Below, in pieces: positions 1 through 64,000 of a stretch of 64,000 nt of DNA. Position numbers and translations under genes: made by a program. A model generated the notes under the pieces. That model had not been told where the DNA came from and did no database searches. It saw only the letters and a list, made by a program, of their open reading frames with translations. Numbering within the stretch: position 1 is the stretch's first letter; every line of letters begins with the position of its first letter. Source of the stretch: Sistotremastrum niveocremeum HHB9708 (Eukaryota > Basidiomycota > Agaricomycetes > Sistotremastrales > Sistotremastraceae); the NCBI GenBank assembly GCA_001630475.1, contig KV419434.1, positions 113,528 through 177,527 of the forward strand. The letters are read 5' to 3'.

Positions 1-4
1 TCTA

Positions 5-1604
5 ATGGCACAATTCAATAATCTGGCGTTGGAGCTGGTCTTAGTGATCATGATGAATGTGGGTGTTGGAGAAATAGTAAGCTTCTCTCAGGTCAGAGTC
101 CTTCCTAAGTGTTTTCTAGTAGTCCCTCACGTCTATCTGAGTCTAGACTTGTTCCCGGTATCGCCAACTCGTTATGAAAACAGAAATTCTCGGCAATGCT
201 CGCGATTCCGACTTACTCGACCTTCCATTGGGGATTACTCTTCAAACTATCGATCCGGAAACGCTTTTCAATGTGGCTTTGGATGCTCTAGCTCTGCGAC
301 ATCGTATCTCGTTCGCGGATCGGCTTGTTTCAAAGCGATCGGATTTCATGCAGTTTGATGAGAGTCGTCCAGATCCCACTCCCATTGCCATCTGTCACGA
401 CGTTCTTCTCTTTCCCGCCTACGGACTGCAAGCATTGGAGCTTGTCATATTATCCGGCGGAGGCCACCAGAGGACGATCTCTGTCCCAACACCAATTCCC
501 TGTTTCTTACATGCCGATATTGCAGTCATAGAGAATGCGGTGATTCTAGCCTTCCTGGTAGGAAGCGAGGGATCGTATCATCTGCACGTTAAAGAGATAT
601 CGATGGACCAAGCCACATTCGGCACTCAAACAACACACGTAGAATGTATTGTTCCGGCTCTTGGAGATCTATACAAACTTCGGGTGCTCATTCGCGACGA
701 TCACGCTTGCGTTCTTGGAACACAGCGGACCCAACCTGATGTGCGCCCAGACACGTCATTCTTTGCGTGCAACTGGCGCAAGAAGAAAGGAATATCTTCT
801 TTGGCATATATTGCAAACACAATTGATCAGAGCTGGGATCTGGTAAGTTGTGATTGTTGCTTGCAAGGGATGGCTGAACGAACAGCGATTTAGTCGTACT
901 CTGCGTGGGCTGATTTCAGTCCTATCGGGAACTCCGTCCTATTCCGCCATAATATCAGGCACCACCGCGATCCTCACATCTTGGTCACCGAATTATTGAT
1001 TCCGGATGATGAAGAGATGTATCCGTTGGATACCGTACCTGTCCCGGAGCCCACCAGGACTGCTATAAACCCTCACCCTTTTATCTGCCTGCATGAAGAC
1101 GATACGTCGTCTGTATGGTTGCCAGATGCCAGAGTCGTCAGAATGGATGACACAGGGAACATTGTTGTGGATGTCTTTGCTGACCATTCCACCGTGGACA
1201 GCGATAGCGATTCCGACTCTGAGGACTTCAGAGCACCGGGTGGTGTTCCAGGGACCGTTGAAAGATTCACAATCCGCGACTCAACATTGAAAGGCCTCGA
1301 ACCGGAGGTGAAAACGTCCCGCATAGCTGTGAAAGCGCTTCAGTCTGGTCTCGGCTCTAGGATGGAATCGATCCGATTATATCCTAATCGAGGACAGAGG
1401 AACAGGCATCGATCTACCAAGCCTCTGATGCTCCTAGCACAGGCGCCTCATTCTCTGTCCGAACCACGTTGGCTCGAAATGATCCTTCCGGATGGATTTG
1501 GCGAAGCCTACAGGTGGAGAGATATAGACTATTTTCACTTCGATGTTAGTCGAGGGAGGTTACTTATGCTTACTATGGAAGGAATCCTCCGTATTCAATA
1601 CTGA
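5..1604 (+). CDS. F-box-like protein, paralogue A
   Basis: Likely a substrate adaptor of an SCF-type ubiquitin ligase, inferred only from the short N-terminal segment (residues about 1-40), which resembles an F-box and contains LALELVLVIM followed by EIVSFSQ. Three exons are read: the first ends at a CAG/gtcaga donor, the second runs from RYRQLVMKTEI through a beta-rich body to SWDL, and the third begins near VLFRHN and ends RIQY. The start aligns with the start of the neighbouring paralogue at 1936. An acidic run (DSDSDSDSED) lies near residues 310-320. Length is roughly 475 residues. The body has no domain I recognise; it may be a beta-propeller or a similar repeat fold. Paralogues lie at 1936 and 56604. 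The F-box call is moderate because the middle of the motif is poorly matched. Confidence 0.6.
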
Positions 1605-1935
1605 CATTGATGACCCTGAGTCCGTGACCAGACTAGTACTGTATTGTAGTCTGAGACTTGTTCTTGGAGCGGCCGCACGACTTGCGAAGGGGTCGCATCA
1701 GGCCGTGGTCATTAGCATTTAGCTGTCGAGTCCTTTGTTCGGCAAGTTGCAATTGTTGTTGGGTTACAGTTTGGTTACAGTAAATTGTAGAGATAAACAC
1801 GGACAAATAAAGTTTATACTTCATCCCCTCTTCGCCCTTCAACTTGAACTGCAAGTCCTGGTCTCGAGCATTCACAACTTGCCTTAAGTGCCTTTGCATC
1901 AACCAGGTTCAATCACATTGGACTCTCAGCACACG
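1605..1935. other. Intergenic spacer between F-box paralogues A and B
   Basis: No gene is visible. It serves as 3' region of paralogue A and promoter of paralogue B. Confidence 0.5.
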
Positions 1936-4333
1936 ATGGGACAGCTCGATGATTTGGCGGTAGAGCTGGTCGTAATGATCATGAAGGAAGTGGGGATTAG
2001 AGAAATAGTCCAACTGTCCCAGGTCAGCAACATCCCTTTTTAACGTTATCTCTAGCGCATCATGTCTTTACTAAGTTCTAATGCTAGACTTCTTTGCGGT
2101 ACCGTCAGCTCGTGGTCAATACTAAGATCCTCAGCCATGCTCGAGACTCTTACACCATCGACACTCCATTTGGCACTACTCTCCAGACTATCGACCAAAA
2201 AATCCTTTTCCAGGCGGCTTTGAAGACTGTCGCTTTCAGAAATCTTATTTCGCTCTCAGAGCACCTTCTTCCTATACGGTGGGATTACTTCGAATTCGAC
2301 GAATACATTGACGACGTTCGGGATACCACTCCATTTGCCATCTGCAATAACATTCTCCTCTTCCTTGCCACAGAGGGATTTAAGCTTGTGATCTTAACGG
2401 ATAATTCTATTTGACAACCCGGTTGCCGGGGTTGTCCAGGGGTTGTCGAGAGATCCTGACATAAGCAAACTTCCCATTTTGGGGTTCGGGATATTCCGAG
2501 TTCTTCGCCTATCATCGCACCAATTCATGTTGCATTCGAGAGAGTTGTTCGTAAGGGTTGACAAGTGATAAGACAGAGTGCTTAACCCGTATCCAAAATC
2601 CGCAAAGCAGCAATATCGTCAGGATCTCGAGATCCGGTGCATCAACAGTGAGTTATTGCTAACACGAAAGCTCTCGAAAGTAGTGTCCCCCGAGCCTCGA
2701 TTGCCGCAATCGAATGGTTCTCTCACATTACCGACTCAAAGACATTCGACGAGCGCGAATCAGCGAGCTCAACACGTCGGCGTGATAACATAGCGCAAAA
2801 ACCAATCTAGATGGCTGTTGAACATTGAACTCGTCCTGTTGCCGCAATAGATTCTTGCTCTTGCGGCAATCTTGCTGTCATTTGAGAAGCTCGCCAGCAT
2901 TTGGCCACTCGGTCTCAGCGGTCACACTTTATCATTGTACCTCAACCATAAACACAAGGACGGCTGGCTCTCGCTGAGCACATGACATCGGCGAAAGCAC
3001 TTAATGGATTCTCTTAGAAGTCCAGAAGACGACGACGAATCTTGAGATGAGTGATCAATATACCAAGTCAAATTGATCACCTTGAGATCATGCTTAGTCA
3101 GAAAAATCACGACAACCCCAGCAACCCGGGTTGCCAAACAGATTTTTCCGATCTTAACGCATCAAGGAGAGCAGCAGACTATCTCAGTCTCAACGCCGGA
3201 AGTCTTGTCCTGCGACCCCCAGATCATCGTCGTAGAGAAAGCGCTAGTTTTGGCCTATCTTGTGCAGAGCGAAGAGAGAACCCGCTTACAAGTAAAGGAG
3301 ATATCTCTCGATGAAAACACGTTCGGTGATCAAATTATGCGTATAGAAAGCATCGTTCCGGGACTTGAAGATGAATGCCAGGCAATATTGCTTCTCTGCA
3401 ACAACTACGTTTGTGTAATTGGGACCCAGGACACTGGCTCGGAAGCCAACCTTGAAACAGACACTGAAACGTCATTCTTCGTCTGCAATTGGCGCACGAA
3501 TCAAGGCACAGCTTATTTGATATCAGGTTCTAATGCCGCCGGTCAGATTTGTGCTCCGGTGAGATGTCTTCCTATGATCCTCACTTGGAATCGCTGAATC
3601 AAAGAAATTTTAGTTTTGTCCTTCATGGGCGAACTTCAGCCCATGTGGTACATACGTGATATTCCGACAAGACAACCCCAACTTCGCTGATCCCAAAGTC
3701 TTCATCACCGAATTAATCATTCCGGAAGAGCAGGACATGTATTCGCTAGGCATTTCACCCCTCCCCGAACCCGTCCAGATTGCATTGCTTTCCCACCAGT
3801 TCATATGTTTCGATGACTCCATCACGTCATATGGATGGATAGAATTTGCCAGAATCGTCAGGACGGACGACTCGGGAGATGTTGTCATTGACATCTTCGC
3901 CAATGAAAGAAATATGGACACCGATAGTGATATCGATTCCGACGCCGGGGATTACAGAATGCAGGGCAATCTTCCGGGGACCGTTCACAGATTCACACTA
4001 CGTTGCCCTACTTCGATCTGTCCAAAGCCAGAGGTTGAAATGTCCACAGTCGCTGTGAGTCCCTCTCAATTCGGTTTTGGTTCGAAGATGTCGGCTGCCG
4101 TGCAATTATATCCCGGTCAAGGATATGAGAATAGGGATCACTACAACTCCAAAGCTCTGTTGCTGTTAGCGCAGGAGCCTAATTCTCTGTCAAAGCCACG
4201 GTGGATCGGAATAACTCTCCCAGAAGAGCTCGTTGACTATCCTTGGATGGACATCCATTACTTGCATTTCGATATCGCTCGAGCGAGATTACTTATGACT
4301 ACGGATGAAGGATTTCTTTACGTCCAGTATTGA
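1936..4333 (+). pseudogene. F-box-like protein, paralogue B, split by a transposon
   Basis: Tandem paralogue of the gene at 5-1604, with the same N-terminus (LAVELVVMIMKEVGIREIVQ), the same intron after SQ and the same C-terminal ending (YVQY). The reading frame is whole up to position 2398 (VILT) and resumes after 3149 (HQGEQQTISV), with a 751-base element between them. If the element and one 9-base duplication are removed by eye, the frame runs on without a break and aligns with paralogue A (VILSGGGHQRTISV), so the insertion looks recent. The element adds a frame change and stops, so the gene is probably inactive unless it is spliced out. I see no convincing donor and acceptor at the element's edges. 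Downstream exons look undamaged. Confidence 0.65.
2399..3149. mobile_element. Non-autonomous DNA transposon (MULE-like MITE) with 9-bp target duplication
   Basis: The element is 751 bases long. The two ends are inverted repeats of about 39 bases: the left begins ggataattctatttgacaac and the reverse of the right begins ggaaaaatctgtttggcaac, both continuing into a ggttgc-ggggttgtc stretch. The flanking host sequence gatcttaac is present on both sides (2390-2398 and 3150-3158), a perfect 9-base duplication. A 9-base duplication suggests a Mutator-like family, although hAT and KDZ families (8 bases) are possible if the boundary is misread. No transposase is encoded, so movement would need an enzyme supplied from elsewhere. 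It sits in the second coding exon of F-box paralogue B. Confidence 0.85.
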
Positions 4334-4491
4334 TATCGAAACTATCATCTAATGATGAATTTTATCATGTATTTGAATATAATTCTTGTGCACAGTCGTA
4401 CATTTGAAGCCCGGGTCTCAATATCACGATTACCATGACCACCAAAGAACTGAGTTCAAACATTTCAATTGACAAAGGGACGACTACGAAT

Positions 4492-7400
4492 CTACCATTC
4501 CAGCTTGGAGTTCCCACATCCACTACCCGTATCAGCCCCATTACACCCCTTCGGCTCTTCGCCCAGGATACGTCCATCCGGTCCAACAAATTCGATCTGA
4601 CCCGCACTCCCTCTCCCGAGCGCTTCAGCAGTAGCTTGTCGCACCATCCACTTGCTCGTTCCAAGAACTGCGTCGAGCGCCTCTTCTTCAGGAAGGAGAA
4701 GAGATAAATGACCGTCTTCTTCTTCACGGACGTCGAATGTGATGATGCTGTATTCTTCGTCGTTGAGACATTCGCCGTCGTCGAATTTGAAGTTGCGTTT
4801 GTGGAGAGGACCTGGAGATACGTTGGGTTAAGAGAGATGGTGAGAGAATTGGGGATTATGGGCTTACAGGAGATGTACATGTTTCCTTTGGCATCGTCTC
4901 CGATAATTCCGTGATCTAGGACGAACGCGCGTCTATGAGGACACATCTAGGTACGACAACATCAGTCAACCGGAAGCCGAAGAGTTGGATAGAATAGTAC
5001 CTGTTGTGTAGCGAAGAATCCGCGTTTCGGAACATGGAATATTGATATCTGACTATCTCCATACTTGACCGCCGCCGACCTTCATAAGAGTCAACTTCGC
5101 CTGAGAGCAAGTGAGACAGACGGGATATGCTTACGTCGTTCCAGCATCGGTAGGAGTGAGATCATCCACCTTCGCCATGCGTTTCCAGGTCCATTGATTC
5201 TTAGGCGTAGCGATATCCTTAACACTCATTTTAACAGACGGGAACGCTTTCGGCCAATCCGCAGGTCGAGCCTGACCACGCTCTGTAATCTCTTCAATCT
5301 GCGGCGCTCGTTTATCCTATCAACATCTTCTCCATCAGTATCGTCATCTCAGACCAAAAGGGGAAGGGAGAGACGTACGGTATTGACGAATTGCCGGAAT
5401 TGTTTCTTCCGTTCGGGTTGCTCGACGATAGTCTTCCATTCGTCTGCGTACGTCCCGACGAGCTCGTCCATGTCGCGATCTAGATCCGCACATATACCGA
5501 GCTCGTCATCCAGTATGATCTTCTTCAGGCGCTACAAACCACCGGTCATCAATATACGGCCTTTTCGACGAAGTAGGTGAGCGCCTACCTCTATGCCGCC
5601 TTCGAACTGTTCGATCCATCTTGCAGTGCGCATCAATTTATCCTGTAATCAATGGTCAGGATTGAGCGACGAAGAAGGAGAGAATGGCGTACGGCAGTTT
5701 GGATATAGTACATCAAGAATCGATCGATGATCCGGACGACTTTGGAAGGAGGCACATCCGTGGCGAAAAGCGTAGCATGTCTAGGCGTCGCTCCTCCATT
5801 ACCAGCAAGGAAGACTACAAGGGGTATGTCCGTTAGTAACGTCGGACCTGTGGTAATGAGAAGCGACGTACTGTTCCACCCTTTGTCGGATGCTATCAAT
5901 CCGAAGTCCTTAGACTGCGCCTCAGCGCACTCTCTCACACATCCCGAAACACCTCCTTTAATCTTATGCGGCGACCTAATACCCTTATACCTCTCCTCCA
6001 ACTGGATCGCAACTACAAAAGACATCGTATTCGTGAACATTGGTTGTCAATAGGAGGAGATAGATGAGGACTTACGACCGACCGAATCGCCAATTCCATA
6101 CCGACACCACGTAGTTCCCACACAAGACTTAACAGTCCTTAATGATTTCCCGTACGCGTGTCCTGATTCGAAGCCTGCTTCGACGAGTTCGGCCCATATG
6201 TCGGGTAGATCTTGTTTTTGAGCGCCGAAGAGGTCTATACGTTGGCCGCCCGTTATCTTTGTGTATAGATTGTCTGGGGATTTGTTAGCGTTAGCGTTAG
6301 AGGAAGTTGTGGATGGGGGTGAGGGGAAGACGTACATTTCTTCGCTACTTGGCCGAGGACGATGAGTTTGTCTGGTGTGATCTATGCAAAATCAGTCTCC
6401 GAAGCAAAGAACAGGAGGGAGGGAAGAAGACCAACCTCTCCACCCGCAATACGAGGGACAACACTAAAAGTCCCATTCCTCTGAATATTAGCCATAAACC
6501 GATCATTGGTATCCTGATTCTGATGATGCACAGGCTGCATAACATGTTCATTCCAAATAGAACTCAATATGCTCCCAACAGCAGGTTTACAAATCTCACA
6601 ACCCACTGCATCCTTATTCGTCCCACTGGCCTCCATTACTTCGGTGAATGTTTTTAGTTTTTTGATCTTTGTGATGTGGAATAGGTCGGCGCGGGAGTGG
6701 GGGAAGTGAGGGCAGAGAGCGGTGGAGAGTGTGTGGCCTGAGGCTGTCATTGCGGATTTGAAGATTGAGGTGACGAGGGGCATGCAGCCGCCGCAGCCTG
6801 TGCCGGCTTTGGTCTTGACTTTGATGTCGGAGAGGTTGTCCATGCCTGCGTTTACGCAGTTTATTATATCGCCCTTTGCGACGTTCTTCACGAATCATGT
6901 TAGTTGATTATTTGAGGTTTGGGAAGAGGAGGGGGACGTACGTGGCATGAACAGATTTGAGTATCGTCATCTAGATCATCGCCGTCTTCGCCTCCGCCTT
7001 TCGCACCCCCTGCACCGAGGATGAATTGCGAAGGACTAACTTCGAGTTGTTTCTACATCCCAACGCGTCGCGTCAAATTTCCACCCTTCATATTCGACGA
7101 AGAGAAAGAACGTACCTTCTTCTTAACGAGCGCAACCATCTTTACGTAATCGGACGTATCACCCACCATCATCCCACCAAGGAGGTATTTCCCGTCCGCA
7201 GAGAATATATACCTAATTCCCCATCACCCATCAGCACATATTCTCTAACGAAAAGAGGGAGGGGGGAGGACGTACTTCTTATACACTCCACCAAAGGGAT
7301 CGCGGTATACGAGACATTCAATGGGTCCATCCTCCGGTGGCCCATGAGCGTGTTTCTTCTTCTTCTCCGCACTTTCCCCTCCCTCGCCGCTCTCAGCCTC

Positions 7401-8976
7401 AGCTTGAGCGACGGTTGTGGATGCGGATGTGGGCGCGGGAGCAGCAAGGGGCGCAGCGACAGGTACAGTCTCCCATACACTCTTCTTCTCGCCTTTCGGC
7501 GAAGGCGAAGGAGGCTTGGCGAGTTGTGTTTGGGTACCTGAGAGAGGGACGGAGGTCGCTGGTTCGGGAGCTGATGGTGCAACGACGGGAGGTGGTTGGG
7601 AGGTAGAAGGAGGAGGAAGGACTTTCTTGGGGGTTGTTTGGAGACGCTTTTCAGCGAAGAAGTCGCCGTACGAAGCGACGTCTACACCCATCAATTTGAG
7701 TTTCGTAGATAGATCCGGAGCGTTCATTTTACGCGGTTTGAACCCGTTCGTCTGAGTAAGATTAAACGAAAGAATATCCGCCATCTCAACTAAACACAAC
7801 CCCAATTAACACTCTCCAAAAAAGAAGCGGAAGGGAGGGAACGTACTGCCCGGCGCAATCAATCCATAAGTCTCCCCCTTCCAACTCGCACATTCCCCAA
7901 TCGCATAAACATCCTTCGCACTAGTCATCAACGAATCATCCACAACAATCCCACCCCTCTTCTCAGTCTTTATCCCCGCGCTCCTAGCTAGATCATCGCG
8001 CGGTGTTATACCGATCGCGTATATGACTAACATACAGTCAATTTGCTCTTGATCGTGCGAGCCTCCGGAGAGGTGGAGGCCTGTTAAGATGTCGATTGAT
8101 GGATCGGTGGGGGAGGGGGAGGTGATTATATCGCGCACGGAGGCGTGTGTGAGTACTTGAACGCCCATCGCTTCGATACGACGGAGGACGATATCTCCGC
8201 CGTCGTTATCGAGTTGACGAGAGAGAGGGTAAGCTTGTCGATTGACGATAGCGACATCTTTGACTTCTTCGAGATCGTACACTGCTTTCGCAGCTTCGAG
8301 TCCTAGGAGTCCACCACCGACGACGACGGCTCTCCCTCCGGGATTTTGTTCGGCGTACGAAAGGATATTATCCAAATCCGCAATATTGCGATATACGAAT
8401 ATCCCCCTCGTTTTCTGGAGTCGGGGCGGAGGGAGGTAGGGTGGCATAGCCGAATGACTCCCCGTCGCCAAAACGCAAATATCAAAGCCCAACACTCTCT
8501 CCTTACTCGTCCTCACCTCCTTCTTACTCGGATCCAAATGAACGACAGTTTCCCCCGTGAAGAATTCGAATCGATCGACAGGTTGTCGTGCGTACCAGTC
8601 TTTTTGATTTAGGTAGAGTTTCTCGATGGAGCGGTGTTGGAGGTATTCGGTTAGGGCTACGCGGTTGTATGCGAGGTGGGATTCTTCGCCGCATGTTATT
8701 ATTGTGTAGGAGTGGGAGGAGTCGAGGTTTAGGAGCTTTTCGATGAATGCTACGGTCGTTAGAACGTATCCGTAGTGAGGAAGGACGCAGTGAGCAGGGA
8801 GGGAGGGAGGGAGGACGGGGGGAGAAGTTAGTGAAGGTTGGATTTGGGAGAGGGGAATGGGACGTACCGATGCCGACCATTCCTAGACCGACGACGAAGA
8901 CGACTTTACGAGGCTTCTGAGGCTCGTCCATAGTCGCTGGAACTGGGTGTTCACTGGCAGCTGCAGCTGCATCCAT
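4492..8976 (-). CDS. nir1: Nitrite reductase [NAD(P)H], sirohaem type
   Basis: Cytosolic enzyme that reduces nitrite to ammonium with six electrons from NAD(P)H. Domains in order: N-terminal FAD/NAD(P)H module (VVFVVGLGMVGI, then AVVVGGGLLGLEAAKAV); two BFD-like cysteine clusters (CSCHNV with GCGGCMPLV, then GCEICKPAVG); the sirohaem and [4Fe-4S] region (TVKSCVGTTWCRYGIGDS and GGVSGCVRECAEAQSKDFG); and a C-terminal Rieske-like domain (CPHRRAFVLDHG and CPLHKRNF). About 14 exons, mostly with GTACGT donors. The start chosen gives MDAAAAASEHPV; a GTG upstream is in frame but unlikely. The oddity is a low-complexity Pro/Ala/Ser-rich insert of roughly 100 residues between YGDFFAEKR and ECLVYRDPFGGVYKKY. 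The gene is divergent from the nitrate transporter. Confidence 0.95.
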
Positions 8977-10121
8977 ATCGAAGACGACCACGACGACAGC
9001 AGTAGCGAGTAAGAGTAAAGATCACTCTCCACTTGGTCGTTTACTGACAAGACGCAAGACAAGACAAGACTTAGACGATCAATATCAATATCAATAACAA
9101 GCCTTGACTTCGGTTAGCTTGAGTGATTGAGATAAGCTGATTGTGATTGGAAGAAACGTACGTCCGACTCCGATGAAAACGATGACATTAAAATTTGAAG
9201 CGCTATCTCTTCTCTGTCTCTATCTCTATCTGCAGATCTGATCCGGATTGACAGGAGACAAGACTTGGGGCCTTAGGGGTTCTTGCGATTAGGATTGGGA
9301 GGCGCGAGAAAATCGTTATCTGTGAGTGTGCGAGCGTGAGTGATCGAGGGTCGAGGGGGTTCTTCTTCCAATTCCCAGATAACGATATCGATCCAGGCGA
9401 GTAATGTCCGGTCTCATATCTCCCATTCTTCTTCGGCCGACATTTTTCTGTTGCTCCTCAATGCTGACAATGCCCTTGAGCCCCGGAGGAAATTCTGAGG
9501 CACGAATGCTCAAGTCGAAAGCGAAAGCCCAGAGGCGAGGCCAGAGCGAGCGAGTCGGACGTGAAAATTTCAACCGAGATCCGCTCCCGGCTTCCGGAGC
9601 TTCCGAAATGACCGACGGAAAGCAGTTTCTATTCTTGGATCTTCGCACACGATCGGAGATCGGATGGGTAACTCAACAAAACGTTTCTTATTGCTTATCC
9701 GTATGCTATGCTATGCTTGGGCGTTCTGGAGAGATAAGCGCAGCCGGCGGAGAAGGAGTTATAGAAAGAGGCGAGGGATCGTGATCGTGATCGATTCTTT
9801 ATCTTTATCTTTATGAATGCATGAATTAGGGTGGGTCTGGTTCTTATCTAGCCCCAAGGTACCCGACGTCCTCTCGAGCGGGCAGAGCTAAGGCTGAGGC
9901 CCAAGGGTTGAATCTACGGACCTGAAAAGAGGATCTAGTGCGACTTTGTTTTCTTCTTCGTCTCCTTCGCTCGATCTGAAGAATTCGCAGGCTGTCCATC
10001 GAAATTTTCACTCCTCTAGACTCTCGCTCTCGTTCTCTCGACGTCAACTTGCTTTATCAATAAAGCCTTCCCGAGTCGAACGTCTCACGAATCAACATCG
10101 ACGTTCTTTGCTTTTGGAAAG
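8977..10121. promoter_or_regulatory. Bidirectional nitrate-cluster promoter rich in GATA sites
   Basis: The interval separates the start codons of nitrite reductase (minus) and nitrate transporter (plus). It carries about ten WGATAR-type sites on either strand, for example at 9131, 9316, 9378, 9733, 9799, 9805 and 9843, plus three ctatct copies near 9203-9230. AreA/Nit2-type GATA factors bind such sites to activate nitrogen genes when ammonium is scarce, so nitrogen repression of both genes is a reasonable inference. A pentamer-like caaga tract lies near 9050-9070. No convincing gene is present. Confidence 0.6.
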
Positions 10122-12514
10122 ATGTCGGGTGTTTCTTCGTTGTGGACTGTGGATGTCAATCCTGTCAATCTCAAGTGTACGACGCTACCGATTCTCTCGT
10201 TGAGGAATCCATACTCGCGCGCATTCCACTTGTCCGTCTTCCTCTTTTCCTCCTCTCCGTCCTTCTTCTTCTTCTAAACTGAACTCGCAGATCATGGCTC
10301 GGTTTCCTCGTCGCTTTGTCAGTCCTTCTCTCTAATCCTCTCCCCAACGCGACAGGTACTCAACTTTTACTCAGTCTGTCATGGTTCGCGTTCCCGCCTC
10401 TCATTCCCGAAGCTATCAAGAAAGATTTGAAACTTACAACTGCGCAAGTCGGTGAGTCCTCCGTTCTTCTTTCTCTAGAGCGTGAATGACGTTCGTGTAG
10501 GAAACTCGAACATCGTCGCTCTCCTCGCGACTCTCATAGTCCGCGCCATCGTCGGTCCAATGGTCGATCGTAAGTCCTCCTCCTCCCCTCCCCCCAAATC
10601 CTTCCTTCCCTCCCTTCCCCATCTTTTCTTCGCCTCCTCCTCCCCTCATCCCTCATCCCTCCCCCGTTACTCCCTCATACGGATCACTGATCCCTCTCCA
10701 GGCTACGGCCCCCGAAAAGTAATGGCCGCCCTCCTCATAATCGGCGCCATCCCCTCCGGCCTCGCAGGAACCGTAACATCCGCAAACGGCCTCTACGCAG
10801 TCCGATTCTTCATCGGTATCCTCGGTGGAACGTTCGTCCCATGTCAAGCTTGGACCACAGCTTTCTTCGATAAAAAAATCGTCGGACGAGGTCCGTCCCC
10901 ATTTCTCCCCTCCTAAAAATTAATTTTATCTAATGCGAATGGGTTAGCGAATGCGTTGGTGGGAGGCTGGGGTAATGCCGGCGGTGGAATCACGTTCATA
11001 ATAATGATAGCGCTCTATAACTCACTCATCCAATCTCGTCATCTCACATCACACCAAGCATGGCGCGCAGCATTCGCCATCGTCCCCGTCCCCATCCTAT
11101 TCTTCGTCGCTGCCCTCGTACTCATATTCGGGACGGATCATCCGGCGGGGAGGTGGAGTGATCGACATAATATTTTGGCGGCGAAGTTGCCTCACCAAGA
11201 CCATACCGTCGTTCCGCATCATCATGGTCATGGACACCATGAGAAGGGGGATGGGAATGGGAAGAAGGAGGAGGATGAGGGGGCGGTGGAGAAGAGCGAG
11301 AAGAGCAGTGATATGGGACTTAACAAGGAAAACCCCGATCAAGTCGATACAACAGTCGAAGTCGTCCGCGAAGGCGATCACGAATTCCGTGCGTCCCCCT
11401 CATTTTTAACACATCCCAGATTCCATATATTAATAAATACCACAGGTATCACCTCCGAACTCGACAAAGCAATAAACGAACCCCTAACCTGGTCCTCAAC
11501 CCTGCACATCCTCTCATCCCCTCTCACCTGGCTCCCTGCACTAGCATATATGACTACGTTCGGGTTTGAGCTTGCTATGGATGCGAATCTTTCGAATTCT
11601 TTGTTTGGGATTTATCCGAAGTTGGGGCAGACTAAGGCTGGATATGTACGTCCCCCCCCCCCCTCCTGCGTTCCTTCCCTCTCCCTCCTTTTTCTTTCAC
11701 CCTTCCCTTCCCTCGCCCTTTTTCGTCGCTTTTCTTTCCTTTCGTTTCCTTCCCCATAATAACGAATTGCTAATGATGATATATAGATAACATCAACCTA
11801 CGGCCTCCTAAACATCGTCACCCGTCCTCTAGGCGGCTACCTAGGCGACAAGATATACAAGAGACTAGGCGTACCAGGCAAAAAATATTTCACGTTGATA
11901 TTCGGATTATGTCAGGGACTGCTCACGCTTGGATTGGGTATTTATCTTGATAAGAAGGAACCGAAATGTACGTCCTCGTGAATTTATTCACGATCAATTG
12001 AATTCTTGTTGAATTTGGCTGATGAATTTTGGTGTGTAGTGAGCATAATTATCGTGTTGATGGTTTTCACGGGGATATTCAATGAGATGGCTAATGGACT
12101 TAATTTCTCGTTGGTGCCGCATTGTAATCCCAGTACGTCTCTCTCCTCCCTCTCCTTCCCATCTCCCCTCTCCCCCTCTCCTTCTCTCCCTCTCCTCCAT
12201 AAATTCCCCTCCCTCCTCCGCCTCTTCTCCCTCCATATATTCCCCTCCCGTCCTTCTTTTCCCGTTCCTCGTCTCGTCCCCCCCTTCTTCCTTCTTCTTC
12301 TTCCGAGTGAACGATTTACCAATGAACGCCTCCAACAGATTCAAACGGCGTAATGTCAGGAATAGTAGGCGCAATGGGAAACCTCGGAGGAGTCTTCTTC
12401 GCCCTCGTGTTCCGCTTCCAGCCCGTTCCACGAGGGAAGGCTTATTGGATTTGTGGGATTGTGGCTGTTGTTGTTAATTTGGGGTTGATGCCTATTCCTG
12501 TGCCGGAACGATAG
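10122..12514 (+). CDS. nrt2: High-affinity nitrate transporter, MFS NNP family
   Basis: Plasma-membrane nitrate/nitrite importer of the major facilitator superfamily. About ten exons give roughly 520 residues with some twelve hydrophobic segments. Both nitrate signatures are visible: [12 protein letters not shown] in the fifth segment region and [15 protein letters not shown] near the end. The second exon joins as WLGFLVA to [14 protein letters not shown] when the intron with donor gtcagt and acceptor actcag is used. The central cytoplasmic loop holds a His-rich patch ([10 protein letters not shown]) followed by Glu/Lys-rich sequence. Introns are long pyrimidine tracts, one with a C run near 11650. 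The gene lies between nitrite reductase and nitrate reductase, the standard fungal grouping. Confidence 0.95.
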
Positions 12515-13890
12515 GGATAGCGAGTCGGAGAGGAGCGTTTGGTAGTAGATATGTAAATATGTGATGGATGTTCGTGTTGTGTGAGAATGTGCCAGTGCTT
12601 TGAATCTATGATATTGTTGATTTAATTATACTATACATGTCGTCGACGTCTGCGCTCTTTTGAGTCGTAGCGTAAGGTATGTACAAGATCTGGCCTAGTG
12701 TAAACAGAAAGGATGTCGAGGTTTATTCCTTCGCTCAACAGGTTGATAATGTGTTTCGGCCGACGACTTCGAGTCTGAGAGTTCAGGAACTCAAAGAACA
12801 AGAAGGACCGAAGAAGAACAAGTAATCCGAGTACCGTTCTTGGCAGTTCGCGTTGACAGTGACGTTGACAGTGCCCAGAGCCTTTGAGGTGCCCAGCCGC
12901 TTTTCGGAGCCTGGTCTTCGATCGTCTTGTCTCGTCTCGTCTCGTCTTGTCGTGTCGTGTTAGGGAGTAGCGGTTATGGTTGTGGTCCCGTGCATGAACG
13001 GGACGATCGAGTGTCGAGAAAAATAGCGAAGAATTGAGATCTTTTTCGCTTTTAATTATTTGCCACTCGGCTTCATAACGTCTATGTCTCTTCAATTCCA
13101 AACTCCAAGAACGAGACGAGCAACGCCCTCTCAACAAACCCAAGTCAAAGAATCAAAGCCCAGCCAGCCAATCCAAAATCTCCTAAAGCAATCCAATCTC
13201 ATACCCCCCCTCCAATTGGTCAAAAAAATCCTTATCTCTACATCCAAATCGAGCCAACTTCGAAATTCGACCCCCGCAATTTCACCGAGAGGCGAGAGGC
13301 ATCGGACATACCGCTCCACCCCCATTAGGATGCGCAAAAATCGTAACTCCGGAACTCCGATTGCATACCGGTTAACCCACACCGTGACGCGTGACACACC
13401 CCGCTTTTCTCGTCTCCTGCATGCATGCTACGATCGAACCAGAACTTGGGCCCCTCCTGCTCGGGGAGAGATAAGGATAAGGGCTCCATTTTACGGGTGA
13501 TACGGGTTATACGGGGTCGGATGAGATATGGATATGGGTATGGGTATGAGGCACGATATTGATATTGAATTCTTTTTTCCTATCGGCGGCGGAGGGGCCA
13601 GTCTGGTGTATGACGAGTGTTCATCGTCGATTCGCGGTATTGGTAACTTGAAGCGCGAAGGTCTGGTACTCGTTGTTGAGTTACGAGACGTGAATTTTTT
13701 GGAGTGTCGAGTGCTGTATTTGCTTTCTTGTTACTTCTTTCACTGTTATTGACTCCATTTCCAGGCTCATTCTCACTCGCTAACTTGAATACGCTCGGAC
13801 CCTCAGCGCATTAGGACATCTCACCTCCATCGAGCCAAAACGACCATCAAACACTTAGCACCAACACCCTCACCCTCACCGAAGCTTTCA
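12515..13890. promoter_or_regulatory. Nitrate transporter 3' region and nitrate reductase promoter
   Basis: There is no convincing gene in about 1.4 kb; the longest open frames on both strands are rich in Arg/Ser and lack family features. Two WGATAR sites are visible (ttatct near 13231 and agataa near 13469), consistent with GATA-factor control of nitrate reductase. A degenerate pentamer tract (tctcg/tcttg repeats) spans 12921-12960, echoing the caaga tract in the nir1-nrt2 promoter. Confidence 0.5.
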
Positions 13891-16800
13891 ATGTCCTCAT
13901 CCAACTCCAGACGACCTCGTTCATCCTCCTCCTCCTCATCCACATCTTCCAATTCACATTCGCAAAATCTATCAAGTCCACCATCGACAGCTAGCAATGG
14001 AAGTCCCAAACTACGCGATAAAGAAGAATTAAAAAACTCAGGCTCGGGCTCAGGCTCAGGCTCGAGATATCCTAATATATTCCCTTCACTTCCACCGAAT
14101 CTTACACCGGACGTCGCTGCTGATGCTGTGAGTACCAGTATGATAGAAGAATCGTTGTGAAGGAAGTTGACGAGAATTTGCTTTTTTAGGATCAAGGAAC
14201 GCCGGATAGTTGGGTTATGCGGGTGCGTATGCTTTTCGTCGATCTTCTGTACGCTTCTTAACTGTGGTATAGAATCCCGATCTCGTACGATTAACAGGTA
14301 AACACCCATTCAACTGCGAATCCCGCCTCAACGTCCTCTTCGACGCCGTACGTCCCTCCCCCCCCTCCCCCCTCCATCCCCCCACTAACACGTTCCCACC
14401 CAGGGTTTCCTAACTCCCTCCCACCTCTTCTACGTCCGCAATCACGGTGCAACGCCCAAAGTCGACGAAGAACTAGCTGATAAATGGACTGTTCGCGTTC
14501 ATGGGGAGATTGATAATGAGACTACGTTCACGCTGGGGGATTTGAAGACGAAGTTTCAAGTTGTTACGTTGCCTATTACGTTGGTATGTGCGGGGAATAG
14601 AAGGAAGGAGCAGAATGTGGTGAGGAAGAGTTTGGGATTCAATTGGGGGGCTGGCGGAGGTGCGTCTTCTTCCTCTTTATTCATTCACGTCGGCTGATGA
14701 TGTCTTGGTGATGATGTAGTTTCGACGGCGCTTTTCACGGGTGTTTATCTCGCTGATGTTCTCGACTATGTGAAACCCAAACGCGGAAAAGCGAAACACG
14801 TCATCTTCGAGGGTATCGACCAACTACCAAACGGTCCTTACGGAACATCGCAAAAGCTCTCATGGGCTGCGGAACGTAGCAAAGGCATGCTTTTATGTGA
14901 GTGACTTCTTCGTTACGACGATCGTACGCTTATCTGGTGATAGCTTGGGCGATGAATGGACTGCCGTTGGAACCTGATCATGGGTATCCTATGCGTGTCG
15001 TGATTCCCGGTCAAATCGGTATGCCTATCCTCCCCTCTATCGAAAGCTGTCTTCACGCCTGATGAATCCGTAGGCGGACGTTCAGTCAAATGGCTCAACC
15101 GTATCGAAGTCAGCACACAAGAGTCTCAGCATCACGTACGTATCCTTTGCATCTACCAAAAGCTCTTTACTGATTTCTGCCTGCAGCTTCACTTCTGGGT
15201 AAGCTATCATACGCATTCGTTCGTGCCGACCGAACGCTCATGGGGCGCAGGACAACAAAGTTCTTCCTACTCAAGTTATGCCTGAACAAGCACGCGCTGA
15301 GAAGCACTGGTGGTACGATCCAAAGTACGCAACCTTACTCCAAGCCTCATTCTACGCTCACCATCTTACGCTTTCGCCCAGATATCTGATTACGTAAGAT
15401 GATCTCTCACCTCTCCCCGCGGAACGTTCTAACGATACGCGTCCCGTATCCAGCGAATTGAACACGAACAGCGCAATCGCTCAACCAGACCACGAAGAAA
15501 TCCTCGAGCGTCACTCATCAAAATTCGCCGATGAATCTGAAGAAGTGTACCCTGTACGAGGATACGCTTATGCAGGAGGTGGAAGGAGGGTGACGAGAGT
15601 TGAGGTTTCGATTGATGAAGGCGAGACGTGGAGGCTTGCTGATATGTAAGTCTTCCCTCTCCTTCTTCTTGGTGACGCGCCGCTGATGAAGGTGTATGGT
15701 GCAGAACGTATCCTGAGGATTTGTATCGCGCGGTATGCTACAGCGATCCTGTATATGGAGAACTCGATCTCACAGATCGCGACACTTGCTTGTAAGCCCT
15801 TGTCCTCCCTCTTCTCCCATCAGCCGTTGCTGAGCGGGACTATCAGCTGTTGGTGTTTCTGGCGATTCGACGTTCCATTATCAAAACTTGAAAAAGCCGG
15901 CGCGTTAATGGTACGTGCGATGGACGAAGGATTGTCCTTCCAACAACGGGATATGTATTGGAATCCAACGGGAATGATGAAGTGCGTATGCCACCTACTC
16001 TCTGAAGCTTAGATGCTGACATCACTGCATTAGCAATTGGTAAATTCGTCGCGGATGTTCTACGGTCGGGGCTCATGTCTGTACAGGTGGTTCCGGGTCG
16101 CTGTCCATCGAGAAGTCTCTGGAGAGAATATTCGATTACGATTTGAGCATCCTACGCTCGCCGGTGTGGCATCCGGAGGATGGATGGAGGTACGTCGCAC
16201 TACACATACCCGAAGATTGAGATACTGACTTGATATACATTAGCGTATGAAAGCCGCAGGTGAAGACTACCTCAACCCCTCATTCAGCAAAGCCTCCGCC
16301 AAGAAAGTCGCCTCGGACGCACCAGCAGCTGCAAAACCACAAGAAGTCTCAATGCTTAAAGCCGGCGTCGATCGTAAAATCACCAGTGCAGAGTTGAAAG
16401 CTCAACAGAAAGAAACGCCCTGGTTCGTCGTTCAAGGACAGGTGTACGACGGAACGGCGTTTTTGAAGGAACATCCTGGAGGCGCCGACTCGATTCTGTT
16501 AGTTGCAGGCGAAGATGCCACGGAAGATTTCATGGCTATTCATTCTCCGGAAGGAAAGCTGAAGCTCGCTGATGTACGTCTTCTCTCCTCCTATAGATTC
16601 CGTGACTGATTTGATTTCTCATAGCACCACATTGGTACATTGTCAGGACCACTCGAAGAGACCGCAATAGGCGAGATCGATAACAGCGGGCCGTTCTTGC
16701 ACAAGACGATATGGAAGAAAGTTCGACTGACCGAAGCCACTCGAATATCGCACGATTCTATCATCTACCGATTCGCCCTCGCGAGACCCGATCAACCTCT

Positions 16801-17594
16801 CGGTCTCCCAGTCGGTCAACACGTCTTCGTCCGATTAAAACGAAAAGATACTGGAGAAGTCATTCAGAGAGCTTATACACCCGTCTCACAACAGAATGCT
16901 GTTGGATTCATTGACCTGTTGATCAAGTACGTCCTTGCGTGAGGGATGTGATCACGTAACTGACATTTGTTCAGATTGTATCTGTCGTCGCCGCAATTCC
17001 CTGAGGGAGGAAAGATGACGACTGGTTTCCACCAGCTTCAGATTGATGATGAGATCGAGTTGAAGGGACCTCTCGGGTCATTCGTTTGGGAAGGAAAGGG
17101 TGTGGCGAGATGGCGAGACGTTCAGATGAGACCGAAGAAGCTGGGCCTCATCTGTGGTGGCAGCGGTACGTCGTCATCATCCTGGTTATCCTCGAACACG
17201 AAGGCTGATACACCGTTCGATAGGCATTACTCCAATACTTCAAGTCCTGCGCGGTGTCCTGCAAGACGAAGAAGACAAAGAAACCCAGATTTGGCTCTTA
17301 AACGCCAACAAAACCGAAGCTGACATCCTCTGCAACGAAGAGCTTACAAACTTCATGGTTTCGCACGGAAGTACTGGTCGGTATCGACTACACCATACTC
17401 TTGGTCGACCACCGCAAAATTGGACGTTCAGCACGGGTCGTATTAATGATGATATGCTGAAGAACCATTTACCGCCTCCGGATGATGATGCGCTTGTACT
17501 CATTTGTGGACCTGATTCGATGATCAAGCAGACTGTTATGCCTGGATTGACTCGTTTGGGATGGGACGTTCCTAAAAAGTTGGTCATTTTCTAG
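13891..17594 (+). CDS. nar1: Nitrate reductase [NAD(P)H], molybdenum cofactor type
   Basis: Cytosolic homodimer that reduces nitrate to nitrite using NAD(P)H. Domains in order: a Ser-rich N-terminal tail with GSGSGSGSRYP; a molybdopterin domain with the Mo-ligand cysteine in LVCAGNRRKEQN; a dimerisation domain (YPVRGYAYAGGGRRVTRVEV); a cytochrome b5 domain with haem histidines in EHPGG and AIHS; an FAD domain (RAYTPVS); and an NAD(P)H domain ending CGPDSMI with a C-terminal PKKLVIF. It has more than a dozen short introns and roughly 930 residues, normal for the family. All expected cofactor residues I looked for are present. It completes the pathway with nrt2 and nir1. Confidence 0.95.
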
Positions 17595-17868
17595 ACTCAT
17601 TCATCCATCGCGTGGCCGACGACGGATTCGTGTACAATACATCTCGAGATAACCTATATTGTATTTTGAGTATATATTATGAAGACCTTTTCAGGGTCAT
17701 TCCAAGCTTATAAGCTTATAATTACGTGCTGCTTTCCATCGACGTTTCCTATTATGTAAGCGCTACTGATTATCTGATAGCAGATCGTCTCGGTCTTCGG
17801 GTCCGAGATTCCGACGACCTTGATCTTGAAGGCGATGGCGCCACGCTCGCGATTTATCAGCCACGTCC

Positions 17869-18582
17869 ATGTCCAAGTCAACTCGACCAGCACCTACTAT
17901 CCGACGCGCTGAATTAGCAGATATACCTGAGCTCGTTCAGGTGGTCAACGCAGGATATCGTGGACAGGGTGGATGGACCACGGAAGCTCATCTCATCGCG
18001 GGCGATCGAATAACCTCAGATGAGCTGCACCAGGTTTTGACGGATAAAACGTCTCTGGAAAACGAGCCTATCTTAGTGGCTCTAATAGACAACAAGATCG
18101 TCGGTTGCGTTCAGCCATCCCGGGGCGAGCACGATCATCCCGAAGCCGACCTCTCAGATGCAGTGGAAAATGGAGCAGCCGCGACTCCTCATTCGAATGG
18201 TCATACCGGTTCAGATAGTCTCGAAGCCGAGATAACTCTTCCCCCATCTACTGAAGCTGCCGTCGTCGCACTCGTCCCAGAGTCTATCCAACCCACTCCA
18301 CCATCTCCCTCGTCGGCCATGCTCGGCTTGTTTGCCGTTCAGCCAGAATACCAATCCAAAGGGGTCGGAAGGGCTTTGACAGAAGCAGCATTCTCACTCA
18401 TGAGGACGGAATGGGGAACCCAGGTTTGCGTTATCTGGGTTCTCGAAACCCGCACTGAGCTGTTGGCTTGGTACGAGAAGCTGGGTTTTGTTTGGGACGG
18501 CGTGCGACTGCGTGATTTCGTATGGCCTGACAAGCTTATCAAGAAGTCTGTAAGGTTCAGGATAATGGAGAAACAACTGTGA
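17869..18582 (+). CDS. GNAT-family N-acetyltransferase
   Basis: Single-exon protein of 237 residues. It begins with a GNAT beta-strand/helix (TIRRAELADIPELVQVVNAGY), and the acetyl-CoA binding motif is in LGLFAVQPEYQSKGVGRAL (Q/R-x-x-G-x-G/A type), followed by a tail with WYEKLGFVWDG. Between the two halves lies an acidic, Ser/Pro-rich insert of about 60 residues (around positions 90-145) that is not part of the usual fold. The substrate cannot be told from sequence. The start is the first ATG in frame and gives a complete N-terminal strand. It lies 274 bases after nitrate reductase on the same strand, but nothing ties it to nitrogen metabolism. Confidence 0.8.
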   Translation: MSKSTRPAPTIRRAELADIPELVQVVNAGYRGQGGWTTEAHLIAGDRITSDELHQVLTDKTSLENEPILVALIDNKIVGCVQPSRGEHDHPEADLSDAVENGAAATPHSNGHTGSDSLEAEITLPPSTEAAVVALVPESIQPTPPSPSSAMLGLFAVQPEYQSKGVGRALTEAAFSLMRTEWGTQVCVIWVLETRTELLAWYEKLGFVWDGVRLRDFVWPDKLIKKSVRFRIMEKQL

Positions 18583-18802
18583 TGTCCTGTGGCAACAGGA
18601 GATGGTCTGCCGTGGGCCTGGAGCGTTGGCATTTGGGCACTTTTTGTATCATGACACAACCTTTCGACGCGCCAAAACTCAATGTTAATGATCTGTCAAT
18701 ACGTCGATGAATTAACTTGATCGTAAAATACTGAGGGTCTGTAATCGAATACTTCAGAGCTCGAATTATTGGGCCCAACTGGTGCACAAGACGTAAAGGC
18801 TA

Positions 18803-20221
18803 TCAATAATATTCCATCTCATCTTCGGCGGCCTTTCTCTGAAAACGGTGGGAGGTCAGGCCTAGCTTTACTGGGAGATAGCTACTAGCCATGATGCATC
18901 GACGATATTCTCGAGCCCGTGCTTGCTCTTGTAGCAATGCAACTTCCTCAGACAAAGATTGCTTTGCTTTGTTAGCTTTGATACGACCGATGTTTAGAAG
19001 CACAACTTGCTTACAATTCTCTGAGGAATCTCCGAATCATCAAAAGGCTCCTCCGCAGACTTGTTGATTGCGACGGGGTCATTGTTCGCACCTAAGGGAA
19101 CTCAACGTCATGGTTGTGATCGAGTTGTTAACACCCACCGTTAGCGGATACCCAGAAAACCTCATTCATAAACGCCCAGTTGTTCATGAGTCGCGCTCGA
19201 GCAAGTGAACGAGGCAGCAGAGGATCAAACTCTTCTGGCGCAAATACGTTTTGATCCTAGCATATCACAATAGGTATTCTGTTAGTGATTGAGTCCTTCC
19301 AGCGATAAAACCCGTGCAAAACAAACTCGATATCTATCGTCATCAACGACATTACTGGGGACATCGGCGGCTTCATGGACTGGCCGAGCATACTGTGACC
19401 CCACTCGAGGAAGATTCTCGGCTTTTTCGCCTGGATACACTGGCGGTGCGAGACTCTGTCCAACTCGTTCACCCAAAACAAATACTCGAGGATATTCAGG
19501 AGTAGGCAAGGGGTACGTCCGCGCTGGGGCAGCATTAAGGTGAGGAGGAATAGCTGGAAAATCGTGTGCAGCATCTGAGGAAAAAATGTGTGCGCGGACT
19601 TACGAGTGGCATGGCCAGCCTGATAATGAACCAGCATGAGCTGTTCATTCCCGCCCTTTGTAAAACGATACCTCCTTCTGACCAACGTTGCATGTTGCTC
19701 TTTAGTTCCGGGGATAAACCCGTACGACATCTCAGACACTTCAACTTCCTGCCAGGCACAATCAATGTTGTCCAGGGTTTACTTCTCGAACTGATACTCA
19801 CTATTCCTGGGAATGGAGTGACGGTAAAAGTCTGCTCTTTCCCAAGATACCGGATTCCATCAACAGGCATAATCGGGGATTGCGGCACCAGAAATACTAC
19901 AAATAAAGAGCCGACTGGAGCAGAACAATAATGTATTTCAAATCGTTGGTTCAGTAAATTAAGCAAACATACCTGGTGGCCGATCGATGTAGTTCCATAC
20001 GAACGGTGTTTGCTCCGCAAGTGAATGCGTTCTGCGAAGTAATCTGCAGGCTACATCCATTGTTATGTCATTCTTGAAAGCGAGAGCTTCAGGGTAGCGC
20101 AGACAAAGATCACGCTACGGAGAGGATTGTGTTTTTATTATGTTATATCTCAAAAGAAAATAATATCAAATACCATGAAAGCACTTCTTGCAAGCGTCCG
20201 GGGGGAAGTTGGAACAGGCAT
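18803..20221 (-). CDS. Ssr4-like protein, divergent paralogue (SWI/SNF-RSC subunit family)
   Basis: Resembles the N-terminal domain of the fission-yeast SWI/SNF and RSC subunit Ssr4. Segments in order: LCLRYPEALAFKN, FVWNYIDRPP, PVDGIRYLGKEQTF, EVSEMSYGFIPGTKEQ, VRRRYRFTKGGNEQLMLVHY, and RSLARARLMNNWAFMNEVFW. The first exon gives MPVPTSPRTLARSAFM, and at least seven exons follow. The C-terminal part (about 70 residues ending EDEMEYY) is charged and likely helical. It is clearly related to the gene at 23817-25208 but more divergent, with a replaced middle section in which the usual Gly/Pro/Gln-rich linker is altered. Function in a remodelling complex is inferred from the family only. Intron edges near 19270-19330 are uncertain. 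Confidence 0.65.
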
Positions 20222-20556
20222 GATCGTCAAACCGAGCAAAGAGGCGTCCGAAATCCGACCACTTATGAATTTGTCATTTTTATGTAATTTAATTAACGGA
20301 GATTGCTTCCGAGCCACTCTTCATGACTGGCGCGTGGTTGAGCTGAGGTACCACCACTAGGAGCATGATTGTGAAGCGATCTCATTTGACCGCAGCTAAT
20401 GCGAGAATAAAATATCTAAACATGACGAAAGGAAACTTCTAGGCTGCCAGCCTTCTGGGACCATCGATGCGATGGCAAGGAGGAATCCTGTACAGCAATT
20501 AGATGCACCAGTCCGGCACTAATGAAGAATATGGAAGAAAAGATCCGCCAGTTCTC
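20222..20556. other. Spacer between Ssr4-like paralogue and terpene synthase
   Basis: No gene is seen. It holds the 3' region of the terpene synthase and the upstream region of the Ssr4-like gene, both on the minus strand. Confidence 0.5.
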
Positions 20557-21738
20557 TTATGCCTGGCGAGGAAGCAGGATGACGTTTCGGTGTTCTCTGA
20601 TTTCGAGGCCATGAGGTCCAAAGTATCTCTCGCTTTCGAAACTCCAGTACATATTCCCGGTAACCCATCTTCCCATTTCCACGAGATATTCTTTGACATC
20701 TGCATCGATCTCGGGTGACCAAGATGGTATGTCGTGCATGTGGTCGAAGAACGCATCGCGGAGTCGATGGTAGCGTTGACCAAGATAATCCATTGCACCT
20801 TGGAGATCAAGTCGGCGTTTTCTCATAGCAGTGATGACTAGGTTGTGGTGATCACCGCGGGCTTGTTCGACGTTGTAAGAATAGATGTCCTGGAATTCAT
20901 TAAATTGTGTAAAGAGGTGGGTCGAACAATTTGACTTACGTTTGATAATATAACCATGTCGATTGCGTGAGTGGTTAGAGCTACAATCGCTGGATGTTTT
21001 ATCACACTATCGGGCAAATCCATCCCCAATCCAATCATGGCAAAGCAAGGCATGACTCCGCCTGTTTGACGCCGAAGTAGGAGAAAGTCGTCGAAGGTAC
21101 GCGTTATGAGATGGTCGCGATCGGTAGCTTCTTGGACGACGGAGTTGACCCATATCTGCATCTCCTCTACAAAGCGGTGGGCAGCGGAAGGAGACGCGCT
21201 CGGAAGAGCTCTAGACCAAAAACTACAGTTGCAGAATCCTCTTTCAGAAAATATTCAAAGATCATCGAGAAACCATCGTTTACCTTTGCCAAACTGTGCC
21301 GAGGGCACTCTCGCCTTCGGGTCTCGAATCGTATGGGTTGCTATGGAGGGGTGAACATCAGCACCAATGTAGAATATTCGAAGCCAGTGTCACATACCGA
21401 AGAATATCCATAATAAGGTCGGCTCCCTTTTGGACATCATCCGCACATTGCCTGTCGCTTATCTCGTCGACCATCCACAAGGCAAACATCATGTCATATC
21501 CGGTACGCAAATGTTCTCGAGAAGCGTTGGGATATGACAGTCCCGCGAGCAGTCCGAATCTGCATTTTATCAGGGCAGCAAGCAATTTTTGCTCGAAAGG
21601 TTCAAGAGATGAGAACCAAGCTTGACTTTCAGAACCGACCTCCTCGTAGAGGGAGTTGATGGCACGTGGAAGGGGCCAGCCTTCGAAGAGGTCAGGCAGT
21701 GTGAAGGAGGAAGGGGGACACAATACAGGAGTAGACAT
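20557..21738 (-). CDS. Sesquiterpene synthase, class I fungal type
   Basis: Cyclises farnesyl diphosphate to a sesquiterpene, with Mg2+ held by two motifs. The aspartate-rich motif is MVDEISDRQ (D-E-x-x-D form) near residue 90. The NSE triad is NDIYSYNVEQARGD, reached by an exon join near 20940-20890. A C-terminal Arg-Tyr pair is in FESERYFG. Length of about 330 residues and four or so introns fit mushroom enzymes of the Cop/protoilludene synthase group. The start ATG gives MSTPVLCPPSSFTLPDLF; the open frame extends upstream but that part looks untranslated. A tataaa on the minus strand lies about 50 bases upstream (21785-21790). No P450 or other tailoring gene is adjacent, so product and cluster membership are unknown. 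Confidence 0.85.
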
Positions 21739-22254
21739 CGAAACGAATGGTGGTTGACGAGACTGAATACGGGTCGAGCAGCTCTTTATATTCAAGAGAT
21801 ATTCCAACGAATAGGATAGCTTCCTCTCAAGCCATAAGAAGAGCAAACATTGGACAATGGTTGGGAAATATTGAGCTGGTGTAGTTTTGCCAGAGAAATC
21901 CGACACTCTCCCGAGAGTTCTCAAATGACGCAAGAAACTAATGCAGGGTGTTCTCACTCATCATCTCAACATAGCAGGATACTCACTATTCCTGTGCTGA
22001 GAGCGCCACGAAGTTACCAGCTCATGGCATCTGCCTGAGAGCTGATTTTGTAGTTCAAGCCGTGGGGTAAAGCATGAAGTCGCATCCGGCGCGTAAATCG
22101 ATAAATCGATAAGCACAGGGTGGTAAGGTGGCAGCCAAACGCAAGATGTCCACTGGTAGGATTACTTAGAGAAGGGATCGGTGAACAGAACAGCAGCGAT
22201 ATGACTCATACAGTTAGGGCGCCAGAACGTGATACAACCTAAGAGACGCCCGCC
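21739..22254. other. Upstream region of the terpene synthase
   Basis: There is no gene beyond short chance frames. It contains the probable TATA element for the minus-strand terpene synthase and the 3' side of the next minus-strand gene. Confidence 0.45.
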
Positions 22255-23018
22255 TTATGCTTCGACATGAAACTTGGTTACATGTACTCTATTTTTAGCA
22301 TGCTCAAGTCTTTCTCTTCGATAGTGGAACTTTACCTTCTTGGATGAAATGGCACGATTTATGAAACGACCAACGCACACGGTGGACGAGTCTCCTCGCG
22401 AGACGATTAGGGTGACTCTAGCAGACCCAGTACTAGTCACGGTCGTGGTCTCGTTAGGCTCAAGGGAACAGATGTCTTGGATTATTTCGTTTGGTATGTC
22501 CAGAGTCTAATCAGAGCACTGTTAAAATAAACCATACTGGAAACCGGTACCTTGATCGAGATCGATTTACCACGACGGGTTTTGAGGCCAGTGCTAGAAA
22601 GCGCAAGATGTTTTAGGTTCCCTGTTCTCCTAAGCGAGTCGTAGCTTCGAGCTCTTCTGTCACGCATAATTTCTTCTGGCGATTCGAGCCTATACAGTCC
22701 AAACTATGTTAGAAGGATTGACCATTGAGCCAACAATGGAACAAGGCTGACCTGAAGGCCATGCAGCTGAAGGTCTTATCCCAGAAGCAACATCCGGATC
22801 GGGAGCCGGCCGGAGCCAATTGCGAACAACAACCTCGACGGAGGCAAAGCTTCTCAAAAATCCTTGTTTCACCGGTATCCATTGTTCATTCATGGCGCTA
22901 ATCATCTCACCCATGCCAACAGCCTTCGGATAGCTCTTCGGATTGACCCATTTCTTTTCGAACGTTCGTTCACAGCTTGAAGCGCCCGTGCGAAGCGCCG
23001 GAACGAAGGTTTCACGAC
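22255..23018 (-). CDS. Hypothetical protein, 5' exon unresolved
   Basis: Three exons join cleanly in one frame: one from an acceptor at 23018 (start of ETFVPALRTGASSCERTFEK) to AAWPSG, one from LESPEEIMRDRRAR to KSISIK, and one from TLDIPNEIIQDICS to the stop at 22255 (KFHVEA). Standard GT and AG bases flank each join, which supports a real gene. I do not recognise a family. The protein is basic with no clear membrane segment. The first coding exon and start codon were not found upstream, so the gene is listed as partial. It lies between a terpene synthase and the second Ssr4-like gene, all on the minus strand. Confidence 0.4.
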
Positions 23019-23816
23019 CTGAAAGCTCCCAATCGGTAAGTTATCATAAACTCCGAGTTAGGGATGAACTTCAATGCATTATAGGAGTTTAGTGCCAAGG
23101 ATTGTGCAATGAGATGTTTCAGGCAGTCTCAAAGTCATCAAGCGTGTTATCAGGAATCGACTATGAAAAATAACAACGATGTCCAGATAGAAAATGATCG
23201 GAATGTAGATATATGGACTCGGGAATGTCATCATAACAACTTAAAGAAGTATGTGCAACATTGTCTCAATAGGCAGGATGTCCATGTCCGTATTCATGAT
23301 TGGTGTTCTAGCACTAGGCGCCGGCGGCAACAGTCCAGTTAATTATATCAGGTTCCCTCCTGTTCCCTCCTACCACACACATCTGGGCCACAAATAATGA
23401 AGGCAGAACCCAATCCGCGTAAGAATGCTCCCTGCACGGGGCAGAGGGAACAGGTGTCAATTGACGGTGGATGAGATTACAAAAGTTTCTGGTTTGAAGA
23501 ATGACCAACACTCGTATACGTAATTTCGGCTCCTCAACGCTGGGAAACTGAAAACCCCTATGTATCGTGCATGTTTATACACAGCGCTTCGAAACTATTG
23601 GGGATATCTCTCGTCTCAGCAAAATAAGAAAACTGTTACTTATCGCCTGGAGCGTCCCTGCTAGTACAACACGTTGCTTTATCAGAACTTTGACACGAAA
23701 CCATCGAACGCGATGTGAATACAATATGAACAAGGCATCCGACAATGATACAAGTTCTTGCTGAAACAATCTGAGGAGATAAAGGAAAAGCATTTGTGGA
23801 CACCGTTCGCCGTCTG
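23019..23816. other. Unassigned spacer
   Basis: About 800 bases with no convincing gene. It probably includes the missing first exon of the hypothetical gene at 22255 and the 3' region of Ssr4. A small direct duplication (gttccctcct twice) lies near 23352-23371. Confidence 0.4.
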
Positions 23817-25208
23817 TCATGATACATCATTGGCTCGCTAAAAAGAGTCATATGAGCTGATTCGCCGTAAAAAACAAATTTACATACATCTTTCCGAGAT
23901 GCTGACTTGTGCCTCGATTTCTCCTGCAGAGCTTCGACTTCGGCGGTGAGTTTGTCCTGCTCACGTAATCAACACTGAGTAAATGTCGTTGAAGAAGGGC
24001 TCACAATCTTTGAATCCAGCTCTGATTTCTCGAAAACTGAATACGGAGACTTGAAATCAGCCTGCGCTGGTTTTCCTGTTAATGTTGCCTTAGTCACTTC
24101 ATGAAGGAACAACCGTTTCGGTTACGTACCGTGACTAGCTTGCCAGAAGACTTCGTTCATGAAATCATAATTCCGCTTGTATCGAGCGACTGCGAGAGAC
24201 CGTGTACTAAGATGGTCGAACTCATCGTCTTCGATATCGTCATTCAGCTAGGACGAATTCGATCAGGCCCACACGGTCAGGTCAGGTTAGGAGGACTCAC
24301 AGCGTTCACAGGTTGTCTTCGCCTCTCCATAGCTTCCATAGTGGCATTCTGCTGCGCGATAGCCGCAGTCCCACCTATAGCCCCCGCCATAAGCCCGGGT
24401 GGGATAGAGGGGCCTCCTCCTGGCTGCGTCGACATCCCGTTTGAATGGGGTACCTTCTGTCCAGCCCGGGGGCCAAGGACGAAGATTCGAGGTTCGGAGG
24501 ACATTTGGATAGGGTAACGGCGTACGGGGGCATTGAGATATTGCGGGGGGATTTCTGAAGCATCGATGATTTAAACATAGAGAACTTCAAAGATGACGAG
24601 GGACTAACGGATGCCGCCCTGTTCGCGTGTATAGTGAACGAGCATGAGTTGTTGATGTCCACCCTTCATCAAGCGATATCTTCTGCGCACTCGATTCGCA
24701 ACTGTCTCACCCGTGCCTGGTGCGAAGCCTGCTCTGATCTCAGTGATTTCGAGCTCCTGGGACATGAATCATAGTTAGGTGCCATGTAGACTTCGGAGAG
24801 CGCATTAAACTCACCTTTCCTGGCATGACCGTCGTGTTCAACCTGTGCTCTGGCTCGAGATATCTGAAACCGTCGTTGGGGAAATGGCTGTTCGGAAGAA
24901 TGAAAATGAGAAACATCGAGCCCTCTAACAGAAATCACTTAAATTTTCTAGAATTGAGATAGCAAAGTTTGACACACATACCTTGAGGTCTGTCTATAGG
25001 CCCCCAGCCAAATGGTGCTTGGGTCGACAATACCAGCGCTCTTTCGAGATATCGAACGGCCTGTTCAGGTCCCAGCGAAGGCACGGTGGCAATGGTATCG
25101 GGATAGCGGAGACATAGTTCGCTCTGAGTGTCGCAGCTCTTCAGAACTCGCTTCAAAAAGCATGTCCAAACGTACCAGAGCAGAGGCCGCCGACGCTGGT
25201 GCCGACAT
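23817..25208 (-). CDS. Ssr4-like SWI/SNF-RSC complex subunit
   Basis: The better conserved of two paralogues. The first exon gives MSAPASAASAL and splices to SELCLRYPDTIATVPSLGPE. Further segments are FGWGPIDRP, FPNDGFRYLEPEHRL, ELEITEIRAGFAPGTGETV, VRRRYRLMKGGHQQLMLVHY, EPRIFVLGPRAGQKV, a Gly/Pro-rich linker, MEAMERRRQ, and an acidic stretch leading to LSTRSLAVARYKRNYDFMNE. The end is a short coiled-coil-like helix (KSELDSKI, DKLTAEVEALQEKS) and a final exon DRANDVS. This order matches the Ssr4 N-terminal domain family of chromatin remodellers as I remember it. About 350 residues. It diverges from MED31 with only 57 bases between start codons. Confidence 0.7.
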
Positions 25209-25265
25209 CGTTGCAACGTCTGTGATCCGAAACCCGCTCCCGTGCGCTTACATAACCCCCTCTCG
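25209..25265. promoter_or_regulatory. 57-base divergent promoter between Ssr4-like gene and MED31
   Basis: The two start codons point away from each other with only 57 bases between them, so transcripts of the two genes must overlap at their 5' ends or initiate within each other's leader. No TATA box is visible. Confidence 0.5.
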
Positions 25266-25766
25266 ATGTCTGCGACGCCGTCAGGAGCAGCGGGCACAGG
25301 GGACGGGCCTGCTGGCTCTGAACCCCAAGTAGTCGACGCAGCTGTTCGAGCAGAGAACCGTGCTCGGTTTGAAATCGAACTCGAATTTGTTCAAGCTTTG
25401 GCGAACCCATTTTACCTCCAAACGCTTGCCCAGCAAAATATGCTCACTCAACCAGCCTTCATCAACTATCTAAAATACCTGCAGTATTGGAAAGAGAAGG
25501 ACTACGCAAGGTTCATCCAGTGCGTAACTACTTGTGCTTTCGCGTTCCCATGCGAAAACTGCCTCGATGGCTTTCTACAGCTCGTTCTGATTGCCAAAGA
25601 CAGATACCCCCATGCTCTGCATCATCTTGATCTACTTCAGTATGAAACATTCCGAACAGAAATTGCCAAAGATGACTGGAGAGAATTCTTGAATCAGAAA
25701 CAATTCGATCACTGGCGAACCTGGTTAGCGCCTTCCTCCTATATTACAGCATCCATCATTAGCTGA
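25266..25766 (+). CDS. MED31: Mediator complex subunit 31
   Basis: Subunit of the Mediator middle module, which links transcription factors to RNA polymerase II in the nucleus. The core matches the family closely: FEIELEFVQALANPFYLQ, INYLKYLQYWKEKDYARF, then YPHALHHLDLLQYETFR. These are joined by removing an intron at 25520-25603 (donor gtgcgt, acceptor gacag), which restores the conserved QYPHALH junction. The end is uncertain: after DHWRTW the frame reads on for 12 residues to a stop at 25764-25766. A further intron may instead lead to a Lys/Arg-rich tail ending at 25848, but I could not place its edges in frame. Confidence 0.85.
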   Translation: MSATPSGAAGTGDGPAGSEPQVVDAAVRAENRARFEIELEFVQALANPFYLQTLAQQNMLTQPAFINYLKYLQYWKEKDYARFIQCVTTCAFAFPCENCLDGFLQLVLIAKDRYPHALHHLDLLQYETFRTEIAKDDWREFLNQKQFDHWRTWLAPSSYITASIIS

Positions 25767-26443
25767 ATCTTTTCAAAGGCGCGCAGCAAAGAAACCTCGG
25801 GAGGCTGATGCCGCAGGAGAAACAACAGTCGATTCCACGAAGTCCTAGAGCGCGTACCTAGGCTCCTTCCGATGACCGTAGTAGCTTGCCGACCAGAAGT
25901 CGAATCAGAGTCACTCGCCGGAAAAAAATTCGGGCATGATCCTGATCCGCACACTCTGCCCATTCTTTCCCTGGTCGTCGCGTCGATGGATTTCGGCCGT
26001 CCCTTCTATTGAATATTGTTTTGCGTCAATCACTCTCATCCGTGTCTAGACGCCTAATCTCAATCTCGATGATGTAGCGAATACTCAGGTCATGCCAGCT
26101 CTCGTCGATGTATTCTCATTTTTGTAGCCATATTCGACTCCGTATGTTGGATGATCAAGCTTTGCGCGCGCTCGCTGTATTAGTAGCACTAATCATACCG
26201 CTCTTTGTCATGCGTCCATATCTTTCTCTCTCAATAGAATTGGATCAGTCCCTCTCATTCTACTTCATTTTGCGTTCGTTTTTCTATGCTCAGTCGCTTG
26301 GTTTCATGCTTTCCTGATGTCCCTGCACGAATATGACATCATTCAGGATTGAAGATTCAGGGGACCTTCATCCCGATTCCGATAGCCCGACTCTTCAGCG
26401 ATAGCAGGCATAGGCAGGAATCCAGCCTTCGTTCTCGAATTCG
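25767..26443. other. Spacer between MED31 and a zinc-cluster factor
   Basis: The first 80 bases may hold a last MED31 exon. The rest has only a 69-codon hydrophobic frame (26108-26317) without support, and it probably holds the promoter of the next gene. Confidence 0.4.
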
Positions 26444-27790
26444 ATGGATGCTGACCCGTCCATCATCAAGAGAGGCAAGAGTCAACTAGCTTGTCACGAG
26501 TGCAGGCGTAAGCGATGGTTCTCAAGCGCGTCGTGTCGATTTTTACTATCCTCAATCAGGGCGCAAAATCAAGTGCTATTCGAACCCAGGTCGGCCATGC
26601 ATTCATTGTACGGAGAAGAGAATCCATTGTCAGTATGATGATGCGTGCGTCCGCCAATCATTTGTTCGTCTTGTCTTCTCTGAATCATCTCCACAGTCCA
26701 CGGAGACGAGGCCAGGGCCGGAAGCCTAAACTTGAAAGACTTCGACGCATGCAAGCACGAGGAGAAAGAGATGATCTTTATGCACCTGAGAGCTCAACAT
26801 CCTCCCTCACGCCGCTATCGTCCGAATATACACCCTTACCCCAACTCTCGCCCCACGAAGCCTTCGTCCCAAAAGTCTCATCGTCTCCTTCGCCCCCGCC
26901 ATACATCCCGTCCAGACCACTTCCAAGCGCGTCGACGTCGTTTGAAAATCATTCCAGGGACATTGAGCTTATTCTCTTGAAGAATGAGATCGGAGAGCTT
27001 CAGAGCCGCAACGAGGTGAGTCGATCTCTGCACATCCTTATTCGTGAATCAAGCTAAATCACTTTCAGCATTTGTCTCGACAGCTCGAGGTATTCATGGA
27101 CCGCGTCCATCGCGGAGAAATGCAGGATCCCACTCAACGCTCATCGTACACTGAAGCTGTGGAAGATTTCGTCAATCAATTAGGAGCCTCAGCCAATCGC
27201 CATCATTCCCGAGATCATCGTCTAGAATCTCTGAACTCCACAGAATTAGAAGGCTTATGTGAGTACATTAATATTTGTATACTTCGAAGACTCACCGTGT
27301 CATAGTCTTAGGCCTGTCCGTCTGTGCATGGAGAACCCATCTCATGGAACAGAATGCCAGAACTCAAGACGAAATAGCACTGATAGGAATTGAAGGGCTC
27401 GTCCGTAAACTCCCTGGTGTTATCGATCCCCATGCAATGACGAGACTTGGGAACAGCATCATCGCCGCCCTTCTCGAGCACATTTCCGCTCTTTCCAAAC
27501 GTTGGGGTCACGCCAACAACCAAAGCCAAGCACTTTCAAACGACATTGGACTCGTTCTGAACAATCTAGGCTACTCAGAGAAGATCCTCACTCATACCAG
27601 CCAGAAGATGGGGTTGGAGGACCCACAACGGATAGCACAACAACCTCTTCAATCTCCCGACCAACTCGTTAGAGCGGCTTGGATGAGCTCGGCCGATCTC
27701 CTACTCCAGACGTCCGTAGAAGCTGTCCTAGAAAACGACGGTCCCAACATCGAAGAGCCGTCGTCCGAACGGAGGAGAGTCAGCTCCTGA
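26444..27790 (+). CDS. Zn2Cys6 fungal-type transcription factor
   Basis: Nuclear DNA-binding regulator. The binuclear zinc cluster CX2CX6CX7CX2CX6C is formed by joining exon 1 (ACHECRRR) to exon 2 (KIKCYSNPGRPCIHCTEKRI followed by HC) across an intron with donor gtaagc. A basic stretch follows (APRRRGQGRKPKLERLRR), then a Ser/Pro-rich region and a helix (DIELILLKNEIGELQSRNE) that may act as the dimerisation coil. The C-terminal half, about 200 residues, is mostly helical and ends ERRRVSS. Total is about 370 residues, with no full fungal-specific middle-homology domain recognised. The target genes are unknown. It is not adjacent to a biosynthetic cluster apart from the terpene synthase 5 kb away. 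Confidence 0.8.
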
Positions 27791-28270
27791 AAGGCCTTTA
27801 TCTATATATCTTTATCGTTTAATATCCTCGATCAGTTCTGTATCACGTATATCATGAATTCAACTGTAACGTTTGCCAACGTTTTCCTCGTCGATCTCTT
27901 GCTGCCTCCTGAAAATGTGACGAAGGAGACGCTGACGTAATCAAATCGTGCTTTTGTTTGGTCGCGTTATCGCACTGACAACTCTTCACCCTCCAACCGA
28001 TATCACCGCTCTTGTATTCCTCCCCTCTGGATAAACTGCCGTTCGGAACCCCCTCAACAATGCCAAACTGCCAAACACTCGCTCAAACGGCAGCCCAAAT
28101 CGCTTACCCACAAGCGAGCCAGTCCCTGAAAACACTCAGACACTCAGGCAGGATGTGGGCTGGTATAAAGCCACGACAATTCTCGTCGACATCCCCCTAC
28201 ACCGCCAAGCCACCTTGCTTCGCCACCCAAGTTGACCGTTTCATCGCGCCTGCCACCATTCATCCAAACC
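27791..28270. other. Spacer upstream of the C2H2 factor
   Basis: It contains an open frame (28012-28305) that overlaps the next start and has no support. It likely includes promoter and leader. Confidence 0.4.
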
Positions 28271-30085
28271 ATGCCTCGCGCCTCTGCTCGCAAACAGCCG
28301 GCTAGGACTCAGTCCACGCCTTATCAGACCAGTTCCCCGGAGCTTGAAAGTCACTCCGTAGGACCCCGCGATTCTCGTTCCGGCGAGACAATAAATGAGG
28401 CTGACCTTGTTACTTCTTCACGGTACGCGTCTCACACTCGTATAACGCGTTTCGAATGCTTGAACGGTCCATTCCAGAGTTTCGACGCGTCCCAAGAGAC
28501 AGACTAGGAATCAGTCTCAAGCCAATGTCTCAAACCACGAAGCTGCACCTGGAATTTTGTACGTTCTCTCTCCTCTCCTTCCATGAACTGACCTGACCTG
28601 GAATTCCGTTCCAGACACACCCGCAAGAAATTGAAGTGTCCATTTCCAACATGCACGAGCGTACGAGCGAATGAAAGCGGATTGTGCCATCACCTGAAGT
28701 TGCACAAGGATCCTTCCAAACTGCGGTTCTATGACCCGAATGCAGCAGCCTTTATAGAGAACTGGAGAAGAGAGAAACGGGAATCAAAGAAACAGGAATC
28801 GAAGAAACGCCTGGTCGACAGCCGTGGCGAGGCTTCCACATCTGATGCAGACTTGATGCAGACTATGTATCTCGCCCCTAGAGCCCCTAGAGTCACGTCT
28901 TCTGGTAATACCAGGAAGATCAGCCGCCCATCTCCTGCAGCAGCCCCGTCGACGACGGACAACTCTGCATCCCCTTTACCCCCGTTGACTTACCGCGTCG
29001 AGCAAGTGGGCGATTTCGACTTCAGTCAATATCTCGGTGAACCATCTCTCAACGCGGAATCCTTCGAGCTCTCTCCAGCTTCCTCCTCACACACTCAAAG
29101 CCGCGATAACGGATCATCTTCCCAGACTCCAGTGGCATCATCCTCTCGACTTATTCCTACCCAAGTACCTTCGTACTCTTCCTTGGCTCAGCCTATCAAG
29201 CAGGAATATCAGTCGGGTGTTTACGTCCGCTCTTCATATCACCACAAGACATTCGTCGGGACTACGAACAGCACCTACTCGTCCGTCCCTAATCAGAATG
29301 CCTCTCGACCTGGAGCCATTCCGACTCGCACTAAGCAGTCTCCAATATCGAAGACGCTGCGAAACAGGGATACTGCTCATCAGGCATCCTCTTCGACGCG
29401 TCCAGCACCTTATCGTGCTCCACCGCCGCGTGCATACGTTTCCGCTCAGGTGCCCTCTCAATTTCATCATCCGGAAGGCCAGCCGGCTGCACATCACGCG
29501 TCCGGAGTAGAGCGATCGCTGCCATCGCGTCACTTCTATCCAGTGACCCAACACAGACCCCCTCATTACCCCTCCCAATACCCTCAAGGTGCTCACCTGC
29601 CGAATGGCGCTTCTGTTCCGAGTGACAATTCTTCCACGCCCTCTCCCTATCTCTATCTTGCGACTAACATGGCAATTCCATCCAACGCGTTCTACCCACC
29701 TTCAACTTCACGTGCCCTTCTCCCTCCTCCTTCGGTCCCTGCGGTCGGCACATCGAACGCCCACCAATTTTTCCCGGATACGCTTCCGAACAACAATGGA
29801 TTTGTCACGTCCCAGCCATTCCCCGAGATACAACAATATCATGGGTTCCATCCACAACCTTACGATGCTGCTTCTCAGTGGTCCGCATCCACTCCTTCGC
29901 ATTTCGATCCCTATGGTAGTAGCGTTGCGACACCGGAATCGTGGACGGGAGCATCGGAACCCGCTGTGGCGAATCAAGGACTAAATGAGATGGCACTTTT
30001 CCCGAATATTTCCGAGTCTATGGATCCTCTCGATACCTTCGGATATTCATTCGATTCGATGTTCAAACCAGAGCCGCAGTTTTGA
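28271..30085 (+). CDS. C2H2-type zinc finger protein, Ser/Pro/Gln-rich
   Basis: Probable nuclear regulator of about 565 residues in three exons. The first exon begins MPRASARKQPARTQSTPYQT and is basic. The third opens with one zinc finger, CPFPTCTSVRANESGLCHHL followed by KLH (Cys-x4-Cys, then His-His-x3-His), and a basic helix rich in KKQESKKR. The remaining 400 residues are low complexity, rich in Ser, Pro, Gln, Tyr and His, as in fungal activation domains. The last residues FKPEPQF are acidic to neutral. A single finger gives little sequence specificity, so it may act with a partner. I do not recognise a named family. Confidence 0.7.
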
Positions 30086-30464
30086 TTATTTTCTATGCCG
30101 GAGTGGACAAACTTGGACAATATTCTCATCTTTGGACATTAACGTCACATTTGCCCAACTTTTCATTGTGGGCTTTGACTGTCTGACGGACATCTTTGCG
30201 CTACTCATTTTCTGAGTATTTTCTGAGTGACATTCTTCGTAGACCATATCTGTAGATCACATTTGGTCCAGAGCGGACCTTCTTGTAGACTAGAATTTTC
30301 GTATTGTCTTTTTTTTACAATGATTTTTACCCCACTCTGTACCAGGTTAGGTCGTGAAAGGCAAAGAGCGCTTGAAACTTAAAATTCTACCTGTCGGCCG
30401 AACGACTCAAGGCCAGCCGAAGCTTCAAACAAGCGCCTGTTCTGCAGCAACTCTGACTTGACTC
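30086..30464. other. Spacer between C2H2 factor and ABC ATPase
   Basis: 3' region and promoter; a T-run lies near 30308-30316. No gene is seen. Confidence 0.4.
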
Positions 30465-32353
30465 ATGAGCTTGACTCGTAGTGCGATAGCACGCCTGCTA
30501 TCCCAACCAAAACTGACGACCTATCGTCGTATATCCACCATCCCGCCCAAAATCCTAAGCCTCCAAAGCTCAAATGCATTCAATTTCGGAGATGGAGACG
30601 CAGCTACTCCAGTTCTTCGAGACGTATCCTGGACTATCAACGATGGAGAGAGTTGGGTTGTCGTTGGATCAAGCTACAAAGATGCCGTGATCAACGTAAG
30701 TCCCTCTCCGTCTTACGTGGTATAGGAAGACATTGAGATGACTCGAAGTGTTGTGATTTGTGAATAAAGCTCCTCACTGGTCACCTACGAATCTCTCCAC
30801 CGCCTCCTGGGGGCCTCTATCCGTTCTTATCTCAATTAGACCCTCCTTCAGACTCTCATGATTCTGTCGCATTAGTGTCGTTCGCGACTCGACTTAAAGC
30901 GGCTGGAGGAGCTTTCTACGACTTCTCAGCTCGCTATGGCGCACTACGTGACGAAGAGCGGATAACCTTGCGGGAATCACTATACGCTGGCGCATCCATT
31001 CAAGACCGAGAAGCCAAGAATATTTTACAAGAGCTCGCAGAACGACTTGATTTAACGCGATTGTTGGATTTACCCTTGGTGGCACTGAGTAATGGCCAGA
31101 CGAGGAGAGCTCGGATTTTGAGTGGATTGTTGAAGAGATTGCCGGTACTCATTCTGGACGAACCTTTCAGTACGTTCCTCCGCTTGCACGATGTCACACG
31201 TTTGATTTCTATGAAGCTGGCCTGGACGTTCAAAATCGGCCGCGTCTGAGCAATCTTCTAAATGACATGCATGAAGCCCGAAGCCCTCGCGTCATCATCG
31301 CTCTCCGACCTCAGGACCCTATCCCAGACTGGATCAGTCACATTGCTGTAGCTCTTCAGTCTACAATCGTGACTGGAGAACGAAGCGCCGCCGGAGTAGA
31401 AGAAGCTTTGCACAAACTTTTGTCAGCTCCCAAGCAGCATGGGACTGAAGGTAGTGTTCCGAGTAACGAAGCAAGCTTTAAACGTGCTTCGCCTCAGAAG
31501 AAGGACGTGATTGTCATGAAGGGTGTCAATGTGTCCTATTCTACGAGACATGTGAGAACTGCATCTCCTTGTACATCTGATCGTCTAAGTCTGACGTCAC
31601 GCGTACTAGATCTTGAAAGATGTCAACTGGACAATTCGCGAAGGAGACAGATGGCAGCTTCAAGGAGCGAATGGTCAGCCTGCGTCACATACCATATCAC
31701 CATCTGTCGACTGACACACATCATATATTGCCACAGGCTCCGGTAAAACGACCCTCACATCCCTGCTTACCGGAGCGCACCCGCAATCCTACATCCAATC
31801 TCATCTCCACATATTCTCGCAGCCTCGCTCCGACATCGCCACCGTCACCCTTCAACAGCTCATAGGCCACGTCTCCCCAGAGCTCTTCAACGCTTTCCCT
31901 CGACGTCTGAGCGGTCCAGGTGCCCTCACCGTCAAAGAAGCTATCGCATCCGGCTTTGACGGAAATTACGTCTATAGACGTCGAACGCAGGCGGAAGACG
32001 AGAGAATCGGGGAGATGGTAGATAAGCTAGGTCCCGGAGCGGAGACAGGAAACGACAAGGATAACGAGATCTGGCTGGATCGAGCATTCGCGACGCTACC
32101 TCCTGGAGAACAGAGTCTTGCGCTCTTGATCAGAGCGTTGGTCAATCGCCCGAAGTTGATCATTCTTGATGAGGTGTTTGCGGGAATGGATGACGCGATG
32201 GTACTGAGGACGAGACAGTACCTGAGGGAGGATTTAGGAGATGATCAGGCGGTCGTCTTTGTGGGTCATTGGGAGAGTGAGGTGCCGTGGAGCATCGGCG
32301 AAGGGCTGAGAGTCATGAAGATGGAGGACGGTCACGCTGTTGAGGTGGCTTGA
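30465..32353 (+). CDS. Twin-domain ABC ATPase, ModF/YDR061W-like
   Basis: Soluble or mitochondrial ABC protein with two nucleotide-binding domains and no membrane segments, similar in plan to bacterial ModF and yeast YDR061W. The N-terminus (SLTRSAIARLLSQPKLTTYR) is basic and hydroxylated, suggesting a mitochondrial presequence. In domain 1 the Walker A site is degenerate (VVVGSSYKDAVIN), but the signature (LSNGQTRRARIL) and Walker B (VLILDEPF, then TGLD across an intron) are clear. Domain 2 has a full Walker A (GANGSGKTTL), a signature-like PPGEQSLAL and Walker B LIILDEVFAGMD, with a switch histidine in VFVGHWESE. Five exons, about 540 residues. Substrate and partner are unknown. Confidence 0.8.
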
Positions 32354-32721
32354 TAACGAAGTCGATCCCTTCGATATCTTATTTGTGATGTACAGCGAGG
32401 ACAAGTAGATTGAAATCGGGTTATATTACACTATAATACATTAGGCGATAGTACAGCTTCGCTGCCCAATACCGATGAAAAGAACGGGTACCCTGGGGGT
32501 ATTAAGGCGAAAGATGATAAGCGTATAAGGTCTATATACAGCAAGAAGACGGAAACGAGAGCGCTGTGAATGTTGTGGAGGATTACAGACGATGCCTCGA
32601 TGAAAGCGAGTAGGACAGGTGGATGTATCAGAAATATTCATAGAGAAGGGTGAAAAGGTGATTGATCTTTGGCAGATGTTAATAACAGAATGATTTCCAC
32701 TTCAGTCCAACTCACCGGTGT
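32354..32721. other. Convergent 3' spacer
   Basis: The ABC ATPase (plus) and ASCH-like gene (minus) end on either side. No gene is seen. Confidence 0.4.
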
Positions 32722-33318
32722 TCAGAATACTCTCTCCATCTCTTCTATGGGAAAAGCTTCCACCACCTTTTTGGTAGCATAGCAATATCCCTGTAGCCCG
32801 GAAATGCCATACTTCTTCATCTCCTCTGTGTCGAGCTTCTGCGTTAGGCGATATAGTCCTAGAGCAGGATATCCAAATTTTGATTGTTTCAAGCCGTTGT
32901 CGAAGTCGTCGTTCCCTACGCCTGTTGGATCATTGACTTCTCCCGGAGTCTTGGGACGACCGGTGAGCATAACATACCTGGGTGCAAGGCATGAAATCTC
33001 GGTGTTATGACTGTCATTGACCCAAACTCACTTGATCGCGCCCACAGGGGCTGTCTCGTACAACCATAGTCTAACCACACCGTCGCGTAACTGATACTTG
33101 CGATACTCGTGATTCTTCTCCTTCTTCGCGATCATCTGGACGAATTCAGGTTTGATACATAAGACCGTATCCGTATACACCCTGTCCGGAGAGTCCTTCT
33201 TTGATTTTGATTTCGACTTCTTCGTGGTAGTCGCACCATTTGGGACTGGTTTGCCTGTCAGCGTCAGCTGACGCGTCGACGTCGACGGTTTCGTTTTCTC
33301 AGTACGCTCTGCGGGCAT
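32722..33318 (-). CDS. ASCH/PUA-like domain protein
   Basis: Probable RNA- or nucleotide-binding protein. The ASCH-type entry motif is DTVLCIKPEFVQMIAKKEKN, followed by HEYRKYQL, strands around VRLWLYETAPVGAIK, and, after one intron (donor gtgagt, acceptor cccag), YVMLTGRPKTPGEV. The end is EAFPIEEMERVF. A Lys/Ser-rich linker (KKSKSKSKKD) precedes the domain. The start chosen is MPAERTEK. The frame is open to an upstream ATG at 33462, which would add a basic 48-residue leader; I cannot exclude that this is a targeting sequence. Two exons, about 180-230 residues. The biochemical role of fungal ASCH proteins is largely unknown. Confidence 0.6.
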
Positions 33319-33904
33319 TCTCAGCCAATACAGATGATCCGAGAGCTGAAATGATGGTACGAGACGACGAGAGCGCGTCGCAAGCGTGTTCAATGTCGAT
33401 GTCGCGGAGCCGTGGTAAGGGCGCCTATTCAAAACTACTTTTCTGCGTCCAATGCTGTCCATCTCGAATACCCTCTGCTGCCCGTCACGCTCCTGGATGC
33501 GAATGCTGCACCATTGGCGACATCATCCAGATACCCGAAGTTCATGCTCATTGATCCGGATATCGATCCCGTCTCGGAGATAGACTCTAGCCACGCTATG
33601 GCCGCTTGCCCACCAGCGACGGAGCAGGTGTCGGTCCTGAGTAATCCTAGTAAGCACCTCTAGTCGTCAAAGTTAGTTCTAGCTGACTCATGATCTCCTG
33701 GAGACTGCGACCTTGAATCCCTGAGGCCGTGAAGGCCAGGCTCAATGACGCGATTCAAAAATCCATTTCGTCGCCGACTCGGGGAGCCTTTCGGAGCGCT
33801 CACTGACGAAGTCACGAGATTTGCGCTCAACGAAGACTTGATATGAAGGTATATAAGGCCTATGCAGACGTCGCCATACCACATCTCACGACTGCTGCAG
33901 AAAG
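33319..33904. other. Divergent upstream region, ASCH-like gene and SDR
   Basis: It may include a 5' extension of the ASCH-like gene to 33462. The right end is the SDR promoter. No other gene is supported. Confidence 0.45.
33850..33857 (+). promoter_or_regulatory. TATA box of the short-chain dehydrogenase
   Basis: A tatataag sequence lies about 55 bases before the start codon at 33905, a common fungal distance for strongly regulated genes. Confidence 0.5.
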
Positions 33905-35012
33905 ATGGCCACCTCTACATCCTCCTTCAACCCTGATTCTTTGTTCAACGTGAAAGGCTTGGTAGCTGTTGTCACTGGTGGAGGCACTGGTAAGCACTCT
34001 GAAGGCAAGCATCTGTATCCGGAACACTGATGCCGTCTTCCTTGAAGGGATTGGCCTGATGCTGACTCGCGCTCTTGAGAGTAATGGGGCGACTGTCTAT
34101 ATTGTCGGTCGCAGGCTTGAGGTCCTAGAGAAAGCCGCCAAAGAAAACACTGTCAGCCTTCACGTGCTCCTCTGTTTGCAAATATGAACTAACAATAAAT
34201 TCGCAGACTGTCGGCAAGATTATCCCTCTGCAAGGCGATATCACATCTAAAACCGATCTCTTGCGGATCGTCTCAACGATCAAATCGCAAACCGGATATA
34301 TAAACTTGTTGGTCAATAATTCGGGTACATTGGGCCCCCAGTACAAATCACTACCGAAAGCTACGGCTGGCTCGGGAAAATCAATCGAAGAACTTCAAGA
34401 GTTATTATGGAACAATGGCTCCGCGGAGCAGTTTACGGACGTTCTTCACGTTAACGTAACTGGGATCTGGTTCTCGACGGTGGCCTTTCTGGGACTATTG
34501 GATGCCGGCAATAAGCCAGGCAATGCTCTCGAGGGCACGACGAGCCAGGTCGTCACTGTATCTAGCATTGCCGCTTTCCGAAGGTAAGCTCTGTTCACTC
34601 GAGATAGTCAACATTAACTGAATAGCTGTGTAGAGATAAGACTCCGTTCAGCGCGGCTTACTCTGCCTCAAAAGCCGCTGCAACTCATCTCGGCAAAATT
34701 TTAGCAACTCTCCTTGCTGATGTGCGTGTACTTTACGTTTATCAAGGTTATGCATATACTGATTTGAGCTTGTGATCTCAGTATGATATCCGAAGCAATA
34801 TCATTGCGCCTGGCATCTATCCGACTGAGATGACAACTGGTATGATTCCGGAGGTCGTGCCGCCTGTAGCCGTTCCTCTTCGTCGAGCCGGACATCCAGA
34901 CGATGTGGCCGGTCTAATCTTGTACCTTGGGAGCCGAGCGGCTGCTTACACCAATGGGACGGTGTTCCTGACCGACGGTGGCCGATTGGGATTGTTCCCT
35001 TCCACTTACTAG
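33905..35012 (+). CDS. Short-chain dehydrogenase/reductase
   Basis: NAD(P)-dependent oxidoreductase with a Rossmann fold. The cofactor motif TGGGTG-IG is split by an intron (VVTGGGTG then IGLMLTRALESNG). Following motifs are GRR (likely NADP phosphate binding, IVGRRLEVLEK), LLVNNSG, the catalytic Ser in VVTVSSIAAF, Tyr and Lys in YSASKAA, and the end strand TNGTVFLTDGG. About 270 residues in six or so exons, resembling RhlG-like or 3-oxoacyl-reductase-like fungal enzymes. The substrate is unknown. A TATA box sits upstream. It diverges from the ASCH-like gene and converges on the first arrestin gene, with 182 bases between. Confidence 0.85.
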
Positions 35013-35194
35013 TACTAGATTCAGTGAATATTGAACACAACGATCTGTATACCATTTGTACCATATTCGATCGGCGTGTAATCAAAGTAGAGGTAGCTAA
35101 ATAGAGTTAATGAGCACGGATTCCATAGTACGTATGAGTACGCTAAAGCCGTGGAAAGTGGTTTCATGTAGAGACCGAATCAACGAGTACAGTT

Positions 35195-36584
35195 TTATAC
35201 GGCGTCTCTGATGTCTTTGATATCGCCGAGAACCCAGTAAGCCCTGGCCAGACATGAATAGAGGTAAACTACAGAACTTAGAGCTTACTGATGCAGATCC
35301 AAAGTTTTCGTAGACGGGTCGAAAGGCGCTTTGCGGTAAATACCAGAAGAAATACCGTCTAGCGGAATCGTGAGGTGAACATCGTTCCCCATGCCATGGA
35401 ACGGAATCTTGAATTCGAGATGATACTGTCATCAAGACGATGAACAACTGGAGGCACAGGGGCAGGGGTTTCAACGCGCCGTTATTCGTAGCTTAGGGAT
35501 ACCAAAAGTCGGACTGCATCTGAATACAATATTTGACCTGAAAGTTACTTCTTGCCACCATCTCCCTTCATGTTTTAAGCCGTGGTGTTGCAGCCAAGTT
35601 GGAGGTCCTATGTCGGTTTGGATATGGCTTGCCGGGCCGTTCGTTGCAGGATGCATTTTCCCAAAGCCACCTACTGAGCCAAGATTGCTACTGTGTTCGG
35701 AAATATCGTAATGGCAGGTCCTTATCAGGTCAAGCTCAACAGCGTTAGGTGTGCTTGGCGGCAAAGGAAAGGTGAAATGCGATGAATTGGCTCCATGAGA
35801 ATGCGGCATCTCTTTTGAGAAGCATTTTACGTGAACAGTGATTGGGATATCTGTAAAGAGAGGAAAGCACTCTACAGCGGGTAGAAAGACCTATCAAAGG
35901 CTCAGTTGATTAGGTTTCGCTTACTTTCGATAAGTGAAGACACGAACCTCGGCTTCGACGTTGCCATATCCTCCCATGATACCTTTTCTCACCGGTATCT
36001 CCGTAGCGTGACGAGCAACAGGCATATACTCCAACGGCGCTCGTGGTGGAAGGTCATCAAAAGGCACGAAAGGAAATGCTTGAACGACGCGAATATGAGG
36101 ATGCGTGATTCCAGACAACTTCCAGCCTTTCAATCGCCCCGTTACTCGCACGAAATATCTGACTGCGGCAGACATGGATACTGCGATACTTTGATAGGAA
36201 GGAGGGAGTGGATGTGTGGGGAAGTGGAATGCGAATGGACAGCGGATGAAGCCTGCTTGGACTATGTGGCCGTACATTGGAGGTGCTTTGGAATCCCATA
36301 GCGTTTCTTTGTAATCTAGTAGGATTTCGCGCATGACGGGAGTCGTATGTGTTCCGTTTTCCATTTGCTTCATTTCCACCCTATTGAAAGTCAAATCTCA
36401 AACAATTCATGGAGTCGAGGGTCACCTACCCAGTCGCAACTGCCAGAAGCTCAACATGAACGACCGACAACTCATGACGCGACGCCTGATCAAGATGAAT
36501 CCTAACCACCCCTTTAACTCCCGTACCCGGCGTCCTCAGACTACTATCCATCTCAATGACGAGAGTATCTTGATGTCCAGTCAT
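35195..36584 (-). CDS. Arrestin-like protein 1
   Basis: Member of a local family of seven arrestin-fold proteins. The N-terminal sheet is seen in RTPGTGVKGVVRIHLDQ and VVHVELLAVATG. The middle exon has PLPPSYQS followed by RYFVRVTGRLKGWKLSG, and the C-terminal arrestin domain has IPITVHVKCFSKEM and GRWWQEVTFRSNIVF. Five exons give about 400 residues. The last intron (donor gtaagc) joins LDLHQ to AYWVLGDIKDIRDAV, so the PPxY motif present in sister genes is degenerate (HQAY). If that intron is kept, translation stops at once (CAG TAA). The start chosen is MTGHQDTLV; another ATG lies 36 bases upstream. Role as a ubiquitin-ligase adaptor is doubtful without the motif. Confidence 0.75.
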
Positions 36585-38661
36585 CGTTGTGGCAGCTCTT
36601 TGGATGATAGTCCTGAGCATTCGCTGAAAATTGCGCCTCCTATAAAACGCCCATCAACGATAAGGAGGCTGTCCTCATTGGTATTGTTGAGGGTCCATAC
36701 AGCCTCCGATTAAAATTGACAGCAGCTGTCTTAGCACCGCCACGGTTATTTTTAGCTCTGGCGTTTTGGCGGAGGCAGTGGTCATGCCAGAACAGGCAAG
36801 AGGATGAGCCACGTTCATAGTGGCCTAATCATCTGGGTGTTGAACATATAATGATGGCCCGCTTTTTTCGTTGATGGGAAATTGATGCAGGATTTCCTGA
36901 AGACCAGAGAGCTGAAGTTCCTGAAGATGGACCATTGACGGATTTGGGCAAGTGAAAGTCTGCAAGTCGAGACCAAAATTCGGCGATTTCCGAAACCCCT
37001 TGACGTTTGACGATGGTAGCGGTGCTTGCGCGCCTAAGTCCCCTCCTCTGCATCCTCACCCTCTCAGCAAAACGCGTATTGTCCAAGGTATTTTCATTGC
37101 GCTCGAGGACGTTTGAGAGCTCCAAATTGATCACAATATTATTACATTGGTAGATGACCGCCTGCACTACAAGTTTACAACAGCATCGGGCTCACATCGA
37201 ACAGCCATATCCCAGAATTATCTCAACGGACATAGGCCGCAAAACTTTTGGCATTGTTTGTACCATATGATTTGAGTCAGAATACCAGACAAGGGGAATG
37301 GGAGTATCCCAGGCCGGGGTGAGATTATTCAGCAAGCCTTCATCGTACAAAACCGGTCGAACGACTCGGACGAGAACTTGCGCACACAGAGTGTCAGACC
37401 CGTGCCGCGTGCCGGTAAGGACAGAGTAGTCATCGTGAGGCATAACAATAAACGGTCAGCTACGCCAGGTTCACCCGGTTGAATCTTTTTTTTTTTGGCT
37501 GAGAAACTTGTTATCATGAGCATCCACTTTGAAACACCCGAGAGAAAAGCACCATGCACTCTGAATCTCGAACTGGGAGGTGCCATGATTGAGAACACAG
37601 AGACAAAGAATGACATAGAGGTGAACGAGAATGCCGAATGCTGACGTCGGAGCACATCCTCGAGGATCCAAGTCACGACGCGACCACGGCAAAACACTGC
37701 AAGCATTGAGCAGCCAGTACTACGAACAGCTATGTCTTCAGAACATGCATGCGCTTCCAATCAAAACTTGAACCCGCGAACATGGGAACAACTTAAAAGC
37801 ATCTCTAGTCTCGAAGCCGGGTCAAAATTTCTCAAAAATCACCAGTCAGGAGGCGAGTTGTCGATGTGACGAGCCCAGAGCTGCTATCGGTCATTGCACA
37901 GCAGGCATGAAGTGGATGATTCAGTGCATAAATTCTGAAATAAACTTGTAAAGATAAATGACTTCTATCCATTGGGATCAATGGATAAAGCCTGAAGAAT
38001 CTGCTTACATTACAGGTTTTTTCAGCGTGAAAGCCGTCTTTGCAAATAATTCAAGGATTTTACAGAATATATCTCACTGACCAAATAATGCAGTGCTTAG
38101 TTATCTCTACAAGATATTTTCAAAAATTTTGCGCTGCATCATTGCCCTCATGCCCGCAGTGTTGGATACTGATTGGGCTCTTGGATAGAAGAAATATTTT
38201 CGAAAGCAGGCAACGACGCAGGGCGCAAAACTAAAATTTTAGTCGATGAATTATGCAGCGGAGCCTGACGGGCAATTATCGGTCCGACCGAACTTCGACG
38301 TGCGAAAGCACTCCCAAAAGAAGGGAAAAGAAGAGCGAGCGTGGGTATTCATCTCCATAAAAGGCGATTTGCAAGGCACGTCCACGATCATCGTCCAACA
38401 AAACCCCCTCTAGCAAGAGGAGGGGATCTTTGTTGACGAAATCAAGCAAATTCAATGAAGTTAGAAAGGCTAAGAACTCCACGCGAGACAATACAACATT
38501 TTTTCCACAGGACTACAGTAGCGATGAATACAAAGAGACAAGCGAATAAACTCGAAGACATTCTAAAGAGCAAAGACATGCTTTTTCCGTTGACCGGCTT
38601 TCCTTATCGAAATCTCAATTAATATTAATATAGCAATACTTCGAGCAGTCAACCCTCCTGT
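36585..38661. other. 2 kb region without a convincing gene
   Basis: Several minus-strand open frames (36829-37167, 37192-37443, 37329-37760, 38276-38491) lack family features or clean splice joins. AT-rich stretches occur around 37920-38240 and a T-run near 37487. It could hold decayed gene remnants between two arrestin genes. Confidence 0.35.
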
Positions 38662-40062
38662 TTATCTTGATTCAGAGGGTTCGCTTGATACAGTGCTCTG
38701 ATTGTCCGACTCTGCAACCTCCCAGTACGATCTGAGATCCAGTGTAAGCCAAAAGCTAAAGAAACTCTGGAGGAAGTGATCTTACGGTGGGAGATCCAGC
38801 ATCCCATGGGCTATGTCATGCGTCGACTTCGACATGCCAGAAGAGATGCGAGCAAGAGGAACCGTCATGCTAAACTCGTTCCCTACGCCAGGGAATGGAA
38901 TTCTAATCTGGATGTGATACTGTGCAAACAATCAGGAACATGTCTGAACGATTGTCGAGGTTACGTACGCTAGTCTGAAGCAATCCAATGTCGAAAGTCG
39001 GAGGACATTTCAAATGCAGAGTCGAGTTGAACATGACCTCTTGACACCACCGGCCTTGCCTCGAATCGCCGATGCGAACCCAGCTGAGGTTACCGCGCAA
39101 AGGTTCAACCACGTAGTGGTCGGAGCATTTCGATTTTGTTTGTTTTGAGAATCCTTGAATGGAGCCCTGTTTGATTTGAACTCGCTTCCAATGCTTCTGA
39201 GCGGCGAGATTCGATAATGATAGAAGTGACATGTCTATCTGATCTGAGCTCGATGGCGGTAGAGGGAATGTAAAGAGGGAAGGATTCGATGATTGCGATT
39301 CGGGCAAGGGTTTGGAGAAGCATCGGATGCGGAGTGAGAAGGGAATATCCTGGAACAAGGGAAGGCTCGTAACATCGGGAAGAGAGAACTGCAGGACCAA
39401 TCAGGACTCGAGGGCGGAGCTTTGGGACTTGAGAAACATACCTCTCCTTCAACCTTGCCCATACCGCCAAACATCACACCCTTCCTCAGCATCAGGTGAT
39501 CCTTGACGATGCGTCGGGGAGCATGTATCAGAGGATACTGAACAGCTTCTCCGAAAGGAAGGTATGCAAAAGAGCGATAAATCTTCAGGCCGGACTTATA
39601 CCAAGCCTTCTTGTTGGCGACAATCTTGACGTAATATTGAATCGAAGCCGATGCATCGCTGCCTTCGTACAGGAACGAGGGCGGTAATTGGCGATCAGGG
39701 AGTAGGAATGAGAATGGTGCAGTGATTATTGTGGATTCTGGAGGCGTTCTAGCATCTGCGGTCCAAAGCACAGATTTAGAACTGACAAGAGTGTGCTGCT
39801 CGTTGAAGGTCAGCGGTTGAGAGAGTTTATCTTCGTCAACTCGCCTAGGTCGTGATTAGGCGTCTGCAAAAGTTGATTGAGGTTCACGAGAGACGTACGT
39901 TTTGACCTCTGCGATGAGCTCAGCCGTGACCACAGTGAAGCCCTTGCGAGCTGCTGTAGCAAGGTTGATCGAGACCCGTCCGTCGACTAAAGACCCAGGG
40001 AAGCGAAGCTCGGGGTTGAAGTCAAGCTCCACGCCAGAGTCATTAATAGTACAGAGAGACAT
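38662..40062 (-). CDS. Arrestin-like protein 2, with PPxY tail
   Basis: Exon plan as in its paralogues: N-terminal exon (ELRFPGSLVDGRVSINLATA, VVTAELIAEVKT), then a middle exon with LPDRQLPPSFLYEG and IQYYVKIVANKKAWYKSGLK, then SLPLFQDIPFSLRIRCFSKP, GRWCQEVMFNSTLHL, and exon 4 (YHIQIRIPFPGVGNEFSMTV). The last splice (donor gtaaga) forms LDLPP plus SYWEVAESDNQSTVSSEP, creating a PPSY motif that would bind WW domains of Rsp5/Nedd4 ligases. Keeping the intron gives CCG TAA and a protein ending LDLPP. About 400 residues. Probable adaptor for ubiquitination of plasma-membrane cargo; cargo unknown. Confidence 0.8.
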
Positions 40063-40810
40063 GGCGTTGCAGAGGATAGATGTGGCAAGGACGACGGAGT
40101 GGGATGGTATTATGAAGTTAATATAGGAAAGGGGGGTGATCAGAGGCCGCGTAAGCAGCCAGTGCTTTCATCTGCTTCAAAAGAGATTGCTAGACAGGAT
40201 CAGCGGGCATCTAGCCGATGACTCCTGAAGCCAAGTGACTCGGTTGAGCGCTACACTTCTGCGGTTCCTTGAAACGATGATGTACACAAATAACCGTCGG
40301 ACAGCGAACCAACGGAGCGAAATGGATTCAAGTTAGAGCAGGCGAGAAGGCTCGAGCGCACTTGGCATGAAATTCGACTACGGTGGAGATGCGAAAATTG
40401 TGATAATATTGGCAATTCGTCTTGCACGTCTGTACTGAATAAATAAAAAGGTACCGAAAATTTAGGAATTTGTACGGATAAGCGCCGAGGCGCTGGAGTC
40501 ATCGGACAGATTCGGACTGGGATCAGCCGTCGGATGTAACTCAGTTGCTACCGGCCCGACCCCGGGGTAATCCTGCTACAGCTGTAGCAAAAAATTGAAG
40601 GGAAGTTGACGTGATGCGGTGCAAAGGGCCAAGGAAGCCCGATAATGCGCTCAGATGCGACTGAGAACCCGCTGTCACACGTATAATCTTGGAGATCAAA
40701 TAAGTATTCCGCCGTCAGTCGGATATTGATTCTCTTTTAAAGAGTCTATAGGACGATATGACCTCCTGCGGTCGACGAAGGCAAAGCACTTTTATTGATG
40801 ATGGATCAAT
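40063..40810. other. Promoter region of arrestin-like gene 2
   Basis: It lies between two same-strand arrestin genes. Only short chance frames are present; the 83-codon minus-strand frame at 40251-40502 has no family features. Confidence 0.4.
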
Positions 40811-42246
40811 TCAGCTTTTAGAGTCCTCCATGAGGGATATATCTGTGGTTGGAGCGACGGCTTCCCAGTAAGTGCTGAAATAGAAATTGTACCTATGTGA
40901 GAGGGCGGATCGTATAAGTAACTGATAAAGAGCTGCGCACGGCGGAAGTTCGAAGGCTGCTGCGCCAGAAGTACTTGGGCGGAAGAGCCCTGACGAGATT
41001 GCCAGTCCTTCTACCTTCATCTTCAGATCGTTGCCTAAACCTGGGAAGGGGACGCCCAGCTCGAACGTGTACTACATATAACACGATTAATCCCTATCCC
41101 AATTTCAAGCAATGCAAGACTCACTTGGACTCCGAGCATCGCAGTGCTGAAACTGGGAGGCCAACCATTCAATCGAAACGAAGAATGATAAAGGACAGTT
41201 TGACTCCATCGTCCTTCTGCTGACTTGTCTGATTGTTCCCAGATAGGATCCCCAATCTCTGATCGGATAACAGGATGCATTTGATCATCACTCGATTGAA
41301 CACCAAAGCCACCGAGATGTGGATACTTCTTCGTCGAGCTCCTGCGATCTCCGCGTGACTGTACCGATACATGTTCTTGCAGTTCAAATTGGATACGATC
41401 CGAAGATAAGGGTGGGATCGGGAACATGAAGGTCGAGGGAGAAGTTGAAGATGCTCGAGGGAGAGGCTTTGAGAAGCAGCGGATGCGGATCGAGAGGGGT
41501 ATAGGCTGGAATGCTGGTAATGCTTCCACGTCTGGGAGATAAATCTATATTTCCTTAGATTCTAGCAGATCAAATGGAAGATTTGGGGAACTGACTTCGG
41601 CTTCAACCCTCGCTTCGTCGCGGAAGATCGCGTTGCGTCGCATCTGAGACTCCTTCCTGAACGATCGTTGCTGCGCAAGCGATATCGTGCCGGGTTCGCT
41701 CCTTTCCCAGGGCAAGAACTTGAATGACGTCCGGATTTCAACGTTGGGTTTGTACCAGGCTGATTTGATTGCGACGACTTTGATAAAATATTGAACTTGG
41801 CCCGCGATGTGATAGTCGCTGTAGGAGAAAGAAGGAGGCAGGGTGCGGTGTTCAGGGATCACGAACGAGATTGGAAAGGAGGACATGGCTGGAAGTGTCC
41901 CTAGCTCTTTGGAAGGTGTAGGTGTGTCTTGAACTTTGCACACGTTGGTTTTGAGATTCAAGAACGTTTGAGTCTCTTGGTATGAAGCTACGGGACCAGT
42001 GAATCGTCCGCTCTCGATAAATCCACTGTAGGAGCTCTATTCATCCCCCGACCCTCGGACAAGACAATGGTTCACTTACCACTTCACGAGTCCCACCAAC
42101 TCAGCATAGATCTCTTCGATGCCATCGCGTAACATCCTAGGTATATCAACCTTCACTACGGCCTGCACTGTCGCCCCAGGACCCCAGACATTGCTTGCAG
42201 AGCTGTCGATCTCGACAGCGATTCCCTTCTTCTCATAAGTCGCCAT
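40811..42246 (-). CDS. Arrestin-like protein 3, with PPxY tail
   Basis: The start gives MATYEKKGIAVEIDSSAS, with the N-arrestin strand GPGATVQAVVKVDIPR and AELVGLVKW. The middle exon carries EHRTLPPSFSYSD and VQYFIKVVAIKSAWYKPNVE. Exon 3 carries LPAFQPIPLSIRIRCFSKPL and GRWSQTVLYHSSFRL. Exon 4 has PFPGLGNDLKMKV. The last intron (66 bases, donor gtgcgc, acceptor tttcag) joins ELPP to TYWEAVAPTTDISLMEDSKS, giving a PPTY motif. That intron is a multiple of three without stops, so retention would insert 22 residues and destroy the motif while keeping the tail. The second exon's first half is less clear than in its sisters. About 400 residues. Confidence 0.75.
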
Positions 42247-42743
42247 TTAGGGGTTGGGTGTATGTGATTCGCATTCCTTGAGTGCGGAGATTATTTATGA
42301 GGCATGGAAACGACGTGGTAGTTGAGCAACTTGAGCTGGCGCAGTCGAGGAAACGATGTTCGCCGCCGCGTGGTCGGCGTCTTGACTAAGAGCCGATTTT
42401 TTTGCTCAATTTCCACAACATTTCCTGTTCTCCCTTTCGGCCGATCTCAAAGCTTTGCACCTAGCGGAAGACCATTTTATGATAATAAGACGTGCATGAA
42501 GTTGGAATTTGAAATATTTTGACGTGACTCTGGAGTGACTCAAGCGGAATCTGAAATTTAAGGTCTTAACACCTTAACCCTTGACTTAACCTCGACATGC
42601 TGGTCGAACATCCTTTCCATCTAGACACGAATGAATCCAGGTGCAGGCATTGAAATGGATTAGAAGTCAATACGACCTATCGATACCTGTCGGACTCTCC
42701 GCAGCCTGCTGCTTGGCCTTCCGGCTTTGGCTTGCTCGCAGTG
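42247..42743. promoter_or_regulatory. Divergent promoter of arrestin-like genes 3 and 4
   Basis: This 497-base interval separates two diverging start codons. It is AT-rich near 42490-42570. I see no TATA box at a convincing distance on either side. Confidence 0.4.
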
Positions 42744-44212
42744 ATGGCTCAGTTGGCACAACGAAGAGCTGGATGCCTCGCGTTTCTGGATTTGAGCGCT
42801 AGTAGACATTCAAAAGACCTCGGTGAGTCAACTGAACACCTGTTCTTTCTCTCCTCCCTTCACCACTCCCCATGTTCCACCGAAACAGCCCTCCCCCCGC
42901 TTCGTCTCTCCACTTCACTCCAGGACTGAGAACGCCAGATGGTGATATTCGAGGCATCGTCTCGATCAATCTGCATCAAGCATCCCTCCGACATGTTCAT
43001 CAAGTGAAGATCGAGTACTATGTTACCCTGAAAACGTGTGTCGCAGTCGCTTGAAATTTCCTGAACTATTCGAGCTAACGATACACAGGCTCGTCAGTTA
43101 CAAACGTGGAGATCCCAGCATGACGAGTCGATATCGAGAGGTCCTCTACAGGAGGGAAAAGACGATCTGGGAATCACCAAATCCAGCATCGCCGTCGTCC
43201 AGCTCAGCAGAGATATCAATTCCCTTCAGCTTCTCCTTCCCAAGTGATCGCGACCTCCCGCCTTCATTCAACTTTCAGGAAACGCGTATCACCGCACGTG
43301 TCCGTCACGGAGTCAGCCTGTATGAATACCGCCGCGGTCATTCACAAAGTTTCGTGGAAGGACGATCTTTTCGTTTCCTTCCGCTCGATAACCCGCCCGC
43401 CATGCGCATCGAACAATTGCCGCGACGCTTCTATAGTCTTGAGAAGGATCTCCGTCACTGGTTTGATTGGCACGGCGGCAGGGTAGAAGTCAAGGTATGA
43501 CATAATATCCATGGCCCGAGAATTTTTACTGAGAATGCACAGTCTTGCATGCCAGACCTCCACGCCATCCCTCTACTCCAATCCATCCCCATCTCTGTAC
43601 ACATTCGATGTTTATCAGGCAACCTGCCCAACGCGTCTCGTTCTACATTCCCCCGCCTTCCAAATCATGCATCAGATATTCACCTCAAACTTCAGTGCAT
43701 AGGCAAGGTTCGAGCGGGACCTCACGAGGAGGAGTTCAAGATTAACTACCATTCCATATCTGGATTTGGGGACCCACATATTCGCTCAAACGCTGAAGTC
43801 ACCCGACCGCTATGGATTCCAAACTCCGACGGGGTTAGCGGACGATGGTCCCGGGAAGCCGTCTTCCATACCAATATTTTCTTGTGCGCAGGGATTACCC
43901 CGTCCTTCCGTGTCAAATCTGGACATCTTTCCATCACGGTAAGTCATTCCGACGTCATACCCGTCTAGAAGTTATTTGACAATTCTTTAGCATCAACTTA
44001 AACTGAAGATTCCCTTCTCTGGGCTGGGAAATGATTTCAAGATGGTCATACCAGTGCGCGTATCCTCTGGAGTATACCAAGGCATCCCTCCCCCCTATGA
44101 CTTGGTCCGTGAAATGCTTCCGTACGTCTTTATCGCCATTCGCCCCTGTGACGTCCTCACGCGTGGCTTCAGTCCTTATAACGAAGAAGACGATGGAGTT
44201 AGTAGTGATTGA
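42744..44212 (+). CDS. Arrestin-like protein 4, with two PY-type motifs
   Basis: Exon 1 (MAQLAQRRAGCLAFLDLSAS) splices to GLRTPDGDIRGIVSINLHQA, the N-arrestin strand. The next exon carries DRDLPPSFNFQ and the region equivalent to YFVKV, but altered (VRHGVSLYEYRRG). Exon 3 carries LLQSIPISVHIRCLSGNLPN and GRWSREAVFHTNIFL. Exon 4 has HQLKLKIPFSGLGNDFKMVI and then GIPPPYDLVREMLP, a PPxY motif (PPPY) inside the exon. The last intron (51 bases, donor gtacgt) joins to PYNEEDDGVSSD, making a second, LPxY-type motif (LPPY). Because 51 is a multiple of three, retention stays in frame. It is the only copy with a PY motif that does not depend on the last splice. The start is uncertain; other ATGs lie nearby. 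Confidence 0.7.
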
Positions 44213-44609
44213 GATTTCTCCACCACCTGTACTGCGTTGACCGCGTGCACTATCTACTTTAGCTTTTTGCTTTATCATCCATGCTCGTTGATTCGTCCAT
44301 CCCGTTGTTCTATCGATACAACCCGTCATTGATGGAACTTGACCATCCGATAATTTTGATACCGCCATCCGCCTGGCAACATCTTATCAATAGACATTGG
44401 TATTCCTGAATTTCACTCGACTGTTATCTGGCAGACAAGCGCCTGCTTTGCTTATAAAGTCCGATACCGGTATCCCCGAGGCAGAAGCTTATGGGAGTTC
44501 CGGCTTCTGACCTAGCCGGCCCGAGCGCGTGTGACCCTTAGTCGCCGTTCAACTCCTTATATTAAAAGAGCCTTAGCACGATGAGGCACCCGACTGTATC
44601 TCACCCCCA
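44213..44609. other. Spacer and promoter of the acyl-CoA ligase
   Basis: No gene is seen. A tatattaaaag sequence at about 44558, roughly 50 bases before the next start, could be its TATA box. Confidence 0.45.
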
Positions 44610-47152
44610 ATGGCGACCTTCAAACCAGCTCGGTCTTTGGAAGAATGTCAAAAGCTACTAACAGCTCCTGGCTCCCTACTCGAGCTCGACACGGTGGTCA
44701 TCAACGGAAGAAAGACGACTGTGTGGAAAAATCTGTGGCCTAATCTGCGAGCGTATTGGATGCTTTATGGAAAGACGTGGTCGGCACGGGAGTATGTTGT
44801 GTTTGAGAATGAGAGGTATACGTATGGTCAGATGTTTGAGAAGAGTAGCAAGCTGGCGAGCATGTTGAGGGAGGTTTACGGTGTCAGGAAAGGCGATCGA
44901 GGTGCGACTCATTCACATAGCACGCCCTTTGTAGACTGACCCTTCATCTCGTCCAGTTGCAATCATGATGCGAAATTTCCCTGAATATATGTTATGTTTC
45001 TGGGCTGCATGTCTTCTCGGAGCAGTACGCATCTTGAGCTCATGTCCGTAGTAAACCCTATTTGGCTGATCGAACTCAACTCAGGTCCCAACGCTTCTCA
45101 ATTCCCTCCTCCCCATCAAACCGACAAAATACTGTATTCGCCTCACGGATCCTAAAATCCTAATTCTGGATCCTGAGCGTGCTGAAACTCTCGCTAGTCA
45201 TATTCCATCCCTTTCTTCTCGACTGACCACTTTCGTGATTCGGGACCATGAACTTCACCCTCCGAACAAATCAATACGCGGCATCGTATCTCTTCAAAAG
45301 GCCCTTGAGAAGTACGATGGTCCGCTAGATGCCTGGCAGTTAGAACCGGAATGCACACCCGAGGATGACGCTGCCCTGTATTTCACGAGCGGTACAACGG
45401 GTCTGCCCAAGGGTGTCTTGGAATCTCAAAGAGGCGTTCTTTCAAATACTTTTGATAGTATCTATCATACCTTCCGAGCCTTTCTTCGTCGCGGGGAAGC
45501 TATTCCTGTACCTTCGCCGACGGATGAGCAGAAGGTTCATCTTCTTGGAGTTCCTTTGTTCCACGTCACTGGATTGACAAGTTTGGCGGTGCGTAGCCTT
45601 TCCTAATTCTAGGGCTATTCGCTCAATCTTATCATTAGGTCGGGATCACGTTTCAAGGGACTAAACTGGTGCTGGTTCGGAAGGCGAGTATCAATAAGTT
45701 GGAATACCATCCTTTGCTTATGCTCTTAATAGTGGGATCCTGAACAAGGTAATATACAACGCTTTCGTCTTCAACCCTCATTAATGACGACTATCTCTAA
45801 GTCGGACGGCTTATCGTTGAGGAGGGTATCCATGCTACAACGGGAGTACCATCCACCTTACTCGACGTGCTCGACTCTGCTCCTATCAAAAGTAACCCTG
45901 TTCTTAATATTGCCATTTTACGTACTGAAAGCACTCAGGCGGCAAGAAAACCAAACTCGAATATCTCGGAGGCGGTGGCGCAGCTTTTCCTTCGATGCTC
46001 GCTCCTGAAGCTGTGCGGCGGTTACCTGGGAGCACTGTGTGAGTCGCTCACGATCAATGTCCCAAAGACTGCTTGAGTTCTGATATGCATCGAAGTACGC
46101 AGGGGTACGGTCTGACAGAAACCAATGCCATCGCCGTCAGTTTCTCGGGAGAAGATTTCGTCGCTAGGCCATCCAGCACGTATGCTACCTTCCTCGTGCA
46201 TCTAATTCCAGCTGATTTTTCGCCAGAGGACTACCTCCGCCTGTCACGGAGATAAAGATTGTTACTACCGATACGGGGAAGAAGCTTCCAGCGGGAGAGA
46301 TTGGAGAAATATTAATGTTCGTACATTGTGAATGCTCGATCGAGTCACGCCCTCATTGAATCCTGAAGCCGCGGAGCCAAACTCATGAAAGGATACTGGA
46401 ATGACCCTGGTGAGTCCTTCCCACGATCACGATCCATCGAAGATCTCACGCAGGCGGCAGAGGCTACTCGAAAAGCGATCACAAAAGACGGCTGGTTTAA
46501 ATCTGGAGACTTGGGATATGTCGACGATGAAGGATTCTTATATATCAAGGATCGGGGTGAGAAAATCATCCTGGATATGGACCATTCGTCTTATTTCCTA
46601 ACCGTGCGATGTAGCGAAGGATATTATTATTCGTGGCGGAGAGAACATTGTGAGCCCATAACATTAAACATTTATTACAGAGGTCTAATCATGAGTTACT
46701 CAGCACTCTGTGACCGTTGAAAACGCCCTCTACTTAGATCCTCGCATTATGGAGGCTGCTACAGTCAGTGTTCCTGATAAGCGGCTCGGAGAATTAGTTG
46801 GTGCCGCTGTTTTATTGAAACACGAATATCGAGGGAAGATCACGGAGGCAGATATCATCCAGGAAGCAAGAAAGCAGTAAGTCTCGATCAGCGTTCAATG
46901 CACAACACAGACGCCAGACTAAGAGCGCTCTTTCAGCCTTCCCCCACATGCCGTCCCTGTCATTGTATATATAAGCGACGAGCCGCTTCGTGAGTCATCT
47001 CAGTTTCAGGGATTGTGATTGGTATTGATTATCGTGCAGCGAGAAATGCCGCTCGAAAGTTCTTGAAGTCAGATATTCGTAAGATCGTTCGTAAGGCATG
47101 GTCGCAAAGACAGAAGGTCGGAAAGAGCGCTGGCACTCGAGCAAAACTTTGA
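44610..47152 (+). CDS. AMP-forming acyl-CoA synthetase/ligase
   Basis: Activates a carboxylic acid, probably a fatty acid, to its CoA ester via an acyl-adenylate. Motifs in order: the P-loop-like YFTSGTTGLPKGV, LGVPLFHVTG, EYLGGGGAAFPSM, QGYGLTETNA, FKSGDLGYVDDEGFLYIKDR joined by splicing to AKDIIIRGGENI, and the C-terminal hinge with the catalytic lysine in PRNAARKFLKSDIRK. More than ten short introns; around 600 residues, normal for the ANL superfamily. Several exons are tiny, so ORF fragments look broken, but the frame restores cleanly at each join I checked. It sits inside the arrestin cluster with no obvious functional link. No peroxisomal signal is clear at the C-terminus (GTRAKL is a weak PTS1-like ending). 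Confidence 0.85.
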
Positions 47153-47698
47153 GCTTTAATGGAGGAGGAACTGGGCTATCAAATCTTGATCTAAAGTTAT
47201 ATACTGTTACGTGTAAGAAGTGTAGTTTTGAATAGGGGCCCTTCGAGAACGGAGATAGTGCCTGCGGACTTGACATCGGAGTTTCCTTCCATTCCTGGTC
47301 AGTCCCCTCCCATCGGTTCTGCGGCCACCCCCCTAATGAATGGCCCTGTCCGGGTGTACGTGCTTCTCGTGGTGAGACGAGACGAGAGGGGGAGCGTTTG
47401 CTCCGTTCGTTATATTATACCGACTCAGGACCTCGATCGCGCTGTCCATCAGCCTCCTTCACGGACGACACGTTACGAAGCCTTTAGCAGTTTGCTGATT
47501 GAAATCGCATAATCCAAGTCGGATCTGAAGGAATAGTCCACCTATTGTTCTGCGGAGATCAAGCATACCGACATCTGGGTCAGACTAATTTTTTTGTGTG
47601 AGCTTTACGCAGGTTTGAACGAGTACGGTAGGCCGTTTAGCATTGTGTATGATGTGTACTCATTCGTCCATGCGTTCTAGTGTAAAATATTTTCAGAA
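47153..47698. other. Spacer upstream of arrestin-like gene 5
   Basis: It contains a 94-codon open frame (47228-47512) with no recognised features. It probably holds the 3' region and promoter. Confidence 0.4.
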
Positions 47699-49102
47699 AT
47701 GACTACTTCGAGATGCGATGTATTCTCTCTTGAGATGGACGACGATCTCAGAATTCCGGGCTCCATGGTCTCCGGATTCGTGGACATAAACCTTTCACGC
47801 GCGTTCGAAAAGAAAGTCAAGGAAGTTAGTGTGATGCTCGTTGGGGAAGTGACTACGTAAGCAAACAGAATATATACTTCCGAATTACAAAAAAATGACC
47901 TCTGATATTGCAGGAGAGTCTCGCAGACCGGTTTCGATACCAGCACGTCCGAGGAGGAGAGAAAATCCTTTATTGAGCAGAGGACTTCGTTATGGGAACT
48001 TGAGAAATCGCCTCCACCATTCAGCTCAAGCTCGGATTCAAACATTCTTTCGATCCCATTCGCTTTCGAGATACCGGACGAGTCGCTTCCTCCGTCATTC
48101 TGGTGTTCAACGGCAGAGGGTTGCGCGTTCGTGAAATACTTTGTGAAAGTCACCGCCTTCAGGGATGCGTGGTACAATTCGAATGTATCAATATCTCGAC
48201 CATTCCCATTCACTCCGTTCGATGACTCTGTTTTGTTGACTGATAGCGCAATTTCTTGCGCTGCTCGTGGAAAACACACGGCCCAGAAGTTGATGAGAAA
48301 AGGCGCATTATTCGGAGGGAGGGGGAAAGTGGAGGTCGATGTAAGCTGCTTTATTCCACCATAACGTTTGTTCCTCATTTCCGATTAGTTCTTCGTTCCT
48401 GGATTGCCGGTCATGCCCCAACTTCAGAGTATACCGGTCACAGTAGCCATCCGATGCTTCTCAAAGCCTCTCTCGAGCTCGCACTCCAAAGACCCATCTA
48501 AATTCACTTTCCCAAAACCTCCGGCTTGTCCTCGAGAAATCGCTTTGTACCTGACTTGCGTCTGCGATATTCGCGCACAACATTACGAGGTCACCTCCAT
48601 CGCTAGTCAGAAGCCGATCGGTTGTTTTGGGAAGCCGGCAAAACGTTTGCCCGACGATGCTTTGGCCGAGCGTGTCCGTGTGGCTGTTGAAGAGCCTGTG
48701 TGGTACCCCGACGAACAAAATTCCAAGGAAGGGAGATGGGGACAAGCTGTCGAATTATCGACTGAAGTGGTACTGTGTTGTTCGTCATCTTTTGATGTTG
48801 ATATCCTGAAGGTCAACGTACGTATTTACTCCTTTCATCATGCCTTCACTAAACAATGGTTGTAGTATCAACTTGACCTTAAAATATCCTTCGATGGGTT
48901 TGATAACGAGCTTGAGATGACGATCCCGCTAGGTCCTGTGTCTAGTGGGTTGTATAGGGATCAGCCTCATGATCACCTGCCTAAGTTAGATCTGCCGCCG
49001 TGAGTTCATTATATTCCCGAGCCAATCTCGTTCACTGATTCTGTCTACAGAGGATATTGGGAGGTCGTTCAAGTTGTTGAGGGCAAAAGTGCTGCCCAAT
49101 AA
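47699..49102 (+). CDS. Arrestin-like protein 5, with PPxY tail
   Basis: The clearest member of the family. The N-terminus reads MTTSRCDVFSLEMDDDLRIP, then GSMVSGFVDINLSRAF and VSVMLVGEVTT. The middle exon has PDESLPPSFW and VKYFVKVTAFRDAWYNSNVS, ending GGRGKVEVD. Exon 3 has MPQLQSIPVTVAIRCFSKPL and GRWGQAVELSTEVVL. Exon 4 has YQLDLKISFDGFDNELEMTI and ends KLDLPP. The last splice (donor gtgagt) supplies GYWEVVQVVEGKSAAQ, forming a PPGY motif. Retention would give CCG TGA, a protein ending exactly at LPP. About 405 residues. N-terminal identity to gene 6 (MTT...FSLE) shows these two are close tandem duplicates. Confidence 0.8.
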
Positions 49103-49455
49103 ATTGTGCTGGGTACACTTTCTGCCAGTACAGTGTCATCGAGTACTGTAGCAAGTGTAGTCTTAGATACAGGACCATTTTCGGTGAAAATATTTGGATT
49201 CTTGATGTCCTGTAATATTCCCTGCCCATGAGATACAGTTCGCCCAGTCCCTCTTATTTGTGTGCTTCGAGAGCGTCAAAGGCTATATTTGGCTGAAAAT
49301 ACAGGTTTCATACGTAAGCCACTACTGTTCAGAGCGTTCCAAGCACGTTCTCTGGGTGTTGCCATGGTACTACGCCACATCTTGCTATCCCGAGTCTCTT
49401 AAGACCCGATCGTACGCTGCACGAAGCTTCCTGGTCATTCGGTCTTTACATCCAG
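49103..49455. other. Spacer between arrestin-like genes 5 and 6
   Basis: No gene is supported; a 73-codon frame at 49260-49481 runs into the next gene's start out of frame. Confidence 0.4.
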
Positions 49456-50877
49456 ATGACTACTGCAATGCTTCGAGGTGAAATGTTCTCCTTGGAATTT
49501 CTCACGAATACGGATCCGCAGTCGACGATCGGAGGGTTAGTACACGTTAATTTCAAAAAAGTCATCGAGAAGAAGGTTCAAGAGATCAGGGTTGAGTTGA
49601 TCGTCGAAGCCAGAAGGTGAGTGACAAGATCTCAGAACCTAGTGAATTTGGATTGAAAGGAGGTGCATAGCAAAGTGGCGGTCGGAAACGACTCTCCGGA
49701 CGAGGCGTCCGAGGTTCTGGCTCGATTATATCCTATGAACGAAATTCTTTGGATCGCCACGAACGATGAAACTTCACTCAATGATTTGGCCCTTTTGGAT
49801 CACAAAACATTCGATTTTCGGTTCAGCCTTTCAGACACCGACAACCCTGATTCCATCCCACCACCCACATTCTCATTTCTGAGCGGATTTGCATTTCCAA
49901 TCTCCGAGGCCTCAATCAGTTATGCGATCAATGTGATCGGGAAACGGAGCGGTCAATGGTCTTCTGATATTCGTCTCGACCGGAAATTCAATTTCCTACC
50001 ATTGGATCATACGTCACTCGTCCCTCAAGATTTCGATCATGGCAAAATTTGGGGAAGGTTTCAGCAGTCTGTACGAAGCTGGAAGGATGCACTCAGATCT
50101 GGAGATGGCGGAAGAGTCGATTTGGAAGTGAGTCCACAACCTGTGAAAGGTGACTTAGTCTCACCATGCTCAGTTCTGGGGCCCAGACGTGAAAAGTCTC
50201 TCTTCCTTTCAAGCAATCCCCATCTCGATCACCGTCAAATGTTTTTCTAAGCATATGTCATCATCGCGCAGTACAGATCGTTCCGCCTTCACTTTCCCTC
50301 TCCCTCCTAAAACACCTCTCGATATCGAACTTCGATTACGCGCCATCTGCTCAGTCACCGCGAATGAACGTCAGTTGACAAAATCCAAGGATATCGCTTC
50401 TCTAGGACAATTCGGTCGAGCCAGTCCAAGCTCGACGTCCAAGGGATCATCACAGGATATCGTGACTGACGCAGTTGAGCCTACTTGGATAGCAGGCGCA
50501 TTTGGTACTTCACCTTCAGGAGGTGGAAGATGGCGCCAGACAGTTTCATTTCGCACTCACATCGTCTTGAGCTGTGCGCCTACGTTCGAAACTTCTCTGG
50601 ACAGCAGCCAAGATCTCTCCGTCCCTTCGAAGTTAAGAGGAAGGGGGAAAATTACCTTGGAATACGAGCTCGTCCTCAAGGTGTTATTTCCTGGATTGGG
50701 GAACAATGTGACTGGCATCATCCCATTGAAAAACCTTACATCTGGACTGCGACAAGGCCAAACTATTCCGGGTGTGGATGCCTCTCAGTGAGTTTACCTA
50801 ATTTTCCTGTGATCAACTTTTAATAATCGCGTAGAGGATCTACGAATCAAAGCCCGGGTTATTCCATAGGTCTATGA
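49456..50877 (+). CDS. Arrestin-like protein 6, no PPxY
   Basis: The start MTTAMLRGEMFSLEFLTNTD aligns with gene 5. The N-arrestin strand follows (GGLVHVNFKKVIEKKVQEIR, VELIVEARR), then a diverged middle exon (SGFAFPISEASISYAINVIG, KRSGQWSSDI), then FQAIPISITVKCFSKHM, GRWRQTVSFRTHIVLSC and YELVLKVLFPGLGNNVTGII. The last intron (donor gtgagt) appears to join VDASQ to GSTNQSPGYSIGL, ending at 50877. Without splicing the stop is at 50791. Neither form has a PPxY. The usual LPPSF signature in the middle exon is also lost. About 420 residues. Likely diverged after duplication. Confidence 0.65.
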
Positions 50878-51530
50878 ACAGAATCTGGAATTTGATGCCG
50901 CTCGTCTGTGAGCAAAGATGTTGGGGAAACGCTGCTTCGGCTCCGGGTATGCCTCCGGAGCGGAAGCTCGAAAGGGATTCCATCCCGAATGCGTAAAAGC
51001 TGGCACGAGAAGCAGTCGTTGAAGAAGGATCCGACTCGGAAAGACAGTCTCTTGATACTGTATTCATGGTGCTGATTTTGAGGCAATGTTCTTACCGGTG
51101 AATATTTGAGAGAATTATTCGAAGTGCCTTCCTCCGGATATCTCAGCCGTGCCGCGCGGGCGCTAAGTCGCCGATCCCATGCACAGACAGTCAACGACTT
51201 GGGATTATAACTGGCATCAACTTTACTAACTACTTCTATCTTTCTCAAGGCTGAGTTGGAGGTAGCGGAATTGAACTGTTGCTTTACTGTTTATCAGTCG
51301 CGAGCGAGCTTCATGCGGAAGGCACCTCAGGCTCTATTTTGATAAACCGGGTCAACAGCCAAACCTTTTTATTTCTGTGACTCGGTATTCACTCTGGCAA
51401 TCGTAGTGCCCTCCTCTATTGCCGATCGCATTCCCCAAAATCATAGATTCAATCTCAAGCGGAACTCCACACGAAGCCATCAGCAGTCCGGAACTTGGTT
51501 GCTGGAGTCAGAAAGCCGTTGCCGGTAGAG
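50878..51530. other. Spacer, possibly with decayed arrestin sequence
   Basis: A minus-strand frame of 129 codons (50859-51248) overlaps the previous gene's end and has no family features. No gene is supported. Confidence 0.35.
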
Positions 51531-51534
51531 CGTT

Positions 51535-51735
51535 TTGGTGGTTCGAGAGTTGCGGATTATTATTTCAATGCCGGTAATTGTACGTGGGATGCGAGGAGGT
51601 TCAATCAGAGTTGATTTGTCGATATCACGTCTTAAGGACGTTCCAACCCATGTTGAGCTCTCTGCCCGACTGATCGTGGCATTGATATCCGAATTCCGCT
51701 CCGGTTGGGCGGAATATCACGTGTATATGGGGTAA
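51535..51735 (+). pseudogene. Probable relic of an arrestin N-terminal exon
   Basis: The open frame contains RGGSIRVDLSISRLKDVPTH followed by VELSARLIVAL. This matches in spacing and residues the N-arrestin strand of the nearby genes (GSMVSGFVDINL...VSVMLVGEV). No middle or C-terminal arrestin exons follow before the fumarate reductase at 51869, so it looks like the left-over start of an eighth copy. The similarity is short and the call is tentative. Confidence 0.35.
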
Positions 51736-51868
51736 ATCGGCACTGCATGTGATTCTCTCAAGGGCCCGGCTCTGCTCCGTTAACTACTATAAGACTTCCA
51801 TCCGCCCGAATCTCCCAAACTGCACCTCTCCTGCTTCCTGCCATCTCATAGCTTGTTCTATACACAAA

Positions 51869-54203
51869 ATGTCTAATCAGGTCATCGTCGTTGGAGGTGG
51901 TCTTGCCGGTCTTTCGGCGGCTCATACTCTCCTTGAGAGAGGAGCTAATGTATTGCTGCTCGACAAGCAAGGGTGTGTGCGGCATTTGCGCTTTATCGAA
52001 CTACAACTGATCTTATGGCTGTAGATTCATGGGAGGTGAATATTGTATCATATGTGTCCAGAGTTTGAAATGCTGAAAGCGTCGTTTCAGGAAACTCGAC
52101 GAAGGCTACGAGGTACGTTGAATGAAGCTCGCAAAGTCGCCACGCATTAACTGGTCTCTACAGTGGTATCAACGGTGCTGGAACTAGCACTCAGCACGAC
52201 CAGAACATCCCTGATAGCGCCAAAATCTTCTTCGAGGACACGAAACGATCAGTGCGTGGCCGGCCCCTAATCCTCGGAGCGCCTAGCTGATCTGTAGCGT
52301 TTCACAGGCTCGCGATCTTGCCCGAGACGACTTGATCAAAGTCCTTACCGGCCGCTCTGGTGATGCCGTGAACTGGTTGCAAGAGAAGTTCGCTCTGGAT
52401 CTCTCCAAAGTTGCCCGACTTGGTGGTCACTCGCAACCGCGTACCCACCGTGGTGGCGCTCAGTTCCCCGGCATGGTCATCACCTACGCTCAGCTCGAAC
52501 GCCTCGAAGATCTTGCCGCTTCCATCCCTGACCGTGTCCAGATCAAGAAGAAGGCTCAGGTCACGAAACTCATCCAGGAGAACGGAGCAGTCGTCGGCGT
52601 CGAATATTCATTCAACGGCAAGACTGAGACAGCACTCGGCCCAGTTATTCTTGCTACCGGTGGTTACGCTGCTGATTTCACCTCAACTTCGCTACTCAAG
52701 AAGTATCGCCCTGAGCTCTGGGATCTCCCCACCACCAACGGCGACCACTGTACCGGCGACGGTCAAAAGATGGCTATGGCAATCGGCGCTCACGGTATCG
52801 ATTTGGAGAAAGTTCAAGTGCACCCCACCGGTCTTGTCGACCCCAATGAGCCGGGCGTACGTTGTTTCTCCTGAGTCCCTGATGCGATCACTGACGATCT
52901 ATATCTCCTTTCCAGGCTAAAGTCAAATTCCTTGCTGCCGAAGCTCTTCGTGGTGTTGGTGGTCTCCTGCTCGATAACGAAGGCCAGCGATTCGCTGATG
53001 AGCTGGGTCATCGTGATTACGTAACTGGTCGGATGTGGGAAAACGGCAAGGTCGGCTAACCTTATTTTGGTCGCGTGGCATTCCTGATCCAGTAATTCCA
53101 GTTCCCGATCCGCCTCATCCTCAACGGCCAGGCATCCAATGAGATCGAATGGCATTGTAAGCACTACGTTGGCCGTGGCTTGATGAAGAGATTCGAGAGC
53201 GGCGCTGCTCTTGCCAAAGAGTGGGGTATCGATGAGAAGGTCCTCAAGAAGACTTGTGCGTCTAGCCTCTCACGTCGATTAAATTTTCTATTTGCTCATC
53301 GATGTTGCAGTCGACGACTACAATGCTGTTGTTCGTTCCAAGAAAGACCCCTTCGGCAAGAAGTTCTTCCCCGGTGGCGAATTCAGAATGGACGACTTCT
53401 TCCACGTCGCACACATGACCCCTGTCCTCCATTATACCATGGGTGGTCTCGAAATCGACCCCGAGTCCCGCGTCATCAGCGAGCAGGGCAAGCCCATCCC
53501 CGGTCTCTTCGCCGCCGGTGAAGTTGCTGGTGGTGTCCACGGTGCCAACCGTCTCGGTGGTAGCTCATTGCTTGGATGTGTCGTCTTCGGTCGTGTATCC
53601 GGTGATTCGGCAGCTGCTTACCTGCTCCAGACATCCAGCAGCGCATCTGACAAGGCTGCTGGTCGTTTGGGTGCCGTTTCTGGGCATCTTTTGGAGACGA
53701 AGGTGAAGATCGACCCCAGTGCTCAGACCGTCAACCTCGAGTTCTCTTGGGCCAACGGTTCTACCTCTTCATCGTCCACCTCCGCATCTTCATCCGCTCC
53801 TTCCCCTTCGACTCCAGCTCCCGCTGCCTCGTCTGGCGGATCTTCCGAACCTGCTACTCAGGACGCTGCCGAAGAGAAGTCCACTTCTTCGGAGTCCGGA
53901 TCTTCAGGACAATACACTGTCGAAGAAGTCAGCAAGCACAACAAGAAAGACGATGTATGGGTGATCATCGATGGTCAGGTTCTGGACGTTACCAAGTTCC
54001 TTCCTGACCACCCCGGAGGCGAGAAGGCCATCCTCCTGTACGCCGGCCGAGACGCAACAGAAGAATTCAACATGCTCCATGATCCTAAGGTACATTATCT
54101 TCCTCAATATCAACTGATACGAGTGCTGATCGCTCCTCTTTCGTCCGCTTAGGTCATCCCCCGATACGCAGCAGATTCTGTTATCGGTGTTGTGAAGAAG
54201 TAG
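51869..54203 (+). CDS. Fumarate reductase-type flavoprotein fused to cytochrome b5
   Basis: FAD-dependent enzyme reducing fumarate to succinate, of the soluble Osm1/Frd1 type. N-terminal FAD motif [19 protein letters not shown], then two tiny exons giving [20 protein letters not shown], the substrate-site region HPTGLVDP, and the end of the FAD domain [18 protein letters not shown] Ser/Ala/Pro-rich linker of about 70 residues follows, then a cytochrome b5 domain ([20 protein letters not shown]) with haem histidines in [10 protein letters not shown] and the NMLHDPKV segment. About 650 residues, roughly eight exons. No signal peptide is seen, so a cytosolic location is likely. The b5 domain implies an electron donor other than free flavin. 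Codon use is strongly biased to C-ending codons, unlike its arrestin neighbours, suggesting high expression. Confidence 0.9.
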
Positions 54204-54777
54204 CTCGAGTGAGATGATATCTCGGTTGCTTAGTTTCTTGATGAAAGCCGCTGCTTTCGCTCATCTTCATCCAATGCATTATCTTCCTTCATTGCTTGTT
54301 AGACTATGACCTTTTCGTCCACATTACAAAATTCTGTTTCTCTCGACTTTTGTTGTAGTTATCATGTAGTTCAAGCTATGAAAATAAACTACGAATGTAC
54401 CATACAACTGTATAAGCGCATCCAATGACCAACGCATTCAGGTGTGCTGCCAGTCATAGTAGCCTTGCTGGCCTAACGAAGCCTAACGAGTAGTAGATCG
54501 CTAAGCGCCCGTCATGTTCCTTGCAACGCGCAGCTCTCTTCTCAGATCGTCGCGACCATGGCGTGACCTGAGCGCTCTCTCGATACCCAATCGCATCTCT
54601 TATTGATTGCTGTACTATAGCAGCATTAAGGTACGAGTGTATAGCATCATCTATGCGGGGATCGTTTCCGCAGCAGTGCATCCAGCTGATCGCGTTTCAT
54701 ACACAGTTATATCTCACTATATATTAACTGGATAACGGCTGCATCAACGGGACATTCTACTATCAGTGGGATCAGCT
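54204..54777. other. Spacer upstream of arrestin-like gene 7
   Basis: 3' region of the fumarate reductase, then promoter. A 75-codon minus-strand frame (54454-54681) has no recognised features. A tatatatt sequence lies near 54718. Confidence 0.4.
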
Positions 54778-56335
54778 ATGCCACTTCCTCTGCGAAAGAA
54801 TACTGCGAAGATCGATCAAATTATCTCTTTGGATTGTTCACCGGGTCTGATTACGCCTGGCTCGCTCGTGAATGGCGTTGTGCGTGTCGATACAAAGTTA
54901 GCAGAGAGGAAAGGGTTACGGGAGATCACTGTTGAGCTGGTGGGTGAGATCCGAATGTGAGCTGGTAACGGTTTTGGGGATAGGATGAAGCTGATTGTCG
55001 ATAGAGCGATTGACACTGCGGGAGGCAAGGACGAGTGGGCTACTATACGCCAGAAGAAGAGTATTCTGCAAGGTGATGGTCTCAAGATGACAGTCTGGAA
55101 AGGCTCCTCAGACCTCGTCCAAGACGACTCGCCGAAATGGAATAAGCTCGACAAGGAAGCCTCTCCACCACCCTCGTTCCAGAGTGCTATCGCAGAAAGC
55201 TCTGGAATGATATCCTTCGCGTTCTCCCTTCCATTCCCTACAGATACGGCTCTCCCTCCTTCGTTTTGCGATAACGTCTATGTGAGCTATGCAGAGGGCA
55301 TTGTCTCGTCTGTACAGTACTTTGTACAGGTCAAGGGACTGAAGAACGAGAACCCAAATCATGAGTCCAATGTCACACTCGTCAAGCCATTTGTGTATCT
55401 TCCGTACGACGACAGCCCGCCTCCTCCTGTTCATGGTATCGCTATGAGGACTTGGAAAGGTGGCTCGAATCCGACGAAGGTGGCGATGTTCGGGGAGAAG
55501 AAGGTTGGGGAAGTTCAAGTAGGAGTGAGTGAAACTCTCTTGACTTCGTTGACTGAGACTGACGCGATCCTCTCTTCGAAGTTATCCGTTCCGAGCCTGC
55601 CCAGCTTCCCCCTTTCTCAAGAAATACCGATATCTATTGAGATCACCTGCTTCTCGCCATACATGTCCGCGAACGAATCCAACAACCCTTCTTCGTTCAA
55701 GTTCCCCTTGCCTCCAACGACCGCACAGGATTTGGAGTTGAAACTCTTTCGTCGTGTGGTAGCAGTCGTGGGGAAGATGAAACATCGCATGCATCGCCGA
55801 ATTGATCTCGGTCCTGTCGCGGGCTTCGGAAAGAAGGAGAGCACAGGGTTCAAGAGCCTGGTGCATGCCGATGTAGGAGCACCTGAATGGATTGTCAGAG
55901 AAGATAACAAGAAAGAAGGAAGGTGGCGACAAACGGTTCAGTTTCAGTCTAGCTTGTTCTTTGACTGTTCGCCAACGTTTGAACATGAGAATTTATCCAT
56001 TCGGGTATGTGTTTGGCTGCTCTCGTCATCTGGCAGATATTGAGGAAACATTCCGCTTCTTTGCAGTATATGCTCGATTTGAAAGTACCGTTTCCCGGCA
56101 TTGGAAACAACCTCGAATTAAGCGCTACACTTCCCCCTATCACGTCCGGAATAATCGCAAATATCGACATTCCCGATGGGTTCAACAAGAAGCTTGATCT
56201 TCATCCGTGAGTTCCTCATGCTTACCTTAAAGGCCCGCGTTTCAATTTGGCATATGGTACAGATCATATTTTGAGAGGGTTCCGGTTGACGGCTTTCCGA
56301 CGGCTTGGAAGCAAACTTTGACGCTCCCCGGGTGA
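54778..56335 (+). CDS. Arrestin-like protein 7, degenerate PY
   Basis: The start ATG at 54778 gives MPLPLRKNTAKIDQIISLDC; an in-frame GTG 12 bases upstream is ignored. N-arrestin strand TPGSLVNGVVRVDTKLAERK, then VELVGEIR and a splice to MMKLIVDRAIDTAGGKDEW. The long middle exon has TDTALPPSFCDN and VQYFVQVKGLKNENPNHESN. Exon 3 has SLPSFPLSQEIPISIEITCF, GRWRQTVQFQSSLFFDCSPT, and exon 4 has YMLDLKVPFPGIGNNLELSA. The last splice joins LDLHP to SYFERVPVDGFPTAWKQTLT, giving HPSY rather than PPSY. Retention would stop at once (CCG TGA). About 440 residues, the longest of the family. It is separated from the rest by the fumarate reductase. Confidence 0.75.
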
Positions 56336-56603
56336 GATTAGTGTATTATTGTCATGGCGTATATAAAGCAATATTATTCTTGACTCCGGGCCTGTGCAAG
56401 TTCATTCAGTGCAACTGCTACAATCGACGGTATCCGGAAGTTACCGGCCTCGCGCCTCTCAACGATAACCGGCTGCCGATAGCTATAGCTCAATCCGATA
56501 CCTCGATCGAGTGCTGAGTACTGAGGTATATAGCTATACCACTCATGGCCTGCATGCGTCTGAATGCTTTCAAAATCAGTTTTATAGAAAGCTGGCTTAG
56601 CAG

Positions 56604-58202
56604 ATGCCGAGCATCCATGATGTGCCGACCGAAATGGTCCTCAAAATCCTAGATGGCGCCCGGTTGCGAGATATCGTTTCTTTAGCACAGGTATGTCACT
56701 TCGCAGATAGTTTGAGGCTTAGCTCATATAAATGTACGATGTAGGCCTCTTCAAAGTTCTATACCATAGCAAAGGAATACAGATCGCTTTGGCTTCAGGC
56801 GTTGGCTGACGACGTCATCGATATTCCCATCCCCGCTGGTCATACCATCCACACTGTCCCGATCAGCTCGATCTTTGCATTCGCTTTGAGGGCTGTTTCC
56901 ATACGCTCAGTACTCAGCTCTTCTGGCCCCGCAAAGAAGTACCGTCTTTTCCACAAGACCGATTTACGCAGGAGAGACCCAAGGACGATCTGCCACCCGA
57001 TCCAAGGCAGCGGATTCTCTCTCATATATGATTATTTGGGAAACTCTGTGCATCTTATCAAAGAGTCTCGTCGAGAGGATGATGAGTTGTCACCTGAAGA
57101 TCGTGTTTTACATATCGAAGGCGCAATCAAGAGTCTCGACTTGGAGACCATAGGAAATGGAGAAGTTTCGCTCACTGTTCTTTATAAATCCGCTGATGAA
57201 CGAAGGTATGTTTCTCAGTGGACTTTCCGCCTGGCAAAAACTAATCGCTGCTCTTAGCTATGTCGAGTCCATCACTCTCTCCTTCTCACTGGACACTCAA
57301 ACTTACACTCATAAACGGGGCCGCATTTCTGTTGTGGCACATGATCCGATATCGGTGGTCAAGTCTTCAAATATGATTTTGTGTTGTACAGAATCTGAGA
57401 CAGAGTTTCTACTCTTTCACGTCGAACGCCAGGTCGGACTCCGAATTACTCCTCGCTTGAAGTCAGGTCTTGTGAGTACTAAACGCCTCGGCTAGTATGA
57501 TTTACCAAGTTTTTATCTCAGACGCCGTGTGTGAGGCATCCATATTTTGTGCCTTCGCTATCCAAGATTGCTTTGAATCTGGTGATAGAAACTGAGGAAT
57601 CAAGACACTTTAGAATTGCCCTCATTGATATTCCCGAATTTCCTGATTCTCTCACGAATTCGGATAGAGGAGAAGCTGCAACTCATTGGCTGCCGCTCGA
57701 AATGTCACTGGACCCGAAATACTGTCAAATCTTCACTCGGCCGCCGTATAGCCAAGCTAGTCTTCCCTCACCGGATTTCTCATCCCCAATCGACTTCATT
57801 CCTAAGGAGCTCGTGCCCATCGAGTTCCTCTCTATGGAAATCATCTCCAACCCATACCATGGGTTTGAGCAGCGGTTCGCCGCCATTGTCTATGACAAAA
57901 CTGCCCAAAAATTGACTGGAGTATGTCTGGAGCCAGTCATACCAGCCTTGGGATTGATCCTGAAAACGTGGAGAGCCACCGAGCTCGCCAACTGGTCTCC
58001 AAAGAAAGGGCCTTTGTTAGACCTTCATTCTCTTCACCCTGAAGGGAACAAAGTGTTGCGTACGAAGTTTTTGATGCCGTCTGATATGAGCAATGGGCGG
58101 GACGTGTCTGTGTGGGACATTGACCACTTGAACGGGCGCTTGTATGTGAACGTCCGAGAAAAGGACACGGCGATGGAATTATCATATGTCATTCAGTACT
58201 GA
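56604..58202 (+). CDS. F-box protein, paralogue C
   Basis: The clearest F-box of the three paralogues: VPTEMVLKILDGARLRDIVS, then LAQ joined by an intron (donor gtatgt) to ASSKFYTIAKEYRSLWLQAL. The body resembles paralogues A and B (IPAGHTIHTV aligning with LPLGITLQTI) and the C-terminus ends LSYVIQY as the others end IQY/VQY. About 475 residues in four exons. F-box proteins bring substrates to the Skp1-Cullin ubiquitin ligase; the substrate here is unknown. The start MPSIHDVPTEM is the first ATG with a complete motif. Paralogues A and B lie more than 50 kb away at the left end of the window, so the family is dispersed around this region. Confidence 0.75.
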
Positions 58203-58646
58203 AATCTGTCGTAGATTTTTCTTCTTATAGTGACATCTCTTCTCTTTCCTACACCCAATAACCATTGTATTATGTATGCTTACTCCTTTCGCATGACGCT
58301 TTATATCATACTCCTCGTTGAGCAGAGGTGAGGGCGAATGCCATGCCGTTAATGCGTTCGCGCTCGAATTTATATCTTCGAATTCTATATATATCTCCCA
58401 ATGACACCTGCATCCTCCATTCATCTCACTCGGTCACCAAATTGTCAGTGGAATATTCAGCAATATAATCCTGCTCCATCCAGTCATTACTTCAACTCTT
58501 TCTCCATTCAATTACTAGTCTGAGCAAGCTCCAGAGTCTATTGAAACCTATGAGATCTACATCTGGAACTCAAGCCACCAGTCCACTCTTTTAACCAATC
58601 AAATTCAACAGAACAATTTTCTTGTTCTCGCCACTACACTCCAACG
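58203..58646. other. Spacer upstream of a small hypothetical gene
   Basis: 3' region of the F-box gene and promoter; no gene is seen. Confidence 0.4.
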
Positions 58647-59065
58647 ATGCGCACATCTTCCGACTTGCAGATCGAGCTAAAAGAGCTTCATGAACATTTT
58701 CTCAATACGCAAGTCAAGTATGATCGCTTCTAACATAATATACACGGAAATAGTAGCTACATTCACTCAGCAAAGCACTGATACGGCTACACATGACAAC
58801 AAGCCGACATTATAAGATACGTAGGGTACCATCGAAGAGAAATCAAAGATACAGTTATGAAAGTCCGAAAATGATTTATGGGACGTTGTCAAGTCATGCT
58901 CCGCTTGACTCTATCCATCGGCATAGCTCAGCGACTGGTACCAGACCAAAAGTCGCGCCGAAGAGGAAATACATATCAATAAAACTCAAAGACGTCGCAG
59001 CGGTGCAAAGAGAAATTGTTTGCCTCTGGTTAGCCCGAAAGAGGAGGACCTCGGTATCATTTTAA
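58647..59065 (+). CDS. Small hypothetical protein, two exons
   Basis: Exon 58647-58717 encodes MRTSSDLQIELKELHEHFLN and splices (donor gtatga, acceptor tcag at 58770) to 58771-59065 in the same frame, giving about 121 residues ending RKRRTSVSF. The N-terminus could form an amphipathic helix; the rest is strongly basic. No family is recognised. Its stop overlaps by four bases the stop of the minus-strand gene at 59062, which is tight but possible for convergent fungal genes. A chance join cannot be excluded. Confidence 0.35.
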
Positions 59066-60701
59066 TTCGGAGAAAGGGTGTCGCGACCTGTCGCGAAGGC
59101 TTCAAGATTCAATAAAAGGGAGTTGAGAGCCTCGGTTCGCCCGAGGAGTGTTCGATCTGATCGATCCCGAAGACGAGGATTCTGAAATGACAATGACATC
59201 AACGAGAGAACATGACAACATTGTGAGGCACGTACCTGAATTGACGAGCTCATCTCCTTCCATAAAGAGAGGTCGTTCTCGAAGGTGCGGACATCGTTGA
59301 TAGTTATATTCCAGATGGTCTCAAAGCATCGGAGAACCTCCACGATGACCTCCACGTGATCTTTCGATAGGGTGTTCAGCTCCCCCTGCACGCGATGGAC
59401 TGCAGGTGACTGCAGGTTTCGTCTTGCCAAGTCATCTTCGGCATGCCTCATTTGTTGGTGTAGACGGTCTGCTTGAAGCCTTTTCGCTAAATTGAATCAT
59501 CAGAGATGTTATATCGAAAGTAGTATAATAGAACGTACCTTGTGAAGCTTCTGCTACCAGGATTTCGCGCATCTATCACCACGTGTTAGCGTGAATCAAG
59601 TATAGGCGCCCATGGCGATGCATCACTGACGAGGAAGGATGGCACTTCGCTTCCAAACAACATTTTGCAGCCATATAGCAACATCGTCCGCAGCGAAACA
59701 TCCTGGTGAAGGCTCAGCTAGACGCATGTTAGCGACGCCTCGAAGGTCGACAATTGGCCGTAAAACGTACTTCGGCACCCAGCCTATCACGCGAATTGAG
59801 TGCGGTATTCGTCTCAAAGAAGGCTAGGCTCACTTATGCAATTCCTGAACCACCTGTCGTGTTGCCGATTTGAGTGCGGCGGCTTTGGCCTTTGATTGGT
59901 CCAGTTGATCCACATATTTACGCTCAAAGTGGAGAATCTTGGAATTGAAAGCCGTTACTTGGAAGCTTAATTCGTGGAACTCTTCAGCGAGATCTTGACA
60001 TTGTTTACGCTCACTGTCCATCATCTAAGCAAGGTCAGGCTGTGATAATTGCTGATGACATCATCAGCCTCACCTTAACGAGCCCGCCAATGAGCACTCT
60101 TTTGTCTTCGATCGACAGCGCTGCGTCTTTCATCCATTGAGGGATCTCATCCTGAGCATCTGGTTATTTCAAATGAGGGAAAGATGACGAAAGATATGCA
60201 CAGCCAATTACTTCGTAGATGCCAGACGAGATCTGAAGCTCGCGTTCGAGCACTTCTTCGCAATTCAACATATTTCTGTGGCAGATGTTGAGTGACATGA
60301 CCAGAATGACTTTTATAGCGTGAGGTTACCAGTCGGAGGCTGTTCCAGGGTTTGGCGAACGATGTTTCGAGCTTTTCTTCGTCTATCTCGAGCAACTTCA
60401 GGTAAACCGCATCGAATGATTCTGAGGCCTCGATTGACTGTCGAGCGATATTTCGATATCTTATTGAAGGCTCCGAAGGGGGATGCTGTTCGGGCGCGAC
60501 GGGGCGTGCGGCTGGGGAATTGGCGATCGCAGAGGTGAATGAAGGGTAATGCGAAGGCTGATTGGATACAAAACGCGAGGCACGCATGTCCTCGGAGGGT
60601 TGAGGGTCGTAATAGGGAGAAGGAGAGTGAGAGGAATTCGACGACGTTGTCTTTGACTCTTTCGAAGAGCTAATCCAGCTGAGTGGGTTGAACGAAACCA
60701 T
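59062..60701 (-). CDS. Helix-rich hypothetical protein
   Basis: A multi-exon gene whose start gives MVSFNPLSWISSSKESKTTS, a Ser/Pro-rich N-terminal tail of about 80 residues. Then come helical segments: IEASESFDAVYLKLLEIDEE, CEEVLERELQISSGIYE, DEIPQWMKDAALSIEDKRVL, MMDSERKQCQDLAEEFHELS, QLDQSKAKAAALKSATRQVV, AEDDLARRNLQSPAVHRVQG and the end LLLNLEAFATGRDTLSPN. Long heptad-like charge patterns suggest a coiled coil or helical bundle. No family or function is recognised. The join after the first exon is not settled. It may be a distant relative of the gene at 61581-62952, which has a similar layout and ending. Confidence 0.5.
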
Positions 60702-61580
60702 TAGTAAAGAGAGTGGGCCAGTGAGAGAATGACCATACCTTTTGAGAAAGAAGAAATGATATACACAGGGGCATGCGAAGCCACGCTGTGACGACGAGCT
60801 CGAGTCGCCTTCATAACTTGCGATAGTGCGTTCATCGATCGCTCATTTCCACGCCATCCGGGGCAACATGAGATCCGTAGAGCCGGGGTCCATAAAATAT
60901 GCCGGCTATAACATTGCAATCAGGTTGAGCAATCCATGCATCGATGCCTACCGTTAAACGCATTGCAGCCACGAGTAGTGCACAGCCGCAGGCCTATCCA
61001 TTGCCACCGACATGGGGGGGCTCGTTCACGCCTGAGTGGTTGATATGACCTCAATCAAAAATGCACAGCTGGTAATGCAGTCGAAATGATGCAGACTAGA
61101 GTGCAGGTTATCCAGGCATTTTGTGTCCTGGAACGCGTATAGCGGCAAACGTCGGCAAGCGGTCGGAATTTGCCGGAAATCTTTATTTCCTCCTCCCGAG
61201 TCTCGGGAGCCTCAAGTTATATAGATTGAATTCTGCATCTATTGAACGGCCAGAATTTTTATTTTTATTTTCTGTTGCACTTATAAGGCTGTCAAAGAAT
61301 GACAGAATTTCAAATCGGCGTATCTTGGTCTTGTTCATTGGCCTCAGAGGTCCCTGAGTCACGAAACTGAACACGTGTTGTTCGTGAGGTGAATCGGAAC
61401 TACAAGGCGAACCCTCAATGGTACCTCCAAAGCGTGTTGCGTCTTATATCTCCAGAAGGTCTGGGCGCCCGCGCACTCCCTCGCAACCATCTGGACTGCG
61501 CAAGCCTCTGAGAACAGCAGATCAGCTTGTGGTTCAGTCATCTCCAGTTCCCGAGATATCTCATCATTCTCCTGTCCTTT
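60702..61580. other. Spacer between helix-rich genes
   Basis: Mostly intergenic. The right end (from 61418, MVPPKRVASYISRRSGRPRT) may encode a first exon of the next gene, but I could not find an in-frame donor. Confidence 0.4.
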
Positions 61581-62952
61581 ATGCTTGCATCTCATGTTGC
61601 GACTCTATCCTCTCTTGAAGAACAGTATGAAAGCTTTCGCGATTGCTCATATGATGTCAGCCGTTTCGTCGATATCGTCTCGGTGAAAGTCTTGAACGCC
61701 GAGTATGCGAAATGCAATGAAGCTTGTCAACATGAATGGGAAACTATTAGAAAGGTATTTGAGCTCCTTCGATGATATGCTGCGTTACTCATCTCATTCC
61801 CTGAAGCAATGGCGTTCCTTGAGGCGTAACTTAAAAGAGACTACAATTGAGACTAACATAACGATCAAGAGTGCGTACACTCCCATACATTACTTTGGGA
61901 ATGATTCCTTGATAAATTTCATCGATAGATTATTGGCGCGCTTTGCGTGAACTCGATGATGAAGAATCCTCGAAAGACGAGAAGCTTGAAATGCTTCATG
62001 TCATATTTGCGGTAAGGATGCCTCTTATCGGTGTCAATATTCTTCATTCATCATATACAGGCCGTCAGAACTCCCGAGGCATCCGGAATGTCCACAGCCA
62101 TATTATTATCCGATATCCAAAGCTTTACTATCAACATCAAGCACTTTATGCACAACGATAATCAATCCACCTCTCGATCACTTCGACGTCCCATTCCCAG
62201 AAAGCAGAATTCACTTCAGTAAGATCACGATCCACCAGGCGAATCTGTGCACTTACAATTATCGCAGGTCCGGTTTCGGACAATTATTGGACGGATTCTC
62301 CTCATTCTGCTCTGGTTGGCTCTCTGGCACCGCTCAGCCGCATCGTACGGATCTTCCGGTGAGTCGAAGAGGACAAGCCTCAAATAAGGTCGAGCCAGGC
62401 AGGTATTTGAATCAAGGTATCAGCACGGTATCTGACAGTCGTCCCACAGTTCATCAAATAATCCAATGGGTGACTAGCGGAATCTCATGCGAGGGTCCTA
62501 GCCAGACGGCCGCCACCGCTCACAGTGCTCATCGCCGTCCGCCCCGTACAAGACGTTCCAAGACCACCGACCTTCTCAAGGTTCAAACTTCTCCACTTCA
62601 TCTCCCGGACGATGAATACGTCAAGACTCTCAAACACATCGTCGTGCTCATGGGAATCTTGGAGCAACATGTCGGCGTTTTTGAAAAGGTTGAATGCTGT
62701 GCGAGAGATGCTTTCCCTGTACTTCGTACGATTGTGGGACGAGATGTATGTGTTCTGTTCTGTTCTTCTGACCTCATATTCATGTTTTTATGTTTTCAAT
62801 TCGCAGATTGTCTCAGACGTACGTTTTAGCACCTCGCCATTATTCTCCAACTCATAATCTGTTGACAGGAAATCGACAAGCTTTTAGAAGAATACGCCGC
62901 CTTCGATCGTTTCTCACAAAAATTGATGGATAATATTTCCAGTGTGAACTAA
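61581..62952 (+). CDS. Helix-rich hypothetical protein
   Basis: Exons join cleanly through SSLEEQYESFRDCSYDVSRF, CQHEWETIRK, QWRSLRRNLKETTIETNITI-K, NYWRALRELDDEESSKDEKL, AVRTPEASGMSTAILLSDIQ, then DEYVKTLKHIVVLMGILEQH and the last exons IVSD and EIDKLLEEYAAFDRFSQKLM. Each junction has GT and AG bases in frame, so this is a genuine spliced gene of about 350-400 residues. It is rich in predicted helix; a middle part with SRRGQASNKVEPG may be intron or linker. No family is recognised. The start is uncertain: ATG at 61581 (MLASHVATLSS) or an upstream exon from 61418. Confidence 0.5.
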
Positions 62953-62999
62953 TCAATATTTAAAAGTAGTAGTATCATATGTATATTGAAGCAATTTGA

Positions 63000-63897
63000 C
63001 CTTGATACCCGATATTCAGCCTGTGTCTGACTTTGCATTCACGTCCTGCACAACTTCACTCCCGACAATTCATCGACTCGTTGAAAGAATACGAAAAGAT
63101 GGGAATTAAACTGGAAGTCGGATGGATACCGAGCCACAAGGGGATTGAAGGAAACGAGAGGGCAGACGAGCTGGCGAAACAGGCAGCGGAACAGGAACCC
63201 GAAATTGAGAGATGGCCGACATATGCATATCTGCAGAGGACGGCAAAGGAGGAGGTGTTCTCGAGGTGGAGAGAACAGTGGGGAGAGGACCAGATGACCA
63301 GACGATACGCAGCGGCGAACACACAGGCACCAACCCGAAAGACCAAAGAACACTTCCGCAACCTTCCACGCGAACTTTACGGAAGGGTCACACAGTGCAG
63401 GACGGGACACGCATTCATTGGAGAATACTACGCAAAATTCGTACCATCGGAATCCAATGAATGCCAGTGTGGACACCCTCATCAGACACGAACACACATC
63501 CTCCAGAACTGCCCGAGGCACGACGAACACCGAAACATTCTCACCGATTTCGACCCAGAAATCTCGATAACACGACTCTTAAACGAAGAGAAAGGAATAG
63601 CCGCCCTCGCAGAATTCATGCGACTCACGGGAGCCTACACAAAAACGGGAGAGCTCGCTGGGCCCACCCTCGCCAATTTATAATTTTTTATTCCAAAACC
63701 AAAAGCCACAACACAACTTCCAATTCCAAAGCCCACGCGAAACACTACTTTCCAATTCCCCAATCCACAGATTACAATTAAATTAGAACTGTATAATTCT
63801 AGATTACACCCCCAGGCCCGGTCTCACGACCGGACCCCCGCTACTTAGCACTCGTTTGCTTAACGCGGGTTATAAATACAAACAACAACAACAACAA
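63000..63897 (+). mobile_element. 5'-truncated LINE (Tad-like) with RNase H
   Basis: The 3' part of a non-LTR retrotransposon. It holds the end of ORF2, a 3' untranslated region, and ends in a short (aca)n tail at about 63876-63897 rather than poly-A, as in several fungal Tad-group LINEs. A perfect 6-bp stem (ccggtc-tcac-gaccgg) lies near 63818-63833, about 60 bases before the end. The reverse transcriptase and endonuclease parts are missing, so this copy is dead by 5' truncation. The left boundary is approximate, lying just after the previous gene's stop at 62952. A six-base match, acgtcc, at both edges is too short to be called a target duplication. Confidence 0.75.
63033..63683 (+). CDS. 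LINE ORF2 C-terminal fragment, RNase H domain
   Basis: The frame contains the last part of an RNase H domain (VGWIPSHKGIEGNERADELA, with Asp and His positions typical of the family) and a downstream region ending in a zinc-knuckle-like C-x-C-x2-H...H-x4-C cluster (ECQCGHPHQTRTHILQNCPR). It ends TLANL at a stop at 63681-63683. The frame is open from its truncated start, so no further damage is visible in this part. Such a fragment cannot direct transposition on its own. Confidence 0.75.
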   Translation: MHSRPAQLHSRQFIDSLKEYEKMGIKLEVGWIPSHKGIEGNERADELAKQAAEQEPEIERWPTYAYLQRTAKEEVFSRWREQWGEDQMTRRYAAANTQAPTRKTKEHFRNLPRELYGRVTQCRTGHAFIGEYYAKFVPSESNECQCGHPHQTRTHILQNCPRHDEHRNILTDFDPEISITRLLNEEKGIAALAEFMRLTGAYTKTGELAGPTLANL

Positions 63898-64000
63898 CGT
63901 CCGATAGGAGAACAGGGCTGTGTATGGGAGCTGATTGCCTCGTTTCCATCGTTACCGGCGAGCGCCGTCCCTCCTTCGTCATGATCAACGCTGGCCGAAC

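Follow-up and report, generated by a model that had tools for sequence, protein, structure and literature searches.

Six divergent alpha-arrestin-like paralogues were found clustered at positions 35195–50877 of the window, a 64,000-nucleotide stretch of contig KV419434.1 from the basidiomycete Sistotremastrum niveocremeum HHB9708. Gene models were built by hand from the raw sequence of both strands, with introns placed so as to make the paralogues align; all splice sites given below are modelled under this homology guidance and their support is computational only. Three of the genes lie on the reverse strand: gene 1 (35195–36584; 394 aa), gene 2 (38662–40062; 396 aa, five exons, tail LPPSYWEV) and gene 3 (40811–42246; 403 aa, five exons, tail LPPTYWEA). 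The forward strand carries gene 4 (42872–44212; 378 aa, five exons), gene 5 (47699–49102; 399 aa, five exons, tail LPPGYWEV) and gene 6 (49456–50877; 424 aa), the last of which is without the third intron. Genes 2 and 5 have their stop ends at positions 38662 and 49102, respectively. The spliced models of all six genes are open from end to end, and the predicted proteins (378–424 aa) share 25–35% pairwise identity. Two neighbouring genes were modelled as controls: an AMP-binding enzyme gene with 13 introns between genes 4 and 5 (44610–47152; Pfam AMP-binding, 1.7e-15 for a single ORF), and, downstream, a partial fumarate-reductase-like FAD gene (from 51869; four introns modelled; Pfam FAD_binding_2, 6.4e-24 for a single ORF).

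The spliced models of genes 2, 3 and 5 are backed by Pfam, with Arrestin_N scoring above the cut-off in these three of the six proteins (3.1e-07, 5.3e-06 and 3.3e-07, respectively). The same domain reached 20.5 bits in gene 1, under the cut-off of 24.9, and was weak in gene 4 (E 0.24, 11.8 bits, also under the cut-off); the Pfam search of the gene 6 protein returned no match. Arrestin_C was found in one protein of the six, that of gene 5, where the best stretch (residues 19–149) falls in the N-terminal half. Among the models, that of gene 5 has the best support. A profile of all six proteins searched against solved structures gave three sequences in total at E up to 1, namely 7usy, an ARRestin Domain protein chain (2.3e-06), and the ARRDC3 chains 4r7v (0.005) and 4r7x (0.0058). 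Visual/beta arrestins have an N-domain helix I, which alpha-arrestins lack. By similarity, the cluster appears to carry the Arrestin N domain expected of an alpha-arrestin (ART), with genes 4 and 6 placed as putative members only through their alignment and common introns. Alpha-arrestins are also marked by C-terminal (P/L)PXY motifs (PMC2515105); a motif of this kind was found in the tails of genes 2, 3, 4 and 5 and not in those of genes 1 and 6. Scans of other collections recovered no relatives: exon 3 of gene 2 gave eight pattern matches in viral_contigs and no match by tblastn against plasmids, and exon 3 of gene 5 gave 52 pattern matches in genome_contigs, with zero relatives among either set of pattern matches. 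Few relatives were to be expected, since these collections consist of prokaryotes and their viruses and plasmids.

The six proteins were searched for [PL]PxY, with Q, V or A also permitted at the first place (none of these variants was found). Seven [PL]PxY matches resulted, and in four of them an intron falls after nucleotide 5 of the 12. The intron-cut matches are PPSY of gene 2 (38790–38725), PPTY of gene 3 (40945–40868), LPPY of gene 4 (44117–44179) and PPGY of gene 5 (48995–49057). As the earlier note had claimed, the last intron in the models of genes 2, 3 and 5 is in phase 2 and splits the second proline codon (CC/x) of the tail PPxY, with the reservation that the acceptor of gene 3 is uncertain. 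These introns measure 54 nt in gene 2 (38732–38785, reverse strand), 66 nt as modelled in gene 3 (40875–40940, reverse strand) and 51 nt in gene 5 (49000–49050, forward strand). The companion claim, that LPPY of gene 4 arises at the corresponding junction, was confirmed by mapping the motif back to the genome: it forms over the homologous junction, with a 51-nt intron (44122–44172, forward strand) in one of its proline codons. The last intron of gene 1 (35244–35288, reverse strand) shares its aligned column and phase with those of genes 2–5; the homologous junction there reads LHQAYWVL, so that YW is kept, both prolines are gone and no tail PY motif is present. In gene 6 the last intron (50788–50834, forward strand) is likewise in phase 2, seven aligned columns off in a poorly aligned tail, and the junction of the spliced model reads DASQGSTNQSPGY, in which no PY motif was recognisable.

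The three unsplit matches had escaped the original observation, which listed the four split ones correctly. Gene 4 carries PPPY (in PPPYDLV) entirely within exon 4 (44087–44098, forward strand), beginning 10 residues ahead of LPPY, and gene 1 carries PPMY (36272–36283) and PPSY (36194–36205), both in exon 2 on the reverse strand. As modelled, the proposal that the motif exists only in spliced mRNA holds for genes 2 and 5, and probably for gene 3; it fails for gene 4, where PPPY is unsplit. A family-wide splice dependence was rejected on the same ground, and the idea does not apply to genes 1 and 6.

Splice sites were scored in each gene with the gene itself left out of training. Using site matrices alone (18 or 19 training introns per test), the last-intron donor came first among local GT candidates in 6/6 genes. 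The last-intron acceptors of genes 1 to 6 ranked 5/10, 8/18, 9/17, 2/11, 2/18 and 4/10, and the modelled donor–acceptor pairs ranked 3, 4, 3, 2, 1 and 3, i.e. first in only one gene. The pairs that came top by sites alone would leave gene 2 with no PY motif, give LPPY in gene 3 and leave gene 4 with the unsplit PPPY only. When terms for intron length and branch point were added (36 or 37 training introns of 40 per test), the modelled pair came first in five genes (1, 2, 4, 5 and 6) and fifth in gene 3. The 40 introns have a median length of 53 nt and range from 45 to 66 nt. The ranks are supportive, not decisive, and neither scoring amounts to independent proof, because the training introns are our own homology-guided models and the branch-point matrix was written by hand.

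Gene 3 is where the models are least secure. Neither scoring puts the PPTY-building acceptor first, and PPTY is uncertain since the top pair under the extended scoring has its acceptor 18 nt upstream. This best pair starts the exon at 40892 and gives LPPYNFYFSTYWEA. It is possible, if rather unlikely, that the tail of gene 3 is made, always or in part, through the upstream acceptor, with LPPYNFYFSTY replacing PPTY. A branch-like CTTAT lies at -23 of this acceptor, which takes the top score against rank 5 for the modelled intron, and by sites alone it ranks 2 to the modelled 3. It would also yield an intron of 48 nt; the modelled intron, at 66 nt, is the longest of the 40. Against it, the upstream acceptor puts six extra residues into a block that is conserved in genes 2 and 5, and its ranking rests on the hand-written branch matrix and on training introns chosen by homology. 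Both acceptors preserve the YWEA frame. A motif of the LPxY type (LPPY) would still result from the upstream site; LPxY is a degenerate class described in yeast as an Rsp5 specificity determinant (PMC1557994).

The position of the last intron is part of a wider pattern. Introns fall at a common aligned column and phase in 6/6 genes for the first intron, 6/6 for the second, 5/6 for the third and 5/6 for the last, and this sharing across paralogues points to a single ancestral intron through a single ancestral motif. Independent origin in three genes was rejected, given four intron positions that are each common to five or six of the six genes; the intron is probably older than the cluster. An intron inserted at random would land inside a 12-nt motif ∼3.6% of the time, and as one inherited event with this prior, the intron in the motif is not striking. 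Eight motif patterns, which we take to be hallmarks, were also placed on the two control genes, and introns cut three of the eight and left five intact: GGNSTKATSGING was cut by two introns, and RAKDIIIRGGE and GGENIHS, which overlap, by one each. With three of eight control patterns cut, introns through functional motifs are not rare in this neighbourhood, as far as a sample of two genes can tell. Given the common intron positions and phases, the cut control motifs, the unsplit PPPY of gene 4 and the acceptor ranks of gene 3, the proposal that splicing "creates" the motif in some special sense is not supported.

We therefore favor the reading that these are ordinary alpha-arrestin PY tails for Rsp5/Nedd4 docking, crossed by an inherited intron, which we consider very probable. 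Under such a history, the ancestral gene would already have held a phase-2 intron inside the LPPxYWEV tail block, and duplication within the cluster would have passed it on to the paralogues. The last intron would be removed constitutively, yielding PPSY in gene 2, PPTY (or LPPY) in gene 3, PPGY in gene 5, and LPPY alongside PPPY in gene 4; in genes 1 and 6 the tail motif may have been lost or never present. The tails would recruit the local Rsp5/Nedd4 ligase through its WW domains, and the recruited ligase would ubiquitinate membrane cargo bound by the arrestin fold. Binding to Rsp5/Nedd4 WW domains had been predicted before and would be a fair expectation from the alpha-arrestin literature; splicing in the cell, WW binding and adaptor function are what we infer for these genes from their models. 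Several observations count against this explanation: by splice sites alone the modelled pair led in a single gene, Arrestin_C was matched in one protein of the six, genes 4 and 6 are without a significant Pfam hit, and the six last-intron donors have no G at exon position -1, so that their splicing might be less than constitutive.

A more elaborate reading makes the last intron a regulated switch, its retention producing an arrestin that holds cargo and is unable to recruit Rsp5, with genes 2 and 5 ending after LPP and gene 3 left without PPxY. We regard this as improbable, and give equally little credence to its cluster-wide form, in which the prolines of the PY motif impose a weak CC/GT exon end, removal of the last intron is therefore leaky or under regulation, and splicing switches between degradation adaptor and decoy. 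In silico, retention does end genes 2 and 5 at ...LDLPP-stop and gives gene 3 an open 22-residue insert that breaks PPTY. However, an instant stop is generic to any phase-2 intron whose donor starts GTAA, GTAG or GTGA, and retained first introns also stop at once in four of the six genes; in genes 1 and 6 retention of the last intron likewise led to an immediate stop, and in gene 4 it was in-frame and open, with PPPY kept. None of the six last-intron donors has G at -1, compared with 16 of the 34 other introns, and the mean U1 match is 4.67 of 9 for last introns versus 5.65 for the others, gene 3 being the weakest of all 40 (3 of 9). The CC at the exon end is fixed by the proline codon. Yet the intronic half of the donor is no weaker (4.67 of 6 for last introns, 4.53 for the others), G at -1 is equally missing from the last introns of genes 1 and 6, whose tails have no PY motif, and the paralogous donors are related rather than independent, in a small sample. 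The literature on Cryptococcus neoformans bears on both sides: intron retention is reported as the commonest form of alternative splicing, regulated by growth condition and mostly insensitive to NMD, but the same source states that alternative splicing adds little to proteome diversity in this species (PMC5006051).

The preferred reading also has the conservation of the motif itself in its favor. Across pairs of genes 1, 2, 3 and 5, the eight-residue block LPPxYWEV is identical at 30/48 positions, compared with 23/85 in the 15 residues upstream and 5/64 in the 12 downstream, and this block comes 14th among 383 windows. When all six genes are compared, identity is 50/111 in the block and 52/203 and 9/93 in the flanks, and the rank falls to 62 of 375. 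By alignment, the motif thus stands out as conserved where the rest of the tail diverges, though less clearly once genes 4 and 6 are included. The least credible alternative is that these are chance motifs in tails with no affinity for WW domains: genes 1 and 6 do manage without a tail motif and the six-gene block ranks only 62nd, but a chance origin was rejected on the local conservation relative to the flanks and on the low composition expectation (∼0.06 PPxY per protein), and the tail motif is already known from alpha-arrestins (PMC2515105).

The idea that splicing can decide whether a PPXY motif is present is not new. ErbB4 CYT-1 is a case of a splice-dependent PPxY. In AMOT, splicing sets the presence of PPXY motifs for NEDD4-family WW domains in the p130 and p80 forms; p80, from an alternatively spliced message, is described as lacking the PPXY motifs and did not co-precipitate with NEDD4L (PMC4337731). 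AMOT differs in that the entire N-terminal PPXY region is missing from the alternative message, whereas here one intron runs through one motif and the splicing is modelled by homology only. NCoR2 offers a likeness at the level of mechanism, its exon 37 CoRNR box being a short linear motif that is present or absent by choice of splice donor, although the motif is another one and the alternative donor is proven (PMC4554918). Two further candidates were set aside as parallels: the subtle splicing of CYYR1 adds or omits one Ala and is not placed in a PPxY in the available text (PMC1863428), and PMC11953613, in its available text, matched solely through a promoter called pPXY. For an intron-split PY motif across an arrestin family, no report was found among the matches listed, which comprised titles and the starts of abstracts in open-licence literature. 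Within those matches, the earlier note is borne out in knowing of no prior description across an arrestin family, but splice-gated PY motifs are known elsewhere, AMOT being an example.

Closer to home are the fungal alpha-arrestins/ARTs, such as Cryptococcus Ali1 and Ali2 and yeast Rod1 and Rog3, which share with the present genes the Arrestin N domain, a tail (P/L)PxY and an expected role as Rsp5 adaptor (PMC2515105, PMC11481503); four Ali proteins have been reported in C. neoformans (PMC6867901). Unlike these, the genes described here form a cluster of six paralogues, of which four have a common last intron crossing the motif and two have no tail motif. Human ARRDC3 is also alike in its arrestin-fold domains, and PPxY motifs of its C-tail bind WWP2 WW domains (PMC12213294). 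It has two PPxY motifs, however, whereas none of the present tails carries more than one (PPPY plus LPPY in gene 4), and the sequence similarity is weak.

Our analysis adds a fungal alpha-arrestin-like gene cluster with conventional PY tails. It also carries a caution, as an occasional intron through a motif is to be expected in intron-rich genes. Were the improbable retention reading true, intron retention in such fungi would turn off the recruitment of a ubiquitin ligase at the protein level.

Exon 2 of gene 1, one of the six divergent alpha-arrestin-like paralogues, was found to contain two PPxY matches uncut by introns, PPSY and PPMY (36194-36205 and 36272-36283, minus strand); this gene lacks the C-terminal tail motif. 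When the six arrestin-like proteins were aligned, the position of the gene 1 PPSY corresponded to LPPSF in four paralogues. A third intron was present in the other five arrestin-like genes and absent from gene 6, where the stretch concerned lies at 50174-50787 on the plus strand.

The arrestin cluster is interrupted between genes 4 and 5 by an AMP-binding (acyl-CoA synthetase-like) gene on the plus strand (44610-47152), which was modelled with 13 short introns. GC-AG boundaries were required in two of the 40 modelled introns: the third intron of gene 1 (35426-35479, minus strand; donor GCGCGT) and the fourth of the AMP-binding gene (45684-45732, plus strand; donor GCGAGT).

In the fumarate-reductase-like FAD gene, two modelled introns interrupt the hallmark motif GGNSTKATSGING (52032-52176, plus strand), and the cytochrome b5 domain of this gene is encoded in a downstream ORF. 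Lastly, an ORF on the plus strand at 63006-63680 had a match to RNase H (6.3e-07) and is perhaps a piece of a retroelement.
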